Source: Bradyrhizobium sp. sBnM-33
GTDB taxonomy: Bacteria; Pseudomonadota; Alphaproteobacteria; Rhizobiales; Xanthobacteraceae
Reading direction: 5' to 3'
DNA length: 64,000 bases
Assembly (NCBI RefSeq): GCF_032917945.1
Contig: NZ_CP136624.1
Location: forward strand, 7,626,001-7,690,000
The notes under the pieces were generated by a model. It was not told where the DNA came from and made no database searches. It saw only the letters and a list, made by a program, of their open reading frames with translations. The position numbers and the translations under genes were made by a program. Shown in pieces: positions 1 to 64,000 of the stretch. Each line of letters starts with the position of its first letter. The first letter of the stretch is position 1.

Positions 1-188
1 ACGCCCATGAAGCCGCCATGGCCGAGCGACACCAGCCCGAAGCGGCCCATGATCGACCACGCGGTATAGGCGAAAGACCAGATCAGGATCAGCACCAGAA
101 TGTGCAGATGATAGGGATCGCGATAAACGAAGGGCAGTGCGATCAGCGCTGCGAGGCCGACGCCCCAGGCGGCATGACGGGAATTCAC
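1..188 (-). CDS. livM: Branched-chain amino acid/amide ABC transporter permease LivM (partial, N-terminus only)
   Basis: Inner-membrane permease subunit of a HAAT-family ABC importer. Only the first 62 codons are in the window; the gene runs off the left edge. I chose a GTG start at 188-186 because it overlaps the livH stop as GTGA and gives MNSRHAAWGV followed by a hydrophobic helix and the motif GRFGLVSLGHGGFMG, which matches the conserved LivM N-terminal region. It is the last visible gene of the livK-livG-livF-livH-livM order on the minus strand and is probably translationally coupled to livH. The transported substrate cannot be read from this fragment. Confidence 0.85.
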   Translation of the reverse strand, partial: MNSRHAAWGVGLAALIALPFVYRDPYHLHILVLILIWSFAYTAWSIMGRFGLVSLGHGGFMG

Positions 189-1066
189 GAGCGCCTCGCC
201 AAAAGGCCCGCGGGCCGGATGAACATCATGACGATAAAGAAGGCGAAGGCCAGCACGTAGCCCCATTCGAGGTCGGCGAACAGCCCGCCCAGCGAGATGA
301 TCTCGGCGAACACGAACGCCGCGATGAAGCCGCCTACGAAATTCCCTAACCCGCCGAGCACGCAGATCAGGAAGGTGATCGGCCCGAACGACAGCCCGAC
401 AAAGGGATGCACATCATATTGCAGCACCAGCAGGCAGGCGGCGAGACCTGCGAGCGCGCCGCCCAGCGCCGAGGTGATGAGATAGATCCGCTTGGTATCG
501 ACGCCCATTAGCGACATGATCTGGCGGTCCTGCGAGATCGCGCGGATTGCGGTGCCGGTATAGGTGCGCGTCATGAAGAAGTAGACCGCGAGCATGCCGA
601 GCAAGGCGGCGACGAAGGCGAGCAGCCGCGAATAGCTGAAATGCATGTCGCCGATCGCCAGCACCGGCAGGCGGATGCCGAGGTTGCGGAAGTCGATGCC
701 GAAGGCGACGGTGGCAAAGCTCTGCAGGATGAACAGCACGCCCCCGGTGGCGAGCAACTGGTTGATCGGCGGCGCGGTCAACAGCGGCTCGATGACAAGG
801 TAGTGCAGGAGCGCGCCGAGCGCTGCAACCAGCAGGATCGCGAACGGCGCTGCCGCCCAGTAAGGCAGCCCGAACACCTGGACCATGTAGTACATGCCGT
901 ACATGCCGATCATGACCAGTTCGGCGTAGCAGATCCAGGTGACGTCGATGACGCCGAAGATCAGATTGAGCCCGAGCGCAAGCAGCGCCAGCACGCCGCC
1001 GAGCAGGATGCCGTTGACGATGGCTTCCAGCAGAAAAATATCGAAGGTGTCGAGGAATGCCTGCAT
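185..1066 (-). CDS. livH: Branched-chain amino acid/amide ABC transporter permease LivH
   Basis: 293-aa polytopic inner-membrane protein, the usual LivH length. It starts MQAFLDTFDIFLLEAIVNGI and carries the family pattern GILLGGVLALLALGLNLIFGV near residues 19-39, with about eight hydrophobic segments across the chain. It forms the translocation pore together with LivM, powered by LivG and LivF encoded upstream. Its stop overlaps the livM GTG start. About 210 bases separate it from livF and hold a repeat element, so the five-gene transcript is interrupted by a structured spacer. Specificity (Leu/Ile/Val, urea, amides or aromatic acids) is not visible from sequence. Confidence 0.93.
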   Translation of the reverse strand: MQAFLDTFDIFLLEAIVNGILLGGVLALLALGLNLIFGVIDVTWICYAELVMIGMYGMYYMVQVFGLPYWAAAPFAILLVAALGALLHYLVIEPLLTAPPINQLLATGGVLFILQSFATVAFGIDFRNLGIRLPVLAIGDMHFSYSRLLAFVAALLGMLAVYFFMTRTYTGTAIRAISQDRQIMSLMGVDTKRIYLITSALGGALAGLAACLLVLQYDVHPFVGLSFGPITFLICVLGGLGNFVGGFIAAFVFAEIISLGGLFADLEWGYVLAFAFFIVMMFIRPAGLLARRS

Positions 1067-1073
1067 TGTTTGT

Positions 1074-1230
1074 CACCCTATCCCGGCTTCGCCTCACCTC
1101 TCCCGCTTGCGGGGGAGGTCGGATCGCATCGAAGATGCGATCCGGGTGGGGGAAACTCTCTCCACACGAGCGGTGCGACTCGCGGAAACACCCCCACCCC
1201 AACCCTCCCCCGCAACCGGGAGAGGGAGCG
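1074..1230. repeat. Intergenic palindromic repeat element (family D)
   Basis: Between livF and livH. It contains a perfect 10-bp hairpin with a GAA loop at 1121-1143, flanked by longer imperfect inverted arms at about 1098-1118 and 1204-1225 built from CTCTCCC/GGGAGAG blocks. This looks like a dispersed rhizobial extragenic repeat. It lies inside an operon and could modulate the relative expression of downstream livH/livM. Confidence 0.7.
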
Positions 1231-1277
1231 CAGTTCCTTCGCGGTCGCCACTCGGCTCAATCTCGTCATGCCCTGCC

Positions 1278-1982
1278 CTAAACTCCCAGATATGCCTGCT
1301 TGATGGTGTCGGTCTTCATCATCTCCTCCGACGTGCCGGATGCGCGGATGGTACCGGCTTCCAGCAAATACGCGCGGTCGACCACCTTCAGCACCTGCTG
1401 CACGTTTTGCTCGACGATCAGGACCGTCAGCCCGCCAGAGCGAATTCGCTTCACGAGTTCGAACACCTGCTGCACCACGACCGGCGCAAGACCCGCCGAG
1501 GGCTCGTCGAGCAGGAGTAATTTCGGGTCCGACATCAGCGCGCGGCCGATCGCGCACATCTGCTGCTCGCCGCCCGACAGCGTGCCGGCCATCTGGCTGC
1601 GCCGTTCCTTCATCCGCGGGAACAGATCGAACACGAATTCCAGCCGCTCGGCATATTTGGCGCGCGCGCCGGGCATGTAGGCGCCCATCTTCAGATTGTC
1701 GTCGACGGTGAGCCGCGGAAACAGCCGGCGGTTCTCCGGCACATGCGCAATGCCGAGATCGACGATGCGATGCGCCGGCGTCGCCAGCACGTCGCGGCCT
1801 TCCATCGTAATGGTGCCCTTGGTCGGTCGGATCAGGCCCGAGATCACGCGCATCAAGGTGGTCTTGCCGGCGCCGTTCGGGCCGATCACGCCGACGGCCT
1901 CGCCCGCTCTGACGTTGAGGTTGGTGCCGAATAATGCCTGGAAGCTGCCGTAGCCCGCGTCGAGCGATCTGAGTTCGAGCAT
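1278..1982 (-). CDS. livF: Branched-chain amino acid/amide ABC transporter ATPase LivF
   Basis: 234-aa cytoplasmic ATPase of the HAAT importer, at the normal LivF length. Walker A GPNGAGKTT is at residues 34-42, the signature LSGGEQQM at 135-142 and Walker B LLLLDEP at 155-161. LivF pairs with LivG to hydrolyse ATP and drive LivHM. The gene follows livG with a 2-base gap, so the two ATPases are surely co-translated. In contrast to LivG, all its nucleotide-binding motifs are canonical. Confidence 0.95.
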   Translation of the reverse strand: MLELRSLDAGYGSFQALFGTNLNVRAGEAVGVIGPNGAGKTTLMRVISGLIRPTKGTITMEGRDVLATPAHRIVDLGIAHVPENRRLFPRLTVDDNLKMGAYMPGARAKYAERLEFVFDLFPRMKERRSQMAGTLSGGEQQMCAIGRALMSDPKLLLLDEPSAGLAPVVVQQVFELVKRIRSGGLTVLIVEQNVQQVLKVVDRAYLLEAGTIRASGTSEEMMKTDTIKQAYLGV

Positions 1983-1984
1983 AC

Positions 1985-2752
1985 TTACACCCCTGCCCGC
2001 CGGCGCGCTTCCGCCGCCGCGGCCTGGCTCGAATCCGCGTCCGTGCCGAGATAGACCTCGATCACGCGCGGATCGCTCGCCACCGCGCTCGGCAGGCCTT
2101 CCGAAATCTTCTCGCCGTGATCGAGCACCATCACGCGGTCGACCACCCGCATTAACACGCCCATGATGTGCTCGACCCAGATGATGGTGATGCCGAGCTC
2201 GTCGCGGATCTTGCGCAGCATGTCGGCGGCCTGGTCCATCTCGTGCTCGTCGAGCCCGCCAAGGCTTTCGTCGGCGAGCAGGAGCTTCGGCCCGGTGGCG
2301 AGCGCTTTTGCGAGTTCGAGTTTTTTCAGGCCGGCGGCACCTAAGCCATCGACGCCGGCGTGGCGGTTCGTCGGCAGGCCGACCATGGCCAGCGCGCGTT
2401 CGGCGGCCTCGTCCGCCCTGGCGCGACTGTGGCTGCCCTGGCCGTAGTAGCCTGCGAGCGCCACATTCTCGAATATCGTGAGCCGGTGAAATGGCCGCGG
2501 GATCTGGAAGGTCCGGCCGATGCCGCTGTTGATGATGCGGTGCGGCGCCTTGCCCGCGATCTCCGTTCCATTGAACAGAATCGATCCCGCCGTCGGGATC
2601 AGCGTGCCCGACAGCATGTTGAAGATCGTGCTCTTGCCGGAGCCGTTCGGGCCGATCAGGCCGAGAATCTCGCCCTGCTCGACCCTGAACGACACGTTGT
2701 TAACAGCGGTGAAGCCGCCGAAGCGCTTCACCAACCCTTCTACCGTCAGCAC
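1985..2752 (-). CDS. livG: Branched-chain amino acid/amide ABC transporter ATPase LivG
   Basis: 255-aa ATPase with Walker A GPNGSGKST at residues 34-42. The signature position reads LGAAGLKKLELAKALA (137-152) instead of the usual LSxGQQRR pattern, and Walker B is LLLADES (157-163) instead of LLLDEP. The rest, including the LivG/BCA C-terminal extension, is family-typical. It partners LivF. The degenerate signature suggests that one of the two composite ATP sites is weak or inactive, as in asymmetric ABC transporters; this is inference. The gene lies between the binding protein and livF in one operon. Confidence 0.93.
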   Translation of the reverse strand: MLTVEGLVKRFGGFTAVNNVSFRVEQGEILGLIGPNGSGKSTIFNMLSGTLIPTAGSILFNGTEIAGKAPHRIINSGIGRTFQIPRPFHRLTIFENVALAGYYGQGSHSRARADEAAERALAMVGLPTNRHAGVDGLGAAGLKKLELAKALATGPKLLLADESLGGLDEHEMDQAADMLRKIRDELGITIIWVEHIMGVLMRVVDRVMVLDHGEKISEGLPSAVASDPRVIEVYLGTDADSSQAAAAEARRRAGV

Positions 2753-2785
2753 GCTGGAAACCTCCGCTTAGCCGTTGCCCGGCTC

Positions 2786-4096
2786 TTACTGGTTGCTGAA
2801 AGTCGTTCCCTTCGGCAGCGGCAGCACGGCCTCGCGTTGCGCCTGGCTCTTCGGCCACACCACATACGACTTATCGTCAACATACTGGATGACAACGGGG
2901 AACGAGCGTTCGTTCTGTCCGGCCATCTGGGTGCCCTCGCCGTGGAACTTGACGCCGAAGCCCAGCATGGTGCCGCCTTCGGGAATATCGGTCTCCAGCG
3001 CGGCCTTGCGCAACGCGTCGGGATCGACGCCGCCATATTTCTTGATGGCGCGCGGCAGCACCTCGGTCAGGAACAGGTAGGTGTTGGACGCCGCCATGCC
3101 GACATGTGCGGAGCGGATCGCAACGCCGGGCTTCGCCTTGTCGAACTCCTCGCCGACCATCTTGATGACCGGCGGCAGCTTCGGATCCATCGATTTCTGG
3201 TTGGCGAGCCAGATCGAGATCGGATCGGTGTTAAAGACGTAATTGACGTCGGCGCCCAGACCTTCCTTCAGCTTCTCGTAGACGCCATAGCCCGCGCCGT
3301 GGCCGACGAGGGCCGCGAATTTCAGGCCCTGCTCGCGCGCCTGGCGGCCAAACAAGGTGATGTCCGGGTTATAGCCGGTGTGGAAGACCACGTCGGGCCG
3401 CGCGCGCTTCAGCTTGGTGACCAGCGCGGAGAGATCGGGCGCGGTAGCCGAATAGCCTTCCTTCAGCACGATGTTGAAGCCGGCCTTCTTGGCGCCGGCC
3501 TCGTTGCCCTTCGACACGTCGACGCCATAGGCACCGTCCTCGTGGATGATAGCAACGCGCAGATCCTTCGGATCCTTGCCGAGCTTTTCCTTGGAATTCT
3601 GCGCGATGAAATCCATCGTCATCATGCCGAACTGGTCGCCGGAGGCCTGCGGCCGGAACACGTATTTGAAGTTCTTGTCGGCCAGCACCGCGGATGAGAT
3701 GCAGGTGGTGATCCACATGAAGTTCTTGAGCTGCTCGACGCGCGCGGCTATCGGCACGCATTGCGCCGAGGAGAAGAAGCCGAGCAGCATGTTGACCTTT
3801 TCCTGCTCGATCAGCCGAACCGCCTCGTTGATTGCGACATCAGGCTTGCTCTGGGCGTCGGCGTAAACAGCTTCGATCTTGTAGCCCTCGACGCCGGTCT
3901 TGGCGTACTGGTCGAGCATGATCTTGGCGCCGATATATTGCAGCTCCGAACCGCCGCCGGCGAGCGGCCCGGTCAGGTCGTAGATGACGCCGATCTTGAT
4001 TTTCTTTTCCTGAGCCTCGGCGGAAACCGCCATCCCCAGCACCGCGATTGCGGCAGACAGCCCGACGAGAAGGCGTGCAGCTTTGCGCCCCGGCAT
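2786..4096 (-). CDS. Periplasmic substrate-binding protein of HAAT ABC transporter (LivK-like)
   Basis: 436-aa secreted protein: positively charged N-terminus and a hydrophobic stretch ending near SAEAQ (about residue 29), then the Peripla_BP_6 opening KIKIGVIYDLTGPLAGGG. It is the first gene of the operon, about 33 bases ahead of livG. At 436 aa it is somewhat longer than typical LivK/J (about 370), as in the amide/aromatic-acid subgroup common in Bradyrhizobium. It captures ligand in the periplasm and delivers it to LivHM. The ligand is not identifiable. Confidence 0.92.
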   Translation of the reverse strand: MPGRKAARLLVGLSAAIAVLGMAVSAEAQEKKIKIGVIYDLTGPLAGGGSELQYIGAKIMLDQYAKTGVEGYKIEAVYADAQSKPDVAINEAVRLIEQEKVNMLLGFFSSAQCVPIAARVEQLKNFMWITTCISSAVLADKNFKYVFRPQASGDQFGMMTMDFIAQNSKEKLGKDPKDLRVAIIHEDGAYGVDVSKGNEAGAKKAGFNIVLKEGYSATAPDLSALVTKLKRARPDVVFHTGYNPDITLFGRQAREQGLKFAALVGHGAGYGVYEKLKEGLGADVNYVFNTDPISIWLANQKSMDPKLPPVIKMVGEEFDKAKPGVAIRSAHVGMAASNTYLFLTEVLPRAIKKYGGVDPDALRKAALETDIPEGGTMLGFGVKFHGEGTQMAGQNERSFPVVIQYVDDKSYVVWPKSQAQREAVLPLPKGTTFSNQ

Positions 4097-4163
4097 GGAA
4101 TCCTCCCTGGATTATTTTTTGTGCACTGCGTCTTTTTCTTGCTTTGGTTGGCACCTATCACAT

Positions 4164-4177
4164 TGGTAGCGCGACCA
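4164..4177. promoter_or_regulatory. Near-perfect palindrome upstream of the liv operon (candidate operator)
   Basis: The 14-mer TGGTAGCGCGACCA is palindromic except at two positions, and is about 70 bases upstream of the binding-protein start. TGGT-N6-ACCA resembles GntR/FadR-type operators. The binding regulator is not encoded nearby, so the assignment is only inference. Confidence 0.35.
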
Positions 4178-4198
4178 GATGTCAAGCGCATTACTTGG

Positions 4199-4915
4199 TC
4201 AGGGCCGGGAAGCGAGCTGCGCCTCGATGAATGCCGTGACAAAACGCGGCATTGCTGAATTGAGATCGCGCGCGCTGCGCACGAGATGAATGGCGGACAA
4301 TTCCGGCTGATGTTGCGAGGCGAGATTGCGCTCGATCCGCTCCCGCAGCGCGTCGCCACGCATGTTGACGCGCAGCAGGCGGATCATCGCAACGGTCGGC
4401 GCCGTGTAGATGCAGTACCAATCCGGCTCGCTCTCGTATTCGCCGGGTGCCAGCCCGGTCTCTTCCTCAAGTTCGCGCGTGACGCTGCCGGAAATATCGA
4501 CCGCGCCGTCCCTGATGTCGTCGAGGTCGGGCGTGCCTGACGGAAAATAGATGCGCCCGGCATTGGCCGTGTGCGGGCCCATTTCGCCGAGCACGAAGGC
4601 GCCGTCGGCGCAGAGCAGCGCGCCCATGCCGAAACCGTTGAACACGGAAGCATCGGGAAAGCCCCAGTCGCGCCAAGCCAGAAAACTGGCGAAGTCGGTT
4701 TCGAAATAGCTGGCGCTGAAACGGTCGCCGGCAAATACCGGGTTGCGCCCGAGCAGGACGCGGCCGTTCCACAGTTGCGGCCTTTCGCGCTGCCTTTCGG
4801 CAAAATGCGCATCGACGTCCGCGCGCCGCGCTTCCGCGAATGGCCAGGCCCACGTTTCGACCGTGAGATCGAGCGTGCTGACGCGATGAATGGCCGGAGG
4901 CCTCGTGCCACTCAT
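4199..4915 (-). CDS. Nudix hydrolase-like protein
   Basis: 238-aa cytoplasmic protein. Residues 147-155 read RELEEETGL, matching the catalytic half (REUxEExGU) of the Nudix box. The upstream part is degenerate: the canonical Glu eight residues before the Arg is Val, and the Gly at the box start is Asp. Nudix enzymes cleave nucleoside-diphosphate-linked compounds; the substrate here is unknown. The REUxEE metal ligands are retained, so activity is plausible. The gene lies 42 bases behind the NMT1-type binding protein in the same direction and may be co-transcribed with that transporter. Confidence 0.75.
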   Translation of the reverse strand: MSGTRPPAIHRVSTLDLTVETWAWPFAEARRADVDAHFAERQRERPQLWNGRVLLGRNPVFAGDRFSASYFETDFASFLAWRDWGFPDASVFNGFGMGALLCADGAFVLGEMGPHTANAGRIYFPSGTPDLDDIRDGAVDISGSVTRELEEETGLAPGEYESEPDWYCIYTAPTVAMIRLLRVNMRGDALRERIERNLASQHQPELSAIHLVRSARDLNSAMPRFVTAFIEAQLASRP

Positions 4916-4957
4916 CGCTTCACTTCGCTCAATAACGCCAAACGACTGTTTCCAAAC

Positions 4958-5986
4958 TTACTTGGCGCTCGTGCCGGTGGTCTTCTTGACCTGCTCGACA
5001 TATTTGTTGGTGTAAGTCTTGGTCACGTCGATATTGGCCTTGGCGATCTCTGGCGAACCCTCGCTGAACACCGCGAGCACCGCATCCGCGCCCTTGGGAT
5101 CCATCTTGCCCGTCAGCGAATACATCGGAATCGTATTCTTTAGCGCTGCCAGATAAAGCTCCTTGTTCTTGCCGACGATTTCGTCGGGCATCTTTGCCAT
5201 GATCTCTTCCGGCGAATGCGAGTGAATCCACGCGAGTGTGTTGACGATCGCCGTGGTCAGCGCCTGCACTTCCTTCTCGTGCGACTTGATCCACGCCGTG
5301 GTTGTATAGAGCGCGCCGCCCGGATATTCCCCGCCGAACACGGCGAGCGTGTCCTTCTCGCTGCGGGTGTCGGCCAGTATCTTCAAATCGGGATGGCTGC
5401 CCTGCAAAACGGTGACGGAGGGATCGAGCATCACGGCCGCCTCGATCTGGCCCTGCTGCATCGCGGCGACCGCGGTGGCGCCGAGGCCGACGCCGATCAC
5501 CGCGGCGCTGGTCGGATCGAGGCCGTTCTTCTTCAACAGATATTTCAGGAAGAAGTCGGTCGAAGAGCCCGGCGCGCTGACGCCGACCTTCTTGCCGGCC
5601 AGATCCTTGATCGATTTGATGTCATTGGTGTGCTTGGGCGATACCACGAGCACCAGGCCGGGATAGCGGTCGTAGATCACGAAGGACTGCAACTCCTGCT
5701 TCTTGGCGGCCAGATTGACGCAATGGTCGAAATAGCCCGACACCACGTCGGCGCTGCCACCGAGCACGGCCTTCAGCGCGTCCGAGCCGCCCTTGAGGTC
5801 GACCAGTTCGACGGCAAGCCCCGCCTTTTCGTATTCGCCGAGCTGCTTGGCGAGCACCGTCGGCAGATAGCACAGGCATGAGCCGCCCCCGATTGCGATG
5901 GTGACCTTGCTTTGCGCTGCGGCAAGACCCGAGGTCAGCGCCAGCGTCAGCAGCGTGGCGGCCAGCCGGCCGAACAGTTTCTTCAT
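4958..5986 (-). CDS. NMT1/SsuA-type ABC transporter substrate-binding protein
   Basis: 342-aa secreted binding protein. I chose ATG 5986 because GGAGG lies about 6 bases upstream and the product begins MKKLFGRLAATLLTLAL, a clean signal peptide ending near LAAAQ; the longer reading frame adds an unlikely N-terminus. The mature part KVTIAIGGGSCLCYLPTVLA and the following Gly-rich segments fit the NMT1/SsuA/TauA family that feeds nitrate, sulfonate or pyrimidine-type ligands to importers. Its permease and ATPase are encoded just upstream on the same strand, separated by repeat A1. Ligand unknown. Confidence 0.88.
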   Translation of the reverse strand: MKKLFGRLAATLLTLALTSGLAAAQSKVTIAIGGGSCLCYLPTVLAKQLGEYEKAGLAVELVDLKGGSDALKAVLGGSADVVSGYFDHCVNLAAKKQELQSFVIYDRYPGLVLVVSPKHTNDIKSIKDLAGKKVGVSAPGSSTDFFLKYLLKKNGLDPTSAAVIGVGLGATAVAAMQQGQIEAAVMLDPSVTVLQGSHPDLKILADTRSEKDTLAVFGGEYPGGALYTTTAWIKSHEKEVQALTTAIVNTLAWIHSHSPEEIMAKMPDEIVGKNKELYLAALKNTIPMYSLTGKMDPKGADAVLAVFSEGSPEIAKANIDVTKTYTNKYVEQVKKTTGTSAK

Positions 5987-6059
5987 GTTTTCCTCCATTC
6001 GTTGGGCGGCAAGATAGAGCAACGGGAGCGCCTTGAGAAGGCGCCTTTCCGGCAGCATT

Positions 6060-6179
6060 CGTCATTGCGAGCCAACGGGTCGCGCGAATGCGCGCCCGAT
6101 GACAGGCTCCGCGAAGCAATCCATTTCTCCGCGTAAGGAAGTGTGGATTGCTTCGTCGCAAGGGCTCCTCGCAATGACG
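6060..6179. repeat. Intergenic palindromic repeat, family A copy 1
   Basis: Bounded by CGTCATTGCGAG (6060-6071) and its reverse complement CTCGCAATGACG (6168-6179). The interior core with CGATGACAGGCTCCGCGAAG recurs, inverted, in the copy at 10845-10963. The element lies between the permease and binding-protein genes. Confidence 0.8.
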
Positions 6180-6197
6180 ATGGAGAGAGCGGTTGGT

Positions 6198-6986
6198 CTA
6201 CCCCCTGCCCTCCGCCGCGGCCGGCCGCCATACCAGAAGCCGGCGCTCGACCAGCGTCACGCCCATGTCGATCAATATGACGAAGGCCGACAGCACGAAC
6301 ATGCCGGCGAAGACACCTGCGACGTCGAACACGCCTTCGGCTTGCTGGATCAGATAGCCGAGGCCCGCGGCCGAGCCCAGATATTCGCCGACCACGGCGC
6401 CGACCACGGCAAAACCGACCGACGTGTGCAGCGAGGAGAACATCCAGGACAGCGCCGAGGGCCAGTAGACGTGCCGCATCAATTGCCGCTCGTTCATGCC
6501 GAGCATGCGGCCATTGTCGAGCACGGTGTTGGAAACTTCCTTGACGCCCTGATAGACGTTGAAGAACACGATAAAGAACACCAGCGTGACGCCGAGCGCG
6601 ACCTTGGACCAGATGCCGAGCCCAAGCCACAGCGTGAAGATCGGCGCCAGCACCACGCGCGGCAGCGCGTTGATCATCTTCACATAGGGATCGAACACCG
6701 CGGCAACCCGCGGCTGGCGCGCGAACCAGAAGCCGACCATCACGCCACTGATCGAGCCGATCACGAAGGCGAGGATCGATTCCCACAGCGTGATGAAGAG
6801 ATGCTTCCAGATCACGCCTGACGAGAACCATTTGACGATCTGGCTGCCGACATCGATCGGGTTGGAAAAGAAAAACGGCGGCAGCAGGATTTTTCCGAAC
6901 ACCGGCACGGTGGTGAGGAACTGCCATATCGCCAGCGCGACAACGGCGACCAGCAATTGCAACAGAAGCAGCGTCGAACGGGACAT
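6198..6986 (-). CDS. ABC transporter permease (SsuC/TauC-like)
   Basis: 262-aa inner-membrane permease of the BPD_transp_1 fold. The start ATG 6984-6986 overlaps the ATPase stop by one base (TGATG) and gives MSRSTLLLLQLLVAVVALAI, a membrane helix; a longer frame reading upstream is antisense noise. About six hydrophobic segments are present, with the cytoplasmic-loop region (LPRVVLAPIFTLWLG) characteristic of nitrate/sulfonate-type permeases. It works with the ATPase upstream and the NMT1-type binding protein downstream. Confidence 0.92.
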   Translation of the reverse strand: MSRSTLLLLQLLVAVVALAIWQFLTTVPVFGKILLPPFFFSNPIDVGSQIVKWFSSGVIWKHLFITLWESILAFVIGSISGVMVGFWFARQPRVAAVFDPYVKMINALPRVVLAPIFTLWLGLGIWSKVALGVTLVFFIVFFNVYQGVKEVSNTVLDNGRMLGMNERQLMRHVYWPSALSWMFSSLHTSVGFAVVGAVVGEYLGSAAGLGYLIQQAEGVFDVAGVFAGMFVLSAFVILIDMGVTLVERRLLVWRPAAAEGRG

Positions 6987-7813
6987 CAGCCAACTCCTGC
7001 CACTTGGGTGGATTGCGCGTAACCCTTCATCACTTCGTCCTTCAGCACGCTCCAGATTTCCCGGTGCAATTCGTGAAAATCCTTTTCCATGCGGACTTCC
7101 GAAATGTCGCGCGGGCGCGGCAGTTTTACGCGCCAGTCGCCGATGATGCGCGCGGAAGGCCCAGCCGACATGATCACGACGCGGTCGGCCAGCGCGATCG
7201 CCTCTTCGAGATCGTGGGTAACGAACAGCACCGCCTTGCGGTCGGCGTTCCATAGTTCGAGCAAGAGATTGCCCATGATCTGCCTTGTCTGGGCGTCGAG
7301 CGGGCCGAACGGCTCATCCATCAGCAAAATCTTGGGATCGCGGATCAGGACCTGCGCAAGGCCGACGCGCTTGCGCTGGCCGCCGGACAGCATGTGCGGG
7401 TAGCGGTTGGCGAAGGCGCCGAGCCCCACCGACGTCAGCCAGCCCTGCGCGCGCTGCAGCGCCTGTTCGCGCGGCGCGCCCTTGATCTCGAGCCCGATGG
7501 CGACGTTGTCGAGCGCGGTCTTCCAGGGGAACAGCGCATCGGCCTGAAATAGATAGCCGGCGTCGCGGTTCAGGCCGGTCAGCGGCCGGTCGAATATCTT
7601 CACTGACCCCGACGCCGGTTTCAACAGCCCAGCCGCGACGTTGAGCAACGTCGATTTGCCGCAGCCCGTCGGGCCGACGATGGCGACGAACTCGCCGTGC
7701 GCAACGGACAGATTGGCTTTCTCCACGGCCGTATAGACGCGGTCGCCGGCGACACGAAACGCCACCGTCGCATCGCCAAGCGCGACTGCCGTCGGCTGTG
7801 CAGCATCCGCCAT
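6986..7813 (-). CDS. ABC transporter ATPase (SsuB/TauB-like)
   Basis: 275-aa ATPase: Walker A GPTGCGKST at 47-55, Q-loop region YLFQADALFPW near 87-97, signature LSGGQ at 142-146 and Walker B ILLMDEP at 162-168. The LFPWKT motif and short C-terminus place it in the nitrate/sulfonate/taurine ATPase group. It is the first gene of its operon and overlaps the permease by one base. About 190 bases of divergent intergenic space separate it from the small membrane protein on the other strand. Confidence 0.94.
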   Translation of the reverse strand: MADAAQPTAVALGDATVAFRVAGDRVYTAVEKANLSVAHGEFVAIVGPTGCGKSTLLNVAAGLLKPASGSVKIFDRPLTGLNRDAGYLFQADALFPWKTALDNVAIGLEIKGAPREQALQRAQGWLTSVGLGAFANRYPHMLSGGQRKRVGLAQVLIRDPKILLMDEPFGPLDAQTRQIMGNLLLELWNADRKAVLFVTHDLEEAIALADRVVIMSAGPSARIIGDWRVKLPRPRDISEVRMEKDFHELHREIWSVLKDEVMKGYAQSTQVAGVG

Positions 7814-8005
7814 GTCTTCTCCCCAAGGTTTGGAGGGATGCCTTAGCGGGTACGAAGGATAAGTTCAACGTGGCCCTGCAACGCGGTCGTCGAACGTCAG
7901 CGGCGCAAGCCAAATATCAGTTGCCTCGGCGTCCCTTCCAGAAGGGTACAGGTTGCTGCAAACTGCATACATAGCCTGCGATTCGTAGATGTATCTTGAG
8001 GAGCC

Positions 8006-8275
8006 ATGAACGAGACTTTGATATCCGCCTGCACCATGTTTCTCGTTCCGGCAACGCTTTTGTTTGGCGCCTTGGGTGTCGCGAACTCCTCCTTTCTCAA
8101 GATGCTGGTCTGCTTGCTTGGTATAGGCACGGCAGGACTATGGCTTTACCGGATATGGTGGTGGACAGGCCTGTCCTTGATTGATCGCAGAACGGCGCTT
8201 GGCCTCGCGGGCATGTATGCGTGCGCGTGGCTGGTGACATTCCTGGTGCAGTTGAAGAATGCGTTCTCGCGCTGA
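8006..8275 (+). CDS. Small membrane protein, unknown
   Basis: 89-aa protein that I do not recognise. It is largely hydrophobic, with three likely membrane helices: about residues 8-26, 30-48 (LVCLLGIGTAGLWLYRIWW) and 63-82. A good ribosome-binding sequence GAGGAG lies 5 to 6 bases before the ATG, which supports translation. It is read divergently from the preceding ABC operon and stands alone. No catalytic motif can be seen. Confidence 0.7.
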   Translation: MNETLISACTMFLVPATLLFGALGVANSSFLKMLVCLLGIGTAGLWLYRIWWWTGLSLIDRRTALGLAGMYACAWLVTFLVQLKNAFSR

Positions 8276-8328
8276 CTGACTCCGTATTGCCCAGAATCCT
8301 GTCAGTTAGCTATCTGAAGTCGGGGTGA

Positions 8329-8348
8329 TCCACGGGGCAAGCCGTGGA
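8329..8348 (+). terminator. Possible weak terminator hairpin
   Basis: TCCACGG (8329-8335) pairs with CCGTGGA (8342-8348) around a six-base loop, 54 bases after the small membrane protein stop. Only a short CAATTT follows, so intrinsic termination would be weak. It could instead be a 5' UTR hairpin of the following ABC operon. Confidence 0.3.
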
Positions 8349-8471
8349 CAATTTCGAACCTTGTTGCTTCACAGCCAGGCGGGCGACAGTCGAGGTCCAG
8401 CATTCGCGACCGGCCATTTATCAGCTATCACTATATCCGTTGGGAAGAGCCAAGGGTTGGGACCGCATCGA

Positions 8472-9260
8472 ATGCCGACCACGCCACTGATCGCCTATGC
8501 CCATGTCGGTAAGACTTTTGACGGCGGCCGCGTGGTGGCCGTCGACGACGTCTCGCTCGAAGTCGCCGAAGGTGAATTCCTCGCCATCGTCGGCGGCTCG
8601 GGCTCGGGCAAGACCACGTTGTTGCGGCTCGCCAACCGGCTGATCGAGGCGGACTCCGGCTCGATCACGGTGGAAGGCGAGGACGTGCGCCAGGTCGATC
8701 CGATCCTGCTGCGGCGGCGGATCGGCTATGTCTTCCAGAGCGGCGGACTGTTTCCGCATCTGACCGTCGCCGGCAATATCGGCATTACGCCGAAGTTGAC
8801 GGGAGCACCGGCCGCCGAGATTTCCGCGCGGGTGGATGAGCTGCTCGACCTTGTCAGGCTCGACCGGGCGCAATACCGCGACCGCCTGCCGCACGAGCTC
8901 TCCGGCGGCCAGCGCCAGCGCGTCGGCGTGGCACGGGCGCTCGCCGCACGGCCGCGCATCTTGTTGATGGACGAGCCGTTCGGCGCGCTGGACCCCTTAA
9001 CCCGCGACGCGCTCGGTGACGATTATCGCGAGCTGCACCGCAAGCTCGGCCTGACCACGGTCATGATCACTCACGACATGACGGAAGCGATCCTGCTCGC
9101 TGACCGCATCGTCGTGATGCGCGGCGGGCAGTTGCTGGCGCAGGGCACGCCATCAGAACTTTCGGAGAGCGACGACGTTTACGTTGGCGAACTCCTGCGC
9201 ACGCCGCGCCGGCAGGCCGAGCGGCTGAGCGCATTGCTGCCTCGCGAGGGGATGGCATGA
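8472..9260 (+). CDS. Glycine betaine/choline-type ABC transporter ATPase
   Basis: 262-aa ATPase of the OpuBA/OsmV group. The start at ATG 8472 (MPTTPLIAYAHVGKTFDGG) fits the family N-terminus; the in-frame extension back to 8325 has no coding character. Walker A GGSGSGKTT is at about 41-49, followed by LSGGQRQRVGVARALA and Walker B LLMDEPFGALDPLTR. It energises the permease-binding protein fusion encoded next; the genes overlap as ATGA. Quaternary-amine uptake for osmoprotection or catabolism is the likely role, by family. No CBS domains are present, unlike OpuAA/ProV. Confidence 0.9.
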   Translation: MPTTPLIAYAHVGKTFDGGRVVAVDDVSLEVAEGEFLAIVGGSGSGKTTLLRLANRLIEADSGSITVEGEDVRQVDPILLRRRIGYVFQSGGLFPHLTVAGNIGITPKLTGAPAAEISARVDELLDLVRLDRAQYRDRLPHELSGGQRQRVGVARALAARPRILLMDEPFGALDPLTRDALGDDYRELHRKLGLTTVMITHDMTEAILLADRIVVMRGGQLLAQGTPSELSESDDVYVGELLRTPRRQAERLSALLPREGMA

Positions 9261-10816
9261 GCCTCTTCGCCGATCCACGCTGGGGTGAGGCGCTGGGCCA
9301 CCTGCCCGACTATCTCGGCAATCACGTCCGCGTCAGCGTCGCCGCGCTGGCGCTGGGTTTGCTGGTCAGCCTGCCGCTCGCGATCATCTCACGCCATCGG
9401 CCGGTGCTGCGCGGCGCGCTGCTCGGCCTCGCCAGCATCGTGCAGACGGTGCCGGGGCTGGCATTGCTGGCGCTGTTCTATCCGCTGCTCCTGGCGCTGG
9501 CGGCGCTGTCGCTGTCGTGGTTTGGCTTTGGCTTTTCCGCCTTCGGATTTTTGCCCGCGGTGCTGGCGCTGGCGCTCTATTCGATGCTGCCGGTGCTGCG
9601 CAACACCATCACCGGGCTGCAGGGTGTCGATGCAGCGATCCTGGAAGCGGCGCAGGGCGTCGGTATGACGCCACGGCAATCGCTGTTCACGGTGGAATTG
9701 CCGCTGGCGCTGCCGGTGATGATGGCGGGCATCCGCACTTCGGCCGTCTGGGTGATCGGCACCGCGACGCTGTCGACGCCGATCGGCCAGACTAGCCTCG
9801 GCAATTACATCTTTGCGGGGCTGCAGACCCAGAATTGGGTGTTCGTGCTGTTCGGCTGCGTTGCCGCCGCCGTGCTGGCGCTTGCGGTCGATCAGTTGCT
9901 GGCGCTGATCGAAGGCGGCTTGCGCCACCGCAGCCGCCTTCGTGCGGCGCTCGGCGGTGCCGGTATCGCGGCTTTGGTCGTTGCCACGCTGGTACCGACG
10001 ATGATGCGCTCGCAGGCGAATTATGTCGTCGGCGCCAAGACCTTTACCGAGCAATATGTGCTGTCGGCACTGATGGCACAGCGGCTGAAGGCGGCTGGCC
10101 TCTCGGCGACGACGCGCGAGGGTCTCGGCTCCAACGTGATCTTCGAGGCGCTGGCTTCTGATGATATCGACGTCTACATCGACTATTCCGGCACGCTGTG
10201 GGCCAACCAGTTTCACCGCACCGACATCAAGCCGCGCCAGGACCTGGTAGCCGAGCTGAAGGCCATGCTGGCGCGACAGAACATCACGCTGTCAGGCGAA
10301 CTCGGCTTCGAGAATGCCTATGCGCTGGTGATGCCGCGCAAACGCGCCGAGCAATTGGGCATCCGCACCATCGCCGACCTCGCCTCGCGCGCGGCGAACA
10401 TGTCGATCGCCGGTGACTATGAATTCTTCTCGCGCCCCGAATGGACCGCGCTACGCAGGGCCTACGGCCTGTCGTTCCGCGGGCAGCGGCAGATGCAGCC
10501 GGACTTCATGTATGCGGCGGTCGCCTCCGGCGAAGTCGACGTCATCGCCGGCTACACCAGCGACGGGCTGATCGCGAAATACGATCTGGTGACGCTCGGC
10601 GATCCCAGGCGCGCCATCCCGCCCTATGACGCGATCGTGCTGCTGGCGCCAAAGCGCGCCAATGACGAGGCCTTGCGCAAGGCGCTGACGCCGCTGCTCG
10701 GCAAGATCGACATCGCTACCATGCGCGAGGCTAATTTGCGCGCCGCAGGCAACGATGCGGCGAGCTCGCCGGACGCGGTAGCACAGTGGCTGTGGGAGAA
10801 GGTGGGGAAGAGATAG
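9257..10816 (+). CDS. Fused permease and substrate-binding protein of glycine betaine/choline-type ABC importer
   Basis: 519-aa two-domain membrane protein. Residues 20-215 form a BPD_transp_1 permease with about five or six helices and the coupling-loop region ILEAAQGVGMTPRQSL (129-144). A further helix lies at about 232-250, then from about 256 an OpuAC-type binding domain begins YVVGAKTFTEQYVLSALMAQ and includes DIDVYIDYSGTLW. This covalent linkage tethers the receptor to the pore, an architecture known for some OpuB/ChoQ-like systems. ATG overlaps the ATPase stop. Ligand class is inferred from family; aromatic-box residues were not verified. Confidence 0.9.
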   Translation: MSLFADPRWGEALGHLPDYLGNHVRVSVAALALGLLVSLPLAIISRHRPVLRGALLGLASIVQTVPGLALLALFYPLLLALAALSLSWFGFGFSAFGFLPAVLALALYSMLPVLRNTITGLQGVDAAILEAAQGVGMTPRQSLFTVELPLALPVMMAGIRTSAVWVIGTATLSTPIGQTSLGNYIFAGLQTQNWVFVLFGCVAAAVLALAVDQLLALIEGGLRHRSRLRAALGGAGIAALVVATLVPTMMRSQANYVVGAKTFTEQYVLSALMAQRLKAAGLSATTREGLGSNVIFEALASDDIDVYIDYSGTLWANQFHRTDIKPRQDLVAELKAMLARQNITLSGELGFENAYALVMPRKRAEQLGIRTIADLASRAANMSIAGDYEFFSRPEWTALRRAYGLSFRGQRQMQPDFMYAAVASGEVDVIAGYTSDGLIAKYDLVTLGDPRRAIPPYDAIVLLAPKRANDEALRKALTPLLGKIDIATMREANLRAAGNDAASSPDAVAQWLWEKVGKR

Positions 10817-10844
10817 GAGGTTGTTGTGTGCCGCGGCCTCTGCT

Positions 10845-10963
10845 CGTCATTGCGAGGAGCGAAGCGACGAAGCAATCCATGCCTCCGCTTGCGGCGCGAT
10901 GGATTGCTTCGCGGAGCCTGTCATCGGGCGCGCATTCGCGCGACCCGTTGGCTCGCAATGACG
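10845..10963. repeat. Intergenic palindromic repeat, family A copy 2 (inverted relative to copy 1)
   Basis: Starts CGTCATTGCGAG and ends with its reverse complement. The inner segment GGAGCCTGTCATCGGGCG is the reverse complement of the core in copy 1 (6060-6179). It lies between two convergent transcription units. Confidence 0.8.
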
Positions 10964-10978
10964 TGGATAGAGCGGAAT

Positions 10979-12733
10979 TCAAAGCCCCTTGATCATCCCG
11001 GCGTCGATCAGGAGGCGGTTAAATCGTCTCGCTTCCGCGCCCTTTCGGCAGGCATAGAACACGCCGTTGCAGCGAAGCATGATCTTCTTCTGCTCCTCGA
11101 ACGACGGATCTAGCGGGATGCCGGCGGCTTCCTGGATTACGAGCGGGATGTAGGCCGCATCGAGCGTATCAAGCGCCGACGAGAGGTCACCCGGCCGATA
11201 GTTGATGCCGTCAATCGCGTAGTAGGTAGAGAAGTAGCGCGGATCGGCTGCCATCAAGCGTTTCGCCAGCAATTTCTGATCGATGCCGGGCTCAAGCAGC
11301 TTTTGCGAGATGGCGGGCTGGTGATCGCCGAAACGCAACACCAGAAACGACTGATCCGGATAGTCGCGCTTAAGGGCAGCGATGAATTCGCGGTAGTCGT
11401 TCTGCGTCATGACCTGGCGACGAATATATTCGTCGGTCTCCGGCGTGTTTCCCGGTGGCGTCCAGTCCGGCGGTGTCAGATCGGGCCGATAGACGTCGGT
11501 CCAGGGAAAATGGTTGGCCGTGAGGTAGACGAACATGAAGACCGGCGTGTGCTGCGGCTGCTCCCGCGCAAACACCTTCGAGGCCTGATCGAAGTAGAAC
11601 TTGTCGGGCTGCATATCCTGGGCGACGCCCATATCCGCCATGTCGATGAAGTGGCCGACGCCAGCACCCTTCTGGAATGCGCGCGCGCCGAGGAAGTTGC
11701 CATAGGTCGGATAGAGCGAGAAGGTCTTGTATCCGCAACGCTTAAGCGCTTGCGGTAACCCGCGCGCAACACGGTTCGCGGTGATCCTTGTGACATAAAA
11801 CTTCAGATCGCCGAACGACCGCGCCGACATGCCGGTCAGGACATTGAATTCGGTGTACCACGTCGGGCCGCCGGTTGCCTCAGCGATCATGGTCCGTTGC
11901 TTGCCGTCGATGGACTTGAAGTAATCGGAGTACCCTTGCGGCACCTTGATGCCAGGCGCGGCCGAGATGTCGAAGCTCGACTCGTCGAGCAGCATGATGA
12001 TGTGCGGTCGCTTTGCCGTGGCGTCGCAGGTCTCGGCAGGCGGCAACATGGGCAGACCGGCGGCGTGGGCGTCCCGCGCGAGGCTGAGCGGGCCATTCGT
12101 CGGCGGATCGACCTCGATCCATCCCGTCGAAGCCAGCCGCGACACCGCCACCACGCCCGAGCGCGCTAGGCTGGAAATGTGATTGACGCCCTGGAAGGGC
12201 TCCCAGGCCTGCTCGGGCCAGACTACCGACATCGCCGAGATCAATGCTGTCGTCGCAGCCAGCCCCGTCAAGGCAAAGCGGCGGCGCACGCGGAACGGAT
12301 CGAAACGCCAGATCAGCCACAGCAACGGAACCGCAACGAGACCTGCCGCGATCAACTGCATCTGCAATCGCGGGAACACCGAGAGCAGAAATGAAAACGT
12401 GTCGCGGTCGATGATCAGGAAGTCGAGGAATGTCAGCGTTAACTGCAGAATTCCGAACTTGAAGTGCGACAGCGCGATCAGGATCACGATGAAGGCCAGC
12501 GCCAGCACTGCGCAGACGCCCGGCCGCTGCAGCACGGCCAGCAGGAAGCAGTTCACCAGGATCCACGCCAGCACGGACAGCGTGATCGCAAACGGCCCGT
12601 ATTCGGTGGTCAGCAGGACCGCCAGCCCCGCCAGATGGACGGCAACGATCAGGCCGACGAGAGCAAAGAACGCGGCGCCGCGCGATCCTGCGCGGATGCT
12701 TTCGCTCATTTCAGGTCCCGCAACGGCTGACAT
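10979..12733 (-). CDS. Membrane sulfatase / LtaS-MdoB-like phosphotransferase, paralog 1
   Basis: 584-aa inner-membrane protein: about five N-terminal helices (roughly 20-42, 48-67, 72-90, 127-145, 155-172), then a periplasmic alkaline-phosphatase-superfamily domain. Metal/nucleophile-like positions are D250-E251 in LLDESSFD, T291 in TGGPTW, and D470-H471 in RFGDHQP, comparable with LtaS, OpgB and EptA enzymes, which move phospho-alcohol groups onto glycans or lipids. The acceptor is unknown. It lies 10 bases behind its paralog, with which it shares a nearly identical C-terminal tail (EEQKKIMLRCNGVFYAC...). An alternative start is Met9. Confidence 0.82.
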   Translation of the reverse strand: MSAVAGPEMSESIRAGSRGAAFFALVGLIVAVHLAGLAVLLTTEYGPFAITLSVLAWILVNCFLLAVLQRPGVCAVLALAFIVILIALSHFKFGILQLTLTFLDFLIIDRDTFSFLLSVFPRLQMQLIAAGLVAVPLLWLIWRFDPFRVRRRFALTGLAATTALISAMSVVWPEQAWEPFQGVNHISSLARSGVVAVSRLASTGWIEVDPPTNGPLSLARDAHAAGLPMLPPAETCDATAKRPHIIMLLDESSFDISAAPGIKVPQGYSDYFKSIDGKQRTMIAEATGGPTWYTEFNVLTGMSARSFGDLKFYVTRITANRVARGLPQALKRCGYKTFSLYPTYGNFLGARAFQKGAGVGHFIDMADMGVAQDMQPDKFYFDQASKVFAREQPQHTPVFMFVYLTANHFPWTDVYRPDLTPPDWTPPGNTPETDEYIRRQVMTQNDYREFIAALKRDYPDQSFLVLRFGDHQPAISQKLLEPGIDQKLLAKRLMAADPRYFSTYYAIDGINYRPGDLSSALDTLDAAYIPLVIQEAAGIPLDPSFEEQKKIMLRCNGVFYACRKGAEARRFNRLLIDAGMIKGL

Positions 12734-12743
12734 GTCGGCGTCC

Positions 12744-14453
12744 TCAGAGCCCTTTGATGAAACCTGCGTCGATCAATAACCGGTTGAACCTGCGCGCCTC
12801 AGCGCCATCCTTGCAGGCATAGAATACACCCTTGCAGCGGAGCATGATGTTCTTTTGCTCCTTGAACGAGGGGTCGAGCGGAATGCCGGCGGCTTCCTGG
12901 ATCACCAGCGGCAGATAGGGCGCGTCGATCGTGTCCATGATCGCGGAACTCTTCACCGGCTCGAAGTTGACGGCGTCGATCGCGTAGTAGGTGGTGAAGT
13001 AGCGCGGGTCGTGGGTATCGAACTTGCGGGCGACCCTGGCTTCATCCAGGCCAGGATCCAGGAGGTTCGAGGAAAATTCCGGCTGATGGTCGCCGTAGCG
13101 CACAATCAGAAACGGCTGTGCCGGGAACTTCTTTTTCAGGCTGGCGATGAACACCGCATAGTCACCGGCGCTCAATGTTTGGCGGCGCAGATATTCGTCG
13201 ACCACGGGCTCGTTGCCGGGCGCGCGCCAGGACGGCAGCAGGTCTGGGCGGAATTTGGTTTCCCAGGGGAAATGGTTGGCGGCGAGATAGACGAAGGTGA
13301 ACAGTGGCGTGTTGGCCGGCTGCTCGGCGATCAGATTCACGGCCTTGTCGTAGAAGAAGCTGTCGGGCTCGATGCCCTTGGCACCGAGCGCGCGTGCGTC
13401 ATAGAAATGCTGGATGCCGGTGGAGGTCTGGAAGCCGCGCGCGCCCATGAAGGCGCCGTAGGCCGGATAGAGCGAGATGGTGTTGTAGCCGCAGCGGCGC
13501 AGCGCCAGCGGCAATCCGCGCTCGACCCGGCCCGAGGCGATGCGAGTGACGAAATAGGAGAAGCGGCCGAACGACCGCGACGACAGGCCGGCGAGCACGT
13601 TGTACTCGGCCATCCAGCTTGCGCCGCCGCTGCTCTCGGCCATGAACTTGCGCTCGCGGCCGTCAAAGGATTTGAAATGGCTGCCATAGCCCGGCGGCAC
13701 CTTGACGCCGGCGGCCTGGCGGATGTCGAAGCTCGACTCGTCATGGATCATGATGATGTGCGGGCGGCGACCGGCCACATGACAGGAATCGACCAGCGGC
13801 ACCTTCAGCCGCTCGGCGGTCGCGGCCTCTGATTCCATGAAACCGTAATTGACGAAATCGGAAACCGCCGTCACGCCCGAACGGGCGAATTTGGAGAGAT
13901 AGCCGTCGTCGTAATAGCCGCGCCAGGCTTCATCGGGCCAGACGACGGAATAACCGGCCAGGCTTGCGAGACAGGCTAGCAGGCCGGCAGTGGCCGGTAG
14001 GCGGCGAATGCGAAACGGATCGAGCCACCACAGCGCGTACATCAACGGCAGGATGACGAGGGATGCGCCGACCACGCTCCAGCGCAAGTTCGGAAAGATC
14101 GTGAACAAATACGTTGCGGTATCGCGGTCGATCACCATCAGGTCGACGAAGTTCGCGGTCATCTGCACGACGTCGTGCTTGAGCCGCGACAGCAGCACCA
14201 GGAGCACGACCAGCGTGAGCGACAGCGCGCCCGACAACGCCGGGCGCCGCAACAGCGCGATAAAGAAGAAGTTTAGGATGCCCCAGGCCAGGGCAAAGCC
14301 CATGCGGCCGCCGAAATCGGTTTCGGTGTGCAGCAGGAGCGCCAGCGCCGCCACGTGCGGTGCAGCAACGGCCGAAAGCCGCCAGAAGCCGATGGCGGCA
14401 AGGCCGGCAGCAAGGGTGGTGGCGGAGGGCCCAGGGTTTGGCGCGGGCGCCAT
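12744..14453 (-). CDS. Membrane sulfatase / LtaS-MdoB-like phosphotransferase, paralog 2
   Basis: 569 aa from the ATG at 14453 (MAPAPNPGPSATTLAAG); a longer frame to 14546 gives an Arg-rich, less likely N-terminus. It has the same five-helix plus periplasmic catalytic domain design as the next gene. D238-E239 are in HDESSFD and GDHQP is conserved, but the position equivalent to the nucleophilic Thr is Ser279 in SGGASW. It is transcribed first in the two-gene operon. The pair probably arose by tandem duplication, with divergence around the active site. Function by family: phosphoglycerol/phosphoethanolamine-type transfer to an envelope glycan or lipid; not demonstrated. Confidence 0.8.
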   Translation of the reverse strand: MAPAPNPGPSATTLAAGLAAIGFWRLSAVAAPHVAALALLLHTETDFGGRMGFALAWGILNFFFIALLRRPALSGALSLTLVVLLVLLSRLKHDVVQMTANFVDLMVIDRDTATYLFTIFPNLRWSVVGASLVILPLMYALWWLDPFRIRRLPATAGLLACLASLAGYSVVWPDEAWRGYYDDGYLSKFARSGVTAVSDFVNYGFMESEAATAERLKVPLVDSCHVAGRRPHIIMIHDESSFDIRQAAGVKVPPGYGSHFKSFDGRERKFMAESSGGASWMAEYNVLAGLSSRSFGRFSYFVTRIASGRVERGLPLALRRCGYNTISLYPAYGAFMGARGFQTSTGIQHFYDARALGAKGIEPDSFFYDKAVNLIAEQPANTPLFTFVYLAANHFPWETKFRPDLLPSWRAPGNEPVVDEYLRRQTLSAGDYAVFIASLKKKFPAQPFLIVRYGDHQPEFSSNLLDPGLDEARVARKFDTHDPRYFTTYYAIDAVNFEPVKSSAIMDTIDAPYLPLVIQEAAGIPLDPSFKEQKNIMLRCKGVFYACKDGAEARRFNRLLIDAGFIKGL

Positions 14454-14621
14454 GGGAGGAAACGCAACATGACCCGGCGCAATACAAAGCCTTGGCTGGC
14501 GACGACCAGGAGACGCACGACCCATCCGGAACCTGAGCCGTGTCACAAAAACGTAGTGGAATCGTCATGAACAGGCAATGAATTTGCCCTCGGGAGGACG
14601 CGACAGCGTAAATTTGGCGCT

Positions 14622-14717
14622 GTCATTCCGGGGCGCGAAACGAACTATGGTGCGCAATTGCGCACCTGAGAATCTTGAGATTCCGGGTCTGGTCCTTCGG
14701 ACCATCCCGGAATGACG
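14622..14717. repeat. Intergenic palindromic repeat, family B copy 1
   Basis: Begins GTCATTCCGGGGCGCG and ends CCATCCCGGAATGAC. Inside are TGCGCAATTGCGCA (a 14-bp perfect palindrome) and GGTCCTTCGGACC. The palindrome and the end block recur at 32301-32446. Confidence 0.8.
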
Positions 14718-14724
14718 GGTCATG

Positions 14725-15411
14725 TTATGGCCGCTTCGCAATCCCCTCGATGAAAAGATCGAGGATCGCCTCGGCGGTCCGCTCGGCTTCGGGGCCGGCC
14801 ACGCCCCAGCGCGGAAAATGGCCGTCGATATTCATCCGGGCAAAACCATAGACCAGCGCCCGGCCGGCGATCTGAACCTGCTTGAGGTCAGCGCTGCGGA
14901 GTTGGCCCGCCGCAAAGGCTTCGGCCAACGTTTGCTCGGTCAGCGCGATCAGTTCGGCATTGTCGCCGGAGATGGCGGCCGCCTGGTCGTGGTTGAACAG
15001 GCGGCGGCTGGAAATAATTTCGAAATGGGTCGGGTTGCGCATCGCCCAGCGCAGGTACGCGAGCCCGAGGCAGCGAAAGCGGCCGAGCGGATCGCCGGCC
15101 GGCGCCGCGGCAAGCGCCGCCTCGACCTCGGCACGAAACCGCCGCTGTGCCTCTTCCGCCACCGCCTGGATCAGGGCGTCGCGGCTCGGAAAATGCCGGA
15201 ACGGCGCCCCCGGCGACACGCCGGCCCGGCGGGCGGCCTCCCGGACGCTGACCGCCTCCGCCCCGCCCTCGCCGACCAGTTGCAGCGCGGCGTCGATCAG
15301 GACGCGCCGGAGGTCACCGTGGTGATAGGGTTTTGGCGCGGGCGGACGGGCGACACGGCGGCGCGGCTTGCCGGCGGATTTCGTGGCGGACGGTTTGGCG
15401 GCTCGGCGCAT
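14725..15411 (-). CDS. TetR/AcrR family transcriptional regulator
   Basis: 228-aa regulator starting at ATG 15411, chosen because AGGAGA lies a few bases upstream. An Arg/Lys/Pro-rich tail (about residues 1-27) precedes the DNA-binding domain PYHHGDLRRVLIDAALQLVGEGG, with the recognition helix region VREAARRAGVSPGAPFRHF. The C-terminal ligand domain has the WHG-type look (PTHFEIISSRRLF). It is read away from the membrane protein at 15611; about 200 bases of shared upstream DNA contain repeat A3. Target and ligand unknown. Confidence 0.9.
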   Translation of the reverse strand: MRRAAKPSATKSAGKPRRRVARPPAPKPYHHGDLRRVLIDAALQLVGEGGAEAVSVREAARRAGVSPGAPFRHFPSRDALIQAVAEEAQRRFRAEVEAALAAAPAGDPLGRFRCLGLAYLRWAMRNPTHFEIISSRRLFNHDQAAAISGDNAELIALTEQTLAEAFAAGQLRSADLKQVQIAGRALVYGFARMNIDGHFPRWGVAGPEAERTAEAILDLFIEGIAKRP

Positions 15412-15511
15412 GCCCTCTCCTAGCATCACCGGCTTGTGAATGTAAGCACTGATTACACGGATTGACGTGATCCGCACACGCCATGTAACTGATGATTACA
15501 TCTACCATCCG

Positions 15512-15596
15512 CGTCATTGCGAGCGAAGCGAAGCAATCCATCTCACCACGTCAGGAAAGACTGGATTGCTTCGTCGCTTCGCTCCTCGCAATGACG
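15512..15596. repeat. Intergenic palindromic repeat, family A copy 3 (short form)
   Basis: Begins CGTCATTGCGAGCGAAGCG and ends CGCTTCGCTCCTCGCAATGACG. It has the same outer palindrome as copies 1 and 2 but lacks the CATCGGGCG core. It lies in the TetR/membrane-protein divergent promoter region, ending 14 bases before the ATG at 15611. Confidence 0.75.
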
Positions 15597-15610
15597 GCAA
15601 GGGGACGAAC

Positions 15611-16228
15611 ATGCCGACACATCAAAAATGGTTCGAAGGCTGGCGGCTGTTCGCCCTGCTCTCGCTAGCCCTGCTGGCCTTGAGCATCTGGATCGCCGGC
15701 ATGCGGGGATTCGAAGTCGACGGCGTGCGCATGGTGATCCGCTTCACCGCGCGCACCTCGCTGGTACTGTTCTGCCTCGCTTTCGCAGCCGCCGCGCTGG
15801 CGCTGTTATGGCCGAACGCCTCGACTCGATGGCTGCGCCGCAACCGCCGCTATCTCGGCGTCAGCTTTGCGGCCTCGCATGCCATCCACGCGGTTGCGAT
15901 TGCCTGCTTCGCCCTGATGGACCCGATAGGCTATGCGGCGGCGACCTCGATCGCGTCCTACATCTTCGGCGGCATCGGCTATGCCTTCATCGTCGCGATG
16001 GCCGCGACCTCGTTCGACCGCACGGCCGCGGCAATCGGCCCACGCGCCTGGCGCCGGCTGCACCTCGTGGGCGGCTACTACCTACTGTTCCAGTTCATGG
16101 TGTCGTTCGGCAAGCGGATTCCCGACATGCCCCTCTACGCGCTGTTCCTGATTCCGCTGATTGCCGTATTCGCGCTGCGGATGATCGCTATGGCGCCACG
16201 CGCGCAGGCGCCAGCGCGAGCGGGATGA
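15611..16228 (+). CDS. Ferric-reductase-like transmembrane protein
   Basis: 205-aa membrane protein with about six hydrophobic segments. TARTSLVLFCLAFAAAAL, RRNRRYLGVSFAASHAIHA and RRLHLVGGYYLLFQF recall the haem-binding ferric-reductase-like/YedZ (MsrQ) domain, where His residues on two helices ligate b haem; here candidates are in ASHAIHA and RRLHLVG. It is shorter than FRE enzymes and has no flavin domain, so a separate electron donor would be needed. Start ATG 15611 is right after repeat A3. Assignment by motif only. Confidence 0.65.
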   Translation: MPTHQKWFEGWRLFALLSLALLALSIWIAGMRGFEVDGVRMVIRFTARTSLVLFCLAFAAAALALLWPNASTRWLRRNRRYLGVSFAASHAIHAVAIACFALMDPIGYAAATSIASYIFGGIGYAFIVAMAATSFDRTAAAIGPRAWRRLHLVGGYYLLFQFMVSFGKRIPDMPLYALFLIPLIAVFALRMIAMAPRAQAPARAG

Positions 16229-16229
16229 T

Positions 16230-16472
16230 CTACTCGCTGGCCAGCAGGTGGTATTGCCGCCCTAGGCGGCGGTGCACAGTAATGACGGCCCGATCAACGT
16301 CGCTGATCAGGCTGTCGCCGAGAACCACGTGGGGAATTTCCCAATTCCGCCCCTCACGGATATTGGGAAGCCCGCGCACGGCAGGCACGGCCGCCGTCTC
16401 GCATCCCGGCTGGCTGCGAAGCGCGTGGTCGGCAATCTCAGTCAATTCCGATTTGGTCTTTCCGGTCGTCAC
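16230..16472 (-). CDS. Conserved small protein, unknown (80 aa)
   Basis: 80-aa protein from a GTG start that overlaps the LprI-like stop as GTGA, implying translational coupling. The sequence (TGKTKSELTEIADHALRSQP ... GLPNIREGRNWEIPHVVLGD) looks like a real folded protein, with no signal peptide or membrane segment. A longer frame reading into the upstream gene is out-of-frame noise. It is the last gene of the SDR-LprI operon. No function is recognisable. Confidence 0.55.
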   Translation of the reverse strand: MTTGKTKSELTEIADHALRSQPGCETAAVPAVRGLPNIREGRNWEIPHVVLGDSLISDVDRAVITVHRRLGRQYHLLASE

Positions 16473-16846
16473 TGCTGGCCGATACCTTCCAGCTCTTTGG
16501 CACGCGCTTCCGTCATGCTGCGCATGCATTCGCCGGCCTCGAGCCGCGCGATGGTGCCCTCGCCCATTCCGTAATAGAGGCAGTTGGCGTCGCGATACTG
16601 GATCCACAGCCGCTGCGCGGCGCGGAGCTGATCGCGCTGCGCGTTAGCCGTGCCTTCCAGCGCTTTCTGATAGGCAAAGTTCAAGCGCTTGTCCCATTGC
16701 GCGGTCTTTTCCTTGAGGCATTCGACCATCTGGTATGTGCTGCCGTCGCAGGACTGTTCAGGTCCGTCCTGCTCGCCGGCATGGGCGGCCGGCACAAGCG
16801 CAAGGACGGCCACGAGGCCGATTGTCATTCTCACCATCACGCTCAT
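16469..16846 (-). CDS. LprI-like / DUF1311 secreted protein
   Basis: 125-aa protein with a signal peptide (MSVMVRMTIGLVAVLALVPA, cleavage near AHAGE) and the LprI/DUF1311 pattern: paired Cys (C33, C43), Tyr/Met-rich QMVECLKEKTAQWDKRLN, and later RAAQRLWIQYRDANCLYY and GECMRSM. The family includes the mycobacterial lysozyme inhibitor LprI, but many members have unknown periplasmic roles. ATG overlaps the SDR stop as ATGA, and its own stop overlaps the next gene. The four Cys would form two disulphides. Confidence 0.8.
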   Translation of the reverse strand: MSVMVRMTIGLVAVLALVPAAHAGEQDGPEQSCDGSTYQMVECLKEKTAQWDKRLNFAYQKALEGTANAQRDQLRAAQRLWIQYRDANCLYYGMGEGTIARLEAGECMRSMTEARAKELEGIGQQ

Positions 16847-17694
16847 CCCTGCGGCGTCAGCCCGAGGCGCTTGGCGATTATCCGGTCGAGGGTGCGCTTG
16901 GGCAACACCGCCGCCATGAATTGCCGCATCGGATCCGGCGCAATCGTGTAGCGCACCTTGGGATTGGGCCGTGTCAATGCCTCGAAAACTTTCTCGGCGA
17001 TCTGCTCGGGCGGCAATCCGGTCGCGCCAAGGCTCAGCATGTAGGCGCGGATTTTCTCCAGCGCCGGAAAGTACGGCGAGTTCTTGTAGGCGGAGATATC
17101 GACTTCCTCGGCCTTGCTCCAGATCGGTGTCTTGACCGCGCCCGGCGCAATGATGATGACGTCGATCCCGAACAGCATCAGTTCGCGTCGCAGGCTCTCG
17201 GACAGTCCCTCGATCGCATGCTTCGAGGCGGCATAGGCTGAGGTCATCGGGCTGCCGCTCTTGCCCGCGACCGAGGAGATCATCACGATCCGCCCCTTCG
17301 GCCCCTTCAGGGCCGGATCGGAGCCGAGCAGCGGCCCGAACGCCTGGGTCGCGATAACAGGCCCGATGAAATTGACTTCCATCTGGCGGCGGAATTCGTC
17401 GGCGGCGAGTTCGAGCACCGGGCCCGAAACCGCAATCCCGGCATTGTTGACGAGACCGGCGAGCGTTTCGCCGCTGAGGGCGCCTCGGACCTCGCGCGCA
17501 GCCGCCAGCACCGCGGCTTCATCCGTGACATCGAAGATCAGTGGCGAGAAGTTCGCCCCGAATTCAGCTTTGAGGCGGTCGGCATCAGCCTGCTTGCGCA
17601 CGCTGCCGAACACGCGGAAGCCGCGGTCGAGCAGGAGCTTCGCACTGGCCCAGCCGATGCCGGTGGACGCGCCGGTGATGACAACAGATCTCAT
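16843..17694 (-). CDS. Short-chain dehydrogenase/reductase (SDR)
   Basis: 283-aa NAD(P)-dependent oxidoreductase of the classical SDR fold. The cofactor motif TGASTGIG is at 7-14, NNAG at 83-86, and the catalytic S141, Y154 and K158 are in SAYAASKHA. The C-terminal part fits the retinol-dehydrogenase-like group. Substrate unknown. It is the first gene of a three-gene overlapping operon with the LprI-like and 80-aa proteins; the functional link between them is unclear. Confidence 0.92.
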   Translation of the reverse strand: MRSVVITGASTGIGWASAKLLLDRGFRVFGSVRKQADADRLKAEFGANFSPLIFDVTDEAAVLAAAREVRGALSGETLAGLVNNAGIAVSGPVLELAADEFRRQMEVNFIGPVIATQAFGPLLGSDPALKGPKGRIVMISSVAGKSGSPMTSAYAASKHAIEGLSESLRRELMLFGIDVIIIAPGAVKTPIWSKAEEVDISAYKNSPYFPALEKIRAYMLSLGATGLPPEQIAEKVFEALTRPNPKVRYTIAPDPMRQFMAAVLPKRTLDRIIAKRLGLTPQG

Positions 17695-18104
17695 GAGCTA
17701 AGCCCTTGTAAGAGGTTTAATGAAGTTCGTCGTGAAGGAATGCTTAAGCGCCGGCTCCGTGGGCTTACTCCGCGGGTGCAGCCAGCCTTGACGGCGTCTT
17801 GTTCGGCAGACTGCGATTCGAACTTTCCCGGGAACGGTTTGGTGAGGATAGCAGCCGGACCGGAATACCGGAAGCCGCGACAGATGGCCGATCCGTTCGA
17901 CATCGGCGATTTATCGCGCGAAATTGCGGCATACGTTCCGATCGCATTGGTAAAGCAATTCAGAACGCAGAATTTGCAATGCGCGGCTTGCTCCCACGCC
18001 GGCATATCCGCAGCGACTGCGGCGAAAGGGTTGCCCGTTTTGGATGCAGCGGTTCTGCGTTTCTACCGGGCGTCTCTTTTAACGTGAGCGTAAGGCTCGG
18101 CCGG
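17695..18104. other. Intergenic stretch, no convincing gene
   Basis: About 410 bases between the divergent SDR operon and the DUF2336 gene. Short frames on both strands overlap here, but none has a ribosome-binding site, a recognisable domain or a signal peptide. It must contain the promoters of both units. An 11-bp inverted repeat starts at its right end. Confidence 0.5.
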
Positions 18105-18152
18105 CCATTGTGGGCGCGAACCCTCCAACAACAGACAGGCTGCCCACAATGG
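18105..18152 (+). promoter_or_regulatory. Inverted repeat hairpin enclosing the DUF2336 start codon
   Basis: CCATTGTGGGC (18105-18115) is a perfect reverse complement of GCCCACAATGG (18142-18152), which includes the ATG at 18149-18151. The loop is 26 bases. In mRNA this would place the initiation codon inside a stable stem. Confidence 0.6.
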
Positions 18153-19252
18153 TGCAACAGCCGGCGCACTCGATCATTGCCGAACTCGAAGATGCCGTCA
18201 GAGGCGGTTCATCCGCCAAGCGGGTGGAAACCCTGCGGCAGGTCACCGATCTTTTCCTCCATGACGGAGAACGCCTCAGCGACGACCAGGTCAAGGTCTT
18301 CGACGACGTGCTCTGCCTCCTGATCGCGCGCGTCGAGACGCGGGCGAAGGCCGAACTTTCCAAGCGGCTGGCGCCGCTCGACTACGCCCCGTTCGAGGTG
18401 ATCCAGCATCTCGCCTGGGACGACGAGATCGAGGTCGCCGGCAATGTGCTGACCCATTCCAGCCGGCTCGGCACCGAGGTGCTGGTCGAGATCGCCAGCG
18501 CAAAGGGGCAGGATCACCTGCTCGCCATTTCCGGCCGGGCCGAACTGCCCGCGGCCGTCACCGACGTCATTGTCGACCGCGGCGAAGGCCAGGTGATCCG
18601 CAAGCTCGCCAACAATGCCGGAGCGAAATTTTCCGACCAGGGCTATTCCACTATCGTCGCGCGCGCCGGCGCCGACGACGAACTGGTCGAAATCCTCGGC
18701 CTTCGCGCCGATTTTCCGGCCAAGTTCATAGGCGACCTGCTGCGCCGCGCCAAGGAGACCGTTCGCGCGCGGCTTCTGGCCATCGCGCCGCCCGCGCTCC
18801 AGGAAGAGATCAAACGGGTCCTGAACGAGGTCGCCCGCGAGGCCCCGCCGCCGAGCCGGAGCTTCGGCGTCGCCGAGGAGCTGGTGAAGCTGATGAAAGG
18901 GCTGAACGAACTCGACGATGCGGCGGTGTACAAATTCGCGGAGTCGAACAAGTTCGACGAAGTGACCGTCGCGCTTGCGGTCCTCAACGACATGCCGGTC
19001 GAGATGACGGCCAGGCTGATGGAAGGTCCGCGCGCCGACCTGATCCTGATCCCCTGCCGCTCGGCGCGGCTGAACTGGCCAACGGTCGAGTCGATCCTAC
19101 GCAATCGCCCGGCGCATCCGATTAACGAGCAGACCCTGGAGATCGCGCAGCGCGACTACCGCAAGCTCTCGATGGAGACGGCCCAGCGCACCGTGCGCTT
19201 CTGGCAGTTGCATAACAAGATCGAGAAGGAACCGATCATCCGGGCGACCTGA
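18149..19252 (+). CDS. DUF2336 domain protein
   Basis: 367-aa cytoplasmic protein, helical and repeat-like throughout, matching the alphaproteobacterial DUF2336 family (N-terminus MVQQPAHSIIAELEDAV, then RVETLRQVTDLFL). Start ATG 18149 is favoured by the family N-terminus; a GTG at 18110 would add 13 residues. No enzyme motif is visible; HEAT-like helical pairs suggest a protein-binding scaffold. It is a single gene with its start codon inside an inverted repeat and no clear Shine-Dalgarno sequence, so translation may be regulated or initiate unusually. Confidence 0.85.
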   Translation: MVQQPAHSIIAELEDAVRGGSSAKRVETLRQVTDLFLHDGERLSDDQVKVFDDVLCLLIARVETRAKAELSKRLAPLDYAPFEVIQHLAWDDEIEVAGNVLTHSSRLGTEVLVEIASAKGQDHLLAISGRAELPAAVTDVIVDRGEGQVIRKLANNAGAKFSDQGYSTIVARAGADDELVEILGLRADFPAKFIGDLLRRAKETVRARLLAIAPPALQEEIKRVLNEVAREAPPPSRSFGVAEELVKLMKGLNELDDAAVYKFAESNKFDEVTVALAVLNDMPVEMTARLMEGPRADLILIPCRSARLNWPTVESILRNRPAHPINEQTLEIAQRDYRKLSMETAQRTVRFWQLHNKIEKEPIIRAT

Positions 19253-19350
19253 ATCCGCGCCGTGGTCATGGCGGATTAGGAAGGCGCATCACTCGGAGAT
19301 TTCGCTTCAAGGCGGATGATCCGTATCCGCCCGGGCGGCACGAGGTCAGA

Positions 19351-20187
19351 TCACAGCCCATCCAGCGCGCGATCCAGCCAACCGTCGGCGCCGCCTTTGA
19401 CCCATTCAAAACCGAGCCGCCTCGTCAGCTCGACGCCTTCGGGGCGGAGCATTCGGACTTCGGGATGTTCAAAGCTGTCCGGCATCAGACAGAACCCGAG
19501 GCCGGCCGCTACCATCGCGAGCGCCCGCGCATCGCTATCCGTCTCGGCGACGACCTTCGGCCGTACCTTCCACGCGTCAAGAATCCGCGATGCCGACTGC
19601 AACTGCTCGCAGTGCACGCGCACGATCAGCGGCTGGCCTGCCAATATCTCCGGAGAGACTGGCCCGCGAGGGAATGAGCGTGCGGAAACGGCCAGCGCCT
19701 GCCGATCTGCTTCCAATTCCAATTGCCGGTGGCCGCGTGCGGCCGACCCCAGCGCAGTCAGGATGACGTCATAACGGCCGTTGGCAAGCCGCTGTTGCAG
19801 CTTGGGGAGGGGCGCGTCCTCGGTGCGCCATGACCGCCCCGGCTCGATCGCCCGCAACCGCTCGAGGCATTGCGCCACGAATGCCGGAGCAATCGTCGGC
19901 AGAATTCCAAGCCGCAGCGGCCTGCCCGAAGGCCTGCCGCCGGACGCCGCCTTGAGCCGTTCAGCCTGGCGCAAAATCGATCGCGAAGTCTCCAGCACCT
20001 CTTCGCCCCTCGGCGTGAGCCTCGCGCCGCGCGCATGACGCTCCAGCAGTGCGAATCCCAGCTCGGCCTCAAGGGAAGCTATCGCGGCCGACAGCGTCGG
20101 CTGGGTGACAAAGGCCCGGCGCGCGCCGGCGCTGAAGCTGCCCGCTTCGGCGACGGCGACGAAATACCTGATCTGCTTGAAGTCCAT
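19351..20187 (-). CDS. LysR family transcriptional regulator
   Basis: 278-aa regulator with an N-terminal winged helix: MDFKQIRYFVAVAEAGSFSA and TQPTLSAAIASLEAELGFALLER. The co-inducer domain follows from about residue 90 (LRLGILPTIAPAF). It is slightly shorter than the usual 300 aa. It is divergent from the PaaI-type thioesterase gene with 99 bases between, the classic LysR/target arrangement, so it probably controls that gene and itself. Inducer unknown. Confidence 0.92.
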   Translation of the reverse strand: MDFKQIRYFVAVAEAGSFSAGARRAFVTQPTLSAAIASLEAELGFALLERHARGARLTPRGEEVLETSRSILRQAERLKAASGGRPSGRPLRLGILPTIAPAFVAQCLERLRAIEPGRSWRTEDAPLPKLQQRLANGRYDVILTALGSAARGHRQLELEADRQALAVSARSFPRGPVSPEILAGQPLIVRVHCEQLQSASRILDAWKVRPKVVAETDSDARALAMVAAGLGFCLMPDSFEHPEVRMLRPEGVELTRRLGFEWVKGGADGWLDRALDGL

Positions 20188-20286
20188 CCATCGAAGATAG
20201 CTATAGCTCGATATCGGAGCAATCGCGATTGCCTAAGCCTCTCGCTGGTCCGAGCATAATGCTGGGTCAATTAGCCGGAGGGACCG
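20188..20286. promoter_or_regulatory. LysR/PaaI divergent promoter region
   Basis: The 99 bases contain two short palindromes close together, ATAGCTAT and CGATATCG, just upstream of the LysR start (about 20197-20216), within an AT-richer stretch. This is a reasonable LysR-binding site, not proven. Confidence 0.35.
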
Positions 20287-20718
20287 ATGGCGCACGATGC
20301 AATCCGCGAACTGGTCGAACGGGTCACCTATGCGCCCGGCTATACCAAGGCCGTCGGCACCAGGGTCGAGCACGCGGAATCCGGCCATGTCGTGATGTCG
20401 CTTGCGAAAAGCGACGGTCTCTTACAGGCAAACGGCTTCTTTCATGGCGGCATCATCGCCGGGCTGGCGGACCATGCCGGCGGCGGGGCGGTCACCACAG
20501 CGATGCCGCGCGGCCGGTTCGCGGTGACCATCAACCTGCAGGTCAGCTTTCTCGCGCCGGCGAAGGGCGAGAAGCTGATCGCTCGCGCCCGCGCAATTCA
20601 GGTTGGAGGCACGATCGGCGTCGCGCATGTCGATGTGGCGTCGCTCGCCGACGGAACGGAGACGCCGTGCGCGGTGGCGGTCGTGACGCTTCGCGGAGTC
20701 GATTTCCCGGCCAAATAA
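20287..20718 (+). CDS. PaaI family thioesterase (hotdog fold)
   Basis: 143-aa cytoplasmic hotdog-fold protein. The signature NGFFHGGIIAGLADHAGGGA (about residues 49-68) holds the family's Asn/Gly and catalytic Asp-type residue; the central strand VTINLQVSFLAPAKG is also typical. Such enzymes hydrolyse acyl- or aryl-CoA esters, e.g. stalled phenylacetate intermediates. No phenylacetate genes lie nearby, so the substrate is open. Divergent from the LysR gene, which is its likely regulator. Confidence 0.9.
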   Translation: MAHDAIRELVERVTYAPGYTKAVGTRVEHAESGHVVMSLAKSDGLLQANGFFHGGIIAGLADHAGGGAVTTAMPRGRFAVTINLQVSFLAPAKGEKLIARARAIQVGGTIGVAHVDVASLADGTETPCAVAVVTLRGVDFPAK

Positions 20719-21168
20719 AAGCCACGCTAGGTTGGAGACTGGGGCACGTTCCGACGATGAAACGCGTATTGCTGGTGAGGTGATACGAGGTCACCCGGCT
20801 AGCTGATCCGACACATGAGGTGTTCGGAATGGCCGAGGTCGATGTTGTCCGACTGTCTAGCGAATGCAGGTCTCGTTTGATGGACGAGAATGCACATTAA
20901 GCAACCGAGCTTTGACTCGGTAAACGCTAACTTTTCTGTCGCTAATGTAGTTGTTGAGCTGCTTCGCACCCAAGAATGTGCATGAAGCGTCAGTTCTTTG
21001 TTTGAAGCACGGCTGGCGCGCGTCGTGCGGCGCGTTGAAGAATGGGGATGAGCCAGCAGTTCTTCAAGCAACCGGCGAGATCGCGGGTTGCGATCTCGCC
21101 GGAGAATGCCGAGCAAGGCTTAAGATTTGGTATGGAGGTATTGCATCGAACCGGCCGCCGATGTCTCG
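20719..21168. other. Intergenic stretch, no convincing gene
   Basis: About 450 bases between the PaaI-type gene and repeat E. Short frames on both strands lack ribosome-binding sites and family features. The segment near 20830-20960 is AT-richer than its surroundings. An inverted pair GCGAGATCGCGGGTTGCGATCTCGC near 21075-21099 could form a hairpin. Confidence 0.45.
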
Positions 21169-21285
21169 TGTCCCGGACGCGGTGCAGCGCGCCAGCGATG
21201 CGCCGCAGAGCCGGGACCGCTTCGCGAGATGGAGCCCGGACCAGCAGCGCATCACTTGCGTGCTGCGCTGCATCCGGGGAATGAG
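21169..21285. repeat. Intergenic repeat (family E)
   Basis: Contains GTCCCGGACGCGGTGCAGCG at the left and GCTGCGCTGCATCCGGGGA at the right as inverted ends, with AGAGCCGGGACC inside. This is the familiar Bradyrhizobium type of imperfect palindromic extragenic element. It overlaps the end of ilvC transcription and may serve as its terminator region. Confidence 0.65.
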
Positions 21286-21289
21286 ACCG

Positions 21290-22348
<1,059 letters not shown>

Positions 22349-22455
22349 TCAGGCATTTGGGGGAATAGGACCGCCGGTCGCCCGCGAATTTCCGGCGTTG
22401 TCTAGAGCATTTTCCTTCGAAGGGGAAATCCGTTTATGCATGGCCCGCTGCGGCA

Positions 22456-23061
22456 TCATGCGTCCATGAAGACCGGATAGAGTGAAGCCAATAGCAGCAC
22501 TGCCATCACGATATTGAAGGCCCTGATCGCCCGGCGGGAGGTCAGGATCGGCCGCAGCGCGGTGCCGAACAGGGCCCAAGCGGTGCAGGACAGGATGCCG
22601 AGGATCAGGCTGAGGCCGACCTGGATCGCGATGTTCCAGGGGTAGGCCGCGATCGCCGCATAGGCGGTGATGGTGCCGATCACCATGACCCAGCCCTTGG
22701 CGTTGACCCACTGGAACATGGCCGCGCCCCAGAACGTCATCGGGCGGCCGCGGCTTTTGTCCTCCTCCGCGGACGGCGGTTCGGACATCGCTATCGCCCA
22801 GGCCAGATAGATCAGGTAGGCCGCGCCGGCATATTTCAGAATGGTCTGCAGCACCGGATAGGCGATGAAGATGGTGCCGAGTCCGAGGCCAACCGCGCCG
22901 ACCATGAAGGCGAAGCCGACCGTGATACCGAGGATGTGGGGAATGGTCGGGCGGAAGCCATAAGTGAGCCCCGACGACAGCAGCATGATGTTGTTCGGCC
23001 CCGGCGTGAAGAACATCACGGTGGCGAACATCACGAAGGCGATCAGAAGCGAATGCGACAT
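22456..23061 (-). CDS. LysE family amino acid exporter
   Basis: 201-aa membrane protein with about six hydrophobic segments and the LysE/RhtB N-terminal signature FFTPGPNNIMLLSSG near residues 17-31. It exports amino acids or related metabolites. It lies 9 bases after the EamA-type exporter gene in the branched-chain amino acid cluster; a role in relieving excess branched-chain or neutral amino acids is plausible but inferred from context only. Confidence 0.9.
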   Translation of the reverse strand: MSHSLLIAFVMFATVMFFTPGPNNIMLLSSGLTYGFRPTIPHILGITVGFAFMVGAVGLGLGTIFIAYPVLQTILKYAGAAYLIYLAWAIAMSEPPSAEEDKSRGRPMTFWGAAMFQWVNAKGWVMVIGTITAYAAIAAYPWNIAIQVGLSLILGILSCTAWALFGTALRPILTSRRAIRAFNIVMAVLLLASLYPVFMDA

Positions 23062-23070
23062 CGGGGGGCC

Positions 23071-23961
23071 TCACGCGATCTTTGGCAGAACTTGTTTTTC
23101 TGAAGCCTTGGTAGTTTTGGACAGCAGCATGACGGCGATGCCGCCCACCACGGTGACCATGCCGGCAAGTCGTAGCGGCCCAAAAGTTTCGTCGAACACG
23201 ACGCTCGATGCAGCGGAACCGACGAACGGCACCAAAAGCGCAAACGGCACCACCTGCGCCGCCGGGTAATCCCGCAGCAGCCGGCCCCATAGCCAGTAGG
23301 CAATGCTGGTGGAGACACCGCCGAGACCGATCATGCACAACAGGCTCGTCAGCGACATATGGGTCAGCGCATACCAGGTCGGCTGCGGGCCGTTGCTCAC
23401 CAGCGTCAACGCAAACAGCGGAACTGCCGCGACCAGACACAGCCACGCGAACAGGTCGAACATCGGCACGCTCTGTGCGCGCCGCAGCAGCAGATTGCCG
23501 GCCGCGAAGCTGAGCGGTGAGATCATCAATATCGCAAAGGCGCCGACGCTGAAATCGTAACCGACGGTGCCGCAGATCATGAGCAGGCCTGCGGTGGCGA
23601 CAGCAATGCCGACGGTCTGCCCCGCGCTCGGCCGCTCGCGAAACAACAGTGCGGCAAAGCCGATGGTGAACAGCGCCTGGCTCTGCACGATCACGCTGGA
23701 GAGACCGACGGGAACGCCAAACGCAATGGCGAAGGCTTGCGCTAGAAACTGGCCGAGGAACAGGGTGAAGCTGATCGCGACCAGCACCGTCCAGGAAACC
23801 TTGGGCCGCGCCACGAACAGGCAGGGCAAGGCCGCGATGGAAAAGCGCAGCGTCGTCATTAATTCCGGCGAAAACTCGTCGAGCGCGATCCGGCTGGCCA
23901 CGAAAGCAAGGCCCCAGATCACCGCCACCAGCACGGCGATGCAAACATCGGCCGGTTTCAT
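23071..23961 (-). CDS. EamA/DMT family transporter
   Basis: 296-aa membrane protein of the drug/metabolite (10-TMS) family. The start ATG 23961 gives MKPADVCIAVLVAVIWGLAF, typical for the first EamA repeat (WGLAFVASRIALDEF); a longer frame runs into the methyltransferase. Two EamA halves are evident. Likely exports metabolites such as amino acids. It begins 5 bases after the methyltransferase stop, in the ilvH-methyltransferase-EamA-LysE string. Confidence 0.9.
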   Translation of the reverse strand: MKPADVCIAVLVAVIWGLAFVASRIALDEFSPELMTTLRFSIAALPCLFVARPKVSWTVLVAISFTLFLGQFLAQAFAIAFGVPVGLSSVIVQSQALFTIGFAALLFRERPSAGQTVGIAVATAGLLMICGTVGYDFSVGAFAILMISPLSFAAGNLLLRRAQSVPMFDLFAWLCLVAAVPLFALTLVSNGPQPTWYALTHMSLTSLLCMIGLGGVSTSIAYWLWGRLLRDYPAAQVVPFALLVPFVGSAASSVVFDETFGPLRLAGMVTVVGGIAVMLLSKTTKASEKQVLPKIA

Positions 23962-23966
23962 TTTTT

Positions 23967-24668
23967 CTAGCTCTGTTGATCCGGCTTTGGTTTGCGCAGG
24001 AGATAGGTTCCGTGCAGCGGCGCGTGATAATCGGCCGATTCCAGCGTGAAGCCGATATCGGTCAGCATGCGCTCGATCACCCAACCGAAGGTCGAGTACT
24101 CGTCGCGCATATGGGTGACCACGCCTTCGCGCTGGAAATCGTGATTCTTGATGGTGAAATCGGCCCATTGGTCGACATCGCGCTCGACGCCGTCGGGCAT
24201 GCTGACGAACACGATGTCGCGCAGGTAGAAATTCGCGCCGGGCTTCAGGGCGGCATAGATCCTTGCCAGTGCCACCGCCTTCCAGAAATCGGGCAGGTGA
24301 TGCAGCGTGAATTCGCTGACGATCAAATCGTAGGAGTTCGGCTGGTAGGCAAAGCTCAGCAGGCCGGCCGGCTGAGTGCGGATCGCTACCTTGCGGTCGC
24401 GGGCCTGGATGTTGGCGAGCGCCAGCATCGCCGGCGAAATATCTATTGCGTCGACCTCGGCCCCCATCAACGCCGCTTCGCAGGCCAGTACACCGTTGCC
24501 GCAACCGATATCGGCCACGCGCCAGCCTCGCTGCACGCCAAGCATGGTGAGCGCGGCCCGTGCGCGCTCGTCGCTGTCGTCATGCCGGTCGTAGATCGAG
24601 GCGACCGCCGAATCGAGCCCGAGTCGCCGCCTTTGAGTGTAATACCAGTCACGCGCCAGCATGTTCAC
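23967..24668 (-). CDS. Class I SAM-dependent methyltransferase
   Basis: 233-aa cytoplasmic enzyme. Motif I VADIGCGNGVLACEAA (about 50-65) and acidic motif VDAIDIS (72-78) define the SAM site, and DLIVSEFTLHHLPDF (114-128) is the post-motif region of Methyltransf_11/25. The acceptor is unknown. GTG 24668 overlaps the ilvH stop as GTGA and is my preferred start; ATG 24662 two codons later is the alternative. Its coupling to ilvH is notable. Confidence 0.87.
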   Translation of the reverse strand: MNMLARDWYYTQRRRLGLDSAVASIYDRHDDSDERARAALTMLGVQRGWRVADIGCGNGVLACEAALMGAEVDAIDISPAMLALANIQARDRKVAIRTQPAGLLSFAYQPNSYDLIVSEFTLHHLPDFWKAVALARIYAALKPGANFYLRDIVFVSMPDGVERDVDQWADFTIKNHDFQREGVVTHMRDEYSTFGWVIERMLTDIGFTLESADYHAPLHGTYLLRKPKPDQQS

Positions 24669-25207
24669 ATCCCCTCAGGCCCGCGCCCGATCGCGGCAAC
24701 GCCAGTGCGCGACACCTCGACAAGGCCGAGCGGGCGCATCAGGTCGATAAATTGACTGATCTTCGATGAATTGCCTGTGATCTCGAACACAAAACTCTCG
24801 GTCGTTGCGTCGATCACGCGCGCGCGGAACGCGTCCGCCAACCGCAGCGCCTCGACCCGGCTGTCGCCGCGGCCACGCACCTTCACCATGGCGAGTTCCC
24901 GCTCAATTGAGCGGCCGGTGATGGTCATGTCGACGACGCGGTAGACCGGGATCATGCGGTCGAGTTGATGCTTGATCTGCTCGATCACCGTCGGCGTGCC
25001 TGTCGTGACGATGGTGATGCGCGAGAGATGCTTGTGGCTCTCGGTCTCGGAGACGGTGAGACTGTCGATGTTGTAACCGCGCCCCGAAAAAAGGCCGATC
25101 ACGCGCGCGAGCACGCCGGGCTCGTTCTGCACCAGCACCGACAGCGTGTGGGTCTCGTTGGGGTCGTGGCGATCTTCCAGGAAGTAGGCGGATGCGGGCT
25201 GGTTCAT
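24665..25207 (-). CDS. ilvH: Acetolactate synthase small (regulatory) subunit IlvH
   Basis: 180-aa regulatory subunit of acetohydroxyacid synthase, which binds Val through its N-terminal ACT domain (THTLSVLVQNEPGVLARVIG, then GYNIDSLTVSETE). I start at ATG 25207 (MNQPASAYFLED), with AAGGGGAC 6 to 10 bases upstream; ATG 25231 is possible. It activates IlvI and confers feedback control. The threonine-dehydratase-like gene and two repeats separate it from ilvI. Confidence 0.96.
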   Translation of the reverse strand: MNQPASAYFLEDRHDPNETHTLSVLVQNEPGVLARVIGLFSGRGYNIDSLTVSETESHKHLSRITIVTTGTPTVIEQIKHQLDRMIPVYRVVDMTITGRSIERELAMVKVRGRGDSRVEALRLADAFRARVIDATTESFVFEITGNSSKISQFIDLMRPLGLVEVSRTGVAAIGRGPEGM

Positions 25208-25231
25208 TGTCGTCCCCTTGTCATTCTCCAT

Positions 25232-25329
25232 TGTCAGCCCGCGAAGGCAGGCATCCAGTAATCGCCGGCGCCTGCGATTGACCGCAAGGCCGCGGCGCAC
25301 TGGATCGTCCGGTCAAGCCGGACGATGAC
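25232..25329. repeat. Intergenic palindromic repeat, family C copy 1
   Basis: Contains GGCATCCAGTA at the left and CTGGATCGTCCGGTCAAGCC then GGACGATGAC at the right. Its organisation is the same as copies at 26372-26471 and 30531-30633. Lies in the ilvH 5' region, ending about 25 bases before the dehydratase stop. Confidence 0.75.
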
Positions 25330-25357
25330 ATCAAACACTTGGCTGGTGTTCGTGGCA

Positions 25358-26344
25358 TTACGCCATTGCCCTTTCACCAGTGGCGGCAACCTCCGTCCCG
25401 ACCCATTTGCGGAACAAATCAAAATCGATATTGCCGCCTGACAGGATCAGGCCGACGCGCTTGCCGGCGAGCTTCTGCTTTTCCTGCAGCGCCGCGGCCA
25501 GCGGGGCAGCGCCGGCGCCTTCGGCGAGGTTATGCGTGTCGGTCCAATAGGCGCGGACGGCAGCTGCGACCTCGTCGTCCGTGACCTGCACGATGCGCGC
25601 GGCGCCCTTGCGGATGGTGGCGAATGCGTTCGGATCGGGAATGCGCGTCGCCATGCCGTCCGCCAGCGTGTTGCTGGTTTCGGTGGTCACCACCATGCCG
25701 GCGGCAAACGAGAGCGCGTAGGACGGTGCTTCGGTCGACTGCACGCCGACTATTTCGGTTTTCAGCCCGAGCAGTTCGCGCGCCATGATGCAGCCGGAGA
25801 TGCCCGAGCCCTGCCCGATCGGCACATAGAGAATGTCGAGGTCGGGCGCTGTCCGGAACAGTTCGAGCGCGTAGGTAGCGACGCCGAGCACCAGATCCGG
25901 ATGGAACGAGGGCACCATATGAAGGCCGGCGAACTGGGCACGGCGCTGGGCTTCTTCGGCGGCCGCCTGAAAATCCTCGCCATGCTCGACCAGCTCGGCG
26001 CCGAACGCCCGCATGGCGCGGTTCTTCTCCACCGAATTGCCCTTCGGCACGTAAATCACGGCCGGCACGCGGTGACGGGAAGCCGCGAACGCAAGGCTCT
26101 GGCCGTGATTGCCACGGGTAGCGGAAATGATCCCCGGCGTGTTCGGCCGCTCCCGCTTCAGCCGGTCGAGATAGACCAGCCCACCGCGCACCTTGAACGC
26201 GCCGATCGGCGTGTGGTTCTCGTGTTTGACCACAACGCGCGTCCCTAGCCGCTCGGCAAGGAGCGGCCACGCGTGCGCCGGCGTCGGCGGCACCGCCTGC
26301 CCCACGATTTCGTGCGCACGTTCGAGCTCGGCGAGGTTAAACAT
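25358..26344 (-). CDS. Threonine dehydratase-like PLP enzyme (short, no regulatory domain)
   Basis: 328-aa fold-type II PLP enzyme. The PLP lysine is K51 in IGAFKVRGG, the phosphate loop region is SGISG and the ring-nitrogen side motif is SGGNID. Length corresponds to the catabolic/serine-threonine dehydratase type, without the ACT-like allosteric domain of IlvA. It would give 2-oxobutyrate from threonine, a substrate for IlvIH in Ile synthesis, which fits its position between ilvI and ilvH. Other activities (serine racemase/dehydratase, hydroxyaspartate dehydratase) cannot be excluded. Confidence 0.85.
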   Translation of the reverse strand: MFNLAELERAHEIVGQAVPPTPAHAWPLLAERLGTRVVVKHENHTPIGAFKVRGGLVYLDRLKRERPNTPGIISATRGNHGQSLAFAASRHRVPAVIYVPKGNSVEKNRAMRAFGAELVEHGEDFQAAAEEAQRRAQFAGLHMVPSFHPDLVLGVATYALELFRTAPDLDILYVPIGQGSGISGCIMARELLGLKTEIVGVQSTEAPSYALSFAAGMVVTTETSNTLADGMATRIPDPNAFATIRKGAARIVQVTDDEVAAAVRAYWTDTHNLAEGAGAAPLAAALQEKQKLAGKRVGLILSGGNIDFDLFRKWVGTEVAATGERAMA

Positions 26345-26371
26345 TTTGACTTCCCGATCCTCTCGCTTGCT

Positions 26372-26471
26372 CGTCATCCCCGCGAAGGCGGGGATCCAGT
26401 ATTCCAGAGACGCCCAAGCACAACCGAGACGCCTCGGCGTACTGGATCGCCCGGTCAAGCCGGGCGATGAC
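26372..26471. repeat. Intergenic palindromic repeat, family C copy 2
   Basis: Begins CGTCATCCCCGCGAAGGCGG then GGATCCAGTATTCCAGAGACG, and ends CTGGATCGCCCGGTCAAGCC, GGGCGATGAC. It has the same plan as copies 1 and 3 and lies between ilvI and the dehydratase gene. Confidence 0.8.
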
Positions 26472-26500
26472 AATGGAATTTCTGTCTCGCATCCTCACAC

Positions 26501-28276
26501 TCACACCAGCGCCTTGCCGCCGGCAAACGCCGCGGCGGTGGCTTCGTCAGTCGCTTCCACCGGCAGCAGCATTTCGTTGTGCGCCTTGCCGGACGGAATC
26601 ATCGGGAAGCAGTTTTCCAGCGCGGCGACGCGGCAATCGAACAGCACCGGACGCTTGACCTTGATCATCTCCTTGAGCGCGCCGTCGAGATCGCCAGGCT
26701 TGATCGCCTGGATGCCGACGCATCCGAAGGCGTCCGCGAGCTTGACGAAATCCGGCAGCGCTTCCGAATAGGAATGCGACAGCCGGTTGCCATGCAGGAG
26801 CTGCTGCCACTGCCGCACCATGCCCATGTACTGGTTGTTCAGGATGAAGATCTTGATCGGCAGTTCAAACTGAACCGCCGTCGACATCTCCTGCATCGTC
26901 ATCTGCACCGAGGCGTCGCCGGCAATGTCGATCACGAGGCTGTCAGGGTGCGCGACCTGCACGCCGAGCGCTGCCGGCAGGCCGTAGCCCATGGTGCCGA
27001 GACCGCCCGACGTCATCCAGCGATGCGGCTCCTCAAAACCGAAGAACTGCGCCGCCCACATCTGATGCTGGCCGACTTCGGTCGTGATGTAGGTGTCATG
27101 GCCGCGCGTCGCCTCGAACAGCTTCTGAATGGCGTATTGCGGCAGGATGACGTCGTTGCTCTTCTTGTAGGCGAGCGAATTGCGCGCACGCCAGGTGGCG
27201 ATCTCCTGCCACCAGCTCTTGATGTCGGGCTTCTTAGCCTCCGCCTTGAACACCTGCAGCAGGTCGCCGAGCACATTGCCGGCGTCGCCGATGATCGGCA
27301 CGTCGACGCGGATGTTCTTGTTGATCGAGGACGGATCGATATCAATGTGGATCTTCTTCGAGCCCGGCGAGAACGCGTCGGTGCGGCCTGTGATGCGGTC
27401 GTCGAAGCGCGCGCCGACGCACAGCATGACGTCGCAACCATGCATCGTCATGTTGGCCTCGTAGGTGCCGTGCATGCCGAGCATGCCGAGCCAGTTTTTG
27501 CCGGTCGCCGGGTAAGCGCCGAGCCCCATCAGGGTCGAGGTGATCGGAAAGCCTGTGACCTCGACGAGCTCGCGCAACAGCTTCGACGCCTCGGGTCCGG
27601 AATTGATGACGCCGCCGCCGGAATAGATCACCGGGCGCTTTGCGGCAGCCAATAGCGCCACCGCTTTTCGGATCTGTGCCGCATCGCCTTTCACTCGCGG
27701 GGTATAGGACACATGCACGTCGGACTTGCGCGGCGGATGATAGGTGCCGACCGCAAACTGCACGTCCTTGGGCACGTCGACCACGACGGGTCCGGGACGG
27801 CCCGTGGTCGCGACATAGAACGCCTCGTGCAGCACCTTGGCCAGATCGTTGACGTCGCGCACCAGCCAGTTGTGCTTGGTGCAGGGACGGGTGATGCCGA
27901 CAGTGTCGCATTCCTGGAACGCGTCGTTGCCGATCAGATGGGTGGGGACCTGGCCGGTGATGCACACCAGCGGGATCGAATCCATCAGCGCGTCCGTCAG
28001 CGGCGTCACCATGTTGGTGGCGCCTGGGCCTGACGTCACCAGCACCACGCCCGGCTTGCCGGTCGAGCGCGCGTAGCCCTCGGCCGCATGGCCGGCGCCC
28101 TGCTCGTGCCGCACCAGGATGTGCTCGACGTCGCTCTGCTGGAAAATTTCGTCGTAGATCGGAAGCACCGCGCCGCCGGGATAGCCGAAGATGTGCTGGA
28201 CGCCATGATCGATGAGCGCGCGCACGATCATCGCGGCGCCGGTCATCTGATTGGGGTCGTTGCTCTTGTCGGTCAT
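26501..28276 (-). CDS. ilvI: Acetolactate (acetohydroxyacid) synthase large subunit IlvI/IlvB
   Basis: 591-aa ThDP- and FAD-dependent catalytic subunit of AHAS, which condenses pyruvate with pyruvate or 2-oxobutyrate, the first common step of Val/Leu/Ile synthesis. The N-terminal segment HIFGYPGGAVLPIYDEIF, the central FAD region GLGAYPATGKNWLGMLGMHG and the ThDP motif GDASVQMTMQE followed by NNQYMGMVRQW are all present. It is preceded by a leader-peptide attenuator, so expression should respond to branched-chain aminoacyl-tRNA supply. Confidence 0.97.
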   Translation of the reverse strand: MTDKSNDPNQMTGAAMIVRALIDHGVQHIFGYPGGAVLPIYDEIFQQSDVEHILVRHEQGAGHAAEGYARSTGKPGVVLVTSGPGATNMVTPLTDALMDSIPLVCITGQVPTHLIGNDAFQECDTVGITRPCTKHNWLVRDVNDLAKVLHEAFYVATTGRPGPVVVDVPKDVQFAVGTYHPPRKSDVHVSYTPRVKGDAAQIRKAVALLAAAKRPVIYSGGGVINSGPEASKLLRELVEVTGFPITSTLMGLGAYPATGKNWLGMLGMHGTYEANMTMHGCDVMLCVGARFDDRITGRTDAFSPGSKKIHIDIDPSSINKNIRVDVPIIGDAGNVLGDLLQVFKAEAKKPDIKSWWQEIATWRARNSLAYKKSNDVILPQYAIQKLFEATRGHDTYITTEVGQHQMWAAQFFGFEEPHRWMTSGGLGTMGYGLPAALGVQVAHPDSLVIDIAGDASVQMTMQEMSTAVQFELPIKIFILNNQYMGMVRQWQQLLHGNRLSHSYSEALPDFVKLADAFGCVGIQAIKPGDLDGALKEMIKVKRPVLFDCRVAALENCFPMIPSGKAHNEMLLPVEATDEATAAAFAGGKALV

Positions 28277-28333
28277 GGTCTGCTCCGGATGCGCTTGTCG
28301 GCGCGGCTTCTTTCGGTTGTCTGTTTTGGGAAA

Positions 28334-28356
28334 TAAAAAAGGGCCCGAGAGGCCCC
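28334..28356 (-). terminator. Attenuator terminator of the ilvI leader
   Basis: On the minus strand GGGGCCTCTCGGGCCC (28356-28341) forms a 5-bp G/C stem with a TCTCG loop, followed directly by TTTTTTATTT (28340 onward). It is about 58 bases before the ilvI start and right after the leader peptide and its alternative stem, the position of an intrinsic attenuator terminator. Confidence 0.85.
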
Positions 28357-28358
28357 AT

Positions 28359-28406
28359 GCACACCGCCTGAATTTGGATGGCCGCTAGCCATCCCCGGCG
28401 GTGTGC
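28359..28406 (-). promoter_or_regulatory. ilvI leader pause/antiterminator stem
   Basis: GCACACCGCC (28406-28397, minus strand) and GGCGGTGTGC (28368-28359) are perfect inverted arms. Inside them GGATGGC and GCCATCC form a second stem around the leader stop codon region. The proximal arm overlaps codons of the leader peptide, so ribosome position would decide whether the stem forms. The distal arm ends two bases before the terminator hairpin. Confidence 0.75.
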
Positions 28407-28450
28407 CTGGGTACGACGACGATAAGGAGTTTGGTAATAATATTACGCAT
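28385..28450 (-). CDS. ilvL: ilv operon leader peptide
   Basis: A 21-codon frame starting at ATG 28450 and ending TAG at 28385. The product begins MRNIITKLLIVVVP: of residues 4-13, three are Ile, two Leu and three Val, all end products of the pathway. Such a run of regulatory codons just ahead of overlapping stems and a U-tract terminator is the hallmark of translation-coupled attenuation. No strong Shine-Dalgarno sequence is seen. It is too short for standard gene callers. Confidence 0.85.
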   Translation of the reverse strand: MRNIITKLLIVVVPRHTAGDG

Positions 28451-28601
28451 TTTGCGGCTCGGACTTCCCAAAGGTTGCGCGGTTATAGCTGCCGTACCCC
28501 GGAAGTCAAGGGAAGCACGCTTTCGGCGCGATTTGGGCAGTGTAGCGGTGTTCCGGGCATTCGGCGAGGGGGAATTTTATGCGTGCAGCCATGCGGGAGG
28601 C

Positions 28602-28690
28602 CCTAGCCCGGGTGGAGCGGAAGCGTAACCCGGGCCACGGTCGCCGCTGCGGAGAGAATCCCGGATTGCGCTTCGCTCCATTCGAGCTAC
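28602..28690. repeat. Intergenic repeat (family F), abutting the miaA 3' end
   Basis: Starts CCTAGCCCGGGTGGAGCGGA, has AACCCGGGCCAC in the middle and ATTGCGCTTCGCTCCAT at the end. CCCGGGT/ACCCGGG and GGAGCGGAAGC/GCTTCGCTCC are inverted blocks. Its right end touches the stop codon of miaA, so miaA transcripts end in it. Confidence 0.6.
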
Positions 28691-29614
28691 GAGGAGCGGG
28701 CTTCCACCCACCCCCTCGCCACCTCTGGCTTTACCCACTCGAACTCCGGCAACTGATGCCTAAACCACGTGAACTGCCGCTTGGCATAATGGCGGGTATC
28801 GGCGCGGCCGATTTCGGCGGCCTCCTCGCGCGTGATTTCACCCCTGAGGTGCCGGATCAGCGCCGGCACGCCATGGGCTTTCATCGCCGGCAGCAGGGGA
28901 TCGAGCTTTCGCGCGGCGAGCGCTGCGACCTCATCCAGCGCACCCGCGGCCAGCATCGCGCCGAATCGCGCATCAATCCGCGCATAAAGTTCTTCACGCT
29001 CGGGCGCGAGGAACAGCGCAGAGAATTCGCTCCGAGGCAGCAGCGGCGGCAGGCCCTCGCGATGCCAGTCCGGCAGTGCGCGTCCGGTGGCTTCGACGAC
29101 CTCCAGCGCTCGGGCAACGCGTGTGCGGTCGCGCGGCTTCAGGCGTTCGGCGGAGACGGGATCACGCCGCGCCAGCTCGGCGTGCAGCGCTTCGACGCCG
29201 TCGCGTTCCAGCCGCGCCCGAACGGCGTCGCGCACCTCGGCCGGGATCGGCGGCACCGCGGACAGGCCGCGCGTCAACGCCTTGAAGTACAGGCCGGAGC
29301 CGCCGACGAAGATCGGCAGGCGCTTTTGGCCGCGCGCCGCCGCCAACGCTCTTGCTGCATCCTCCACCCACGCTCCGGCCGAGAAATTGACTGAGGCATC
29401 GACATGGCCGTAGAGCCGGTGCGGCACGCGCGCTTCCTCCTCCGGCGTCGGCCGCGCCGTGATGATGCGGAGATCGCGATAGACCTGCATCGAATCGGTG
29501 TTGATGACGAAGCCACCGGTCTTTTGCGCCAATTCGAGCGCCAGGGCCGACTTGCCGCTGGCGGTCGGCCCTGCGATAAGCACGGCCTTGCTCAAATCTA
29601 GCTGATAAGCCTGC

Positions 29615-29616
<2 letters not shown>
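28687..29616 (-). CDS. miaA: tRNA dimethylallyltransferase MiaA
   Basis: 309-aa enzyme adding dimethylallyl to N6 of A37 in tRNAs reading UNN codons. P-loop GPTASGKS is at 16-23, DSMQVYRDL at 41-49 and the conserved [11 protein letters not shown] region at about 105-115. C-terminal [14 protein letters not shown] is the tRNA-binding signature. With ATG 29616 the start codon overlaps that of serB on the other strand. A TTG a few codons later (before [10 protein letters not shown]) is an alternative start that would relieve this overlap. Confidence 0.94.
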
Positions 29617-30520
<904 letters not shown>

Positions 30521-30530
30521 TCTCTCAACT

Positions 30531-30633
30531 GTCGTTACCCGCGAAAGCGGGTGATCCAGTATTCCAGAGACGTCAGCGATAGAACCGAAAGGCTGCGGCG
30601 TTCTGGATACTCCGCTTTCGCGGAGTATGACGA
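30531..30633. repeat. Intergenic palindromic repeat, family C copy 3
   Basis: Begins GTCGTTACCCGCGAAAGCGG then TGATCCAGTATTCCAGAGACG, and ends TTCTGGATACTCCGCTTTCG, CGGAGTATGACG. It shares the GATCCAGTATTCCAGAGACG block with copy 2. It lies between convergent serB and degP and could terminate both. Confidence 0.8.
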
Positions 30634-30637
30634 GTGA

Positions 30638-32146
30638 TCACTGCACGCCGAGCGCCACGAACCGCAATTCGCCCTCGCCATTCGACACCAGCAGCAGCAC
30701 CGATTTCTTGCCGTCCTTCTTGAGCTGATCGACGCGCTTCTTGATGTCGGCGGCGCTGGCGACCGCTTCCTGCGCCACCTCGACGATGACGTCGCCGGCG
30801 GAAAGCCGCTTTTCGGCGGCGTCGGAGGAGCCGTCGACACCGGTGATGATGACGCCTTTCACGCTCTCCTTGATCTTGTACTTCGTCCGCAGGTCCTTGC
30901 TCAGCGCGGCCAGATCGAGGCCGAGCGCCTTTTGCGTCACCGGCTTCTCGACAGGATCTTCCTTGGTCTTGGCGGCGGCCTGCTGCACCTTTTCAGTATC
31001 CTCGAGGCGACCGAGCGTAACCTTGCGGGTTTCCTCGTTACCCTTGCGGATGATGACGACGTCGACTTCCTTGCCGACGGCGGTATCGGCGACGACCCGG
31101 GAGAGATCCTTCGGGTCCTTGACGTCCTTGCCGTCGAACTTGACGACGACATCGCCGGGCTCGATGCCGGCAGGCTTGGCCGGTCCCTTCTCGTCGATGC
31201 CGGCGACCAGCGCGCCGCGAGCGGGCTTGATGTTGAGGCTTTCGGCGATCTCCTCGGTGACCTGCTGGATCCGCACGCCAAGCCAGCCGCGGCGCAGTTC
31301 GCCGAACTGCCGAAGCTGATCAACTACGGCGGCCACCGTCTTCGACGGTACCGCGAAGCCGAGGCCGATCGAACCGCCGGTCGGCGAGATGATCAGCGTG
31401 TTGACGCCGATCACTTCGCCTTCGAGGTTGAACAGCGGCCCGCCGGAATTGCCGCGGTTGATGGAGGCATCGGTCTGAATATAGCTGTCGTACGGCCCCT
31501 GGCTGATGTCGCGGTTGCGCGCCGACACGATGCCGGCCGTAACCGAGCCGCCGAGGCTGAACGGATTGCCGATCGCAATCACCCATTCGCCGAGCCGCAG
31601 CTTGTCGGAATCGCCGAATCTCACCGCGGTCACCGGCTTCACCGGCTTGAACTTCAAGACCGCAATATCGGTCTTCTTGTCGACGCCGACCAGTTCGGCC
31701 TTGATCTTGGTGCCGTCGTTCATGATCACGTTGATCTCGTCGGCATCCGCGATGACGTGATTGTTGGTGACGACGACGCCGGCGGCATCGATGATGAAAC
31801 CGGAGCCGAGCGAATTGGTCTTGCGCGGCGGCTGCATATCGCCGCCCTTGTCGCCGCCCTTGGGCAAGCCGCCGCGCCGGTTCTTGAAGAAGTCGTCAAA
31901 AAATTCCTCGAACGGCGAGCCCGGCGGCAATTGCGGCATCGCATCCCTGCCGGCGCCCTTGACCTCCACGCTCTGCGAGGTCGAGATATTGACAACGGAA
32001 TCGATCACCTTCTCGGCAATGTCGGCGATCCCATCCGGGCCGCGCGCGCTGGCCGGCACTGTAGCCAGCATACTGGCGGCACCGAGCGAGATCGCAATCC
32101 CCATCAGGCGCAGGCGGCTTTTCAAGGTGGGTCTGGCACCGGTCAT
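30638..32146 (-). CDS. degP: Do/DegP-type periplasmic serine protease
   Basis: 502-aa HtrA-family protease-chaperone of the envelope. Start ATG 32146 yields a signal peptide (LMGIAISLGAASMLATVPAS). The triad is H130 (NNHVIADAD), D160 (TDIAVLKF) and S234 (RGNSGGPLF). Two PDZ domains follow from about 280 and 400 (RRGWLGVRIQQ, then KGVIITGV). A Gly/Lys-rich linker (92-106) forms the LA-loop. It ends the thyA-to-degP gene string and follows DUF2065 and hflKC, which in many proteobacteria are neighbours. It degrades or refolds misfolded periplasmic proteins. Confidence 0.95.
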   Translation of the reverse strand: MTGARPTLKSRLRLMGIAISLGAASMLATVPASARGPDGIADIAEKVIDSVVNISTSQSVEVKGAGRDAMPQLPPGSPFEEFFDDFFKNRRGGLPKGGDKGGDMQPPRKTNSLGSGFIIDAAGVVVTNNHVIADADEINVIMNDGTKIKAELVGVDKKTDIAVLKFKPVKPVTAVRFGDSDKLRLGEWVIAIGNPFSLGGSVTAGIVSARNRDISQGPYDSYIQTDASINRGNSGGPLFNLEGEVIGVNTLIISPTGGSIGLGFAVPSKTVAAVVDQLRQFGELRRGWLGVRIQQVTEEIAESLNIKPARGALVAGIDEKGPAKPAGIEPGDVVVKFDGKDVKDPKDLSRVVADTAVGKEVDVVIIRKGNEETRKVTLGRLEDTEKVQQAAAKTKEDPVEKPVTQKALGLDLAALSKDLRTKYKIKESVKGVIITGVDGSSDAAEKRLSAGDVIVEVAQEAVASAADIKKRVDQLKKDGKKSVLLLVSNGEGELRFVALGVQ

Positions 32147-32300
32147 GTCGGCTCGTCTCCAAATGCTCAAATTTGGGCCCACAGTGCGCCCGAACGGGTC
32201 CGAGGCGCAAGCATCTGCGCCCGACATTCCGGCGAAAAATCGGCCGCTGGCGGCTCACGATTTCGTTGATATCACTTCGATTCGTGGAGGTTTGGGACGC

Positions 32301-32446
32301 CGTCGTTCCCCGCGCAAGCGGGCAGCGCTTGTCGCTGAGGGCGCGAAGCGAACCCCAATGTGCATTGCACATTGTGGAACCTCGGGATTCCCCGGTGCGC
32401 AATTGCGCACCTGAGGTCTGGCCCTTCGGACCATCCCGGAATGACG
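32301..32446. repeat. Intergenic palindromic repeat, family B copy 2
   Basis: Left end CGTCGTTCCCCGCGCAAGCG, inner palindrome GTGCGCAATTGCGCAC and right end CCTTCGGACCATCCCGGAAT. A second palindrome AATGTGCATTGCACATT lies at about 32352-32368. Located between degP and the DUF2065 gene. Confidence 0.8.
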
Positions 32447-32453
32447 GTGAAAC

Positions 32454-32654
32454 CTACCGCCGCACGAACCAGATCAGAAGCAGGCCGACGACCGCAGAAA
32501 CGATGCCGACGATCCGCAGGATATTATCCGGCGTCGCCAATGCGCTTTTCATCGCCCGGCGCATCCAGGCCGGGCTGGCTGCGAACATCAGGCCTTCGAG
32601 CACAAACAGGATGCCCACACCGATGAGGAAGTCGGCGAACGCAATTGACCTCAT
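32454..32654 (-). CDS. DUF2065 (YjeT-like) membrane protein
   Basis: 66-aa inner-membrane protein with two helices (about 7-25 and 45-64). The pattern FADFLIGVGILFVLEGLMFA and PDNILRIVGIVSAVVGLLLI fits DUF2065/YjeT. The family is typically encoded next to hflKC, as here, suggesting a role in FtsH-HflKC quality control, but its molecular function is unknown. It lies about 100 bases downstream of hflC. Confidence 0.85.
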   Translation of the reverse strand: MRSIAFADFLIGVGILFVLEGLMFAASPAWMRRAMKSALATPDNILRIVGIVSAVVGLLLIWFVRR

Positions 32655-32752
32655 CGGATGGCATCCCCCCGCTATTCAAGCGCCTTTTGCTTTTTTGCCG
32701 GCGAAGCGGCCCCCCGCTTCGCCGTAAACTGCGTGTTGTGCGGGCCGGCCCT

Positions 32753-33664
32753 TTAAGGCTTCGGTGCCGCCGCGGCCGCGGCGGCCGCCGGCGGACGCCC
32801 CGACGGATTGGCGAAGAAGCGGAAGAACTCGGAATCGGGCCGCAGCAGGAAACGGGTGTCGTTGGAGCGGAGCCCGGTCTCGTAGGCCGACATCGAACGA
32901 TAGAAGGCGAAGAAATCCGGATCCCGGCCATAGGCCTCGGCGAACAGCCGGTTGCGCTCGGCGTCACCCGCGCCGCGCGTCTGCTCGGCGGTCGAGTTGG
33001 CCTCCGCAATGATCACGGTTGCCTCGCGGTCGGCCCTCGAGCGGATCTCCTGCGCCTTCTGTCCGCCTTGGGCGCGGAACTCTGCCGCCTCGCGCTGCCG
33101 CTCGGTCTGCATGCGCTGATAGACCGCCTGGCTATTGGCCTCCGGCAGATCGGCACGGCGGATACGCACGTCAACCAACTCAATGCCGTACTGATCGGCT
33201 TCCCGGTCGAGTTGCTCGCGGATGCGCTGCATCAGGGTGTCGCGTTCGTCGCGCACTACGTTGATGAAGGGAACCTCGCCCAGCACGCGGCGCAGCGCCG
33301 CGTTCAGCAGCGTGGTGAGCTGGATGTTGGCCGCCTGGATCGAGCCGATGCTCTGATAGAAGCGCAGCGGGTTCTTGATCCGGTAACGGGCGAAGGCGTC
33401 GACCACGAGCCGCTTCTGGTCGGAAGCGATAACTTCCTGGGACGGATTTTCCAGATCGAGGATGCGCTTGTCGATGCTGATAACGGTGTCGATAAACGGC
33501 GCCTTGAAGTTCAGGCCCGGCTCGGACACGACGTCAACGGGCCGACCGAGCCGGACCACGAGCGCCTGCTCGGTCTGCGACACCGTGAATACCGAGCTGT
33601 AGCCCACGATCACTACCGCGAACAGCAGGATCAGGCTGACAATACCTGTAACCGGAGACCTCAT
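32753..33664 (-). CDS. hflC: HflC, SPFH-domain modulator of FtsH protease
   Basis: 303-aa protein with an N-terminal membrane anchor (about 6-25) and a periplasmic SPFH/band 7 domain (AFARYRIKNPLRFYQSIGS). A coiled, charged helix follows at about 180-235 (ERQREAAEFRAQGGQKAQEI), then an Ala/Pro-rich tail. With HflK it forms the large cage around FtsH that modulates degradation of membrane proteins. ATG overlaps the hflK stop as ATGA. Confidence 0.95.
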   Translation of the reverse strand: MRSPVTGIVSLILLFAVVIVGYSSVFTVSQTEQALVVRLGRPVDVVSEPGLNFKAPFIDTVISIDKRILDLENPSQEVIASDQKRLVVDAFARYRIKNPLRFYQSIGSIQAANIQLTTLLNAALRRVLGEVPFINVVRDERDTLMQRIREQLDREADQYGIELVDVRIRRADLPEANSQAVYQRMQTERQREAAEFRAQGGQKAQEIRSRADREATVIIAEANSTAEQTRGAGDAERNRLFAEAYGRDPDFFAFYRSMSAYETGLRSNDTRFLLRPDSEFFRFFANPSGRPPAAAAAAAAPKP

Positions 33665-34800
33665 CGCGAGCCTCCCTGCTGCTGCTGGCCAGCCGTCGGC
33701 GGCGGACGGCGCGGCGTCAACTCACTGAGCGGCAGATACGGCACGATGCTCTGTGCGGAGTTGCCGCCGTCATAGACCAGTTTCTCGGAGCCGCCGAGAA
33801 TCCGCTCCATCGTCTCCAGGTAAATTCGCTGGCGCGTCACGTCCGGTGCCTTCTTGTACTCGTCGTAGACCTTCTGGAAGCGCGCGCTCTGGCCCACGGC
33901 CTCGGCGACTGCCTGTTCCTTGTAACCTTCGGCGACCTGCAGGATCTGCGCGGCGCGTCCGCGGGCGTCGGGAATGACGCGGTTGGCGTAGGTCTGCGCC
34001 TCGTTCTGCTGCCGCTCGAAGTCGGCGCGCGCGGCCTGCACGTCACGGAACGCGTCGATCACCTGCGCAGGTGGGTCGACCTTCTGCATCTGCACCTGCG
34101 TGATCTGAACGCCGGAACCATAGGTATCCAGCGTCTTCTGCATCAGTTCGTGAACGCCCTGCTCGGTCAAGTTGCGGGCACCGGTGAGGATCGGCTGAAT
34201 CTGCGAACGCCCGATCACCTCACGCATCGCGCTTTCGGCCACCGCCTTCACCGTGCCTTCGGGATTCTGGATGTTGAAGAGGAAATTGCCGACGCCGTTC
34301 GGCTTGATCCGCCACAGCACCGTGAAGTCGACATCGACGATGTTTTCGTCGCCGGTCAGCATCAGGCTTTCTTCAGGCACGTCGCGCATGGTGCGGCCGC
34401 GCCGCGCCGGATCGTCGATCAGGCTCATGCCGATCGAAATGGTGGAGACGCGCAACGCCTTCGGCAGCAGCACGGTTTCGATCGGATAGGGCAGATGATA
34501 GTTCAGCCCGGGCTCGACGGTGCGTACATGCTTGCCGAAGCGCAGCACGACGCCGAGCTCTTCCGACTGCACGCGGAAGAATCCGGACAATCCCCAGATC
34601 ACCAGCGCGCCGGCCAGCACCAGTGCGATACCCATGCCGCTGAAATGGCCGCCCGGCAGAAGCTGCTGCAGCTTGTCCTGGCCGCGTCGCAGAAGGTCCT
34701 CGAGGTCAGGTGGCCTCGGCCCGGTAGACTGCGGACCGCCGCCCCATGGTCCCTTGGGACCCTGGCCCCATGGGCCCCCACCTTGATTCTTCCACGGCAT
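33661..34800 (-). CDS. hflK: HflK, SPFH-domain modulator of FtsH protease
   Basis: 379-aa partner of HflC. Start ATG 34800 gives the family Gly/Trp/Pro-rich cytoplasmic tail (MPWKNQGGGPWGQGPKGPW). A membrane helix lies near 57-75, then the SPFH domain (VLRFGKHVRTVEPGLNYHLP) and a long helical region (FERQQNEAQTYANRVIPDAR). It forms heteromeric HflKC cages regulating FtsH. It is located directly after folA on the same strand, about 170 bases away. Confidence 0.95.
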   Translation of the reverse strand: MPWKNQGGGPWGQGPKGPWGGGPQSTGPRPPDLEDLLRRGQDKLQQLLPGGHFSGMGIALVLAGALVIWGLSGFFRVQSEELGVVLRFGKHVRTVEPGLNYHLPYPIETVLLPKALRVSTISIGMSLIDDPARRGRTMRDVPEESLMLTGDENIVDVDFTVLWRIKPNGVGNFLFNIQNPEGTVKAVAESAMREVIGRSQIQPILTGARNLTEQGVHELMQKTLDTYGSGVQITQVQMQKVDPPAQVIDAFRDVQAARADFERQQNEAQTYANRVIPDARGRAAQILQVAEGYKEQAVAEAVGQSARFQKVYDEYKKAPDVTRQRIYLETMERILGGSEKLVYDGGNSAQSIVPYLPLSELTPRRPPPTAGQQQQGGSR

Positions 34801-34972
34801 TGTAAACTCTCCTCTGCGGGGGAACGGGCCCGCCTGCTCGGCGGTAGGCCTTAAGCCTCGCATATCCGCCCGGCTTTATAGGGGACCGCTAGGTCCCTTA
34901 CAACGCAAGCTTCCTCCACGAAGCAGCTATGCCTGACGCCATAATTGTCAATGTAAACATTGGTTAGCGAGG

Positions 34973-35485
34973 TTAATCCTGTTGGCGCCGACGAAATGTC
35001 ACATAGGAGAAATCGGCACTGTCGTCCGGACCGGCCGGATTCCGCACGCGCGCCACCTCTTCCCAGACGGCTAAATCGACCGCCGGGAAGTGCGTGTCGC
35101 CGTCGGGCCGGACGTGCACCTCGGTAATCTCCAGGCGATCGGCGCCGTCCATCCATTGCGCGTAGATTTCGGCGCCGCCGATCACCGCGATCTCAGTGGC
35201 GAAACGTCGCAGTGCATCGCCGGTGGCGATCGCCTTCGCGTTGCTGAACGAATGGGTAACCACCACGCCATCGGCGCGAAAACCAGCGTCGCGGGTGATG
35301 ACGATATTTGTCCGTCCGGGAAGCGGCCGGCCGATCGAGACGAAGGTCTTGCGGCCCATAACGACAGGTTTGCCCGAGGTCAGCGCCTTGAAGCGCGCCA
35401 TGTCCGATTTCAGCCGCCACGGAATGGCGCCCCCGGCTCCGATCACGCCGTTCTCGGCGACAGCGACGATGAGAACGATTTCCAT
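34973..35485 (-). CDS. folA: Dihydrofolate reductase
   Basis: 170-aa NADPH-dependent enzyme restoring tetrahydrofolate. The start MEIVLIVAVAENGVIG, the substrate-site IPWRLKSDMARFKALT (acidic D in the helix) and the NADPH sites GRKTF and IGGAEIY are all present. ATG overlaps the GNAT stop by one base (TAATG). Together with thyA two genes upstream it closes the dTMP/folate cycle: ThyA makes dihydrofolate, FolA reduces it. Confidence 0.96.
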   Translation of the reverse strand: MEIVLIVAVAENGVIGAGGAIPWRLKSDMARFKALTSGKPVVMGRKTFVSIGRPLPGRTNIVITRDAGFRADGVVVTHSFSNAKAIATGDALRRFATEIAVIGGAEIYAQWMDGADRLEITEVHVRPDGDTHFPAVDLAVWEEVARVRNPAGPDDSADFSYVTFRRRQQD

Positions 35486-35970
35486 TACCGCGTCCCTTCC
35501 GCCAGCGCCGCGAGCGCCGGACCGCCGACCCGGCACACCGTCCACTCGTCCATCAAGACCGCACCGAGCGACTTATAGAATTCAATAGACGGCGTATTCC
35601 AGTCGAGCACCGCCCACTGTAAGCGCGACCAGCCGTTCGCCACGCATTCCCTCGCGAGATGCACCAGCAGCGCCTTGCCGATTCCCTTACCGCGCAGCGC
35701 CGGGCGGACGAACAGATCTTCCAGATAGATGCCGGAGCGACCGCTGAAGGTTGAAAAATTCACGAACCAGACCGCGAAGCCGGCCGGCTCTCCGTCCCAC
35801 TCGGCAATCTCGCAGAACAGGCGCGGATTGGCGCCGAACAGCGCCGCATCGATACCGGCTTCGGTCGCTTCCACTTCGTGCAGCAGCTTTTCGTATTCGG
35901 CGAGTTCGCGAACGAAGGACAGGACAAGTCCCGCTTCGCCCGGGCGCGCGCGGCGGATCGTCAGCGACAT
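35485..35970 (-). CDS. GNAT family N-acetyltransferase
   Basis: 161-aa acetyl-CoA dependent transferase. Motif A is VRPALRGKGIGKALL (about residues 88-102), the acetyl-CoA pyrophosphate loop. The segment LVLSFVRELAEYEKLLHEV and GIYLEDLFVRP resemble diamine (spermidine/spermine) acetyltransferase-like members. Acceptor not proven. It is inserted between thyA and folA, with 19 bases to thyA and a one-base overlap with folA, so it is co-transcribed with the thymidylate genes. Confidence 0.9.
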   Translation of the reverse strand: MSLTIRRARPGEAGLVLSFVRELAEYEKLLHEVEATEAGIDAALFGANPRLFCEIAEWDGEPAGFAVWFVNFSTFSGRSGIYLEDLFVRPALRGKGIGKALLVHLARECVANGWSRLQWAVLDWNTPSIEFYKSLGAVLMDEWTVCRVGGPALAALAEGTR

Positions 35971-35989
35971 CAGATGCTCACACCGCTGG

Positions 35990-36784
35990 TCATACAGCGA
36001 CTTCGGCCTTGATGTGCGGGTGCGGATCGTAGCCTTCGAGCGCGAAATCCTCGTAGCGGAACGCGAAGATATCCTTCACGTCAGGATTGATCTTCATGAC
36101 CGGCAACGGCCGCGTCGGCCGCGTCAGTTGCAGCCGCGCCTGCTCGAGGTGGTTGGAGTAGAGATGCGCGTCACCCAGCGAGTGCACGAAGTCACCGGGC
36201 TTTAGTCCCGTCACCTGCGCCACCATCATCGTCAGCAATGAATAGGACGCGATGTTAAAGGGCACGCCGAGGAACACGTCGGCCGAGCGCTGATAGAGCT
36301 GGCAGGATAGCTTGCCGTTCGCGACATAGAACTGAAACAGGCAGTGACAGGGCGGCAGCGCCATCTTGTCGACGTCGGCCGGATTCCAGGCGGTCACGAT
36401 CAGCCGCCGTGAATCCGGGTTACGCTTGATCATGTCGATGACATTGGAAATCTGGTCGATGCTGCGCCCGTCCGGCGCCGGCCACGAGCGCCATTGCGAC
36501 CCGTAGACCGGGCCGAGATCGCCGTTGGCGTCGGCCCATTCATCCCAGATCGAAACGCCGTGGTCCTTGAGATATTTGATGTTGGTGTCGCCGGCGAGAA
36601 ACCACAGCAATTCATGCACGATCGCCTTCAGCGGCAGGCGCTTGGTGGTCAGCATCGGAAAGCCGGCCGACAGGTTGAAGCGCATCTGGTGACCGAAGAT
36701 CGACAGCGTGCCGGTGCCGGTGCGGTCATGCTTTTCCGCGCCGTCTGAGAGGATCCGTTCGAGCAGATCGTGGTACTGGTTCAT
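35990..36784 (-). CDS. thyA: Thymidylate synthase ThyA
   Basis: 264-aa enzyme making dTMP from dUMP with methylenetetrahydrofolate; the length equals E. coli ThyA. The nucleophile C146 is in [12 protein letters not shown], folate/dUMP residues are in [19 protein letters not shown], and the N-terminal [11 protein letters not shown] motif is intact. It heads the string thyA-GNAT-folA-hflK-hflC-DUF2065-degP. Confidence 0.97.
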
Positions 36785-36908
36785 GGCTGGTGCTTCAGGC
36801 CTTCTCGGAGCGGCGAATTTAGCGGCCGGGACAGCCGATCAACACGCCGATTCGGCTGCGCGCACCGATTATACCCGGAAAAATGATCATCCCCCGCACA
36901 GACGACAA

Positions 36909-36932
36909 GGGGCGGAACCTGGGTCCCGCCCC
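36909..36932 (-). terminator. Hairpin downstream of tctC
   Basis: GGGGCGG (36909-36915) pairs with CCGCCCC (36926-36932). It is 70 bases beyond the tctC stop and between that gene and thyA. No strong U-run follows on the minus strand, so termination strength is uncertain. Confidence 0.5.
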
Positions 36933-37001
36933 TCGCACGGTCTTGTTTGGGTAGCGTTTTCTTTGCGCGGACCGCCCGGCACTTCGCTTGTAAACGCTAT
37001 G

Positions 37002-37988
37002 TTAATTGAGCGGCTTAACCACCGCCGTCCACTTGGTGATCTCATTCTTCACCAGCGCCCCCAGCGCAGCAGGGGTGCGATCGGCGGCAGGGGGGATCAC
37101 GCTGCCGAGTTCGAGCAGGCGCTTGCGTACGCCCTCGTCGTCGAGGGCCTTGACCATCGCTGCGTTCAATTTGGCGATGATTTCCGGGGGCGTTCCCTTG
37201 GGCGCGAAGATTGCGTTCCACGCCTGGGCCTGGAAGGCCGGCAGGCCAGCCTCGGCGGTGGTGGGAACATTTGGCAGCGAGGGATTACGCTCCGGCGTCG
37301 CCACGGCATAGGCCTTGATGGTGCCGCCGTTGATCTGCGGCACGGCATTGACGATCTGATCGCACATGTAGTCGACCTGCCCGGCCACCAGCGCGTTCAT
37401 CGCCGGACCGGTGCCGTTGAAGGGAACGCCGATCGGCTTGACGCCGATTACCGAGTTCAGCAGTTCGCACGATACGTTCGAGACCGAGCCGACGCCGGCA
37501 TGCGCCGCGTTGACCTTGGTCTCATTCGCTTTGACGTAGGCGATGAATTCCTTGAGATCCTTTGGCGCAAAATCCTTCCGTGCCAGGATCAAGATCGGCG
37601 TGCCGGCGAGCAGTCCGACCGGCTCGAAGTCCTTTTCCGGGTGATAGGCGAGCTTGGGATAGAGCGGCACAGAAGCCGCATGCGTGCCCATATGCCCAGT
37701 GATCAGCGTATAGCCGTCATTGGCGGCGCGCGCGGCGCGGGTGGTGGCGGTGGTGCCGCCGGCGCCGACCACGTTTTCGATGATGATGGTTTGACCGAGC
37801 GTCTGCGCCATATGGCCGGTGACGATGCGCGCGATGACGTCCGTCGGTCCGCCCGCCGCAAACGGCACGATCATGGTGATGTTGCGCGTGGGATAAGTCT
37901 GAGCTTGGGCCTGCGAAGACGACAAGCCCAGTCCCGCAAGCACTGCCAGAAAACCGCCCGCAAGCGAGCGACGACCGTACCTAATCAT
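37002..37988 (-). CDS. tctC: Tripartite tricarboxylate transporter substrate-binding protein (TctC/Bug family)
   Basis: 328-aa secreted receptor. Start ATG 37988 gives a signal peptide ending near QAQAQ, then the Bug signature YPTRNITMIVPFAAGGPTDV (about 32-51). The two-domain fold with NGTGPAMNALVAGQVDYMCD is characteristic. It captures carboxylates or other small organic ligands for TctAB. It is transcribed after tctA on the same strand, but a strong hairpin lies between, so it may be made at a different level. Confidence 0.93.
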   Translation of the reverse strand: MIRYGRRSLAGGFLAVLAGLGLSSSQAQAQTYPTRNITMIVPFAAGGPTDVIARIVTGHMAQTLGQTIIIENVVGAGGTTATTRAARAANDGYTLITGHMGTHAASVPLYPKLAYHPEKDFEPVGLLAGTPILILARKDFAPKDLKEFIAYVKANETKVNAAHAGVGSVSNVSCELLNSVIGVKPIGVPFNGTGPAMNALVAGQVDYMCDQIVNAVPQINGGTIKAYAVATPERNPSLPNVPTTAEAGLPAFQAQAWNAIFAPKGTPPEIIAKLNAAMVKALDDEGVRKRLLELGSVIPPAADRTPAALGALVKNEITKWTAVVKPLN

Positions 37989-38055
37989 TTTGATCTCCCG
38001 GGATCCGTTGCAATGCCGAGCCCGCCGGCCGGCATTTTCCATGGCATAGAAAATT

Positions 38056-38082
38056 AGCCCGAAGTCGACCAGACTTCGGGCT
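38056..38082 (-). terminator. Strong hairpin between tctA and tctC
   Basis: AGCCCGAAGTC (38056-38066) is a perfect 11-bp complement of GACTTCGGGCT (38072-38082) with a five-base loop. On the minus strand it is followed by AATTTTC, 18 bases after the tctA stop. It is a likely intrinsic terminator or mRNA-stabilising hairpin that partly uncouples tctC from tctBA. Confidence 0.7.
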
Positions 38083-38100
38083 GCGGCGCACCGACGCAGG

Positions 38101-39666
38101 TCAGTTCTCCGATTCCACAAACACCTCATCGCGCTTCTTGCGCAGCGACGGCAGCACCGCAAGGACAAGCAACGCCGCTGCAATCGCCATCAGTACCGCC
38201 GACAATGGTCGCGTCAGGAAGACTGACCAGTCACCGCGCGAAATCAGGAGTGCGCGGCGCAGGTTTTCTTCCATCAGCGGTCCGAGCACCATCCCGAGCA
38301 GCAACGGCGCCGGCTCGAAATCGTGCTTGATCAGCCAGTAGCCGACCAAACCGAACGCACCAGCGATCATGACGTCGGTTGGCGCGTTGTTCACGGAGTA
38401 GATGCCGATACAGCAGAAAACCACGATCGATGGGAACATCAACCGGTACGGCACGCGCAACAGCCGCACCCATATCCCGACCATCGGCAGGTTGATGATC
38501 AGCAGCATCAGGTTGCCGACCCACATCGAGGCAATCATGCCCCACACCAGGTCCGGTTGTTTCTGCATCACTTGGGGACCGGGCACGATGCCGTGAATCG
38601 TCATCGCGCCGACCATCAGCGCCATCACCGCGTTCGGCGGAATACCAAGCGTCAGCAATGGAATGAACGAAGTCTGGGCTGCGGCATTGTTGGCACTCTC
38701 GGGTGCTGCGACGCCCCGGATTTCGCCATGACCGAACTTCGAGGGATCTTTCGAGACTTTCTTCTCGAGCGTGTATGCTGCGAACGATGCGATCACGGCG
38801 CCGCCGCCCGGCAGAATGCCGAGAATCGATCCGAGCACGGTGCCGCGCAGGATCGCAGGGGCCGTCTCCTTGAGATCCCTCCGCGTCGGCATCAGTCCCG
38901 AAACCTTCTCCTGAACCAGCTTGCGATCGGTTTCGCCACCGGCGTCGAGATTGCGAATGATTTCGGCAAAGCCGAACAATCCCATCGCCAGCGTGGCAAA
39001 ACCAAGGCCGTCAGCCAGTTCGGGAATGTTGAAGGCCATGCGAGACGCGCCGGTCTCGATGTCGGACCCGACCATGGAAAGCAGCAGGCCGAGCACGATC
39101 ATCGCGATCGCCTTCAGCACCGAGCCTTTCGCGAGCACAACCGCGAAGATCAGGCCGAGCACCATCAGCGAGAAGTATTCGGCAGGTCCGAACGCCAGCG
39201 CCACCCTGGTGAGCGGCGCACCTAGCAGGGCAATCAACACCGTCGCGACACAGCCGGCGAAGAACGATCCGATCGCGGCGATCGCGAGCGCCGGGCCGGC
39301 GCGGCCTCTCTTCGCCATCTGGAAGCCGTCAAGCGCAGTGACCACCGAGCCGGCCTCACCTGGAATATTGACCAGGATCGACGTGGTCGAGCCGCCATAT
39401 TGCGCACCGTAATAGATGCCTGCCAGCATGATCAGTGCGCCTACCGGGGGCAGGCCAAAGGTGATCGGCAGCAGCATGGCCACAGTAGCGATAGTGCCAA
39501 TGCCGGGCAGCACGCCAACGAGCGTACCGACCAGTGCGCCGATCAGGCACAGCAGAATATTGACCGGGATCGGAATGGAAATTCCGCCAAGGAAGGCGGG
39601 TGTCCACTGCACGAACTGGAAAACGACGCCGAAGCCGAGTCCAAGATTTGAGAAAATATCTCCCAT
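38101..39666 (-). CDS. tctA: Tripartite tricarboxylate transporter large membrane subunit TctA
   Basis: 521-aa polytopic protein with about eleven or twelve hydrophobic segments. The TctA signatures GVLPGIGTIATVAMLLPITF (near residue 50) and GILPGGGAVIASFAAYTLEK (near 285) mark the inverted repeats. It is the transport subunit of a Na+ or H+-driven tricarboxylate symporter. ATG 39666 is preferred; a GTG one codon earlier is possible. It begins 7 bases after tctB. Confidence 0.95.
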   Translation of the reverse strand: MGDIFSNLGLGFGVVFQFVQWTPAFLGGISIPIPVNILLCLIGALVGTLVGVLPGIGTIATVAMLLPITFGLPPVGALIMLAGIYYGAQYGGSTTSILVNIPGEAGSVVTALDGFQMAKRGRAGPALAIAAIGSFFAGCVATVLIALLGAPLTRVALAFGPAEYFSLMVLGLIFAVVLAKGSVLKAIAMIVLGLLLSMVGSDIETGASRMAFNIPELADGLGFATLAMGLFGFAEIIRNLDAGGETDRKLVQEKVSGLMPTRRDLKETAPAILRGTVLGSILGILPGGGAVIASFAAYTLEKKVSKDPSKFGHGEIRGVAAPESANNAAAQTSFIPLLTLGIPPNAVMALMVGAMTIHGIVPGPQVMQKQPDLVWGMIASMWVGNLMLLIINLPMVGIWVRLLRVPYRLMFPSIVVFCCIGIYSVNNAPTDVMIAGAFGLVGYWLIKHDFEPAPLLLGMVLGPLMEENLRRALLISRGDWSVFLTRPLSAVLMAIAAALLVLAVLPSLRKKRDEVFVESEN

Positions 39667-39673
39667 CACGCCC

Positions 39674-40174
39674 TCACCGGATCATGAAAGTCGGCAGAAG
39701 CTGCAAAGGCAGGCCGAGCGCATATGGAAACAACAGGGCGCAAAACGCCGTCAGGCAGACGGCAACGATCAGCGTCTCCTTCCACCGGGTTTCCGGCGAC
39801 CCGCATGCCGCGATCAAGAAGGCGGCCATGGCGGCAAAGATCATTCCCATGGGCCGGATCGTGAAGGCAAACGTCAAAATCGCGATCGTCACGAAGAACG
39901 GTCCCCGCCAATGATATTTCGCAAGGTGGGGACCTTCGGTGACAACGCCGACGACGGTGATGAGGGCGCCTAGTCCCAGCAGCAAAAATCCGAACATCCG
40001 CGGCGCGGTGCCGGCGCCGAACGAAAATCCGCGCATGCCCTGCAGGTCGCTCGACGCCCAGAGGGCGAACACGGCAATCGCCATCAAGGCAATTCCGCCG
40101 ACAAACTCCTGCGGGTTGCGAACCCATTTCGGCATGATGGATTTGACCGGCGCATGGCCCGGCGTAGCATTCAT
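39674..40174 (-). CDS. tctB: Tripartite tricarboxylate transporter small membrane subunit TctB
   Basis: 166-aa membrane protein with four predicted helices. The N-terminal helix GGIALMAIAVFALWASSDL followed by FSFGAGTAPRMFGFLLLGLG is the TctB pattern (GxxPRxxP-like region). It pairs with TctA. It is the first gene of the tctBA(C) string, read away from the tmRNA region. Confidence 0.9.
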   Translation of the reverse strand: MNATPGHAPVKSIMPKWVRNPQEFVGGIALMAIAVFALWASSDLQGMRGFSFGAGTAPRMFGFLLLGLGALITVVGVVTEGPHLAKYHWRGPFFVTIAILTFAFTIRPMGMIFAAMAAFLIAACGSPETRWKETLIVAVCLTAFCALLFPYALGLPLQLLPTFMIR

Positions 40175-40579
40175 GGATATCTCTCCTCCCCAAGACAGGC
40201 TTCTCGCCCGTTTGCTTGGATAACCTGGATACTTGTCCCGGAAACTGCCTAGCGACTTTCCTCAGACAACGCCAGCAAAACCCAAACCACTGCAGCGCCG
40301 ACGGTAAATGGAGAAGCCGCCTTCAGACCCTGTAAAGGGCAGATCGCAACTTTTGCGGCTGGCGCGCTGCAGCACACGCGAGCGAACTGCTAGTCACGTT
40401 ACGAACCACACGTTCGGCCCCGGGGGCGAACGCTGGGATGGCGGCGAACTGCGCATAATTTATGCAAGCGTGTGAACGGCGCATTTTGAAATCGTCGAAT
40501 CCGTGGCGAAACCGCAACTGGGCGACAGCAAACCGAAAGTGAGGTGCCATGTTCCCCTCCCGTTCGGCGCCTTTGGCCC
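40175..40579. other. Intergenic stretch upstream of ssrA, no convincing gene
   Basis: About 400 bases. Short frames on both strands lack family features. It should contain the tctB promoter. Nothing else was recognised. Confidence 0.5.
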
Positions 40580-40608
40580 TGTCTTTCTCCGAACCTGCAC
40601 CCTATATT
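40580..40608 (+). promoter_or_regulatory. Candidate ssrA promoter
   Basis: A -10-like TATATT (40603-40608) lies 17 bases after TGTCTT (40580-40585), a weak -35. Transcription would start near 40615, exactly at a UUCG-capped hairpin (GCCGG-TTCG-CCGGC, 40615-40628). Confidence 0.4.
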
Positions 40609-40614
40609 GGGAGT

Positions 40615-40694
40615 GCCGGTTCGCCGGCTATGGAAATAAATGACCGTCGCAATAAACCATTCGGACCCGGGGGCAGTACCCGGCGCCTCCACCC
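40615..40694 (+). ncRNA. ssrA: tmRNA acceptor piece (two-piece, permuted ssrA)
   Basis: Upstream half of a circularly permuted tmRNA gene. It holds the T-stem CCGGG (40667-40671) / CCCGG (40679-40683) with a 7-base loop, the 3' acceptor strand CGCCTCC (40684-40690) and the discriminator A (40691). The acceptor strand pairs over seven bases with GGGGGCG at 40724-40730, including the hallmark G3-U70 pair for alanyl-tRNA synthetase. The next bases are CCC, not CCA, so the final A is probably added after processing. The 5' end is approximate. Confidence 0.85.
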
Positions 40695-40723
40695 AAGCCC
40701 ACCCTGCCGTGGTGGGTTTCGGC

Positions 40724-40930
40724 GGGGGCGAACCAGGATCGACGAGGGCGTAAAGGACGAGTTTTTTCCCGGTATTGTTCCGCCGTTATCGGGCTACGCA
40801 ATAGTTGCAAACGACAACTATGCTCCGGTTGCTCAGGCTGCGTAACGCAGTTTGAAAGACCGATCTAAAGTCCTAGCGGGTTAAGCTCCGCTAGGCGGGG
40901 TTCGGAGGCACCTGGCAACAGAAGCCTCCA
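40724..40930 (+). ncRNA. ssrA: tmRNA coding piece (two-piece, permuted ssrA)
   Basis: Downstream half. It begins GGGGGCG (acceptor stem 5' strand), then AACCAGGATCGACG, the tRNA-like D-arm region. The tag reading frame is at 40807-40845. Downstream are helices CCTAGCGG/CCGCTAGG (about 40872-40895) and GGAGGC/GCCTCC (40904-40909/40924-40929), then a TTAATTCTTTTC tail. The 30-base spacer 40694-40723 between the pieces is the intervening segment that processing removes. The RNA rescues stalled ribosomes in trans-translation. Confidence 0.92.
40807..40845 (+). CDS. tmRNA proteolysis tag ANDNYAPVAQAA
   Basis: Twelve codons GCA AAC GAC ... GCT GCG followed by TAA. The peptide ANDNYAPVAQAA has the classical AND start and the AA end recognised by ClpXP. 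It is read from tmRNA, so it has no own start codon. The adaptor SspB that delivers tagged proteins is encoded 230 bases downstream. Confidence 0.95.
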   Translation, partial: ANDNYAPVAQAA

Positions 40931-41075
40931 CTTAATTCTTTTCATTTCCGGCCGACGGAGCCGTTGGTGCAAATTCGATCCGTCGCGCCTGCTGACCTGC
41001 GGCTCCCGCCGGGGTAGCATGGGGGCAAAGGGGCGAGTCGGGAGACCGGCGGCCATAAAACCTGACAGGACGACC

Positions 41076-41591
41076 ATGGCGACCGATCACATCCGTTATG
41101 ACGTGCTGGCGCGCGACGCGCTGCGCGGAGTGTTGCGCCGCGTGCTGGCTGACGCGGCCGAACACGGCCTACCCGGCGAGCATCATTTCTTCATTACCTT
41201 CCTGTCCACCGCCGACGGCGTGAAGCTGTCGCCGCGGCTGTTGGCGCAATATCCGGAAGAGATGACGATCATCCTGCAGCATCAGTTCTGGGATCTGGTG
41301 GTGACGGAGGATCGTTTCGAGGTCGGCCTGTCGTTCGGCGGTATCCCCGAGCGTCTGGTGGTGCCGTTCGCGGCGATCAAGAGCTTCCTCGATCCGTCGG
41401 TACAGTTCGGCCTGCAATTCGAGCCGTCGGAAACGGCGGCAGAGGCGCCGGCGGCGAAGCTGCCGGCAGTTTCCGCGCCGTCCGCCCTGCCCGTCACCGC
41501 GGCGGAGCCCGCTGCGGAAATCAAGGACGAGCCGGCGAAGACGAGCGAAGGCGCTGAAGTGGTGCGACTGGATCGTTTCCGCAAGAAATAA
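41076..41591 (+). CDS. sspB: SspB, ClpXP adaptor for ssrA-tagged proteins
   Basis: 171-aa cytoplasmic adaptor. Start ATG 41076 gives MATDHIRYDVLARDALRGVL. Residues 1-120 form the tag-binding domain (HHFFITFLSTADGVKLSPRL, GGIPERLVVPFAAIKSFLDPSV). Then comes an Ala/Pro/Glu-rich flexible linker, ending with the ClpX-binding XB motif VVRLDRFRKK. It tethers ssrA-tagged substrates to ClpXP. Adjacent to ssrA, which encodes the tag it recognises. Confidence 0.95.
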   Translation: MATDHIRYDVLARDALRGVLRRVLADAAEHGLPGEHHFFITFLSTADGVKLSPRLLAQYPEEMTIILQHQFWDLVVTEDRFEVGLSFGGIPERLVVPFAAIKSFLDPSVQFGLQFEPSETAAEAPAAKLPAVSAPSALPVTAAEPAAEIKDEPAKTSEGAEVVRLDRFRKK

Positions 41592-41663
41592 TCTAAGCGC
41601 GAGAAAATCCACGACGCTGTAGTGTACGCGTTCCGCCCTTTCGCGGCGCAACGGACATTACGT

Positions 41664-43079
41664 ATGGCTCGAGCAAAAACATCCGGAAACAAATCGACCC
41701 GCAGCGAGACCGACAGCTTCGGTCCGATCGACGTTCCCGCCGACCGCTATTGGGGCGCGCAAACCGAGCGCTCGCGACAGAATTTCAAAATCGGCCATGA
41801 CCGTATGCCGATCGCGGTCGTTCATGCGCTTGGTATCGTCAAGCTCGCCGCCGCCCAAACCAACCGGGAACTCGGACTGCTCGATGCACGCAGAGCCGGC
41901 GCCATCATCCGCGCCGCACGCGAGGTGATCGAAGGCAAGCTCGACGATCACTTCCCGCTGGTCGTCTGGCAGACCGGCTCGGGCACCCAAACCAACATGA
42001 ACCTCAACGAGGTGATCGCCAATCGCGCCAACCAGATGCTGGGCGGCGAGCTCGGCGCCAAAGAACCGATCCATCCTAACGACCACGTCAATATGAGTCA
42101 GTCGTCGAACGATTCATTTCCGACGGCGATGCATATCGCTGCCGCCGGACACATCATCGCCGACCTGATTCCGGCGCTCGACGAGTCGCATCGCGAATTG
42201 CGCAAGAAGGAAAAGGCGTTCGCCAGGATCGTCAAGATCGGGAGAACCCACACCCAGGACGCAACGCCCTTGACGCTGGGGCAGGAGTTTTCGGGCTATG
42301 CCGCGCAAGTCGAGAGCGGGATCGCAAGGCTGCAAACCGCGGTGAAGGAACTGTTCCCGCTGGCGCAAGGCGGCACCGCGGTCGGAACCGGTCTCAACTC
42401 GAAGCCGAAATTTGCAAAGCTGTTCGCCAGGCATGTCGCGAAGATTACAAAACTGCCCTTCACCAGCGCACCCAACAAGTTCGAGGCGCTGGCTTCCAAC
42501 GACGCTTATGTGCTGGTGCATGGCGCGATCAATTCGGCGGCGACCGGCCTGTTCAAGATCGCCAATGACATTCGCCTGTTGGGTTCGGGCCCGCGTTCCG
42601 GTCTCGGAGAATTGATCCTGCCGGAAAACGAACCGGGCTCGTCGATCATGCCCGGCAAGGTCAACCCGACTCAGTGCGAAGCGATGACCATGGTCTGCTG
42701 TCAGGTGTTCGGCAACCAGACCGCCGTCACCGTCGCCGGCAGCCAGGGGCATTTCGAATTGAATGTTTACAAACCCGTATTAGCATATTGTATGATGCAT
42801 TCCATTCAACTGCTGTCGGACGCGGCGCGCTCGTTCACCGAACATTGCGTGGTGGGCATCCGTGCGGACGAAAAGCGAATCCGCGAATTGATGGAGCGCT
42901 CGCTGATGCTGGTCACTGCACTGGCTCCAAAGATCGGATACGACAACGCGGCGAAGGTCGCCAAATCGGCACACGCGCGCGGAACGACCTTGAAGGAAGA
43001 GGCTGTGCGCCTCGGGTTTGTGGACGCCGCGGAATTCGAACGTCTGGTGCAGCCGGACAAAATGACACACCCGGGCTGA
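41664..43079 (+). CDS. fumC: Fumarate hydratase class II FumC
   Basis: 471-aa TCA-cycle enzyme. Start ATG 41664 ([10 protein letters not shown]) follows the SspB gene by 72 bases. The superfamily signature [15 protein letters not shown], the active-site [12 protein letters not shown] and [14 protein letters not shown], and [15 protein letters not shown] are all intact. Iron-independent class II type. No sign of truncation. Confidence 0.97.
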
Positions 43080-43347
43080 TCGCCGCATCGCCCCCGGGAA
43101 ACTACGGATGAGAGATATAAATTATGGATGATACCTGAAGAATGAGGTGGATCATCTATCGCCGTTGTGTTGACGCATGGTAGGAGCAGGAATTATTCGG
43201 TTTTCGCAGAGCGAAATGTATTTTTGATGCTATCAGAGCCGGCAGACAGGGATTCCGAATGACCATCCAATTTGCTTGCGCACGACGCGACGTTTTTCCG
43301 CCCCATGAATCATCATGTCTTCGAGTCGCCGGATGATGGAGGCGAGC

Positions 43348-43536
43348 ATGGGAGACGTGATCAATTTGAAGCGATTCAAGAAGCGTACCGAACGGGAACA
43401 ATCGGCAAGGCAAGCCGATGCCAACCGCGCACGGTTTGGCCGGACCAAGACCGAACGCGCGCTCGATGAACGTCGCAAGGATCGCGCCGGCGATCTTCTG
43501 GACCAGCACAAGCTCGAGGACGGAGACGCATCATGA
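43348..43536 (+). CDS. DUF4169 family small protein
   Basis: 62-aa, strongly basic and charged protein. Start ATG 43348 gives MGDVINLKRFKKRTEREQ, the conserved N-terminus of DUF4169, followed by RARFGRTKTERALDERRKD. Likely helical and perhaps nucleic-acid-associated; function unknown. Overlaps the next gene by ATGA, so the pair is co-translated. About 270 bases after fumC. Confidence 0.85.
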   Translation: MGDVINLKRFKKRTEREQSARQADANRARFGRTKTERALDERRKDRAGDLLDQHKLEDGDAS

Positions 43537-43790
43537 AGTCGCCCGTCGTCAAACGCTCGATCGTCGTTGCCGGTCACAAGACCAGCGTCAGCCTCGAAGA
43601 AGCCTTCTGGAACGGGATGAAGGAAATCTCGGGCCTGCGGAACATGACGCTGTCCGAACTGGTCGGCGAGATCGACAGCAATCGCCAGCAGGGCAACCTG
43701 TCCTCGGCAATCCGCCTCTTCGTGCTCGACTATTTCCGTACCCGCGCCATGCCGGCCGCCGCGCCGGACGCGCCCCGGCCGCAGGCGTAA
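43533..43790 (+). CDS. Ribbon-helix-helix domain protein
   Basis: 85-aa protein matching the RHH_4 (DUF4170-neighbour) type: KRSIVVAGHKTSVSLEEAFW forms the beta-strand and first helix, GLRNMTLSELVGEIDSNRQQ the second, and an Ala/Pro-rich tail ends it. Probably a small DNA-binding protein or arylsulfate-type regulator; no target known. Translationally coupled to the DUF4169 gene. Confidence 0.85.
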   Translation: MKSPVVKRSIVVAGHKTSVSLEEAFWNGMKEISGLRNMTLSELVGEIDSNRQQGNLSSAIRLFVLDYFRTRAMPAAAPDAPRPQA

Positions 43791-43842
43791 GCCTCGATCA
43801 GGCGAGCGCGTCGCAACGCACCCGCCCTGTTACCTCATAAGC

Positions 43843-44418
43843 TCAATAAACGAGTCCGGTGCCGGGCGGCTTTTCGAGCGCCGCGGCCAGCGATTGATAC
43901 TCCTCACAAGCCGTGCCGCAAATCGCCGCGATCCGCGTCAGATGATACGACGCCTGATCACGATTGCCCTGCTCGACCTGCCACAGGCCGTAATACTGCC
44001 AGGTCAGCACGTGGTTCGGATTCGCCTTCAACGCGCGCTCGTACCAAACCTGCGACAGCCTGTAGTCGCCAAGCTTGCGATAGGAATAGCCGATCAGATT
44101 GGCGACATCAGCATTGTCGTCACGGCCGAGCGCCTTTAGCTGCTCGATGGCCCCAGCAAAGTCGTTGCGCTCGTAGATCGTCGCATGTGCGGCACGGTAC
44201 CCCTTCCGGAATGCATCATCGTCGACGCTCGACTGTTTGGGGGGCTTCTTTTTGGACTTCGAAGTCGATTTGGGAGCGGATCTGGTGTCCGGCGGCGGGT
44301 TCGCCGAAGACGGGTCACCGCCGCCTCCCGCAGCATAGGCCGGAACGGATGGCGGCGACGCGATCACAGCCATAGAAAACAGCGCCAGCGTAGCGAACTT
44401 GATTGCCGACTTCATCAT
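43843..44418 (-). CDS. Secreted TPR-repeat protein
   Basis: 191 aa from ATG 44418, with GGAGG five bases upstream. A signal peptide (about 1-32, ending near AYAAG), then a Ser/Pro/Lys linker (KSKKKPPKQS). TPR-like motifs follow at about 85-165 (NLIGYSYRKLGDYRLSQVWY, ALKANPNHVLTWQYYGLWQV). The paired Cys in ICGTACEEYQSL may form a disulphide. A periplasmic protein-interaction module; specific role unknown. Convergent with the RHH gene. Confidence 0.82.
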   Translation of the reverse strand: MMKSAIKFATLALFSMAVIASPPSVPAYAAGGGGDPSSANPPPDTRSAPKSTSKSKKKPPKQSSVDDDAFRKGYRAAHATIYERNDFAGAIEQLKALGRDDNADVANLIGYSYRKLGDYRLSQVWYERALKANPNHVLTWQYYGLWQVEQGNRDQASYHLTRIAAICGTACEEYQSLAAALEKPPGTGLVY

Positions 44419-44649
44419 GCGAACCTCCGGTTTCCTGCGTGAGCGCATCCATGGTCCAGCCGGAGGTAGAGACCCCGCCGCGAATGAAGTATTCCATCAG
44501 GCCCCGCGCAAAACCGTTGGGGCCTTGCCTGGCTGGACGAATGAAGGCAATGCGTATCTAATTGACGGTCGTTGCAGTCCCCGCAAAAGCGGCCGACGGA
44601 ACCCGGCGAAAACCGGCTGAAGAAACGTAGAGAACCCCTGGAGAGAGAA

Positions 44650-44754
44650 ATGGACATCGCAAAGCTGACGACGCCTCGCGACCTCAGTCCATTTTCGGAA
44701 GCTCTCCATGCCTGCCTTTCTCGTTCTGGATTCCATTTGCCTCGCCACGCCTGA
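44650..44754 (+). CDS. Candidate upstream leader ORF of the ABC-F gene
   Basis: A 34-codon frame with a good Shine-Dalgarno sequence (GGAGAG at 44640-44645). The product starts [17 protein letters not shown]. It overlaps the first 47 bases of the ABC-F gene in another frame. Leader ORFs of this kind regulate some antibiotic-resistance ABC-F genes through ribosome stalling. Here that is only inference; the peptide itself is not recognised. Confidence 0.4.
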
Positions 44755-46297
44755 CGGACGCCCGCTGTTCGACGGATTGACGCTCGCCATCGGGCGTGAG
44801 CGCACCGGCCTTGTCGGCCGCAACGGCTGCGGCAAATCCTCATTGCTGCGCCTGATTGCGGGCGAGATCGAACCTGCCGGCGGATCGCTGCAACGCATCG
44901 GCTCGATTGGCATGCTCGCGCAACTGACCGATGAACGGCTGACGGCCGGCGAGGCGCTCGGCGTCACAACCGGTCTCGCCCGCCTGCGCCGGCTCGAACG
45001 CGGCCAAGGATCGATTCAGGGATCGCTTGATGACGCGACCGAGGCGGATTGGACGCTGGAAGCGCGAATACAGGCGGCGCTGGTCGAAGCTGGACTGCCG
45101 TCGCTGCCGCTGGATCGCCCGATCGTCTCCTTGAGCGGTGGCGAGCGAACGCGGGTGGCGCTGGCGCGCCTTTTGATCGAGGCACCGGATGTGCTGCTAT
45201 TGGACGAGCCGACCAACAATCTCGATGCTGACGGAAGGCAGGTCGTGGCGCAGATGCTCGAACGCTGGCGGGGCGGCGTCCTCGTCGCCAGCCACGACCG
45301 CACGCTGCTCGAACGCGTTGACCGCATCATCGAACTGACACCGGTCGGCGTCACCCTGTTCGGCGGGGCGTGGCCGGAATTTGCCAAGGCGCGTGAGGCG
45401 GCGCGGGCCCGAGCCACCGATGAGCTCGACCGCGCCTCGGACGCCCTGCGCAATACCGAACGCGCAGTGCAGAAGGCGCGGGAAAAGAAGGCGCGCCGCG
45501 ACAAGGCCGGCCGCGCCTGGCGCGCCAAGGGCATCGAGGACAAGATGTTCATGGACCGCGAGAAAGAGCGCGCCGAGAACAGCGCCGGGCGTGAAAGCGG
45601 GCTCGCCAGCCGCCTGCTCGGCGAGCGCACCGAGGTGCTGGAACTGGCCAAGGCGCACGTCGAGATTCTGACGCCGCTTTCGATTGATCTACCCCGCACC
45701 CATCTGCCCGGCGGCCGCGAACTCGTCGCCTTCAAGGACGTGGTGATGGCTTTTGGGGAGCGTCATCTGTTCGGACCGTTGTCGTTTGGGGTTCGCGGAC
45801 CCGAGCGGATCGCCATCCGCGGCACTAACGGTTCTGGCAAGACCACCTTGTTCCGCCTGCTCACCGGTGAGCTGAAACCTGCGAGCGGCGACATCGGCCT
45901 TTTCACCGACCGTATTGCCGTGCTTGATCAGCATGTCGGCCTGCTCGATGCCGAGCTAAGCATTCTCGACAATCTGCGGCGCCTCAATCCGGAACTCTCG
46001 GCCAACGCAGCGCACGCCGCCCTGGCGCGGTTTGCGTTCCGTAACAAGGCGGCGCTGCAGATCGCGGCGACGCTGAGCGGCGGCGAGCGGCTGCGCGTGG
46101 GCCTGGCCTGCGTCTTCGCGCGGCCGCAGCCGCCCCTCCTATTGCTGCTGGATGAGCCGACCAATCATCTCGATCTTGCCTCGATCGAGGAACTGGAAGG
46201 TGCGCTGAAAGGATTCGACGGCGCGCTGATTGTAGTCAGCCACGACGAGGCATTTTTGCGGGCCATCGGGATCAGCAGGGAGATCGTGCTCGGCTAG
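44708..46297 (+). CDS. ABC-F family ATPase
   Basis: 529-aa soluble tandem ATPase. Domain 1: Walker [10 protein letters not shown] (about 38-46), signature [15 protein letters not shown] and Walker [12 protein letters not shown]. Domain 2: [24 protein letters not shown] and [12 protein letters not shown]. The linker is long and Arg/Lys/Ala-rich ([20 protein letters not shown]), as in ABC-F proteins that act on ribosomes (Uup, EttA, ARE types). A role in translation or antibiotic protection is expected; which one is unclear. GGAAG lies about 7 bases before the ATG. Single gene. Confidence 0.92.
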
Positions 46298-46751
46298 GCC
46301 GTGTACTCATAAAACCGGTGGCGTGACGTACAGAAGCAATGTCTGCTCTGCCCTTAAAGCGACGCGGTTTCCGCACGGCAGCGAAATGACGCGAAGGGCC
46401 ATAAGCGGACTCATGCGTTGCAGCAAACTGCGTCTTTTAGTCGATCACCTCGTCTGCGCGGGCGAGCCGCGCCGCGGGAAGATCGGCCGAGCATTCTAGC
46501 GGTCTTGAGGTTGACGACCAGCTCGTATTTGGTCGGCGCTTGCAATGCGAGCACTTCAAACAGCCTTGAATGACTAACTTGTAAGCTGACTTTCCGCTGG
46601 CGACCTCTAATGTTCTGGTCAAATCCGCTTTAGACATTGGTGCGACTTGGTCTGAACGACGGTGCCGGATAGCGGTAGGGAATGCAGCAATTGATGCTTG
46701 GAAAGGGTTATAGTCGCACCGCAATTCAGCCACGGAGATCGAGCCATCGCC
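46298..46751. other. Intergenic stretch with gene debris
   Basis: About 450 bases between the ABC-F and DUF2380-like genes. It contains the frameshifted substrate-binding-protein remnant. The sequence around 46335-46420 (ATGTCTGCTCTGCCC, ACGCGAAGGGCCATAAGCGG) resembles degenerate repeat DNA that often accompanies such remnants. Nothing else convincing. Confidence 0.5.
46437..46557 (-). pseudogene. Frameshifted 3' remnant of an ABC_sub_bind-type substrate-binding protein
   Basis: On the minus strand 46557-46487 encodes APTKYELVVNLKTARMLG. Then the frame shifts (near 46486, consistent with a 2-base loss) and continues ADLPAARLARADEVID up to TAA at 46437. This is the C-terminal end of the PF04392-like binding proteins common in Bradyrhizobium. 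No upstream part can be found, so only a truncated, broken fragment remains in an otherwise gene-free stretch. Confidence 0.6.
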
Positions 46752-47294
46752 ATGCGCCACGCCTCCCTGTTGCATGCTCTTACCACAGCCGGCCTGTTCA
46801 CCGGTCTGTTCCTCGGATCCAGCCTCATCTCAGATGCATCCGCCGTGACCGCCGGCCACGCCTTGGCCGTCTCCGTCGACGATTTCAATTATATCGACAC
46901 GTCGAACGAGCCCACCGATCAGACGGCCGTGCATGAAAAGCGATTGCGGGCTTTCATGACCGCGCTGCGGGACGACGTCACGGCAGACCGGCGCTTTGAG
47001 CTCGTGCCCTCCTCCTGCGCACCAAATTGTCCGACCGACGGACCGGCGTTGCGCGATCGGCTGCGCGCGGCGTCACAGGCCGGCACGCAGATCCTGATCA
47101 TCGGCATCGTTCACAAGCTAAGCACGCTGGTGCAGGTGGTGCGGATTGCTGCCGTCGATACGACAGCCCAGCGCGTCGTGTTCAGAAAGTACTTCCAGTT
47201 CCGCGGTGACAATGACGAGGCATGGCAGCGGGCGGAGCGCTTTGTATCGGAGGAGGTCCGCGACCGGCTGCTTGAAAGTAGATCGCAGCAATAG
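46752..47294 (+). CDS. DUF2380-like secreted protein
   Basis: 180 aa from ATG 46752 (MRHASLLHALTTAGLFTGLF), a signal peptide of about 28-32 residues. The mature part ALAVSVDDFNYIDTSNEPTD resembles DUF2380 predicted periplasmic proteins, with Cys pair in SSCAPNCPTDGPAL. Possibly an envelope component; no function assigned. The IS1182-family insertion begins 22 bases beyond its stop, so its downstream neighbourhood has been displaced. Confidence 0.65.
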   Translation: MRHASLLHALTTAGLFTGLFLGSSLISDASAVTAGHALAVSVDDFNYIDTSNEPTDQTAVHEKRLRAFMTALRDDVTADRRFELVPSSCAPNCPTDGPALRDRLRAASQAGTQILIIGIVHKLSTLVQVVRIAAVDTTAQRVVFRKYFQFRGDNDEAWQRAERFVSEEVRDRLLESRSQQ

Positions 47295-47316
47295 GCCGCG
47301 CGCGTCTGCAATGGGT

Positions 47317-48808
47317 CGATTCCGTTGAAGAAGTCGGCCCGCGAGCGAGGCGAGCCGCAAATGCGGCACAGCCGACCGCTTCTCAGGCCGGATTTGGCTG
47401 CGGCATTGGGACCAGCTTGGCTAGTTTCCGGAGGTTCTGGGCGGTTGCTGCAAGGAGGAACTCGTCGCGAGCCCCGTTTGGTCCACGTAATCGCAGTCGG
47501 TCGAGCTTGAGAATGCGCTTGAGGTGAGCGAACAACATTTCGACCTTCTTACGTAGCCGTCGCGATGCTCGACCTTCCCAGGATTTAGCAATCGCCCGCG
47601 CCATGTCGCGGGCTCTCTCATGGATCGAGCGAGGCACCTTTCGAGCAGGCGTGTTCGGGCAGCAGTGTGGCCTCAAGGCGCAGGCGTCACAGTCAGCCTT
47701 GCTCGCTCGATAAAGCAACGTCTCGCCATCATTCACACGCGTCCCTGTTGTGGTCAGCGTCTTGCCGCCAGGACAGATATAGACGTCGCTGACTGGATCG
47801 TAGTTGAAGTCCTCCCGTGTGAAGGTCCCATCCTTGCGCGCTGATTTGTCGAACACGGTCACATGCGGCTCGATGCCGTGCTCATCGACCAGCCAGCCCA
47901 GCATGTCGGCTGAACCATAGGCGCTGTCACCGAGAAGCCTGGACGGGTGAAGACCGAAGTTCTTTGCGGTCCGCTCGATCATGCGCTTGGCAGCGAGAAC
48001 TTCTGCCTGCCGGATCGCTGTGGTCGGCTCAACGTCGACAATGATCGCATTTTCCACATCGATCAGATAGTTCGTGGAGTAGGCAAAGAAAGCCTGTCCG
48101 CCATGGGCACCGGTCCAGCGCGCGGCAGGATCAGCCGGTGAGATGAACTTGGGGACGATCTCGGTCGCGGCCCCAAACGCCGCATCGTCCAGGACAGCTA
48201 GATACTCGTCGACGGCACGGCTTGCGGCTTTTGGCGGCAACCCCTTTTCGCCCTCGACGCCGTTCTGCCGGTTAGCATCGGCCTTGATCAGGCTAGCATC
48301 GACCGCAAAGCCTTCTCCGCCAACCAGACCCTCGTCGATGCAGCGGCGCAAGACGTCTTCGAACAGCCGTCGCAGCAGATCACTATCGCGGAAGCGGCCA
48401 TGTCGGTTCTTTGAGAAGGTCGAATGATCGGGCACGTCACCATCGAGCCCAAGGCGGCAGAACCAGCGGTATGCCAGGTTGAGGTGAACCTCTTCGCACA
48501 GGCGCCGCTCCGAGCGGATGCCGAAGCAGTAACCGACCAACAGCATCCGGATCATCAGCTCGGGCGCGATCGAGGGCCGCCCGATCGTGCTGTAGAAGGG
48601 GGATAGCTCTCGCCTTAACCCATCGAGGTCCACGAACCTGTCGATCGATCGCAACAAATGATCGGCCGGAACGTGCCGCTCGAGCGAAAACTCATAGAAC
48701 AACGCGACCTGCTCAACTCGCTGATGTCCCATCATGATTCAGTCCTCTCGCAACGACTGAATCAGCGAACATCAACCAGCGCAACCGAAGACTTTTTCAA
48801 CACAATCG
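47317..48808 (-). mobile_element. IS1182-family insertion sequence
   Basis: About 1.49 kb. Imperfect 22-bp terminal inverted repeats lie at 47317-47338 and 48787-48808 and share CGATT and GTTGAA-N-AAGTC (17 of 22 positions). They frame one transposase gene. No clear target duplication is seen at the flanks. It sits just after the DUF2380-like gene. Confidence 0.75.
47383..48735 (-). CDS. IS1182-family transposase
   Basis: 450-aa DDE transposase with the N-terminal DUF772 domain (HVPADHLLRSIDRFVDLDGL ... RPSIAPELMIRMLLVGYCFG). The catalytic residues are probably D in GFAVDASLIKADAN, D in LLGDSAYGSADM and E in KKVEMLFAHLKRIL. A Cys cluster CDACALRPHCC precedes the last part. It appears complete and undisrupted, so the element may still move. 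Start ATG 48735 (MMGHQRVEQVALFYEFSL) fits the family. Confidence 0.92.
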   Translation of the reverse strand: MMGHQRVEQVALFYEFSLERHVPADHLLRSIDRFVDLDGLRRELSPFYSTIGRPSIAPELMIRMLLVGYCFGIRSERRLCEEVHLNLAYRWFCRLGLDGDVPDHSTFSKNRHGRFRDSDLLRRLFEDVLRRCIDEGLVGGEGFAVDASLIKADANRQNGVEGEKGLPPKAASRAVDEYLAVLDDAAFGAATEIVPKFISPADPAARWTGAHGGQAFFAYSTNYLIDVENAIIVDVEPTTAIRQAEVLAAKRMIERTAKNFGLHPSRLLGDSAYGSADMLGWLVDEHGIEPHVTVFDKSARKDGTFTREDFNYDPVSDVYICPGGKTLTTTGTRVNDGETLLYRASKADCDACALRPHCCPNTPARKVPRSIHERARDMARAIAKSWEGRASRRLRKKVEMLFAHLKRILKLDRLRLRGPNGARDEFLLAATAQNLRKLAKLVPMPQPNPA

Positions 48809-49055
48809 GTCACGTGTGGACGGCGCCCTGGCAAGAACTTTCTGACGTTTTGCAGCATTGGTCGGGTGCGGTCACGTGTCCGGCCTTTTAATGCGGCAGG
48901 TGTGGCCGCTGGCCCTAATGCTCTGCGCGGATCGGGTCCCAATCGTTCGCATGCACTTGAAAGTGCGTTGACCCAAACGGGCTCTCCCAATCCCCGGAAC
49001 AACCGTATCTGCATTACGTCGTCATGCCCTCGCCAATCGTTGAAACTCCTGTTGT
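48736..49055. other. Spacer between the two insertion elements
   Basis: It holds the right end of the IS1182-like element (to 48808), one copy of the 14-bp TGTGGACGGCGCCC (48815-48828), and about 230 bases of non-coding DNA downstream of the IS110-type gene. No gene recognised. Confidence 0.5.
48815..48828 (+). repeat. 14-bp inverted repeat, left copy
   Basis: TGTGGACGGCGCCC; its exact reverse complement is at 50154-50167. Confidence 0.7.
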
Positions 49056-50087
49056 CTATGCTGCTGGCAGCAATCTTGGCTCTTTGAACTGCTCTCCGCG
49101 TACCATCATGGCCCAGGCCATGCGCGCGATCTTATTGGCAAGCGCCACGGCGGCGACCTTGATCGGCCGGCGCTCCATAATATGCGCCAGCCAGAGGCGC
49201 CGCGTGCCATGCTGCCGCGCATATCGGATAACGGCCATGGCGCCCGTGACGAGCAGCCATCGCAAATACCGATTTCCCTGCTTTGAAATTCTGCCCAGAC
49301 GTTCCTTGCCGCCGGTCGAATGCTGCTTGGGAACAAGCCCGATCCAGGCCGCCAGGCTTCGTCCGGACGAGAACTCTTTCCAGTCACCGACTTCTGAGAC
49401 CAGGGCGGTGGCGACGATGGGACCAACGCCTGGGATCTGCTCGAGCCGGCGACTTTCTTCGCTCGAACGATGCCAGGCATGGATGCGCTTCTCGATAGCT
49501 CCGATCTCTGCTGTGATCGCGGCGTGTTGGCCGGCAAGAACATCGAGGCTGAACCGTGCGGCCGCGGGTATCCGACCATCCTTCTCGTCAGCAATGATCT
49601 TGAACAGCTCGGCTGTGCCGTTGCGCCCCTTTGCCGAGATAATGCCGAGCTCGGCCAGGTGACCACGGATCGCGTTCGACAGCATCGTTCGTTGACGGAC
49701 CAGTAGCTGTCGGCTGCGATGCAGCATCAGGCCTGATTGTTGCTGCTCGCTTTTGGTCGGTACAAAACGCATCGACGGACGTGTCACTGCCTCGCAGATC
49801 GCCGCAGCATCATTAGCGTCGTTCTTACTGCGCTTGAGATAGGCCTTCACATAACTGGGGGGCATCAGCCGCACCGTATGGCCGAGCGCCCGGAGCTCAC
49901 GGCTCCAATAATGGGCACTTGGGCAAGCTTCAATGCCAACAACGCAAGCCGGCAAAGTCGAGAAGAACTCCAGCACCTTGGCGCGGCTCACACGTTTGCG
50001 GATCACAACCGCGCCATCAACATCTGCGCCGTGAACCTGGAAGACTGACTTCGCAATATCGAGACCGATCGTGCTAACCTCGCCCAT
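49056..50087 (-). CDS. IS110-family transposase (DEDD recombinase)
   Basis: 343-aa protein. The N-terminal RuvC-like domain has GLDIAKSVFQVHG (first Asp) and VGIEACPSAHYWSREL (Glu), then KNDANDAAAICEA with the DxxD pair. The C-terminal transposase_20 domain holds LEQIPGVGPIVATALVSEVG and the Ser region SSGRSLAAWIGLVP. The frame is intact. IS110 recombinases use a bridge RNA from the element's non-coding end to choose target and donor. ATG 50087 has GGAGAG upstream. Confidence 0.93.
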   Translation of the reverse strand: MGEVSTIGLDIAKSVFQVHGADVDGAVVIRKRVSRAKVLEFFSTLPACVVGIEACPSAHYWSRELRALGHTVRLMPPSYVKAYLKRSKNDANDAAAICEAVTRPSMRFVPTKSEQQQSGLMLHRSRQLLVRQRTMLSNAIRGHLAELGIISAKGRNGTAELFKIIADEKDGRIPAAARFSLDVLAGQHAAITAEIGAIEKRIHAWHRSSEESRRLEQIPGVGPIVATALVSEVGDWKEFSSGRSLAAWIGLVPKQHSTGGKERLGRISKQGNRYLRWLLVTGAMAVIRYARQHGTRRLWLAHIMERRPIKVAAVALANKIARMAWAMMVRGEQFKEPRLLPAA

Positions 50088-50153
50088 GGACGGCTCTCCT
50101 CAAAGTGGTTTACTTCAACGCAACCACCCTATGGCACTTCGATGCCGCAGAGT

Positions 50154-50167
50154 GGGCGCCGTCCACA
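50154..50167 (-). repeat. 14-bp inverted repeat, right copy
   Basis: GGGCGCCGTCCACA, reverse complement of the sequence at 48815-48828. It lies 67 bases upstream of the IS110 transposase start. Confidence 0.7.
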
Positions 50168-50296
50168 GCATCAATCGCTACAGGGTGTTTGCCCCCAGGC
50201 CGCAGGGGAAGTCCGCTTTGGCCCGAAAACCCACCCGATTCCTATGCCTAACGCGCTGACGCATGCTTCTCGTGCTCTGTAACTCAGCCGAGGAGT

Positions 50297-50935
50297 ATGG
50301 CTACGCAGCATCAAGTGAATACACCCCCCGCGCCCAAGCGAGTGCCGTGGAATAGGGGAAAGCTGACTGGCGCAAAGCCACCGCTGCGCCCTAAACACGT
50401 GTGGTCGATCCGGACGAAGCTCCAGATCGAAGCCCGCACTCGTGACCTCGCCTTGTTCAATCTGGCAATCGACAGCAAGCTTCGCGGCTGCGACGTGGTC
50501 GCCATCCGGGTCGAGGATGTTGCTGCGAGTGGCTACACGGCGGATCGCGCTATTGTCCGGCAAAAGAAAACCGGGCGGCCTGTTAGATTTGAATTAAGTG
50601 AGCAAACCCGTCAGGCGGTCGATGACTATCTAAAGGCCGCCAACAAGAGGACCGGGGAGTTCTTATTCACGGGTCGTCGCGGTTCCGACCGCAGCATGAC
50701 AACGCGCCAATATGCGCGGCTCGTATCGGAATGGATCGGAAGCGTTGGGCTGGACCCGAGGCTGTTTGGCACACACTCATTACGACGCACAAAAGCTACC
50801 TTGATCTATCGGCGGACAGGCAACCTGAGAGCGGTCCAACTCTTGCTCGGGCATACGAAGATCGAAAGCACGGTCCGGTATCTTGGCAGCGAGGTTGATG
50901 ACGCCCTCGCAATAGCGGAACAAGTTGATGTCTGA
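50297..50935 (+). CDS. Compact tyrosine recombinase/integrase
   Basis: 212-aa phage-integrase-like protein that is mostly the catalytic domain. R63 (KLRGCDVVAIRVEDV), the K in RQKKTGRPV, H160-S-L-R163, H186 (LLGH) and Y195 (VRYLG) give the full R-K-HxxR-H-Y set. The large N-terminal core-binding and arm-binding domains are reduced to about 45 residues. It probably acts on mobile DNA as part of this IS-rich segment or is a relic of one. It carries no frameshift. No attachment site or tRNA is seen next to it. Confidence 0.88.
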   Translation: MATQHQVNTPPAPKRVPWNRGKLTGAKPPLRPKHVWSIRTKLQIEARTRDLALFNLAIDSKLRGCDVVAIRVEDVAASGYTADRAIVRQKKTGRPVRFELSEQTRQAVDDYLKAANKRTGEFLFTGRRGSDRSMTTRQYARLVSEWIGSVGLDPRLFGTHSLRRTKATLIYRRTGNLRAVQLLLGHTKIESTVRYLGSEVDDALAIAEQVDV

Positions 50936-51132
50936 AATACCAGGGCAGAGCGGACGTGCTCTGCCCTCCCTCAAACCGGTGGTTTGTGCCAACAACGGAC
51001 CTTCAGGCACCGTTCGACGCGACGCCGCGGCCATAGTACGGGCGAGATTGGGGGTGACGGTTGCGCATCCCCGACGAAAAAGAATCAAGACGAACAGCCG
51101 GGGAAAGAAGCCAGCAAAATTGGGAGAAAGCC

Positions 51133-52041
51133 ATGGTCCGCTTATCGGTCCTTACCTCTTTGCTGCTGAGCCTTGTGATCCCGTCCAGCGCAACGTCTGC
51201 CCCATTGGCCAAGGAGGTCGAGATCAATGGCGTTCGGCTGCCATATGTAGAGCAAGGCTCTGGGGAACCCGTGGTCTTCGTTCATGGGGTACCCACCGAC
51301 CTTCGCTCTTGGGAGCCGGTCAGGGAGAGCATCGCCAAGAAGTATCACTTCATCGCCTACACGCAGCGATATTTCGGGACGGGGCCGTGGCCCGACGATG
51401 GGAAAAACTTGAGCGTCGCGACCCTGGCGGACGATCTTGCCAAGTTCATCGCGACGCTCAATGCGGGACCTGTTCATCTCGTCGGCTGGTCCTACGGCGG
51501 CCAGGTTGCCACGACCGCAGCAGTGAAGAATCCCTCATTGGTCCGCAGCCTCATTCTGTATGAGGCGAGTGTCGCTTCGATGCTGCCGACAGACAGCGCG
51601 GAAGGGAAAGCGGCGCGCGAGGACCGCGCCAAAATGCTCGCCCCGGTTATCGCAGCGGCGAAGGCAGGTGACGCTGTTCAGGCTGCCAAGGTGCTACAGG
51701 AGGCTGTGTTCCAACTCCCGCCCGGCGAGTTCGACCGCTTCCCGCAGGACCGGCAGACTCGCGTGCTGGACAATGCGAGGACCCTGCCGCTGGTGTTTGC
51801 AGCTCCGCCACCGCCGGTTATCACCTGTGACATGCTGAAAAGTTTCGCCCGGCCGACGCTGGTCATGCGCGGGGAGAAGACGCAAGCCTTCTATACGCTG
51901 ATCGCTGAGGCGATAGGCAAGTGCGTGCCGGGTGCCCAGTTGGTCGTTCTTCCGAATGTCAACCATGACGGGCCGGGTCGTGATCCGGCAGCCTTCAGCG
52001 CTGCCGTTCTCGACTTCCTATCGAAGCATCCAGGACTCTGA
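51133..52041 (+). CDS. Secreted alpha/beta hydrolase
   Basis: 302 aa from ATG 51133, with GGGAGAAAG just upstream. Signal peptide MVRLSVLTSLLLSLVIPSSA, then the hydrolase fold: oxyanion region VVFVHGVPTDLRSWEP, nucleophile elbow GWSYGG (about residues 118-123) and a C-terminal His in VNHDGPG. The usual catalytic Asp before the His is not obvious (RGEKTQAF region). Substrate unknown. It is isolated between the integrase and the AsmA-like gene, perhaps carried in with the mobile segment. Confidence 0.85.
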   Translation: MVRLSVLTSLLLSLVIPSSATSAPLAKEVEINGVRLPYVEQGSGEPVVFVHGVPTDLRSWEPVRESIAKKYHFIAYTQRYFGTGPWPDDGKNLSVATLADDLAKFIATLNAGPVHLVGWSYGGQVATTAAVKNPSLVRSLILYEASVASMLPTDSAEGKAAREDRAKMLAPVIAAAKAGDAVQAAKVLQEAVFQLPPGEFDRFPQDRQTRVLDNARTLPLVFAAPPPPVITCDMLKSFARPTLVMRGEKTQAFYTLIAEAIGKCVPGAQLVVLPNVNHDGPGRDPAAFSAAVLDFLSKHPGL

Positions 52042-52318
52042 TCTCGTACACCGATGCGGCGAAGCGCACGAAGTCAATATTGACAAATCGTGCGCTGCGT
52101 CCATCCTTTCCTCTTGCCGTTCACGAGCGTTGAACGCTTGTAGGATGTATCGGCGTATGCCGACGATGTGATCGACCGCACTCCTCAACGATGCATCGAA
52201 GCGAAGTCCGTTCCGGGTCATTTTTCGACCGAGTCTGCGGGCGCTGCCTGCCATTTGATGTCTGCTTTGCGCCAAAAACGGCTCGCTGCCTACGGCTACG
52301 CGCTAAGGAATTCACACT
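52042..52318. other. Intergenic stretch between hydrolase and AsmA-like genes
   Basis: About 280 bases. A minus-strand frame at 52018-52275 has no ribosome-binding site or recognised domain. The sequence TTTGATGTCTGCTTTGCGCC near 52255 resembles degenerate repeat DNA seen around 46340. Probably debris. Confidence 0.4.
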
Positions 52319-55300
52319 CTAGTTCGAGCCCGGCGGCGGATTGGCGAGCTGCGGCGTCAGCGCAAGCGGCGGACGCGGCTTCGGCCTGGCGGCGCCGGGC
52401 GCGGGCCTGACGTCGATCGGCGGCGGTAGCGGCGCAACCTGCGGCTGGCCTGCGACAGGCGCCGGCGGCGCGTTGACGACCGGCGGACGCGGCGCCGTCA
52501 TCTTCTTCGCCGGAGGTCGCCGTGGGTCGCGACCCTTGGGCGCGACTGGCGCGCTCGGCACCGCCTCCGGAATCGGCAACTGGCCCTCCATAGGCAGCAC
52601 GATTGGCGGCGGCGACGGCGGCGGCGGCTCGCCGCGCTCGATGGCATCGAGCCTTCGCGTTTCGTGATCGATCGCACGCACCGCCAGCCACGACGACAAC
52701 GGGGCAACGTCGACGCTGCGGCTCAGCGCATCGGGCGTGCCCACGGCAAGCAGTTGAATCTCCGGACGCCCGGTCGTCATCGTCAGCGAAAGGGCGGCCC
52801 GGATATCGGCCTGATCGGCGGCGATATCGTATCCGCCGGAGACGGTGGCCCGCACGCCATTGCCGTCGAGCGTCGTCGCGCCGACGCGAAGCCGGCCGTC
52901 CCTGATGGTGAACGGGATTTGCGCCAAAGGCACCGCAAGTGCGCCGGCCGGCAAGGTGGATTCAACGATCTGCTTCAATCGAACGTCGTCCTTGGCCTGC
53001 CCGCTGTCATTGGCGCGGACCGCCACTTCGAAAGCGCGCGGATCGAGGCCTGAGATCCTGGCCGCTTCCAGCGTCAGCGTTCCGCTGCCAGAAAGCGCGC
53101 CCGCCAGCGCCGAGGCGCTGCGGCCCTGGGTCGTCAGCGTCATCTGCATCGACGCGCGGCCGGCAGGCATCGCAAGATTGCGATAGCGCAGCGCGGTGCC
53201 GTCAACGCCGGAAAGCTGGACGCTCGCGTTCAAGGCAATTCCGTGCGCGCCCGGCCTTGCATCGATCGTGGCCGTGACATCTCCGCCGCCGATCTTGCCT
53301 TTGATGGTATCGAAGGTCAGCGACTGGCCGTCGCTCTTGACCGTCCCGCTCACCGGCTGCAATTCGCTTCCGCCCGGAAGCAGGCCACGCAACGCCTGGA
53401 ACGCGATCCTGCCGCGCCAGCCTTTCGCCAGCCCGGGGCCGAGCGGCTCGGCGGCATCGTGTCCGGCCGCGCCGAGCGCCAGGGCAAGGGCCGGCGCCAA
53501 CGCGAGCTGCTCGGCGCCGATTTCGCCCTCGATCTCCTTTTGCTCGCCGAGCGTCACCGCGACTCGGCCGCGCAGGCGCGAGCCGCCGACGCTGCTGTCG
53601 AGATCGTCGAAGGTCAGCCGGTTGCCGGTGAGTTGCACGCGCGACGACAGGCCGATGTTCTGTGCCAGCGTATTCGCCGGTTTGAGATCGAGCAGCGGTC
53701 CGAAATCGGCGCTGCGAACTTTCAGGCCGAGAACTGCGCTTGCCTCCGGCGCCCATGGTTCAGCGGAACCTTCCGCTTCGGCATCGAGTCCCGTTCCCGA
53801 GATCTTTGCCTTGAGCCGCAACGGCGCACCCCACGCACCCGTCGCGGTGCTCTCGAATTGCGCGGGGCCATCGCCCGCCGTGATGGCGCGATCGAAGCCG
53901 AGCAACGCCAGCAAGGTGCGACCTTGCTCAGACGACAATTTCGAATCGATCCAGACCTCGCTGCGCTGGAGCGCGGCCAGATCGATGCCCTGGATCGCCG
54001 CGACGGAAGGTCTAGCGGTGATCGTGGTGGTGCCCTTGAGCAGCGGCGAGTCGAGTTCGGCGGTGGCGCGTGCCTGGACGCGATCGGACGGCCCGGCATT
54101 TTGGGTGAGGTCGACCGCCAGCTTCAGGCGCGCTGGACCCGGGCTCGTCCCCATCGCATTGAGCCGCGCGGCCAGCGGCGGTGAAAAGGGAACGATCAGG
54201 CTGGTCAGCCGGCCGAGCGAGGCGGCGCTCGAATTGAGCGCGAACCATCCGGTCGCGTTGACGCGGTCGAAATTGCCCGCGCCGTCCAGCGTCACGTTTT
54301 CAAGCTCGCCGACCTTCAACTGCTCAAGCGATATCTTCGCCGGCGAGTAAGCCAGCCTGGCGAGCAGCGGAGATAGCTCCTGGCCGGCGGAATTGGCGCG
54401 GCCGATATCGAGCGAAAGCTTTCCCTCGTCCGGCCACTCGCCTTGCGGCCCCATCAGCGATCGCGCAAAGGCCGTGGCGGCATCGAGATCAAGACGCGCC
54501 GCTTTCAGTTCGGCATCGATCCGGGAGCCGCGATCCGCCTGCCGGCGCGACACCGCCACCCGCCCCTCCACGGTGCCGCCATCGATATCGGCCTTCATGG
54601 TGTCGATGGCAAAGCCTTCGGGCGCCACGGTCATGTCGCCGCGCAGGCGAAGCGGCTTCTGGCTGCGATAAGCGATGTCGCCGCGGCCCTGCAGCCAGGT
54701 CAAAAGCGCGTCGGGATCGGAGGATTCGACGCTGAGCGCGGCTTTGAATCGGTCCGGTGCAGCGCTCTTCGCGCCGGCCTCGCTGAGCGAAACCCTGGTC
54801 GCGCCGGGCGCGCGGAACTCCAGCCGGTGGACGCGCCAGGATTTGGCATCGCCTTCGAGCTCGGCAGCGATGTCCTGCAATGGGCGCCCGCCGAGTATGA
54901 CCTGCTCGGAGGCGAGTTCGATTTGTGTCGGGATCGGCAGATGCGGAATGACGGAGCTGAGCGACTGCAGCGTCGGCAGCGCGCGTGCCGGCTCAGTCGA
55001 ATTATCTTTGCCATTTTCCTTGGCAACGAACCTGTCGGCATCGAGCTGACGTGCCGACAGCGCCGCGCGCAACAGCGGCGTCGCACCGAAACGAATGTCG
55101 CCGCTGCCTGCAAGTTTCAGGGCGCGCTCCTCGGCGCCATAGGTCACTTCGACCTGTTCGAGCCGCGCCGCCGAATAATCGGCCTTGACCTTGGCAGCGA
55201 TGCGCCACGGCGGTTCATCGCCTTTGGCTTTTTGAGCGGGAGCCGCCAGGGTCACTGCACCTTCGAAGCGTGGCGCGCGGGCATCGAAGCTCAAGACACC

Positions 55301-55960
55301 ATCGAGATCGGCCGCGAGCGCACGCTGGCCTGGATCGATATTGAGATGAACGCGGGTACCGTTGCCGTCAGGACCCTGCCCCGACGAGACGCGAAACGGA
55401 TAGCGCGTGCCCGACAGCATGAAATTGCCGTCGCCGCGGATCGAACCGGCCAGCGAACGCACGTCGCCGCTGAAAGCGATGTCGTTCAGTTCGAGCGTAG
55501 AGCGGCTGACCGCGTCATGCAGGGCAATGCGGCCGGTCAGATTGAGCCGATCGATCGCCAGTGAACCCAGATTGAACGCGCCCGTCGATGCCGGCCAGTC
55601 GATCCGTCCTCTGGAATCGAGGCCGAGATCGAGCGACATGCGGTTGATCGTCAATTCGGTGGCGCGCACCTCGCCGCGCATCAGCGAGCCCAGGCTGAAT
55701 TCCACGTCGAGCTTGTCGGCGCGAACCTTGCCGAGATCATTGGCGCCGCCGACCGTGACCGAGTGCAGTTGCAGCGACGGCGCCGGCAATAGGCGCGCGT
55801 CGAGCTTGCCGCCGACGCGGACCGGCGCGCCGATGATCCGGCTCGCCTCAGCCTCGAATTGCGGCCGGAACTGGTTCCAGTCGATAAAATACGGCCCGAC
55901 CAGCGCGGCAATCAGCGCAACGATGAAAGCGATTGCCAGGCCGAGCAGCGTCGTCTGCAC
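52319..55960 (-). CDS. AsmA-family envelope protein
   Basis: 1213 aa. GTG 55960 is preferred because AGGGGAGG precedes it by about five bases and gives an N-terminal anchor (QTTLLGLAIAFIVALIAALV); an ATG at 56002 adds 14 Arg/Gly-rich residues. One membrane helix is followed by a long periplasmic beta-rich chain (FDWNQFRP-type start YFIDWNQFRPQFEAEASRII). Its C-terminus is Pro-rich (EPPPPSPPPIVLP, then RPKPRPPLAL). AsmA/TamB-like proteins bridge the periplasm and are implicated in lipid transport and outer-membrane assembly. Single gene. Confidence 0.9.
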   Translation of the reverse strand: MQTTLLGLAIAFIVALIAALVGPYFIDWNQFRPQFEAEASRIIGAPVRVGGKLDARLLPAPSLQLHSVTVGGANDLGKVRADKLDVEFSLGSLMRGEVRATELTINRMSLDLGLDSRGRIDWPASTGAFNLGSLAIDRLNLTGRIALHDAVSRSTLELNDIAFSGDVRSLAGSIRGDGNFMLSGTRYPFRVSSGQGPDGNGTRVHLNIDPGQRALAADLDGVLSFDARAPRFEGAVTLAAPAQKAKGDEPPWRIAAKVKADYSAARLEQVEVTYGAEERALKLAGSGDIRFGATPLLRAALSARQLDADRFVAKENGKDNSTEPARALPTLQSLSSVIPHLPIPTQIELASEQVILGGRPLQDIAAELEGDAKSWRVHRLEFRAPGATRVSLSEAGAKSAAPDRFKAALSVESSDPDALLTWLQGRGDIAYRSQKPLRLRGDMTVAPEGFAIDTMKADIDGGTVEGRVAVSRRQADRGSRIDAELKAARLDLDAATAFARSLMGPQGEWPDEGKLSLDIGRANSAGQELSPLLARLAYSPAKISLEQLKVGELENVTLDGAGNFDRVNATGWFALNSSAASLGRLTSLIVPFSPPLAARLNAMGTSPGPARLKLAVDLTQNAGPSDRVQARATAELDSPLLKGTTTITARPSVAAIQGIDLAALQRSEVWIDSKLSSEQGRTLLALLGFDRAITAGDGPAQFESTATGAWGAPLRLKAKISGTGLDAEAEGSAEPWAPEASAVLGLKVRSADFGPLLDLKPANTLAQNIGLSSRVQLTGNRLTFDDLDSSVGGSRLRGRVAVTLGEQKEIEGEIGAEQLALAPALALALGAAGHDAAEPLGPGLAKGWRGRIAFQALRGLLPGGSELQPVSGTVKSDGQSLTFDTIKGKIGGGDVTATIDARPGAHGIALNASVQLSGVDGTALRYRNLAMPAGRASMQMTLTTQGRSASALAGALSGSGTLTLEAARISGLDPRAFEVAVRANDSGQAKDDVRLKQIVESTLPAGALAVPLAQIPFTIRDGRLRVGATTLDGNGVRATVSGGYDIAADQADIRAALSLTMTTGRPEIQLLAVGTPDALSRSVDVAPLSSWLAVRAIDHETRRLDAIERGEPPPPSPPPIVLPMEGQLPIPEAVPSAPVAPKGRDPRRPPAKKMTAPRPPVVNAPPAPVAGQPQVAPLPPPIDVRPAPGAARPKPRPPLALTPQLANPPPGSN

Positions 55961-56151
55961 GGTGCCTCCCCTTGAACCGCCCCGGCGCAGGCCGCGCGCC
56001 ATGCCGGACCCTGCCCCGGAGCTGCCCGGAATATAGAGTGAAGTATGGCGAAGTCACAGCGGCATACTGACAGGAGCCCTGACAGAAGCCAGCCAGGTTC
56101 TGTCCACTGAATGTGGGGCTCAAAACCGCCGCCAGGGGAGTTGCCAGAGCC

Positions 56152-57384
56152 TTACCAGCTCGCCGGCAGGCGCTTCAGGCCGCGCAGCACGAAGGTTGGC
56201 CGCCATTCCGCATTGACGGCGTCATCGAGCCGCAGGTCCGGTAGCCGGCGCAGCAGGGTCGAGATCGCGATCTCGGCCTCGATCCGCGCCAACTGGGCCC
56301 CGAGGCAGAAGTGGATGCCGCCGCCGAACGATAGCGGCTTCACGTTGGGCCGGGTGATATCCAGCCGCTCCGGGTTATCAGGATAGATCGCCGGGTCGTG
56401 ATTGGCCGAGCCGAGCAGGCACAGCACGGTCTCGCCCTTCGGAATACGTTTTCCGCCGAGATCGTCGATATCCTCCAGCGCCACCCGTCCGGTCAACTGC
56501 ACCGAGGAATCATAGCGCAGGAACTCCTCGATGGCGTTGGTGATGAGTTCGGGCCTGGCCTTGAGCAGCGCGAGCTGTTCTGGATTGCGATGCAGTGCCA
56601 GCAAGCCGTTTCCGATCAGGTTGACGGTGGTCTCGTGGCCGGCGCCGAACAGCAGGATGATGTTGGCGGTCAGTTCCTCGTTGGTGAGCTTGCTGCCGTC
56701 TTCCTCGGCTTGCACCAGTTGGGTGACCAGGTCGTCACCCGGGTTTTTGCGCCTGAGATCGAACAGTTGCTGGAAATACATCGCCGCCAGCGCGTTGCTG
56801 GCGTTGCCCTGCTTGATCTCCTCCGGCGACAGCGGCACCGGATCGAGCAGGCGTCCGCCGTCGCGTGAACCGGTATAAAACGCCTCGCGATGGTCCTCGG
56901 GGATCCCGAGCATGTCGCAGATGATGGTGACCGGCAGGCGGAACGCGAAATCCTCGATCAGGTCCATCTTGCCCTGCGGGATGACGCGGTCGAGCGTCTC
57001 ATCGACGACCTGCTGGATGCGCGGGCGCATGTCCTCGACCCGGCGCGCGGTAAAGGCCTTCACCACCAGGCCGCGCAAGCGGGTGTGGTCCGGCGGATCC
57101 TGCTGCAGCATCCAATGGCTCATGCTGCGGAACACCGGCTCGTCCATGATCTTGGGGCCGTAGCGGCGGACGGTGCGCTCGACATAGTCCTTGCCGAACC
57201 GCTTGTCGCGCATGACCAGGCTGACCTCGGCATGGCGGCTTGCGACATACATGCCAAGCGGCGTCAGATGCACGGGATCGGTGGTGCGCATCCGCTCGTA
57301 ATGCGGATAGGGGTTGCGAATGAATTCGGGGGCCAGCGGATTGAACAACGGCGCGCTACTGGCAGTCTGAACATGCTCGTTCAT
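56152..57384 (-). CDS. Cytochrome P450
   Basis: 410-aa soluble bacterial P450. Haem Cys360 is in SFGGGIHFCLGAQLAR, the I-helix oxygen motif is GAGHETT (247-253), and the K-helix ExxR is E287-R290. Start ATG 57384 (MNEHVQTASS) has AGAGGT upstream; longer frames run into the divergent promoter. It resembles CYP107/CYP116-like hydroxylases; the substrate is unknown. No ferredoxin gene is adjacent, so redox partners must be elsewhere. Divergent from a TetR regulator, its likely controller. Confidence 0.95.
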   Translation of the reverse strand: MNEHVQTASSAPLFNPLAPEFIRNPYPHYERMRTTDPVHLTPLGMYVASRHAEVSLVMRDKRFGKDYVERTVRRYGPKIMDEPVFRSMSHWMLQQDPPDHTRLRGLVVKAFTARRVEDMRPRIQQVVDETLDRVIPQGKMDLIEDFAFRLPVTIICDMLGIPEDHREAFYTGSRDGGRLLDPVPLSPEEIKQGNASNALAAMYFQQLFDLRRKNPGDDLVTQLVQAEEDGSKLTNEELTANIILLFGAGHETTVNLIGNGLLALHRNPEQLALLKARPELITNAIEEFLRYDSSVQLTGRVALEDIDDLGGKRIPKGETVLCLLGSANHDPAIYPDNPERLDITRPNVKPLSFGGGIHFCLGAQLARIEAEIAISTLLRRLPDLRLDDAVNAEWRPTFVLRGLKRLPASW

Positions 57385-57447
57385 AGTGACCTCTGCTGGC
57401 TGTGCGCCATTCAGCGCGTTTCCCCGCGGCCGATCGGTCGAAATTCG

Positions 57448-57461
57448 ATACATTATTGTAT
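57448..57461. promoter_or_regulatory. Candidate TetR operator in the P450/TetR divergent promoter
   Basis: ATACA-TTAT-TGTAT, perfect five-base inverted arms around a four-base spacer, in the 106-base gap between the two starts. It is AT-rich in a GC-rich genome, and 29 bases from the regulator start, a good position for repressing both genes. Confidence 0.55.
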
Positions 57462-57490
57462 TGAGCTGCATTCTCGCCTAAACTGGACAG

Positions 57491-58102
57491 ATGTCAAGAG
57501 TGCGAACGCGACCCACAAGGGACGACACCCGCGAAAAGCTGTTCGAGGCGGCGGCGCGCGTGTTCGAGGAACAGGGGATTGGCGGCGCCAGCATCGAGGC
57601 GATTGCGGCGGCGGCCGGCTTCACGCGCGGGGCATTTTATTCGAACTTCAAGAGCAAGGACGAGCTGATCATCGCCATGCTCGAGGATCACGTTGAGCAA
57701 TCGATCGGGCGCATCCGCGATCTGCTCGAGCGGCACAAGAACCTCGCCGACTTCATCGATGCGTTGAAGACCATGGACCGCAGCCAGCAGGATCCGCTCG
57801 GCCGCTCTCCCCTGCTGCACATGGAAATGATCCTGTTCGTGGCGCGCGCCGAAAGGCGCCGGCCTGAACTCGCCAAGCGGCTGCGCGCCCGGCGAAAGCT
57901 GGTCACCGACATTATCGAGACCACGGCCAGGAACAGCGGCAGAACGACTATTCTCAATCCGACATGGGCCGGTGCGCTCGTGCTGGCGCTGGAGGACGGC
58001 TTTCGCCTGCACCGCCTGATCGATCCCGAGACCACGCCGCCCGACAGCTTTTTTCGCGCCATTGGCGACCTGCAGCGGGCGATGGGAATTTCATCGGCAT
58101 GA
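57491..58102 (+). CDS. TetR family transcriptional regulator
   Basis: 203-aa regulator. The DNA-binding domain is REKLFEAAARVFEEQGIGGA with recognition-helix region IEAIAAAAGFTRGAFYSNF at residues 35-53. The C-terminal ligand domain is unassigned. Divergent from the P450 gene with a palindrome between them, so it probably represses the P450 and itself until the substrate or a related compound binds. Confidence 0.93.
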   Translation: MSRVRTRPTRDDTREKLFEAAARVFEEQGIGGASIEAIAAAAGFTRGAFYSNFKSKDELIIAMLEDHVEQSIGRIRDLLERHKNLADFIDALKTMDRSQQDPLGRSPLLHMEMILFVARAERRRPELAKRLRARRKLVTDIIETTARNSGRTTILNPTWAGALVLALEDGFRLHRLIDPETTPPDSFFRAIGDLQRAMGISSA

Positions 58103-58203
58103 GACGAAAATGTCGACCTCGCGCGACGCGTTGCAATCGCCACCCTGCGCGAAGGCTCGCGAACGCGACACCGGATATTCGACACATTTCTGCGCGCCAA
58201 TCT

Positions 58204-59229
58204 ATGCGTCGCTTCGCTGCACTCGGATGGCCGCGCCTGAAATACCTGGTCCTGATTTCGCTGTGTTTTGCCACCGCGCTCGGCGCCCGGGCCGAGGAAG
58301 TCATCTCGCTCGCGCTGCCCGTCAAATGCCAACCGGGCCTGACCTGCTTCTTTCAAAACTATGTCGATCACGATGCGTCGGACAAGGCACGCGACTATCG
58401 CTGCGGCGGACGCAGCTATGACGGTCACGACGGCACCGATATCAGGATTGCGAACCTGGAAATACAGCGACAGGGAATAGAAGTGCTCGCCGCGGCGCCG
58501 GGACGCGTCGTCGGGACGCGAAACGACATGGAAGACGTCTCGGTCAGGACCGCCGGCAAGGCCGCCATCGCCGGGAAGGAGTGCGGCAACGGCGCGGTCA
58601 TCGAACATGAGGGCGGCTGGCGCACGCAATATTGCCACATGGCCAAAGGCAGCGTTCGGATCAAGGTCGGCGATCAAGTGACGACGGGGCAGCCGATCGG
58701 CCTGGTCGGACTATCCGGCGACACCGAATTCTTTCACCTTCATTTCACGGTAAGGCATCGCGGAAAGATCGTGGACCCCTTCGCCTATGGTGCGGCCGAG
58801 AATTCCTGCGGCGGCGGCCGTTCGATCTGGGCGGCTTCGCTTGGCGAACAGATGCAATACCGACCCCGCGAAATCATCGATTACGGCTTTGCCGGCATCG
58901 CCCCAACGATGGAATTGGTCGAGTCCGGAGAAATCGGCAGGGATTCCGTCACGTCGGGTTCGGATGCGCTGGTTGCTTACGTGAGAGCCATCGGCTTGCA
59001 GGCTGGCGACCAGCAATCCCTCGCGGTGCAAGGCCCGGGCGGCGCTTCCGTCGCCGCCAACAACTTTCCCGCGCTCGACCGGGACAAGGCGCAGTTTCTC
59101 ATCACCGCCGGAAAGAAGCGCGCCGAGGCAGCGTGGCCGGCCGGCCGCTACACCGCGACGTATCACGTCATGAGGGACGGCGCAGAAGTGCTGCGGAAAA
59201 CGTTCGATATCGAACCACGCCCGCGATGA
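58204..59229 (+). CDS. Secreted M23-family peptidase (LytM-type)
   Basis: 341 aa from ATG 58204. Signal peptide to about residue 30 (ATALGARAEE). The zinc site is H75 and D79 in GHDGTDIRI, H180 in HLHF, with H178 as the catalytic base; YCHM at 143-146 fits the surrounding fold. The LytM domain spans about 40-205 and the remaining 130 residues form a separate periplasmic domain. Likely cleaves peptidoglycan cross-links or stems or acts as a regulator of amidases. The gene follows the TetR gene by 101 bases. Confidence 0.9.
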   Translation: MRRFAALGWPRLKYLVLISLCFATALGARAEEVISLALPVKCQPGLTCFFQNYVDHDASDKARDYRCGGRSYDGHDGTDIRIANLEIQRQGIEVLAAAPGRVVGTRNDMEDVSVRTAGKAAIAGKECGNGAVIEHEGGWRTQYCHMAKGSVRIKVGDQVTTGQPIGLVGLSGDTEFFHLHFTVRHRGKIVDPFAYGAAENSCGGGRSIWAASLGEQMQYRPREIIDYGFAGIAPTMELVESGEIGRDSVTSGSDALVAYVRAIGLQAGDQQSLAVQGPGGASVAANNFPALDRDKAQFLITAGKKRAEAAWPAGRYTATYHVMRDGAEVLRKTFDIEPRPR

Positions 59230-59235
59230 GTTCCT

Positions 59236-59395
59236 CATCCTGAGGAGCCCGCAGAGCGGGCGTCTCGAAGGATGTAGGCCACAGACGGGGCCTCATGGTT
59301 CTCGCGGCGATGCGAAGCATCGTCCGGAGACGCGCGGAGCCTGTCATCGGGCCGCGCTACGCGCGGACCCGCTGGCGCTCCTCACCATGAGGAGC
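59236..59395. repeat. Intergenic repeat (family G)
   Basis: Left end CATCCTGAGGAGC and right end GCTCCTCACCATGAGGAG. The inner block GCGGAGCCTGTCATCGGG (about 59335-59352) is shared with family A copy 2. It occupies the convergent gap between the M23 peptidase and the MFS carrier. Confidence 0.7.
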
Positions 59396-59411
59396 CAATG
59401 ACGCAGCAAGG

Positions 59412-60713
59412 CTACGCCGTATCATGCTTGAATGGCGCCTTGTGCATTTGTCCCGCGACCGCCCTCACCTTGCCCGGCGAGGCCTGCCAGATCGCCACTG
59501 CCGACAGGATGCTGACGGCAATGCCGAGCGCAAAAGCCGACGTGTAGCTGCCTGAAACATCGTAGAGCAGCCCGGTCGCCCATGGGCCTGCAGCGCCTCC
59601 GGCCAATGCGGCCAGCATGATGGTGCCGAAGATGCTGCCGTATTGCTTGCCCTGAAAGATCTCCAGCACCACCGCGCCCATGATCGACGTCAGCCCATAG
59701 CCGAGCGCGCCTTGCGTGAAGATCATGAGATAGACCAAAGGCAGTACCGGCGCGAACTTTAAGGCGATCAGCGCCGCAAAGCAGATTGCAAACCCGGCGC
59801 AACTGATCGCCCAGATCCATTCGCGGCCGATCCGATCGGAAAGATGCCCGAGCCAGATCTGGCCCGGTATGCCGAGCAGGCTGACGACACCGAGCGCCCA
59901 TACTGCGACGTTGGCGCTGAAGCCGATGTCGAGCAGGTATTTGGTCTGGTGCACCTGCACCGCGTACCAGACATACAGGCCACAGAAATAGCCGAGCGAA
60001 ATCCACCAGAATCGCGCGGTACGCAGCGCGCGGCGCAGCGTCCAGTCGGTGGCGGCCCACACGGGATCAACGATGTTCGAGCGAGGCGCGGCCGATGTCG
60101 CCGACGGCGCCGCATCGCCATCCGGCAGCAGGCCAATGTCCTCGGGCCGTTTTCTCAGCAGAAGATTGATCGGCGCGAGCACGGCGAGCACCAGAATGCC
60201 CATCGCGGTGCAGGCGGTGCGCCAGCCGGTCTGCTCGATCATGTGCTGCACCCATGGCAGCAAGGTCACCGAGCCGATGCCGACGCCGGCAAAGGCGAGC
60301 CCCATGGCGAGCCCGCGGCGGCGAATGAACCAGTTCGGCAGAAACAGCGACTGGCCGGAATAGCCGAGGCATACGCTGCCCGCGCCGACCAGCACGCCGA
60401 TGGTGAGATAGAGATGCCAGGGCTGCGTCGTCAGCGGCGCCAGCAACAACCCGCCGCCCATCAGCGCAACGCCGAGCTCCATCACCGCACGCGGCCCGAG
60501 GCGATCCATCATGCGCCCGATCAGCGGGCTGACGCCGCCGGAAACCACGAAGCCGAACGAAAACGCGCCGGCGGTGACGCCACGGTCCCATCCGAACTCG
60601 CCGATGATCGGCGGAAAGAACAGCGAGAACGCCGTCCGCGCATTGACGCCGATCGCCATGGTGACGAACGTCACCACAACGATCAGCCAGCCGTAGAAGA
60701 AGGGGAGACGCAT
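59412..60713 (-). CDS. MFS transporter
   Basis: 433-aa polytopic protein with about twelve helices. The inter-helix 2-3 motif is present as GRMMDRLGPRAVMELG (about 68-83) and again as GHLSDRIGREWIW in the second half. It resembles oxalate:formate antiporter-like/monocarboxylate carriers (OFA family). Start ATG 60713 (MRLPFFYGWLIVVVTFVT) has family-like FYGW; a start at 60752 is possible. It is read after the D-2-hydroxyacid dehydrogenase gene with which it may share a pathway for a carboxylic acid. Confidence 0.9.
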   Translation of the reverse strand: MRLPFFYGWLIVVVTFVTMAIGVNARTAFSLFFPPIIGEFGWDRGVTAGAFSFGFVVSGGVSPLIGRMMDRLGPRAVMELGVALMGGGLLLAPLTTQPWHLYLTIGVLVGAGSVCLGYSGQSLFLPNWFIRRRGLAMGLAFAGVGIGSVTLLPWVQHMIEQTGWRTACTAMGILVLAVLAPINLLLRKRPEDIGLLPDGDAAPSATSAAPRSNIVDPVWAATDWTLRRALRTARFWWISLGYFCGLYVWYAVQVHQTKYLLDIGFSANVAVWALGVVSLLGIPGQIWLGHLSDRIGREWIWAISCAGFAICFAALIALKFAPVLPLVYLMIFTQGALGYGLTSIMGAVVLEIFQGKQYGSIFGTIMLAALAGGAAGPWATGLLYDVSGSYTSAFALGIAVSILSAVAIWQASPGKVRAVAGQMHKAPFKHDTA

Positions 60714-60789
60714 CACCGCGTTACCATTTCGAGCCGCGTTGTTGCGGATCATCCTGACAACATCACGCTGGCACCCGCGGTTTCGGAGG

Positions 60790-61767
60790 TCAAGGACGGC
60801 GCTTCCAATGATCGGCATTGACCGCGCCGACCGGAATTTCACCCGCGATAATCTTCTCCACCTGCCGCACAGTCTCCAGCGACTGGCTCTCGATCGCCGG
60901 CGGCGTCAGGCCGCCGATATGCGGGGTGGCGATGACGTTGGGCAGTTTTGCCAGCTCAGGCGTCGGCATCTGGTCGAGCGCACGGCCGACATCCATCGCG
61001 GCGCCGGCGATGCGGTTCTCGCGGAGCGCCGCCGACAGCGCCGCCTCGTCGACGAGATTGCCGCGCGACAGATTGATGAAGAAGGCGTGCGGCTGCATGC
61101 GCGCCAGTGCCGCCTGCCCGATCAGATTTTCGGTTTGCTCGTTGGCGACCGCGAGGCAGACGACATAGTCGGAACGATCAAGCAGTTCGTCGAGCGGCAC
61201 ATGCCGGATCGCGGCATCGCTCACCGTCGCAAAGGGATCGGCGACGAGGACCTCCATGGCCAACACCTTGGCGATACCAGCCAAGTGACGGCCGATGCTG
61301 CCATAGCCGATGATGCCAAGGTGGCTGCCGGCCAGTTGCCGGCCCATGATGACTTCCGGCTTGCGGCCGGCATGGTAGTCGGCGGTCGCGCGTGAAACCC
61401 CGCGCGACAGATCGACCATGAAGCCGAGCGCGAGCTCGGCAACCGATTGAATGAAGCCAGGTCCAGCCCGTGTGACCAGAACGCCGGCGGCCGAAGCGGC
61501 TTCGACGTCGACGTTGCGGATGTCGACGGCGCAGCGAACGAAAGCGCGCAGCTTTGGCAGTTTCAAAAATATCTCGCCCGGGCCCGCGGTGAGCCGGTCG
61601 GCCACGATGATATCGACATCGCGCGCGGCCTCGATCAGGGCAGCCGCATCGAGCGCGTCGTTTGCTTCATGCAGCATTACCTGCGCTGCGGCCTGGAGCC
61701 CGGCAAGACTACGGTCGCCGTAGTACTGGGCGCGAGACTGCGGCGTATGGGTCAACAGGACTTTCAA
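60790..61767 (-). CDS. D-2-hydroxyacid dehydrogenase family protein
   Basis: 325-aa NAD(P)-dependent oxidoreductase. Cofactor motif GIIGYGSIG lies at about 149-157. The catalytic Arg is in NLSRGNLVDE and the His in TPHIGGLTP; the usual Glu is less clear. It reduces 2-oxo acids or oxidises D-2-hydroxy acids such as glyoxylate, hydroxypyruvate or phosphoglycerate; exact substrate unknown. The MFS gene begins about 77 bases downstream, so the two probably form an operon for uptake and oxidation of a hydroxy acid. Confidence 0.92.
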   Translation of the reverse strand: MKVLLTHTPQSRAQYYGDRSLAGLQAAAQVMLHEANDALDAAALIEAARDVDIIVADRLTAGPGEIFLKLPKLRAFVRCAVDIRNVDVEAASAAGVLVTRAGPGFIQSVAELALGFMVDLSRGVSRATADYHAGRKPEVIMGRQLAGSHLGIIGYGSIGRHLAGIAKVLAMEVLVADPFATVSDAAIRHVPLDELLDRSDYVVCLAVANEQTENLIGQAALARMQPHAFFINLSRGNLVDEAALSAALRENRIAGAAMDVGRALDQMPTPELAKLPNVIATPHIGGLTPPAIESQSLETVRQVEKIIAGEIPVGAVNADHWKRRP

Positions 61768-61869
61768 CGCTGAACGGCTTCCCTATCGATCGCCGACCAA
61801 TGCAGCGTCAACGCCGGCACATCTATGGCCAAACCGCCCCCGCAGGCAAGACGGCAAAGCCGCGTTGGA

Positions 61870-63912
61870 CTACTTGGTCTGCGCCACCGTCGTTCCGTCC
61901 CAATCTTCGCCGGCCGGATGTTCGAGCTGCTGCCTGCAGCGCGCGATCATCGTCGTCGACGCTGCATCGTGCTCGCGGATTTCCAGCACTTTCTCGAACG
62001 CGCCGATCGCAGCCGAGAAATCCCGCGCACGCCAGGCGGCAAGGCCGGCCTCGTACGAAGCCACCCAGGCAGGTGCGCCGATATCGTCGGCCATGCCGAG
62101 CAATTCATAGATCTGCAAACCGCCCGCGCGGCCATAGACCGCCAACCGGTCGAGTTCGCGAACCACGATGCTTTTCCCGGCGAGCCGGCGCGTTTCGGGG
62201 CCGATGATGATCGTCGAGCCGTACATCTTGTTGGTGCTTTCCAGCCGGCTCGCAATATTCACGGCATCGCCGATCACAGTGTAGTTCAGCCGCACTTCCG
62301 ATCCGATATTGCCGACCAGCATGTCGCCGGAATTGATGCCGATGCGGATCCTGACCGGCTGGCCGTGGTCGTCTACGAGGCCTGTCTCCTCCACCGCGCG
62401 CCGGCACGCCAAGGCCGCCCGGCAGCAGTCGACGGCATGATCGGGGTTCGGCGACGGTGCGCCCCAGAACGCCATCACGGCGTCGCCGATGAATTTGTCG
62501 ATGGTGCCGCTCTGGTTCTGAATCTGCGCCGAGACGCAATCGAAGTAGCGCGACAGCAGCGGGATGATGCGATCGCCGAGCCGCTCCGACATGCCGGTGA
62601 AGCCGGCGAGATCGATGAACATCACGCTCATCGGCCGCACCGCGCCGCCAAGCCGCGCGCCGTTGCCGTCGCTGATCAGCCGCTTGACGAGGTCAGCGGG
62701 GATGTATTTGCGGAACGCGGCCAGCCCCTGCGCCATGTCGCCGATCGCGCCCGACAGGTTTCCGATCTCGGTCAGCCGCGACGGATGCCGCTGCACCTTG
62801 TCGAGGTCAAAACGCTCGACATGCCTGATCTCGTTGACCACCTTGATCAAGGGTGCGGCGATCAGGCGTTGGGCGAGCCACGCCGACAGCAGGCCGGCGA
62901 AAACGATCAAGACCGCAAGCCCGATCAGCAGGTTTCGGATCGTCATCTGGACCGGTCCGAGAAATTCCGATTCCGGCACCACCGTCACCAGCGACCAGCC
63001 CGGAAACGAAATCGGCGTGATCACGGCCTGATAGGCCTTGCCGTCGCGCGTTACCGTCGTATTGAACGGCTGCCCCTCGCCGGGTTCGTAGGCGTTGCCG
63101 GCGTTTCGGATCGCCTCGACCGCGACCGGAAACAGCGGATGATCGGTCTTCAGCGCCACCAGTTCGCTGGCATCAGGATCGGGCGAGGCCACCACCTTGC
63201 CGTCCCGCTCGAGAATGAAGGCGCCCGCCGACTTGCCAACCGTGAGCTGCGACAGGAAATTCGAGACGCGGGTCAGCTCGATGATGATCGCAACGACGCC
63301 GGCCGGTTTCTGATCGATTTCGATGGGGGCCGAAAAGGCCGCCGCCAGCCGCTCCCCGCGCGGATGCGTCGTCAGCGTCGACCAGTGTTCGTCGTTGGTC
63401 TCTTTGGCGACCCGAAACCATTCCTGCTCGGTCAGGGAATACTCAGTGTCTTCGAACCAGCTCGCCTTGAGCCGAAGATCGTTGCCGATGAATTCGTAGC
63501 GATTGATGCGCAAATTGCGATCGGGCGTGATCTCGAGCATTTCGATGACGTCGTTGCCGAGCTTGTGCCCGGCAAAGAACGAGCCGTCCGGCCATCCAAA
63601 TGCCACCCAGGAGATCGTCGGTTGCGACAGCAACTGCGACCGGAAAACGACCTCGCGTTTCCTGGCGTCGCGCGGGTCGAACACTTTTTCGGCCAGCAGG
63701 GTTCGCACCGACATCATCGACGACCGCGCCTCTGAGGTGACCGACTGCAGTTCGTCGCTGACCGCGGATACGATCTGGTCGTTGATGGTGTTGGCGAGCG
63801 TCTGACTGACTTGATGAGCGGTGCGCCACCACAAAAGATGCACGCCGATGGCACTGACGACGATGGACGTCAGCACGAGGATGGAAATGGCGGTGCGGAT
63901 GCCGAGGCGCAT
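61870..63912 (-). CDS. Membrane-bound class III adenylate cyclase with periplasmic sensor
   Basis: 680 aa. Helix 1 is at about 8-28 and helix 2 at about 325-348. Between them lies a Cache-like sensor (about 30-320, SWVAFGWPDGSFFAGHKLG). A HAMP-like segment follows, then the cyclase domain (about 426-610) with metal D434 (MFIDLAGFTG) and D477 (KFIGDAVMA), and transition-state N552 and R556 (GDAVNIASRLE). K473 and the Thr in YTVIGD match the ATP-specific type. The last 60 residues are TPR-like. Makes cAMP in response to a periplasmic ligand, which is unidentified. Confidence 0.92.
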   Translation of the reverse strand: MRLGIRTAISILVLTSIVVSAIGVHLLWWRTAHQVSQTLANTINDQIVSAVSDELQSVTSEARSSMMSVRTLLAEKVFDPRDARKREVVFRSQLLSQPTISWVAFGWPDGSFFAGHKLGNDVIEMLEITPDRNLRINRYEFIGNDLRLKASWFEDTEYSLTEQEWFRVAKETNDEHWSTLTTHPRGERLAAAFSAPIEIDQKPAGVVAIIIELTRVSNFLSQLTVGKSAGAFILERDGKVVASPDPDASELVALKTDHPLFPVAVEAIRNAGNAYEPGEGQPFNTTVTRDGKAYQAVITPISFPGWSLVTVVPESEFLGPVQMTIRNLLIGLAVLIVFAGLLSAWLAQRLIAAPLIKVVNEIRHVERFDLDKVQRHPSRLTEIGNLSGAIGDMAQGLAAFRKYIPADLVKRLISDGNGARLGGAVRPMSVMFIDLAGFTGMSERLGDRIIPLLSRYFDCVSAQIQNQSGTIDKFIGDAVMAFWGAPSPNPDHAVDCCRAALACRRAVEETGLVDDHGQPVRIRIGINSGDMLVGNIGSEVRLNYTVIGDAVNIASRLESTNKMYGSTIIIGPETRRLAGKSIVVRELDRLAVYGRAGGLQIYELLGMADDIGAPAWVASYEAGLAAWRARDFSAAIGAFEKVLEIREHDAASTTMIARCRQQLEHPAGEDWDGTTVAQTK

Positions 63913-64000
63913 GCAGGGTCTCGTTGACGGTCTGATTACCGCAATACGGGACCATACCAGCGTCTGTTTCGCCGGCGAGGCGATTTCGGCGCCCCGGACA
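63913..64000. other. Upstream region of the adenylate cyclase gene
   Basis: 88 bases to the window edge. It should hold the cyclase promoter; no gene or clear box was recognised. Confidence 0.3.

Follow-up and report, generated by a model that had tools for sequence, protein, structure and literature searches.

The ilvI gene of Bradyrhizobium sp. sBnM-33 is very probably controlled by a ribosome-dependent transcription attenuator, encoded on the minus strand of the window (i.e. the whole stretch of 64,000 nucleotides that was analysed). A leader frame with a run of isoleucine, leucine and valine codons, a typical spacing between these codons and the paired elements, a covarying stem and an intrinsic terminator were all observed at a position 5' of ilvI, and together they provide the acetolactate synthase of Bradyrhizobium with a testable control mechanism.

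Architecture of the ilvI leader

The leader frame MRNIITKLLIVVVPRHTAGDG was read directly from the minus strand (28385..28450, stop included): it comprises 21 codons, begins with the ATG at 28450, is closed by the stop codon TAG (28387-28385) and carries the control codons Ile4, Ile5, Leu8, Leu9, Ile10 and Val11-13. The initial annotation had described an Ile/Leu/Val-rich frame of this length, overlapping perfect 10-bp arms, an inner stem at the leader stop and a G/C terminator with six U residues, and each of these elements was recovered at the coordinates given there (all on the minus strand). Arm A (GCACACCGCC, 28406-28397), the 5' half of the outer stem and segment 1 in the favoured model, is the exact 10-bp reverse complement of arm A' (GGCGGTGTGC, 28368-28359), the 3' half; the former is supported by complementarity and covariation, the latter by sequence, fold and covariation. 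The leader stop codon lies inside a predicted inner hairpin (28376..28394, halves 28394-28387 and 28383-28376), and the intrinsic terminator (28335..28356) consists of the hairpin GGGGCCTCTCGGGCCC (28356-28341) followed by six T residues (28340-28335). It was also found independently by a terminator scan, which reported 2 sites in the scanned stretch (0.7 expected), and the end of its U-run is separated by 58 nt from the ilvI ATG (28276). A possible extension of the outer stem on the same strand, formed by CCCA (28411-28408) and TGGG (28357-28354), would span 28354..28411 and overlap the 5' arm of the terminator. As a whole, the 117-nt leader stretch folds with -47.1 kcal/mol, as compared to -35.2 kcal/mol (sd 3.6) in dinucleotide shuffles (z -3.3; 1 of 200 shuffles matched or surpassed its stability).

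Further out, TTTGGGAA (28472-28465), part of a conserved block 5' of the leader, is the exact complement of TTCCCAAA (28332-28325, just 3' of the U-run), a pairing that many relatives in the genus retain with G-U pairs, that others have lost, and that could fold the entire leader shut.

A promoter-like arrangement of TTGACT (28509-28504), 16 nt and TATAAC (28487-28482) was read directly on the minus strand (28482..28509), being unlisted by the consensus promoter scan, which demands a T at the final -10 position; from these boxes the leader transcript is predicted to start about 25 nt 5' of the leader ATG. Of 53 genera, 47 have TTGAC within the interval from 130 to 55 nt 5' of the leader stop (5.3% of shuffles), and a loosely defined -10 box follows in 37 of the 53, with the shuffle control covering the TTGAC part only. 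Given this box 5' of the frame, transcription probably begins ahead of the leader, and not downstream of 28385, the placement that the initial annotation had named as evidence against its proposal.

The minus-strand gene order is miaA, leader, ilvI, a threonine dehydratase gene and ilvH. The regulated gene ilvI (26501..28276) encodes the large subunit of acetolactate synthase (NCBIfam NF006581, 1191.9 bits, cut-off 974), while ilvH (24665..25300) encodes its small subunit (NF008864, 230.4 bits, cut-off 119) and probably belongs to the same operon, with a predicted co-transcription. The threonine dehydratase gene (NF004771, 540 bits, cut-off 317), placed between the two (within 24665-28276), may also be under the control of the attenuator, and would contribute a step towards isoleucine. 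Elsewhere in the window (40576-40932) we noted an Alphaproteobacterial permuted tmRNA gene (305.9 bits).

Conservation of the leader

DNA searches recovered the leader region in all 36 genus genomes (own genome included) and in none of 24 genomes from other families of the order. The frame was readable in 30 of 30 loci from the first genus search and in 59 of 60 once the 30 loci of the second were added (the 60 include four repeated genomes, the frame-bearing loci represent 55 genomes, and the sixtieth locus, L121, is a different match). Among the 27 distinct 21-codon versions found within the genus, substitutions in codons 2, 3, 7 and 8 are always synonymous, I4 and I5 are invariably written as ATT and V13 as GTA (27 of 27), and versions longer or shorter by one codon remain in frame. 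Within the coding sequence of ilvI in the window, by comparison, none of the 51 Val codons is GTA and 5 of the 36 Ile codons are ATT. In two relatives (L012 of G031 and L020 of G019) a palindromic repeat-like insert of about 100 bases lies directly 3' of the ilvI terminator.

Outside the genus the codon run persists in an otherwise changing peptide. Over 80 loci, 79 from other genera plus the window itself, the richest six-codon stretch of a short frame held on average 4.46 Ile/Leu/Val codons versus 1.19 in shuffles, with at least three such codons in 80 of 80 loci (18% of shuffles) and at least four in 77 of 80 (5%); leader frames were chosen partly by their Ile/Leu/Val content and shuffles were searched likewise, but the stretch is set by the chosen frame. 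In these leaders Val was encoded by GTA in 94 of 194 cases, Leu by CTT in 60 of 131 and Ile by ATT in 76 of 129; the use of GTA, absent from ilvI of the window, is an unusual codon choice that favours the attenuator. Apart from the run and an Arg three residues later (58 of 79 loci), the leader peptide varies among genera.

For covariation we aligned 53 loci, each representing a different genus label (A1); the count covered the outer stem and the terminator, since indels break the alignment at the inner hairpin. In the outer stem and terminator, 71 cells had changed on both sides, in comparison with 23.6 (sd 5.0) in shuffles, a level that related sequences can exceed without structure; free of this weakness is the slid-partner control, in which paired cells (terminator helix included) dropped from 92.7% over the 53 genera to 59.5% or less. 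One pair of the outer stem is A-U in 25, G-C in 16 and G-U in 8 of the 53 genera, and the covariation of the first stem (1:2), near the control codons, is backed by shuffles and slides alike. The conserved frame, the codon run and the covarying outer stem thus support the initial annotation in its central claim of a leader-peptide attenuator 5' of ilvI.

At E<=1e-6, a covariance model built from A1 (R1, trained on the order with the window included) matched 270 of 397 order genomes, representing 94 of 141 genera, and ilvI was present in all 30 loci given from this search (a count that leaves aside the distance to the gene). Run over the entire own genome at E<=0.1, R1 returned the ilvI leader alone. 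At class level it found 35 of 240 genomes at E<=0.1, mostly as weak matches; the 30 loci given (L201-L230) had ilvI in five cases (the window and two others of the same order included) and a pump gene in one. In two genomes of one genus (L283 of G654, L284 of G608) ilvI is duplicated in tandem around ilvH, and both copies have an attenuator leader of their own.

Relationship to the Rfam family Atu_C8

The leader also resembles Rfam family RF02502 (Atu_C8), which was reportedly derived from deep sequencing of Agrobacterium. The two share the same layout (a two-arm stem, an inner hairpin and a terminator) and the same place 5' of ilvI, and they differ in that RF02502 is classed by Rfam as an sRNA rather than an attenuator, and in that the window copy scores below the family cut-off (29.7 bits, E 3.9e-4; gathering cut-off 50 bits). 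By Rfam's rule the window copy is therefore a relative of the family and not a member of it, and none of the 117 genus genomes reaches the cut-off.

Matches to RF02502 at E<=0.1 were obtained in 95 of 150 order genomes (22 above the cut-off), at loose thresholds that also gave matches in 1 of 14 control genomes (E. coli, E<=0.1) and in 5 of 14 in a second search. DNA was fetched for 89 of the 105 listed order matches (the other 16 all score below 30 bits and include two known ilvI leaders, those of the window and of G021), and 81 of the 89 sit 2-143 nt 5' of ilvI, while six of the remaining eight resemble unrelated terminators. Above the cut-off, the match lies directly 5' of ilvI in 21 of 22 order genomes, the exception (G161) being placed 5' of an MFS gene. 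A lack of conservation among relatives, which the initial annotation had named beforehand as refuting its proposal, is thus not what was observed: the frame is kept within the genus, the position 5' of ilvI within the order, and the outer stem covaries. Among the 20 fetched secondary matches in the genus, 18 had no leader layout and were taken as chance, the other two being the leader of an MFS gene and an ilvI leader; in G003 a chance match outranks the ilvI leader (38.2 versus 28.9 bits).

In our reading, the 'Rhizobiales sRNA' Atu_C8 of Rfam is the terminated ilvI leader, i.e. the ilvI attenuator, which would reassign an sRNA family as an amino-acid attenuator. The consulted parts of the open-licence PMC literature (whose scope leaves out most subscription papers) did not name Atu_C8 as an ilvI attenuator.

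Proposed switch and alternative explanations

Leader translation, ribosome stalling and readthrough are the predicted steps of the favoured model. A ribosome would translate the leader frame and, given ample charged Ile, Leu and Val tRNA, would reach the stop within the inner hairpin and depart; A would then pair with A', the 5' arm of the terminator would stay free and RNA polymerase would halt at the U-run. A shortage of charged tRNA would stall the ribosome on the Ile/Leu/Val run, and with the last Val codon in the A site its front edge would come to rest near the end of arm A; A:A' pairing would thereby be blocked and the freed strands would compete for the terminator arm, allowing readthrough into ilvI.

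Eight codons in the window, and 8 or 9 in 56 of the 79 loci from other genera, lie between the last codon of the run and the stop, and the median position of arm A is -22 to -13 relative to the leader stop. As a ribosome waiting at the last codon of the run usually covers the RNA down to about -14, arm A fits segment 1 of a classical attenuator; with this footprint, a ribosome having V13 in the A site covers seven of the ten arm A bases in the window and leaves three free. Such a spacing suggests a role for the last Val codons. The same model is opposed by these three free bases, by stalls at Ile4, Ile5, Leu8 or Leu9, which leave arm A of the window uncovered, by the full-length RNA, in which the terminator dominates at nearly all ribosome positions, and by the score of the window copy below the RF02502 cut-off.

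When the ribosome edge was moved along the leader in silico, the formation of A:A' left the terminator 5' arm 0.24 paired, as opposed to 0.58 in shuffles. With arm A covered the terminator arm was 0.545 paired (shuffles 0.555), giving no antiterminator above chance over the 53 genera, and a ribosome placed at the stop gave 0.49, not clearly lower than with arm A covered. Pairing of A' with the terminator arm was weaker than in shuffles (-3.6 versus -5.6 kcal/mol, mean z +0.9). A conserved 2:3 antiterminator, sought by means of the moving ribosome edge, partner profiles and shuffles, did not rise above chance with any of these approaches, and we therefore claim none; such foldings describe an equilibrium and cannot settle a kinetic switch.

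The same elements might be wired in the opposite sense, with A:A' (extended by CCCA:TGGG in Bradyrhizobium) itself acting as the antiterminator. A ribosome held at Ile4, Ile5 or Leu8 would then leave A free and A:A' would invade the terminator, whereas a ribosome at the stop would cover A and permit termination, so that a shortage of Ile or Leu, and not of Val, would open the gene. In agreement with this, a ribosome edge before 28411 gives a lowest-energy fold with the extended stem and a shortened terminator, and the mean terminator probability over 30 loci (29 from the genus and one family neighbour; L007, L009 and L010, whose terminators are visible in the alignment and were missed by the terminator finder, lie outside the count) rises from about 0.70 with the edge at least 36 nt before the stop to 0.97 at -21. 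Yet the alternative folds tie at -45.6 kcal/mol, the terminator probability is 0.95-0.97 at every edge in 80 loci outside the genus group, and the placement of the last Ile/Leu/Val codon suits the covering of arm A, not its sparing; the CCCA:TGGG extension was seen in Bradyrhizobium, and in other genera 0-6 nt (10th-90th percentile) separate A' from the terminator. We consider this opposite wiring unlikely. The two switches should be separable by their control codons, as the late Val codons ought to count in the favoured one and the early Ile and Leu codons in the other; the proposal of the initial annotation that starvation for any one of the three amino acids would open ilvI may therefore not hold.

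It could also be that the terminated RNA or the leader peptide acts in trans, with the terminator serving mainly to make an sRNA, a role compatible with attenuation that we regard as quite improbable. It draws on the filing of the related RF02502 as an sRNA and on the trans activity reported for the trp leader peTrpL of S. meliloti (PMC7298713); the position of 81 of the 89 fetched RF02502 matches directly 5' of ilvI speaks against it, as does a peptide that differs across genera outside the Ile/Leu/Val run and the Arg three residues on (58 of 79). Finally, with miaA upstream on the same strand, the hairpin might be a plain transcription terminator of that gene, accompanied by a chance frame and devoid of regulatory function. 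This is hardly credible: the frame survives synonymous substitutions as well as the gain or loss of entire codons, its run of Ile, Leu and Val codons far surpasses that of shuffles, and the leader is preceded by a promoter box that is conserved.

Comparison with known attenuators

In the attenuators of the enterobacterial trp, ilvGMEDA and ilvBN operons the leader stop is situated between the two arms. The window leader has the same arrangement, and a ribosome held at the end of its control codons would, as in trp, sit over the first arm; the leader differs in being without a 2:3 antiterminator above chance, and it is shorter than the ilvGMEDA leader.

Within the Alphaproteobacteria, an ilvL leader 5' of ilvIH has been described as acting by attenuation in Caulobacter (PMC4117421), and for S. 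meliloti both an 'ilvIH cis regulatory' element, marked as absent from Rfam (PMC2573895), and an ilvB leader peptide (PMC1273637) have been attributed to Vitreschak et al. 2004. According to the consulted portions of these papers, such systems share a short frame of branched-chain codons and a terminator 5' of acetolactate synthase genes; the likeness is one of description, and those portions name neither Bradyrhizobium nor these coordinates. As ilv attenuation is already in print for the class, the window leader represents a further case of a known mechanism. The uORF of Corynebacterium ilvB-II (PMC10272879) is likewise a conserved short upstream frame tied to ilv operon control, in another phylum, the likeness again being one of description that does not extend to structures.

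A possible second regulon

A second RF02502 match in the own genome (30.2 bits), located outside the window (G000:C1:9145135-9145243; L061, L182), contains a leader frame, MTIATVVVGRWRMDR followed by a stop codon, and a terminator directly 5' of a gene resembling Bcr/CflA MFS transporters. This pump copy has a stop within its match, while an intact relative (P0001) scores 217.1 bits against the NCBIfam Bcr/CflA cut-off of 200.9. Within the genus the pump is rare (3 of 117 genomes at E<=1e-60).

Among 31 pump homologues with at least 43% identity, a leader frame and terminator (judged by reading the sequence) lie directly 5' of the gene in 22, are absent from eight and are cut by a contig end in one (pump-leader loci L061, L182, L160, L171-L179, L231-L252, L286-L311 and L317). 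R1, trained on no pump leader, scored ten of the 22 at 53-70 bits, eight at 19-29 and that of G168 at 27.4; of the other three, one reached E 0.13 and two gave no match. The eight leaderless loci yielded one weak match (E 0.08), and no match at E<=0.1 was obtained in 20 control pumps of 33-40% identity. Eleven pump leaders, among 20 pump loci given, were gathered by RF02502 at 75-117 bits, one of them (L201) in a genome from another order of the class.

A set of named genomes (Devosia, Pelagibacterium, Roseibium, Nisaea, Kiloniellaceae and others), which overlaps the first (e.g. P. xiamenense), comprised 31 pump loci, of which three were left out (one partial, two distant); by our reading of the sequences, the leader was present in 22 of the remaining 28, ambiguous in two and lacking in four (two of these from Betaproteobacteria). 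R1 matched 17 loci of the full set of 31 at E<=0.01. Valine is more prominent in the pump leaders: it accounts for 75 of 109 Ile/Leu/Val residues in 21 pump leaders versus 198 of 468 in 82 ilvI leaders, and VVV occurs in 14 of 21 versus 11 of 82.

We tentatively suggest that one RNA switch serves two regulons, in an Ile/Leu/Val version 5' of ilvI and a mainly valine version 5' of a Bcr/CflA-type MFS efflux pump across Alphaproteobacteria; a lack of valine or of charged valyl-tRNA would then lead to synthesis of the pump. On the present data this reading is possible, and rather doubtful than likely. Were it true, an inhibitor of the pathway would be sensed through starvation, with the target enzyme and an exporter both raised, and by hypothesis the pump would answer a compound that causes valine shortage. 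If confirmed, the link would tie the sensing of amino-acid starvation to efflux. The identity with Atu_C8 and the possible pump regulon are what raise the leader above a well-conserved example of a known mechanism. An attenuator 5' of a Bcr/CflA pump did not appear in the portions consulted of the open-licence PMC literature, to which most subscription papers do not belong. One Agrobacterium plasmid carries a pump homologue annotated as a multidrug efflux MFS transporter.
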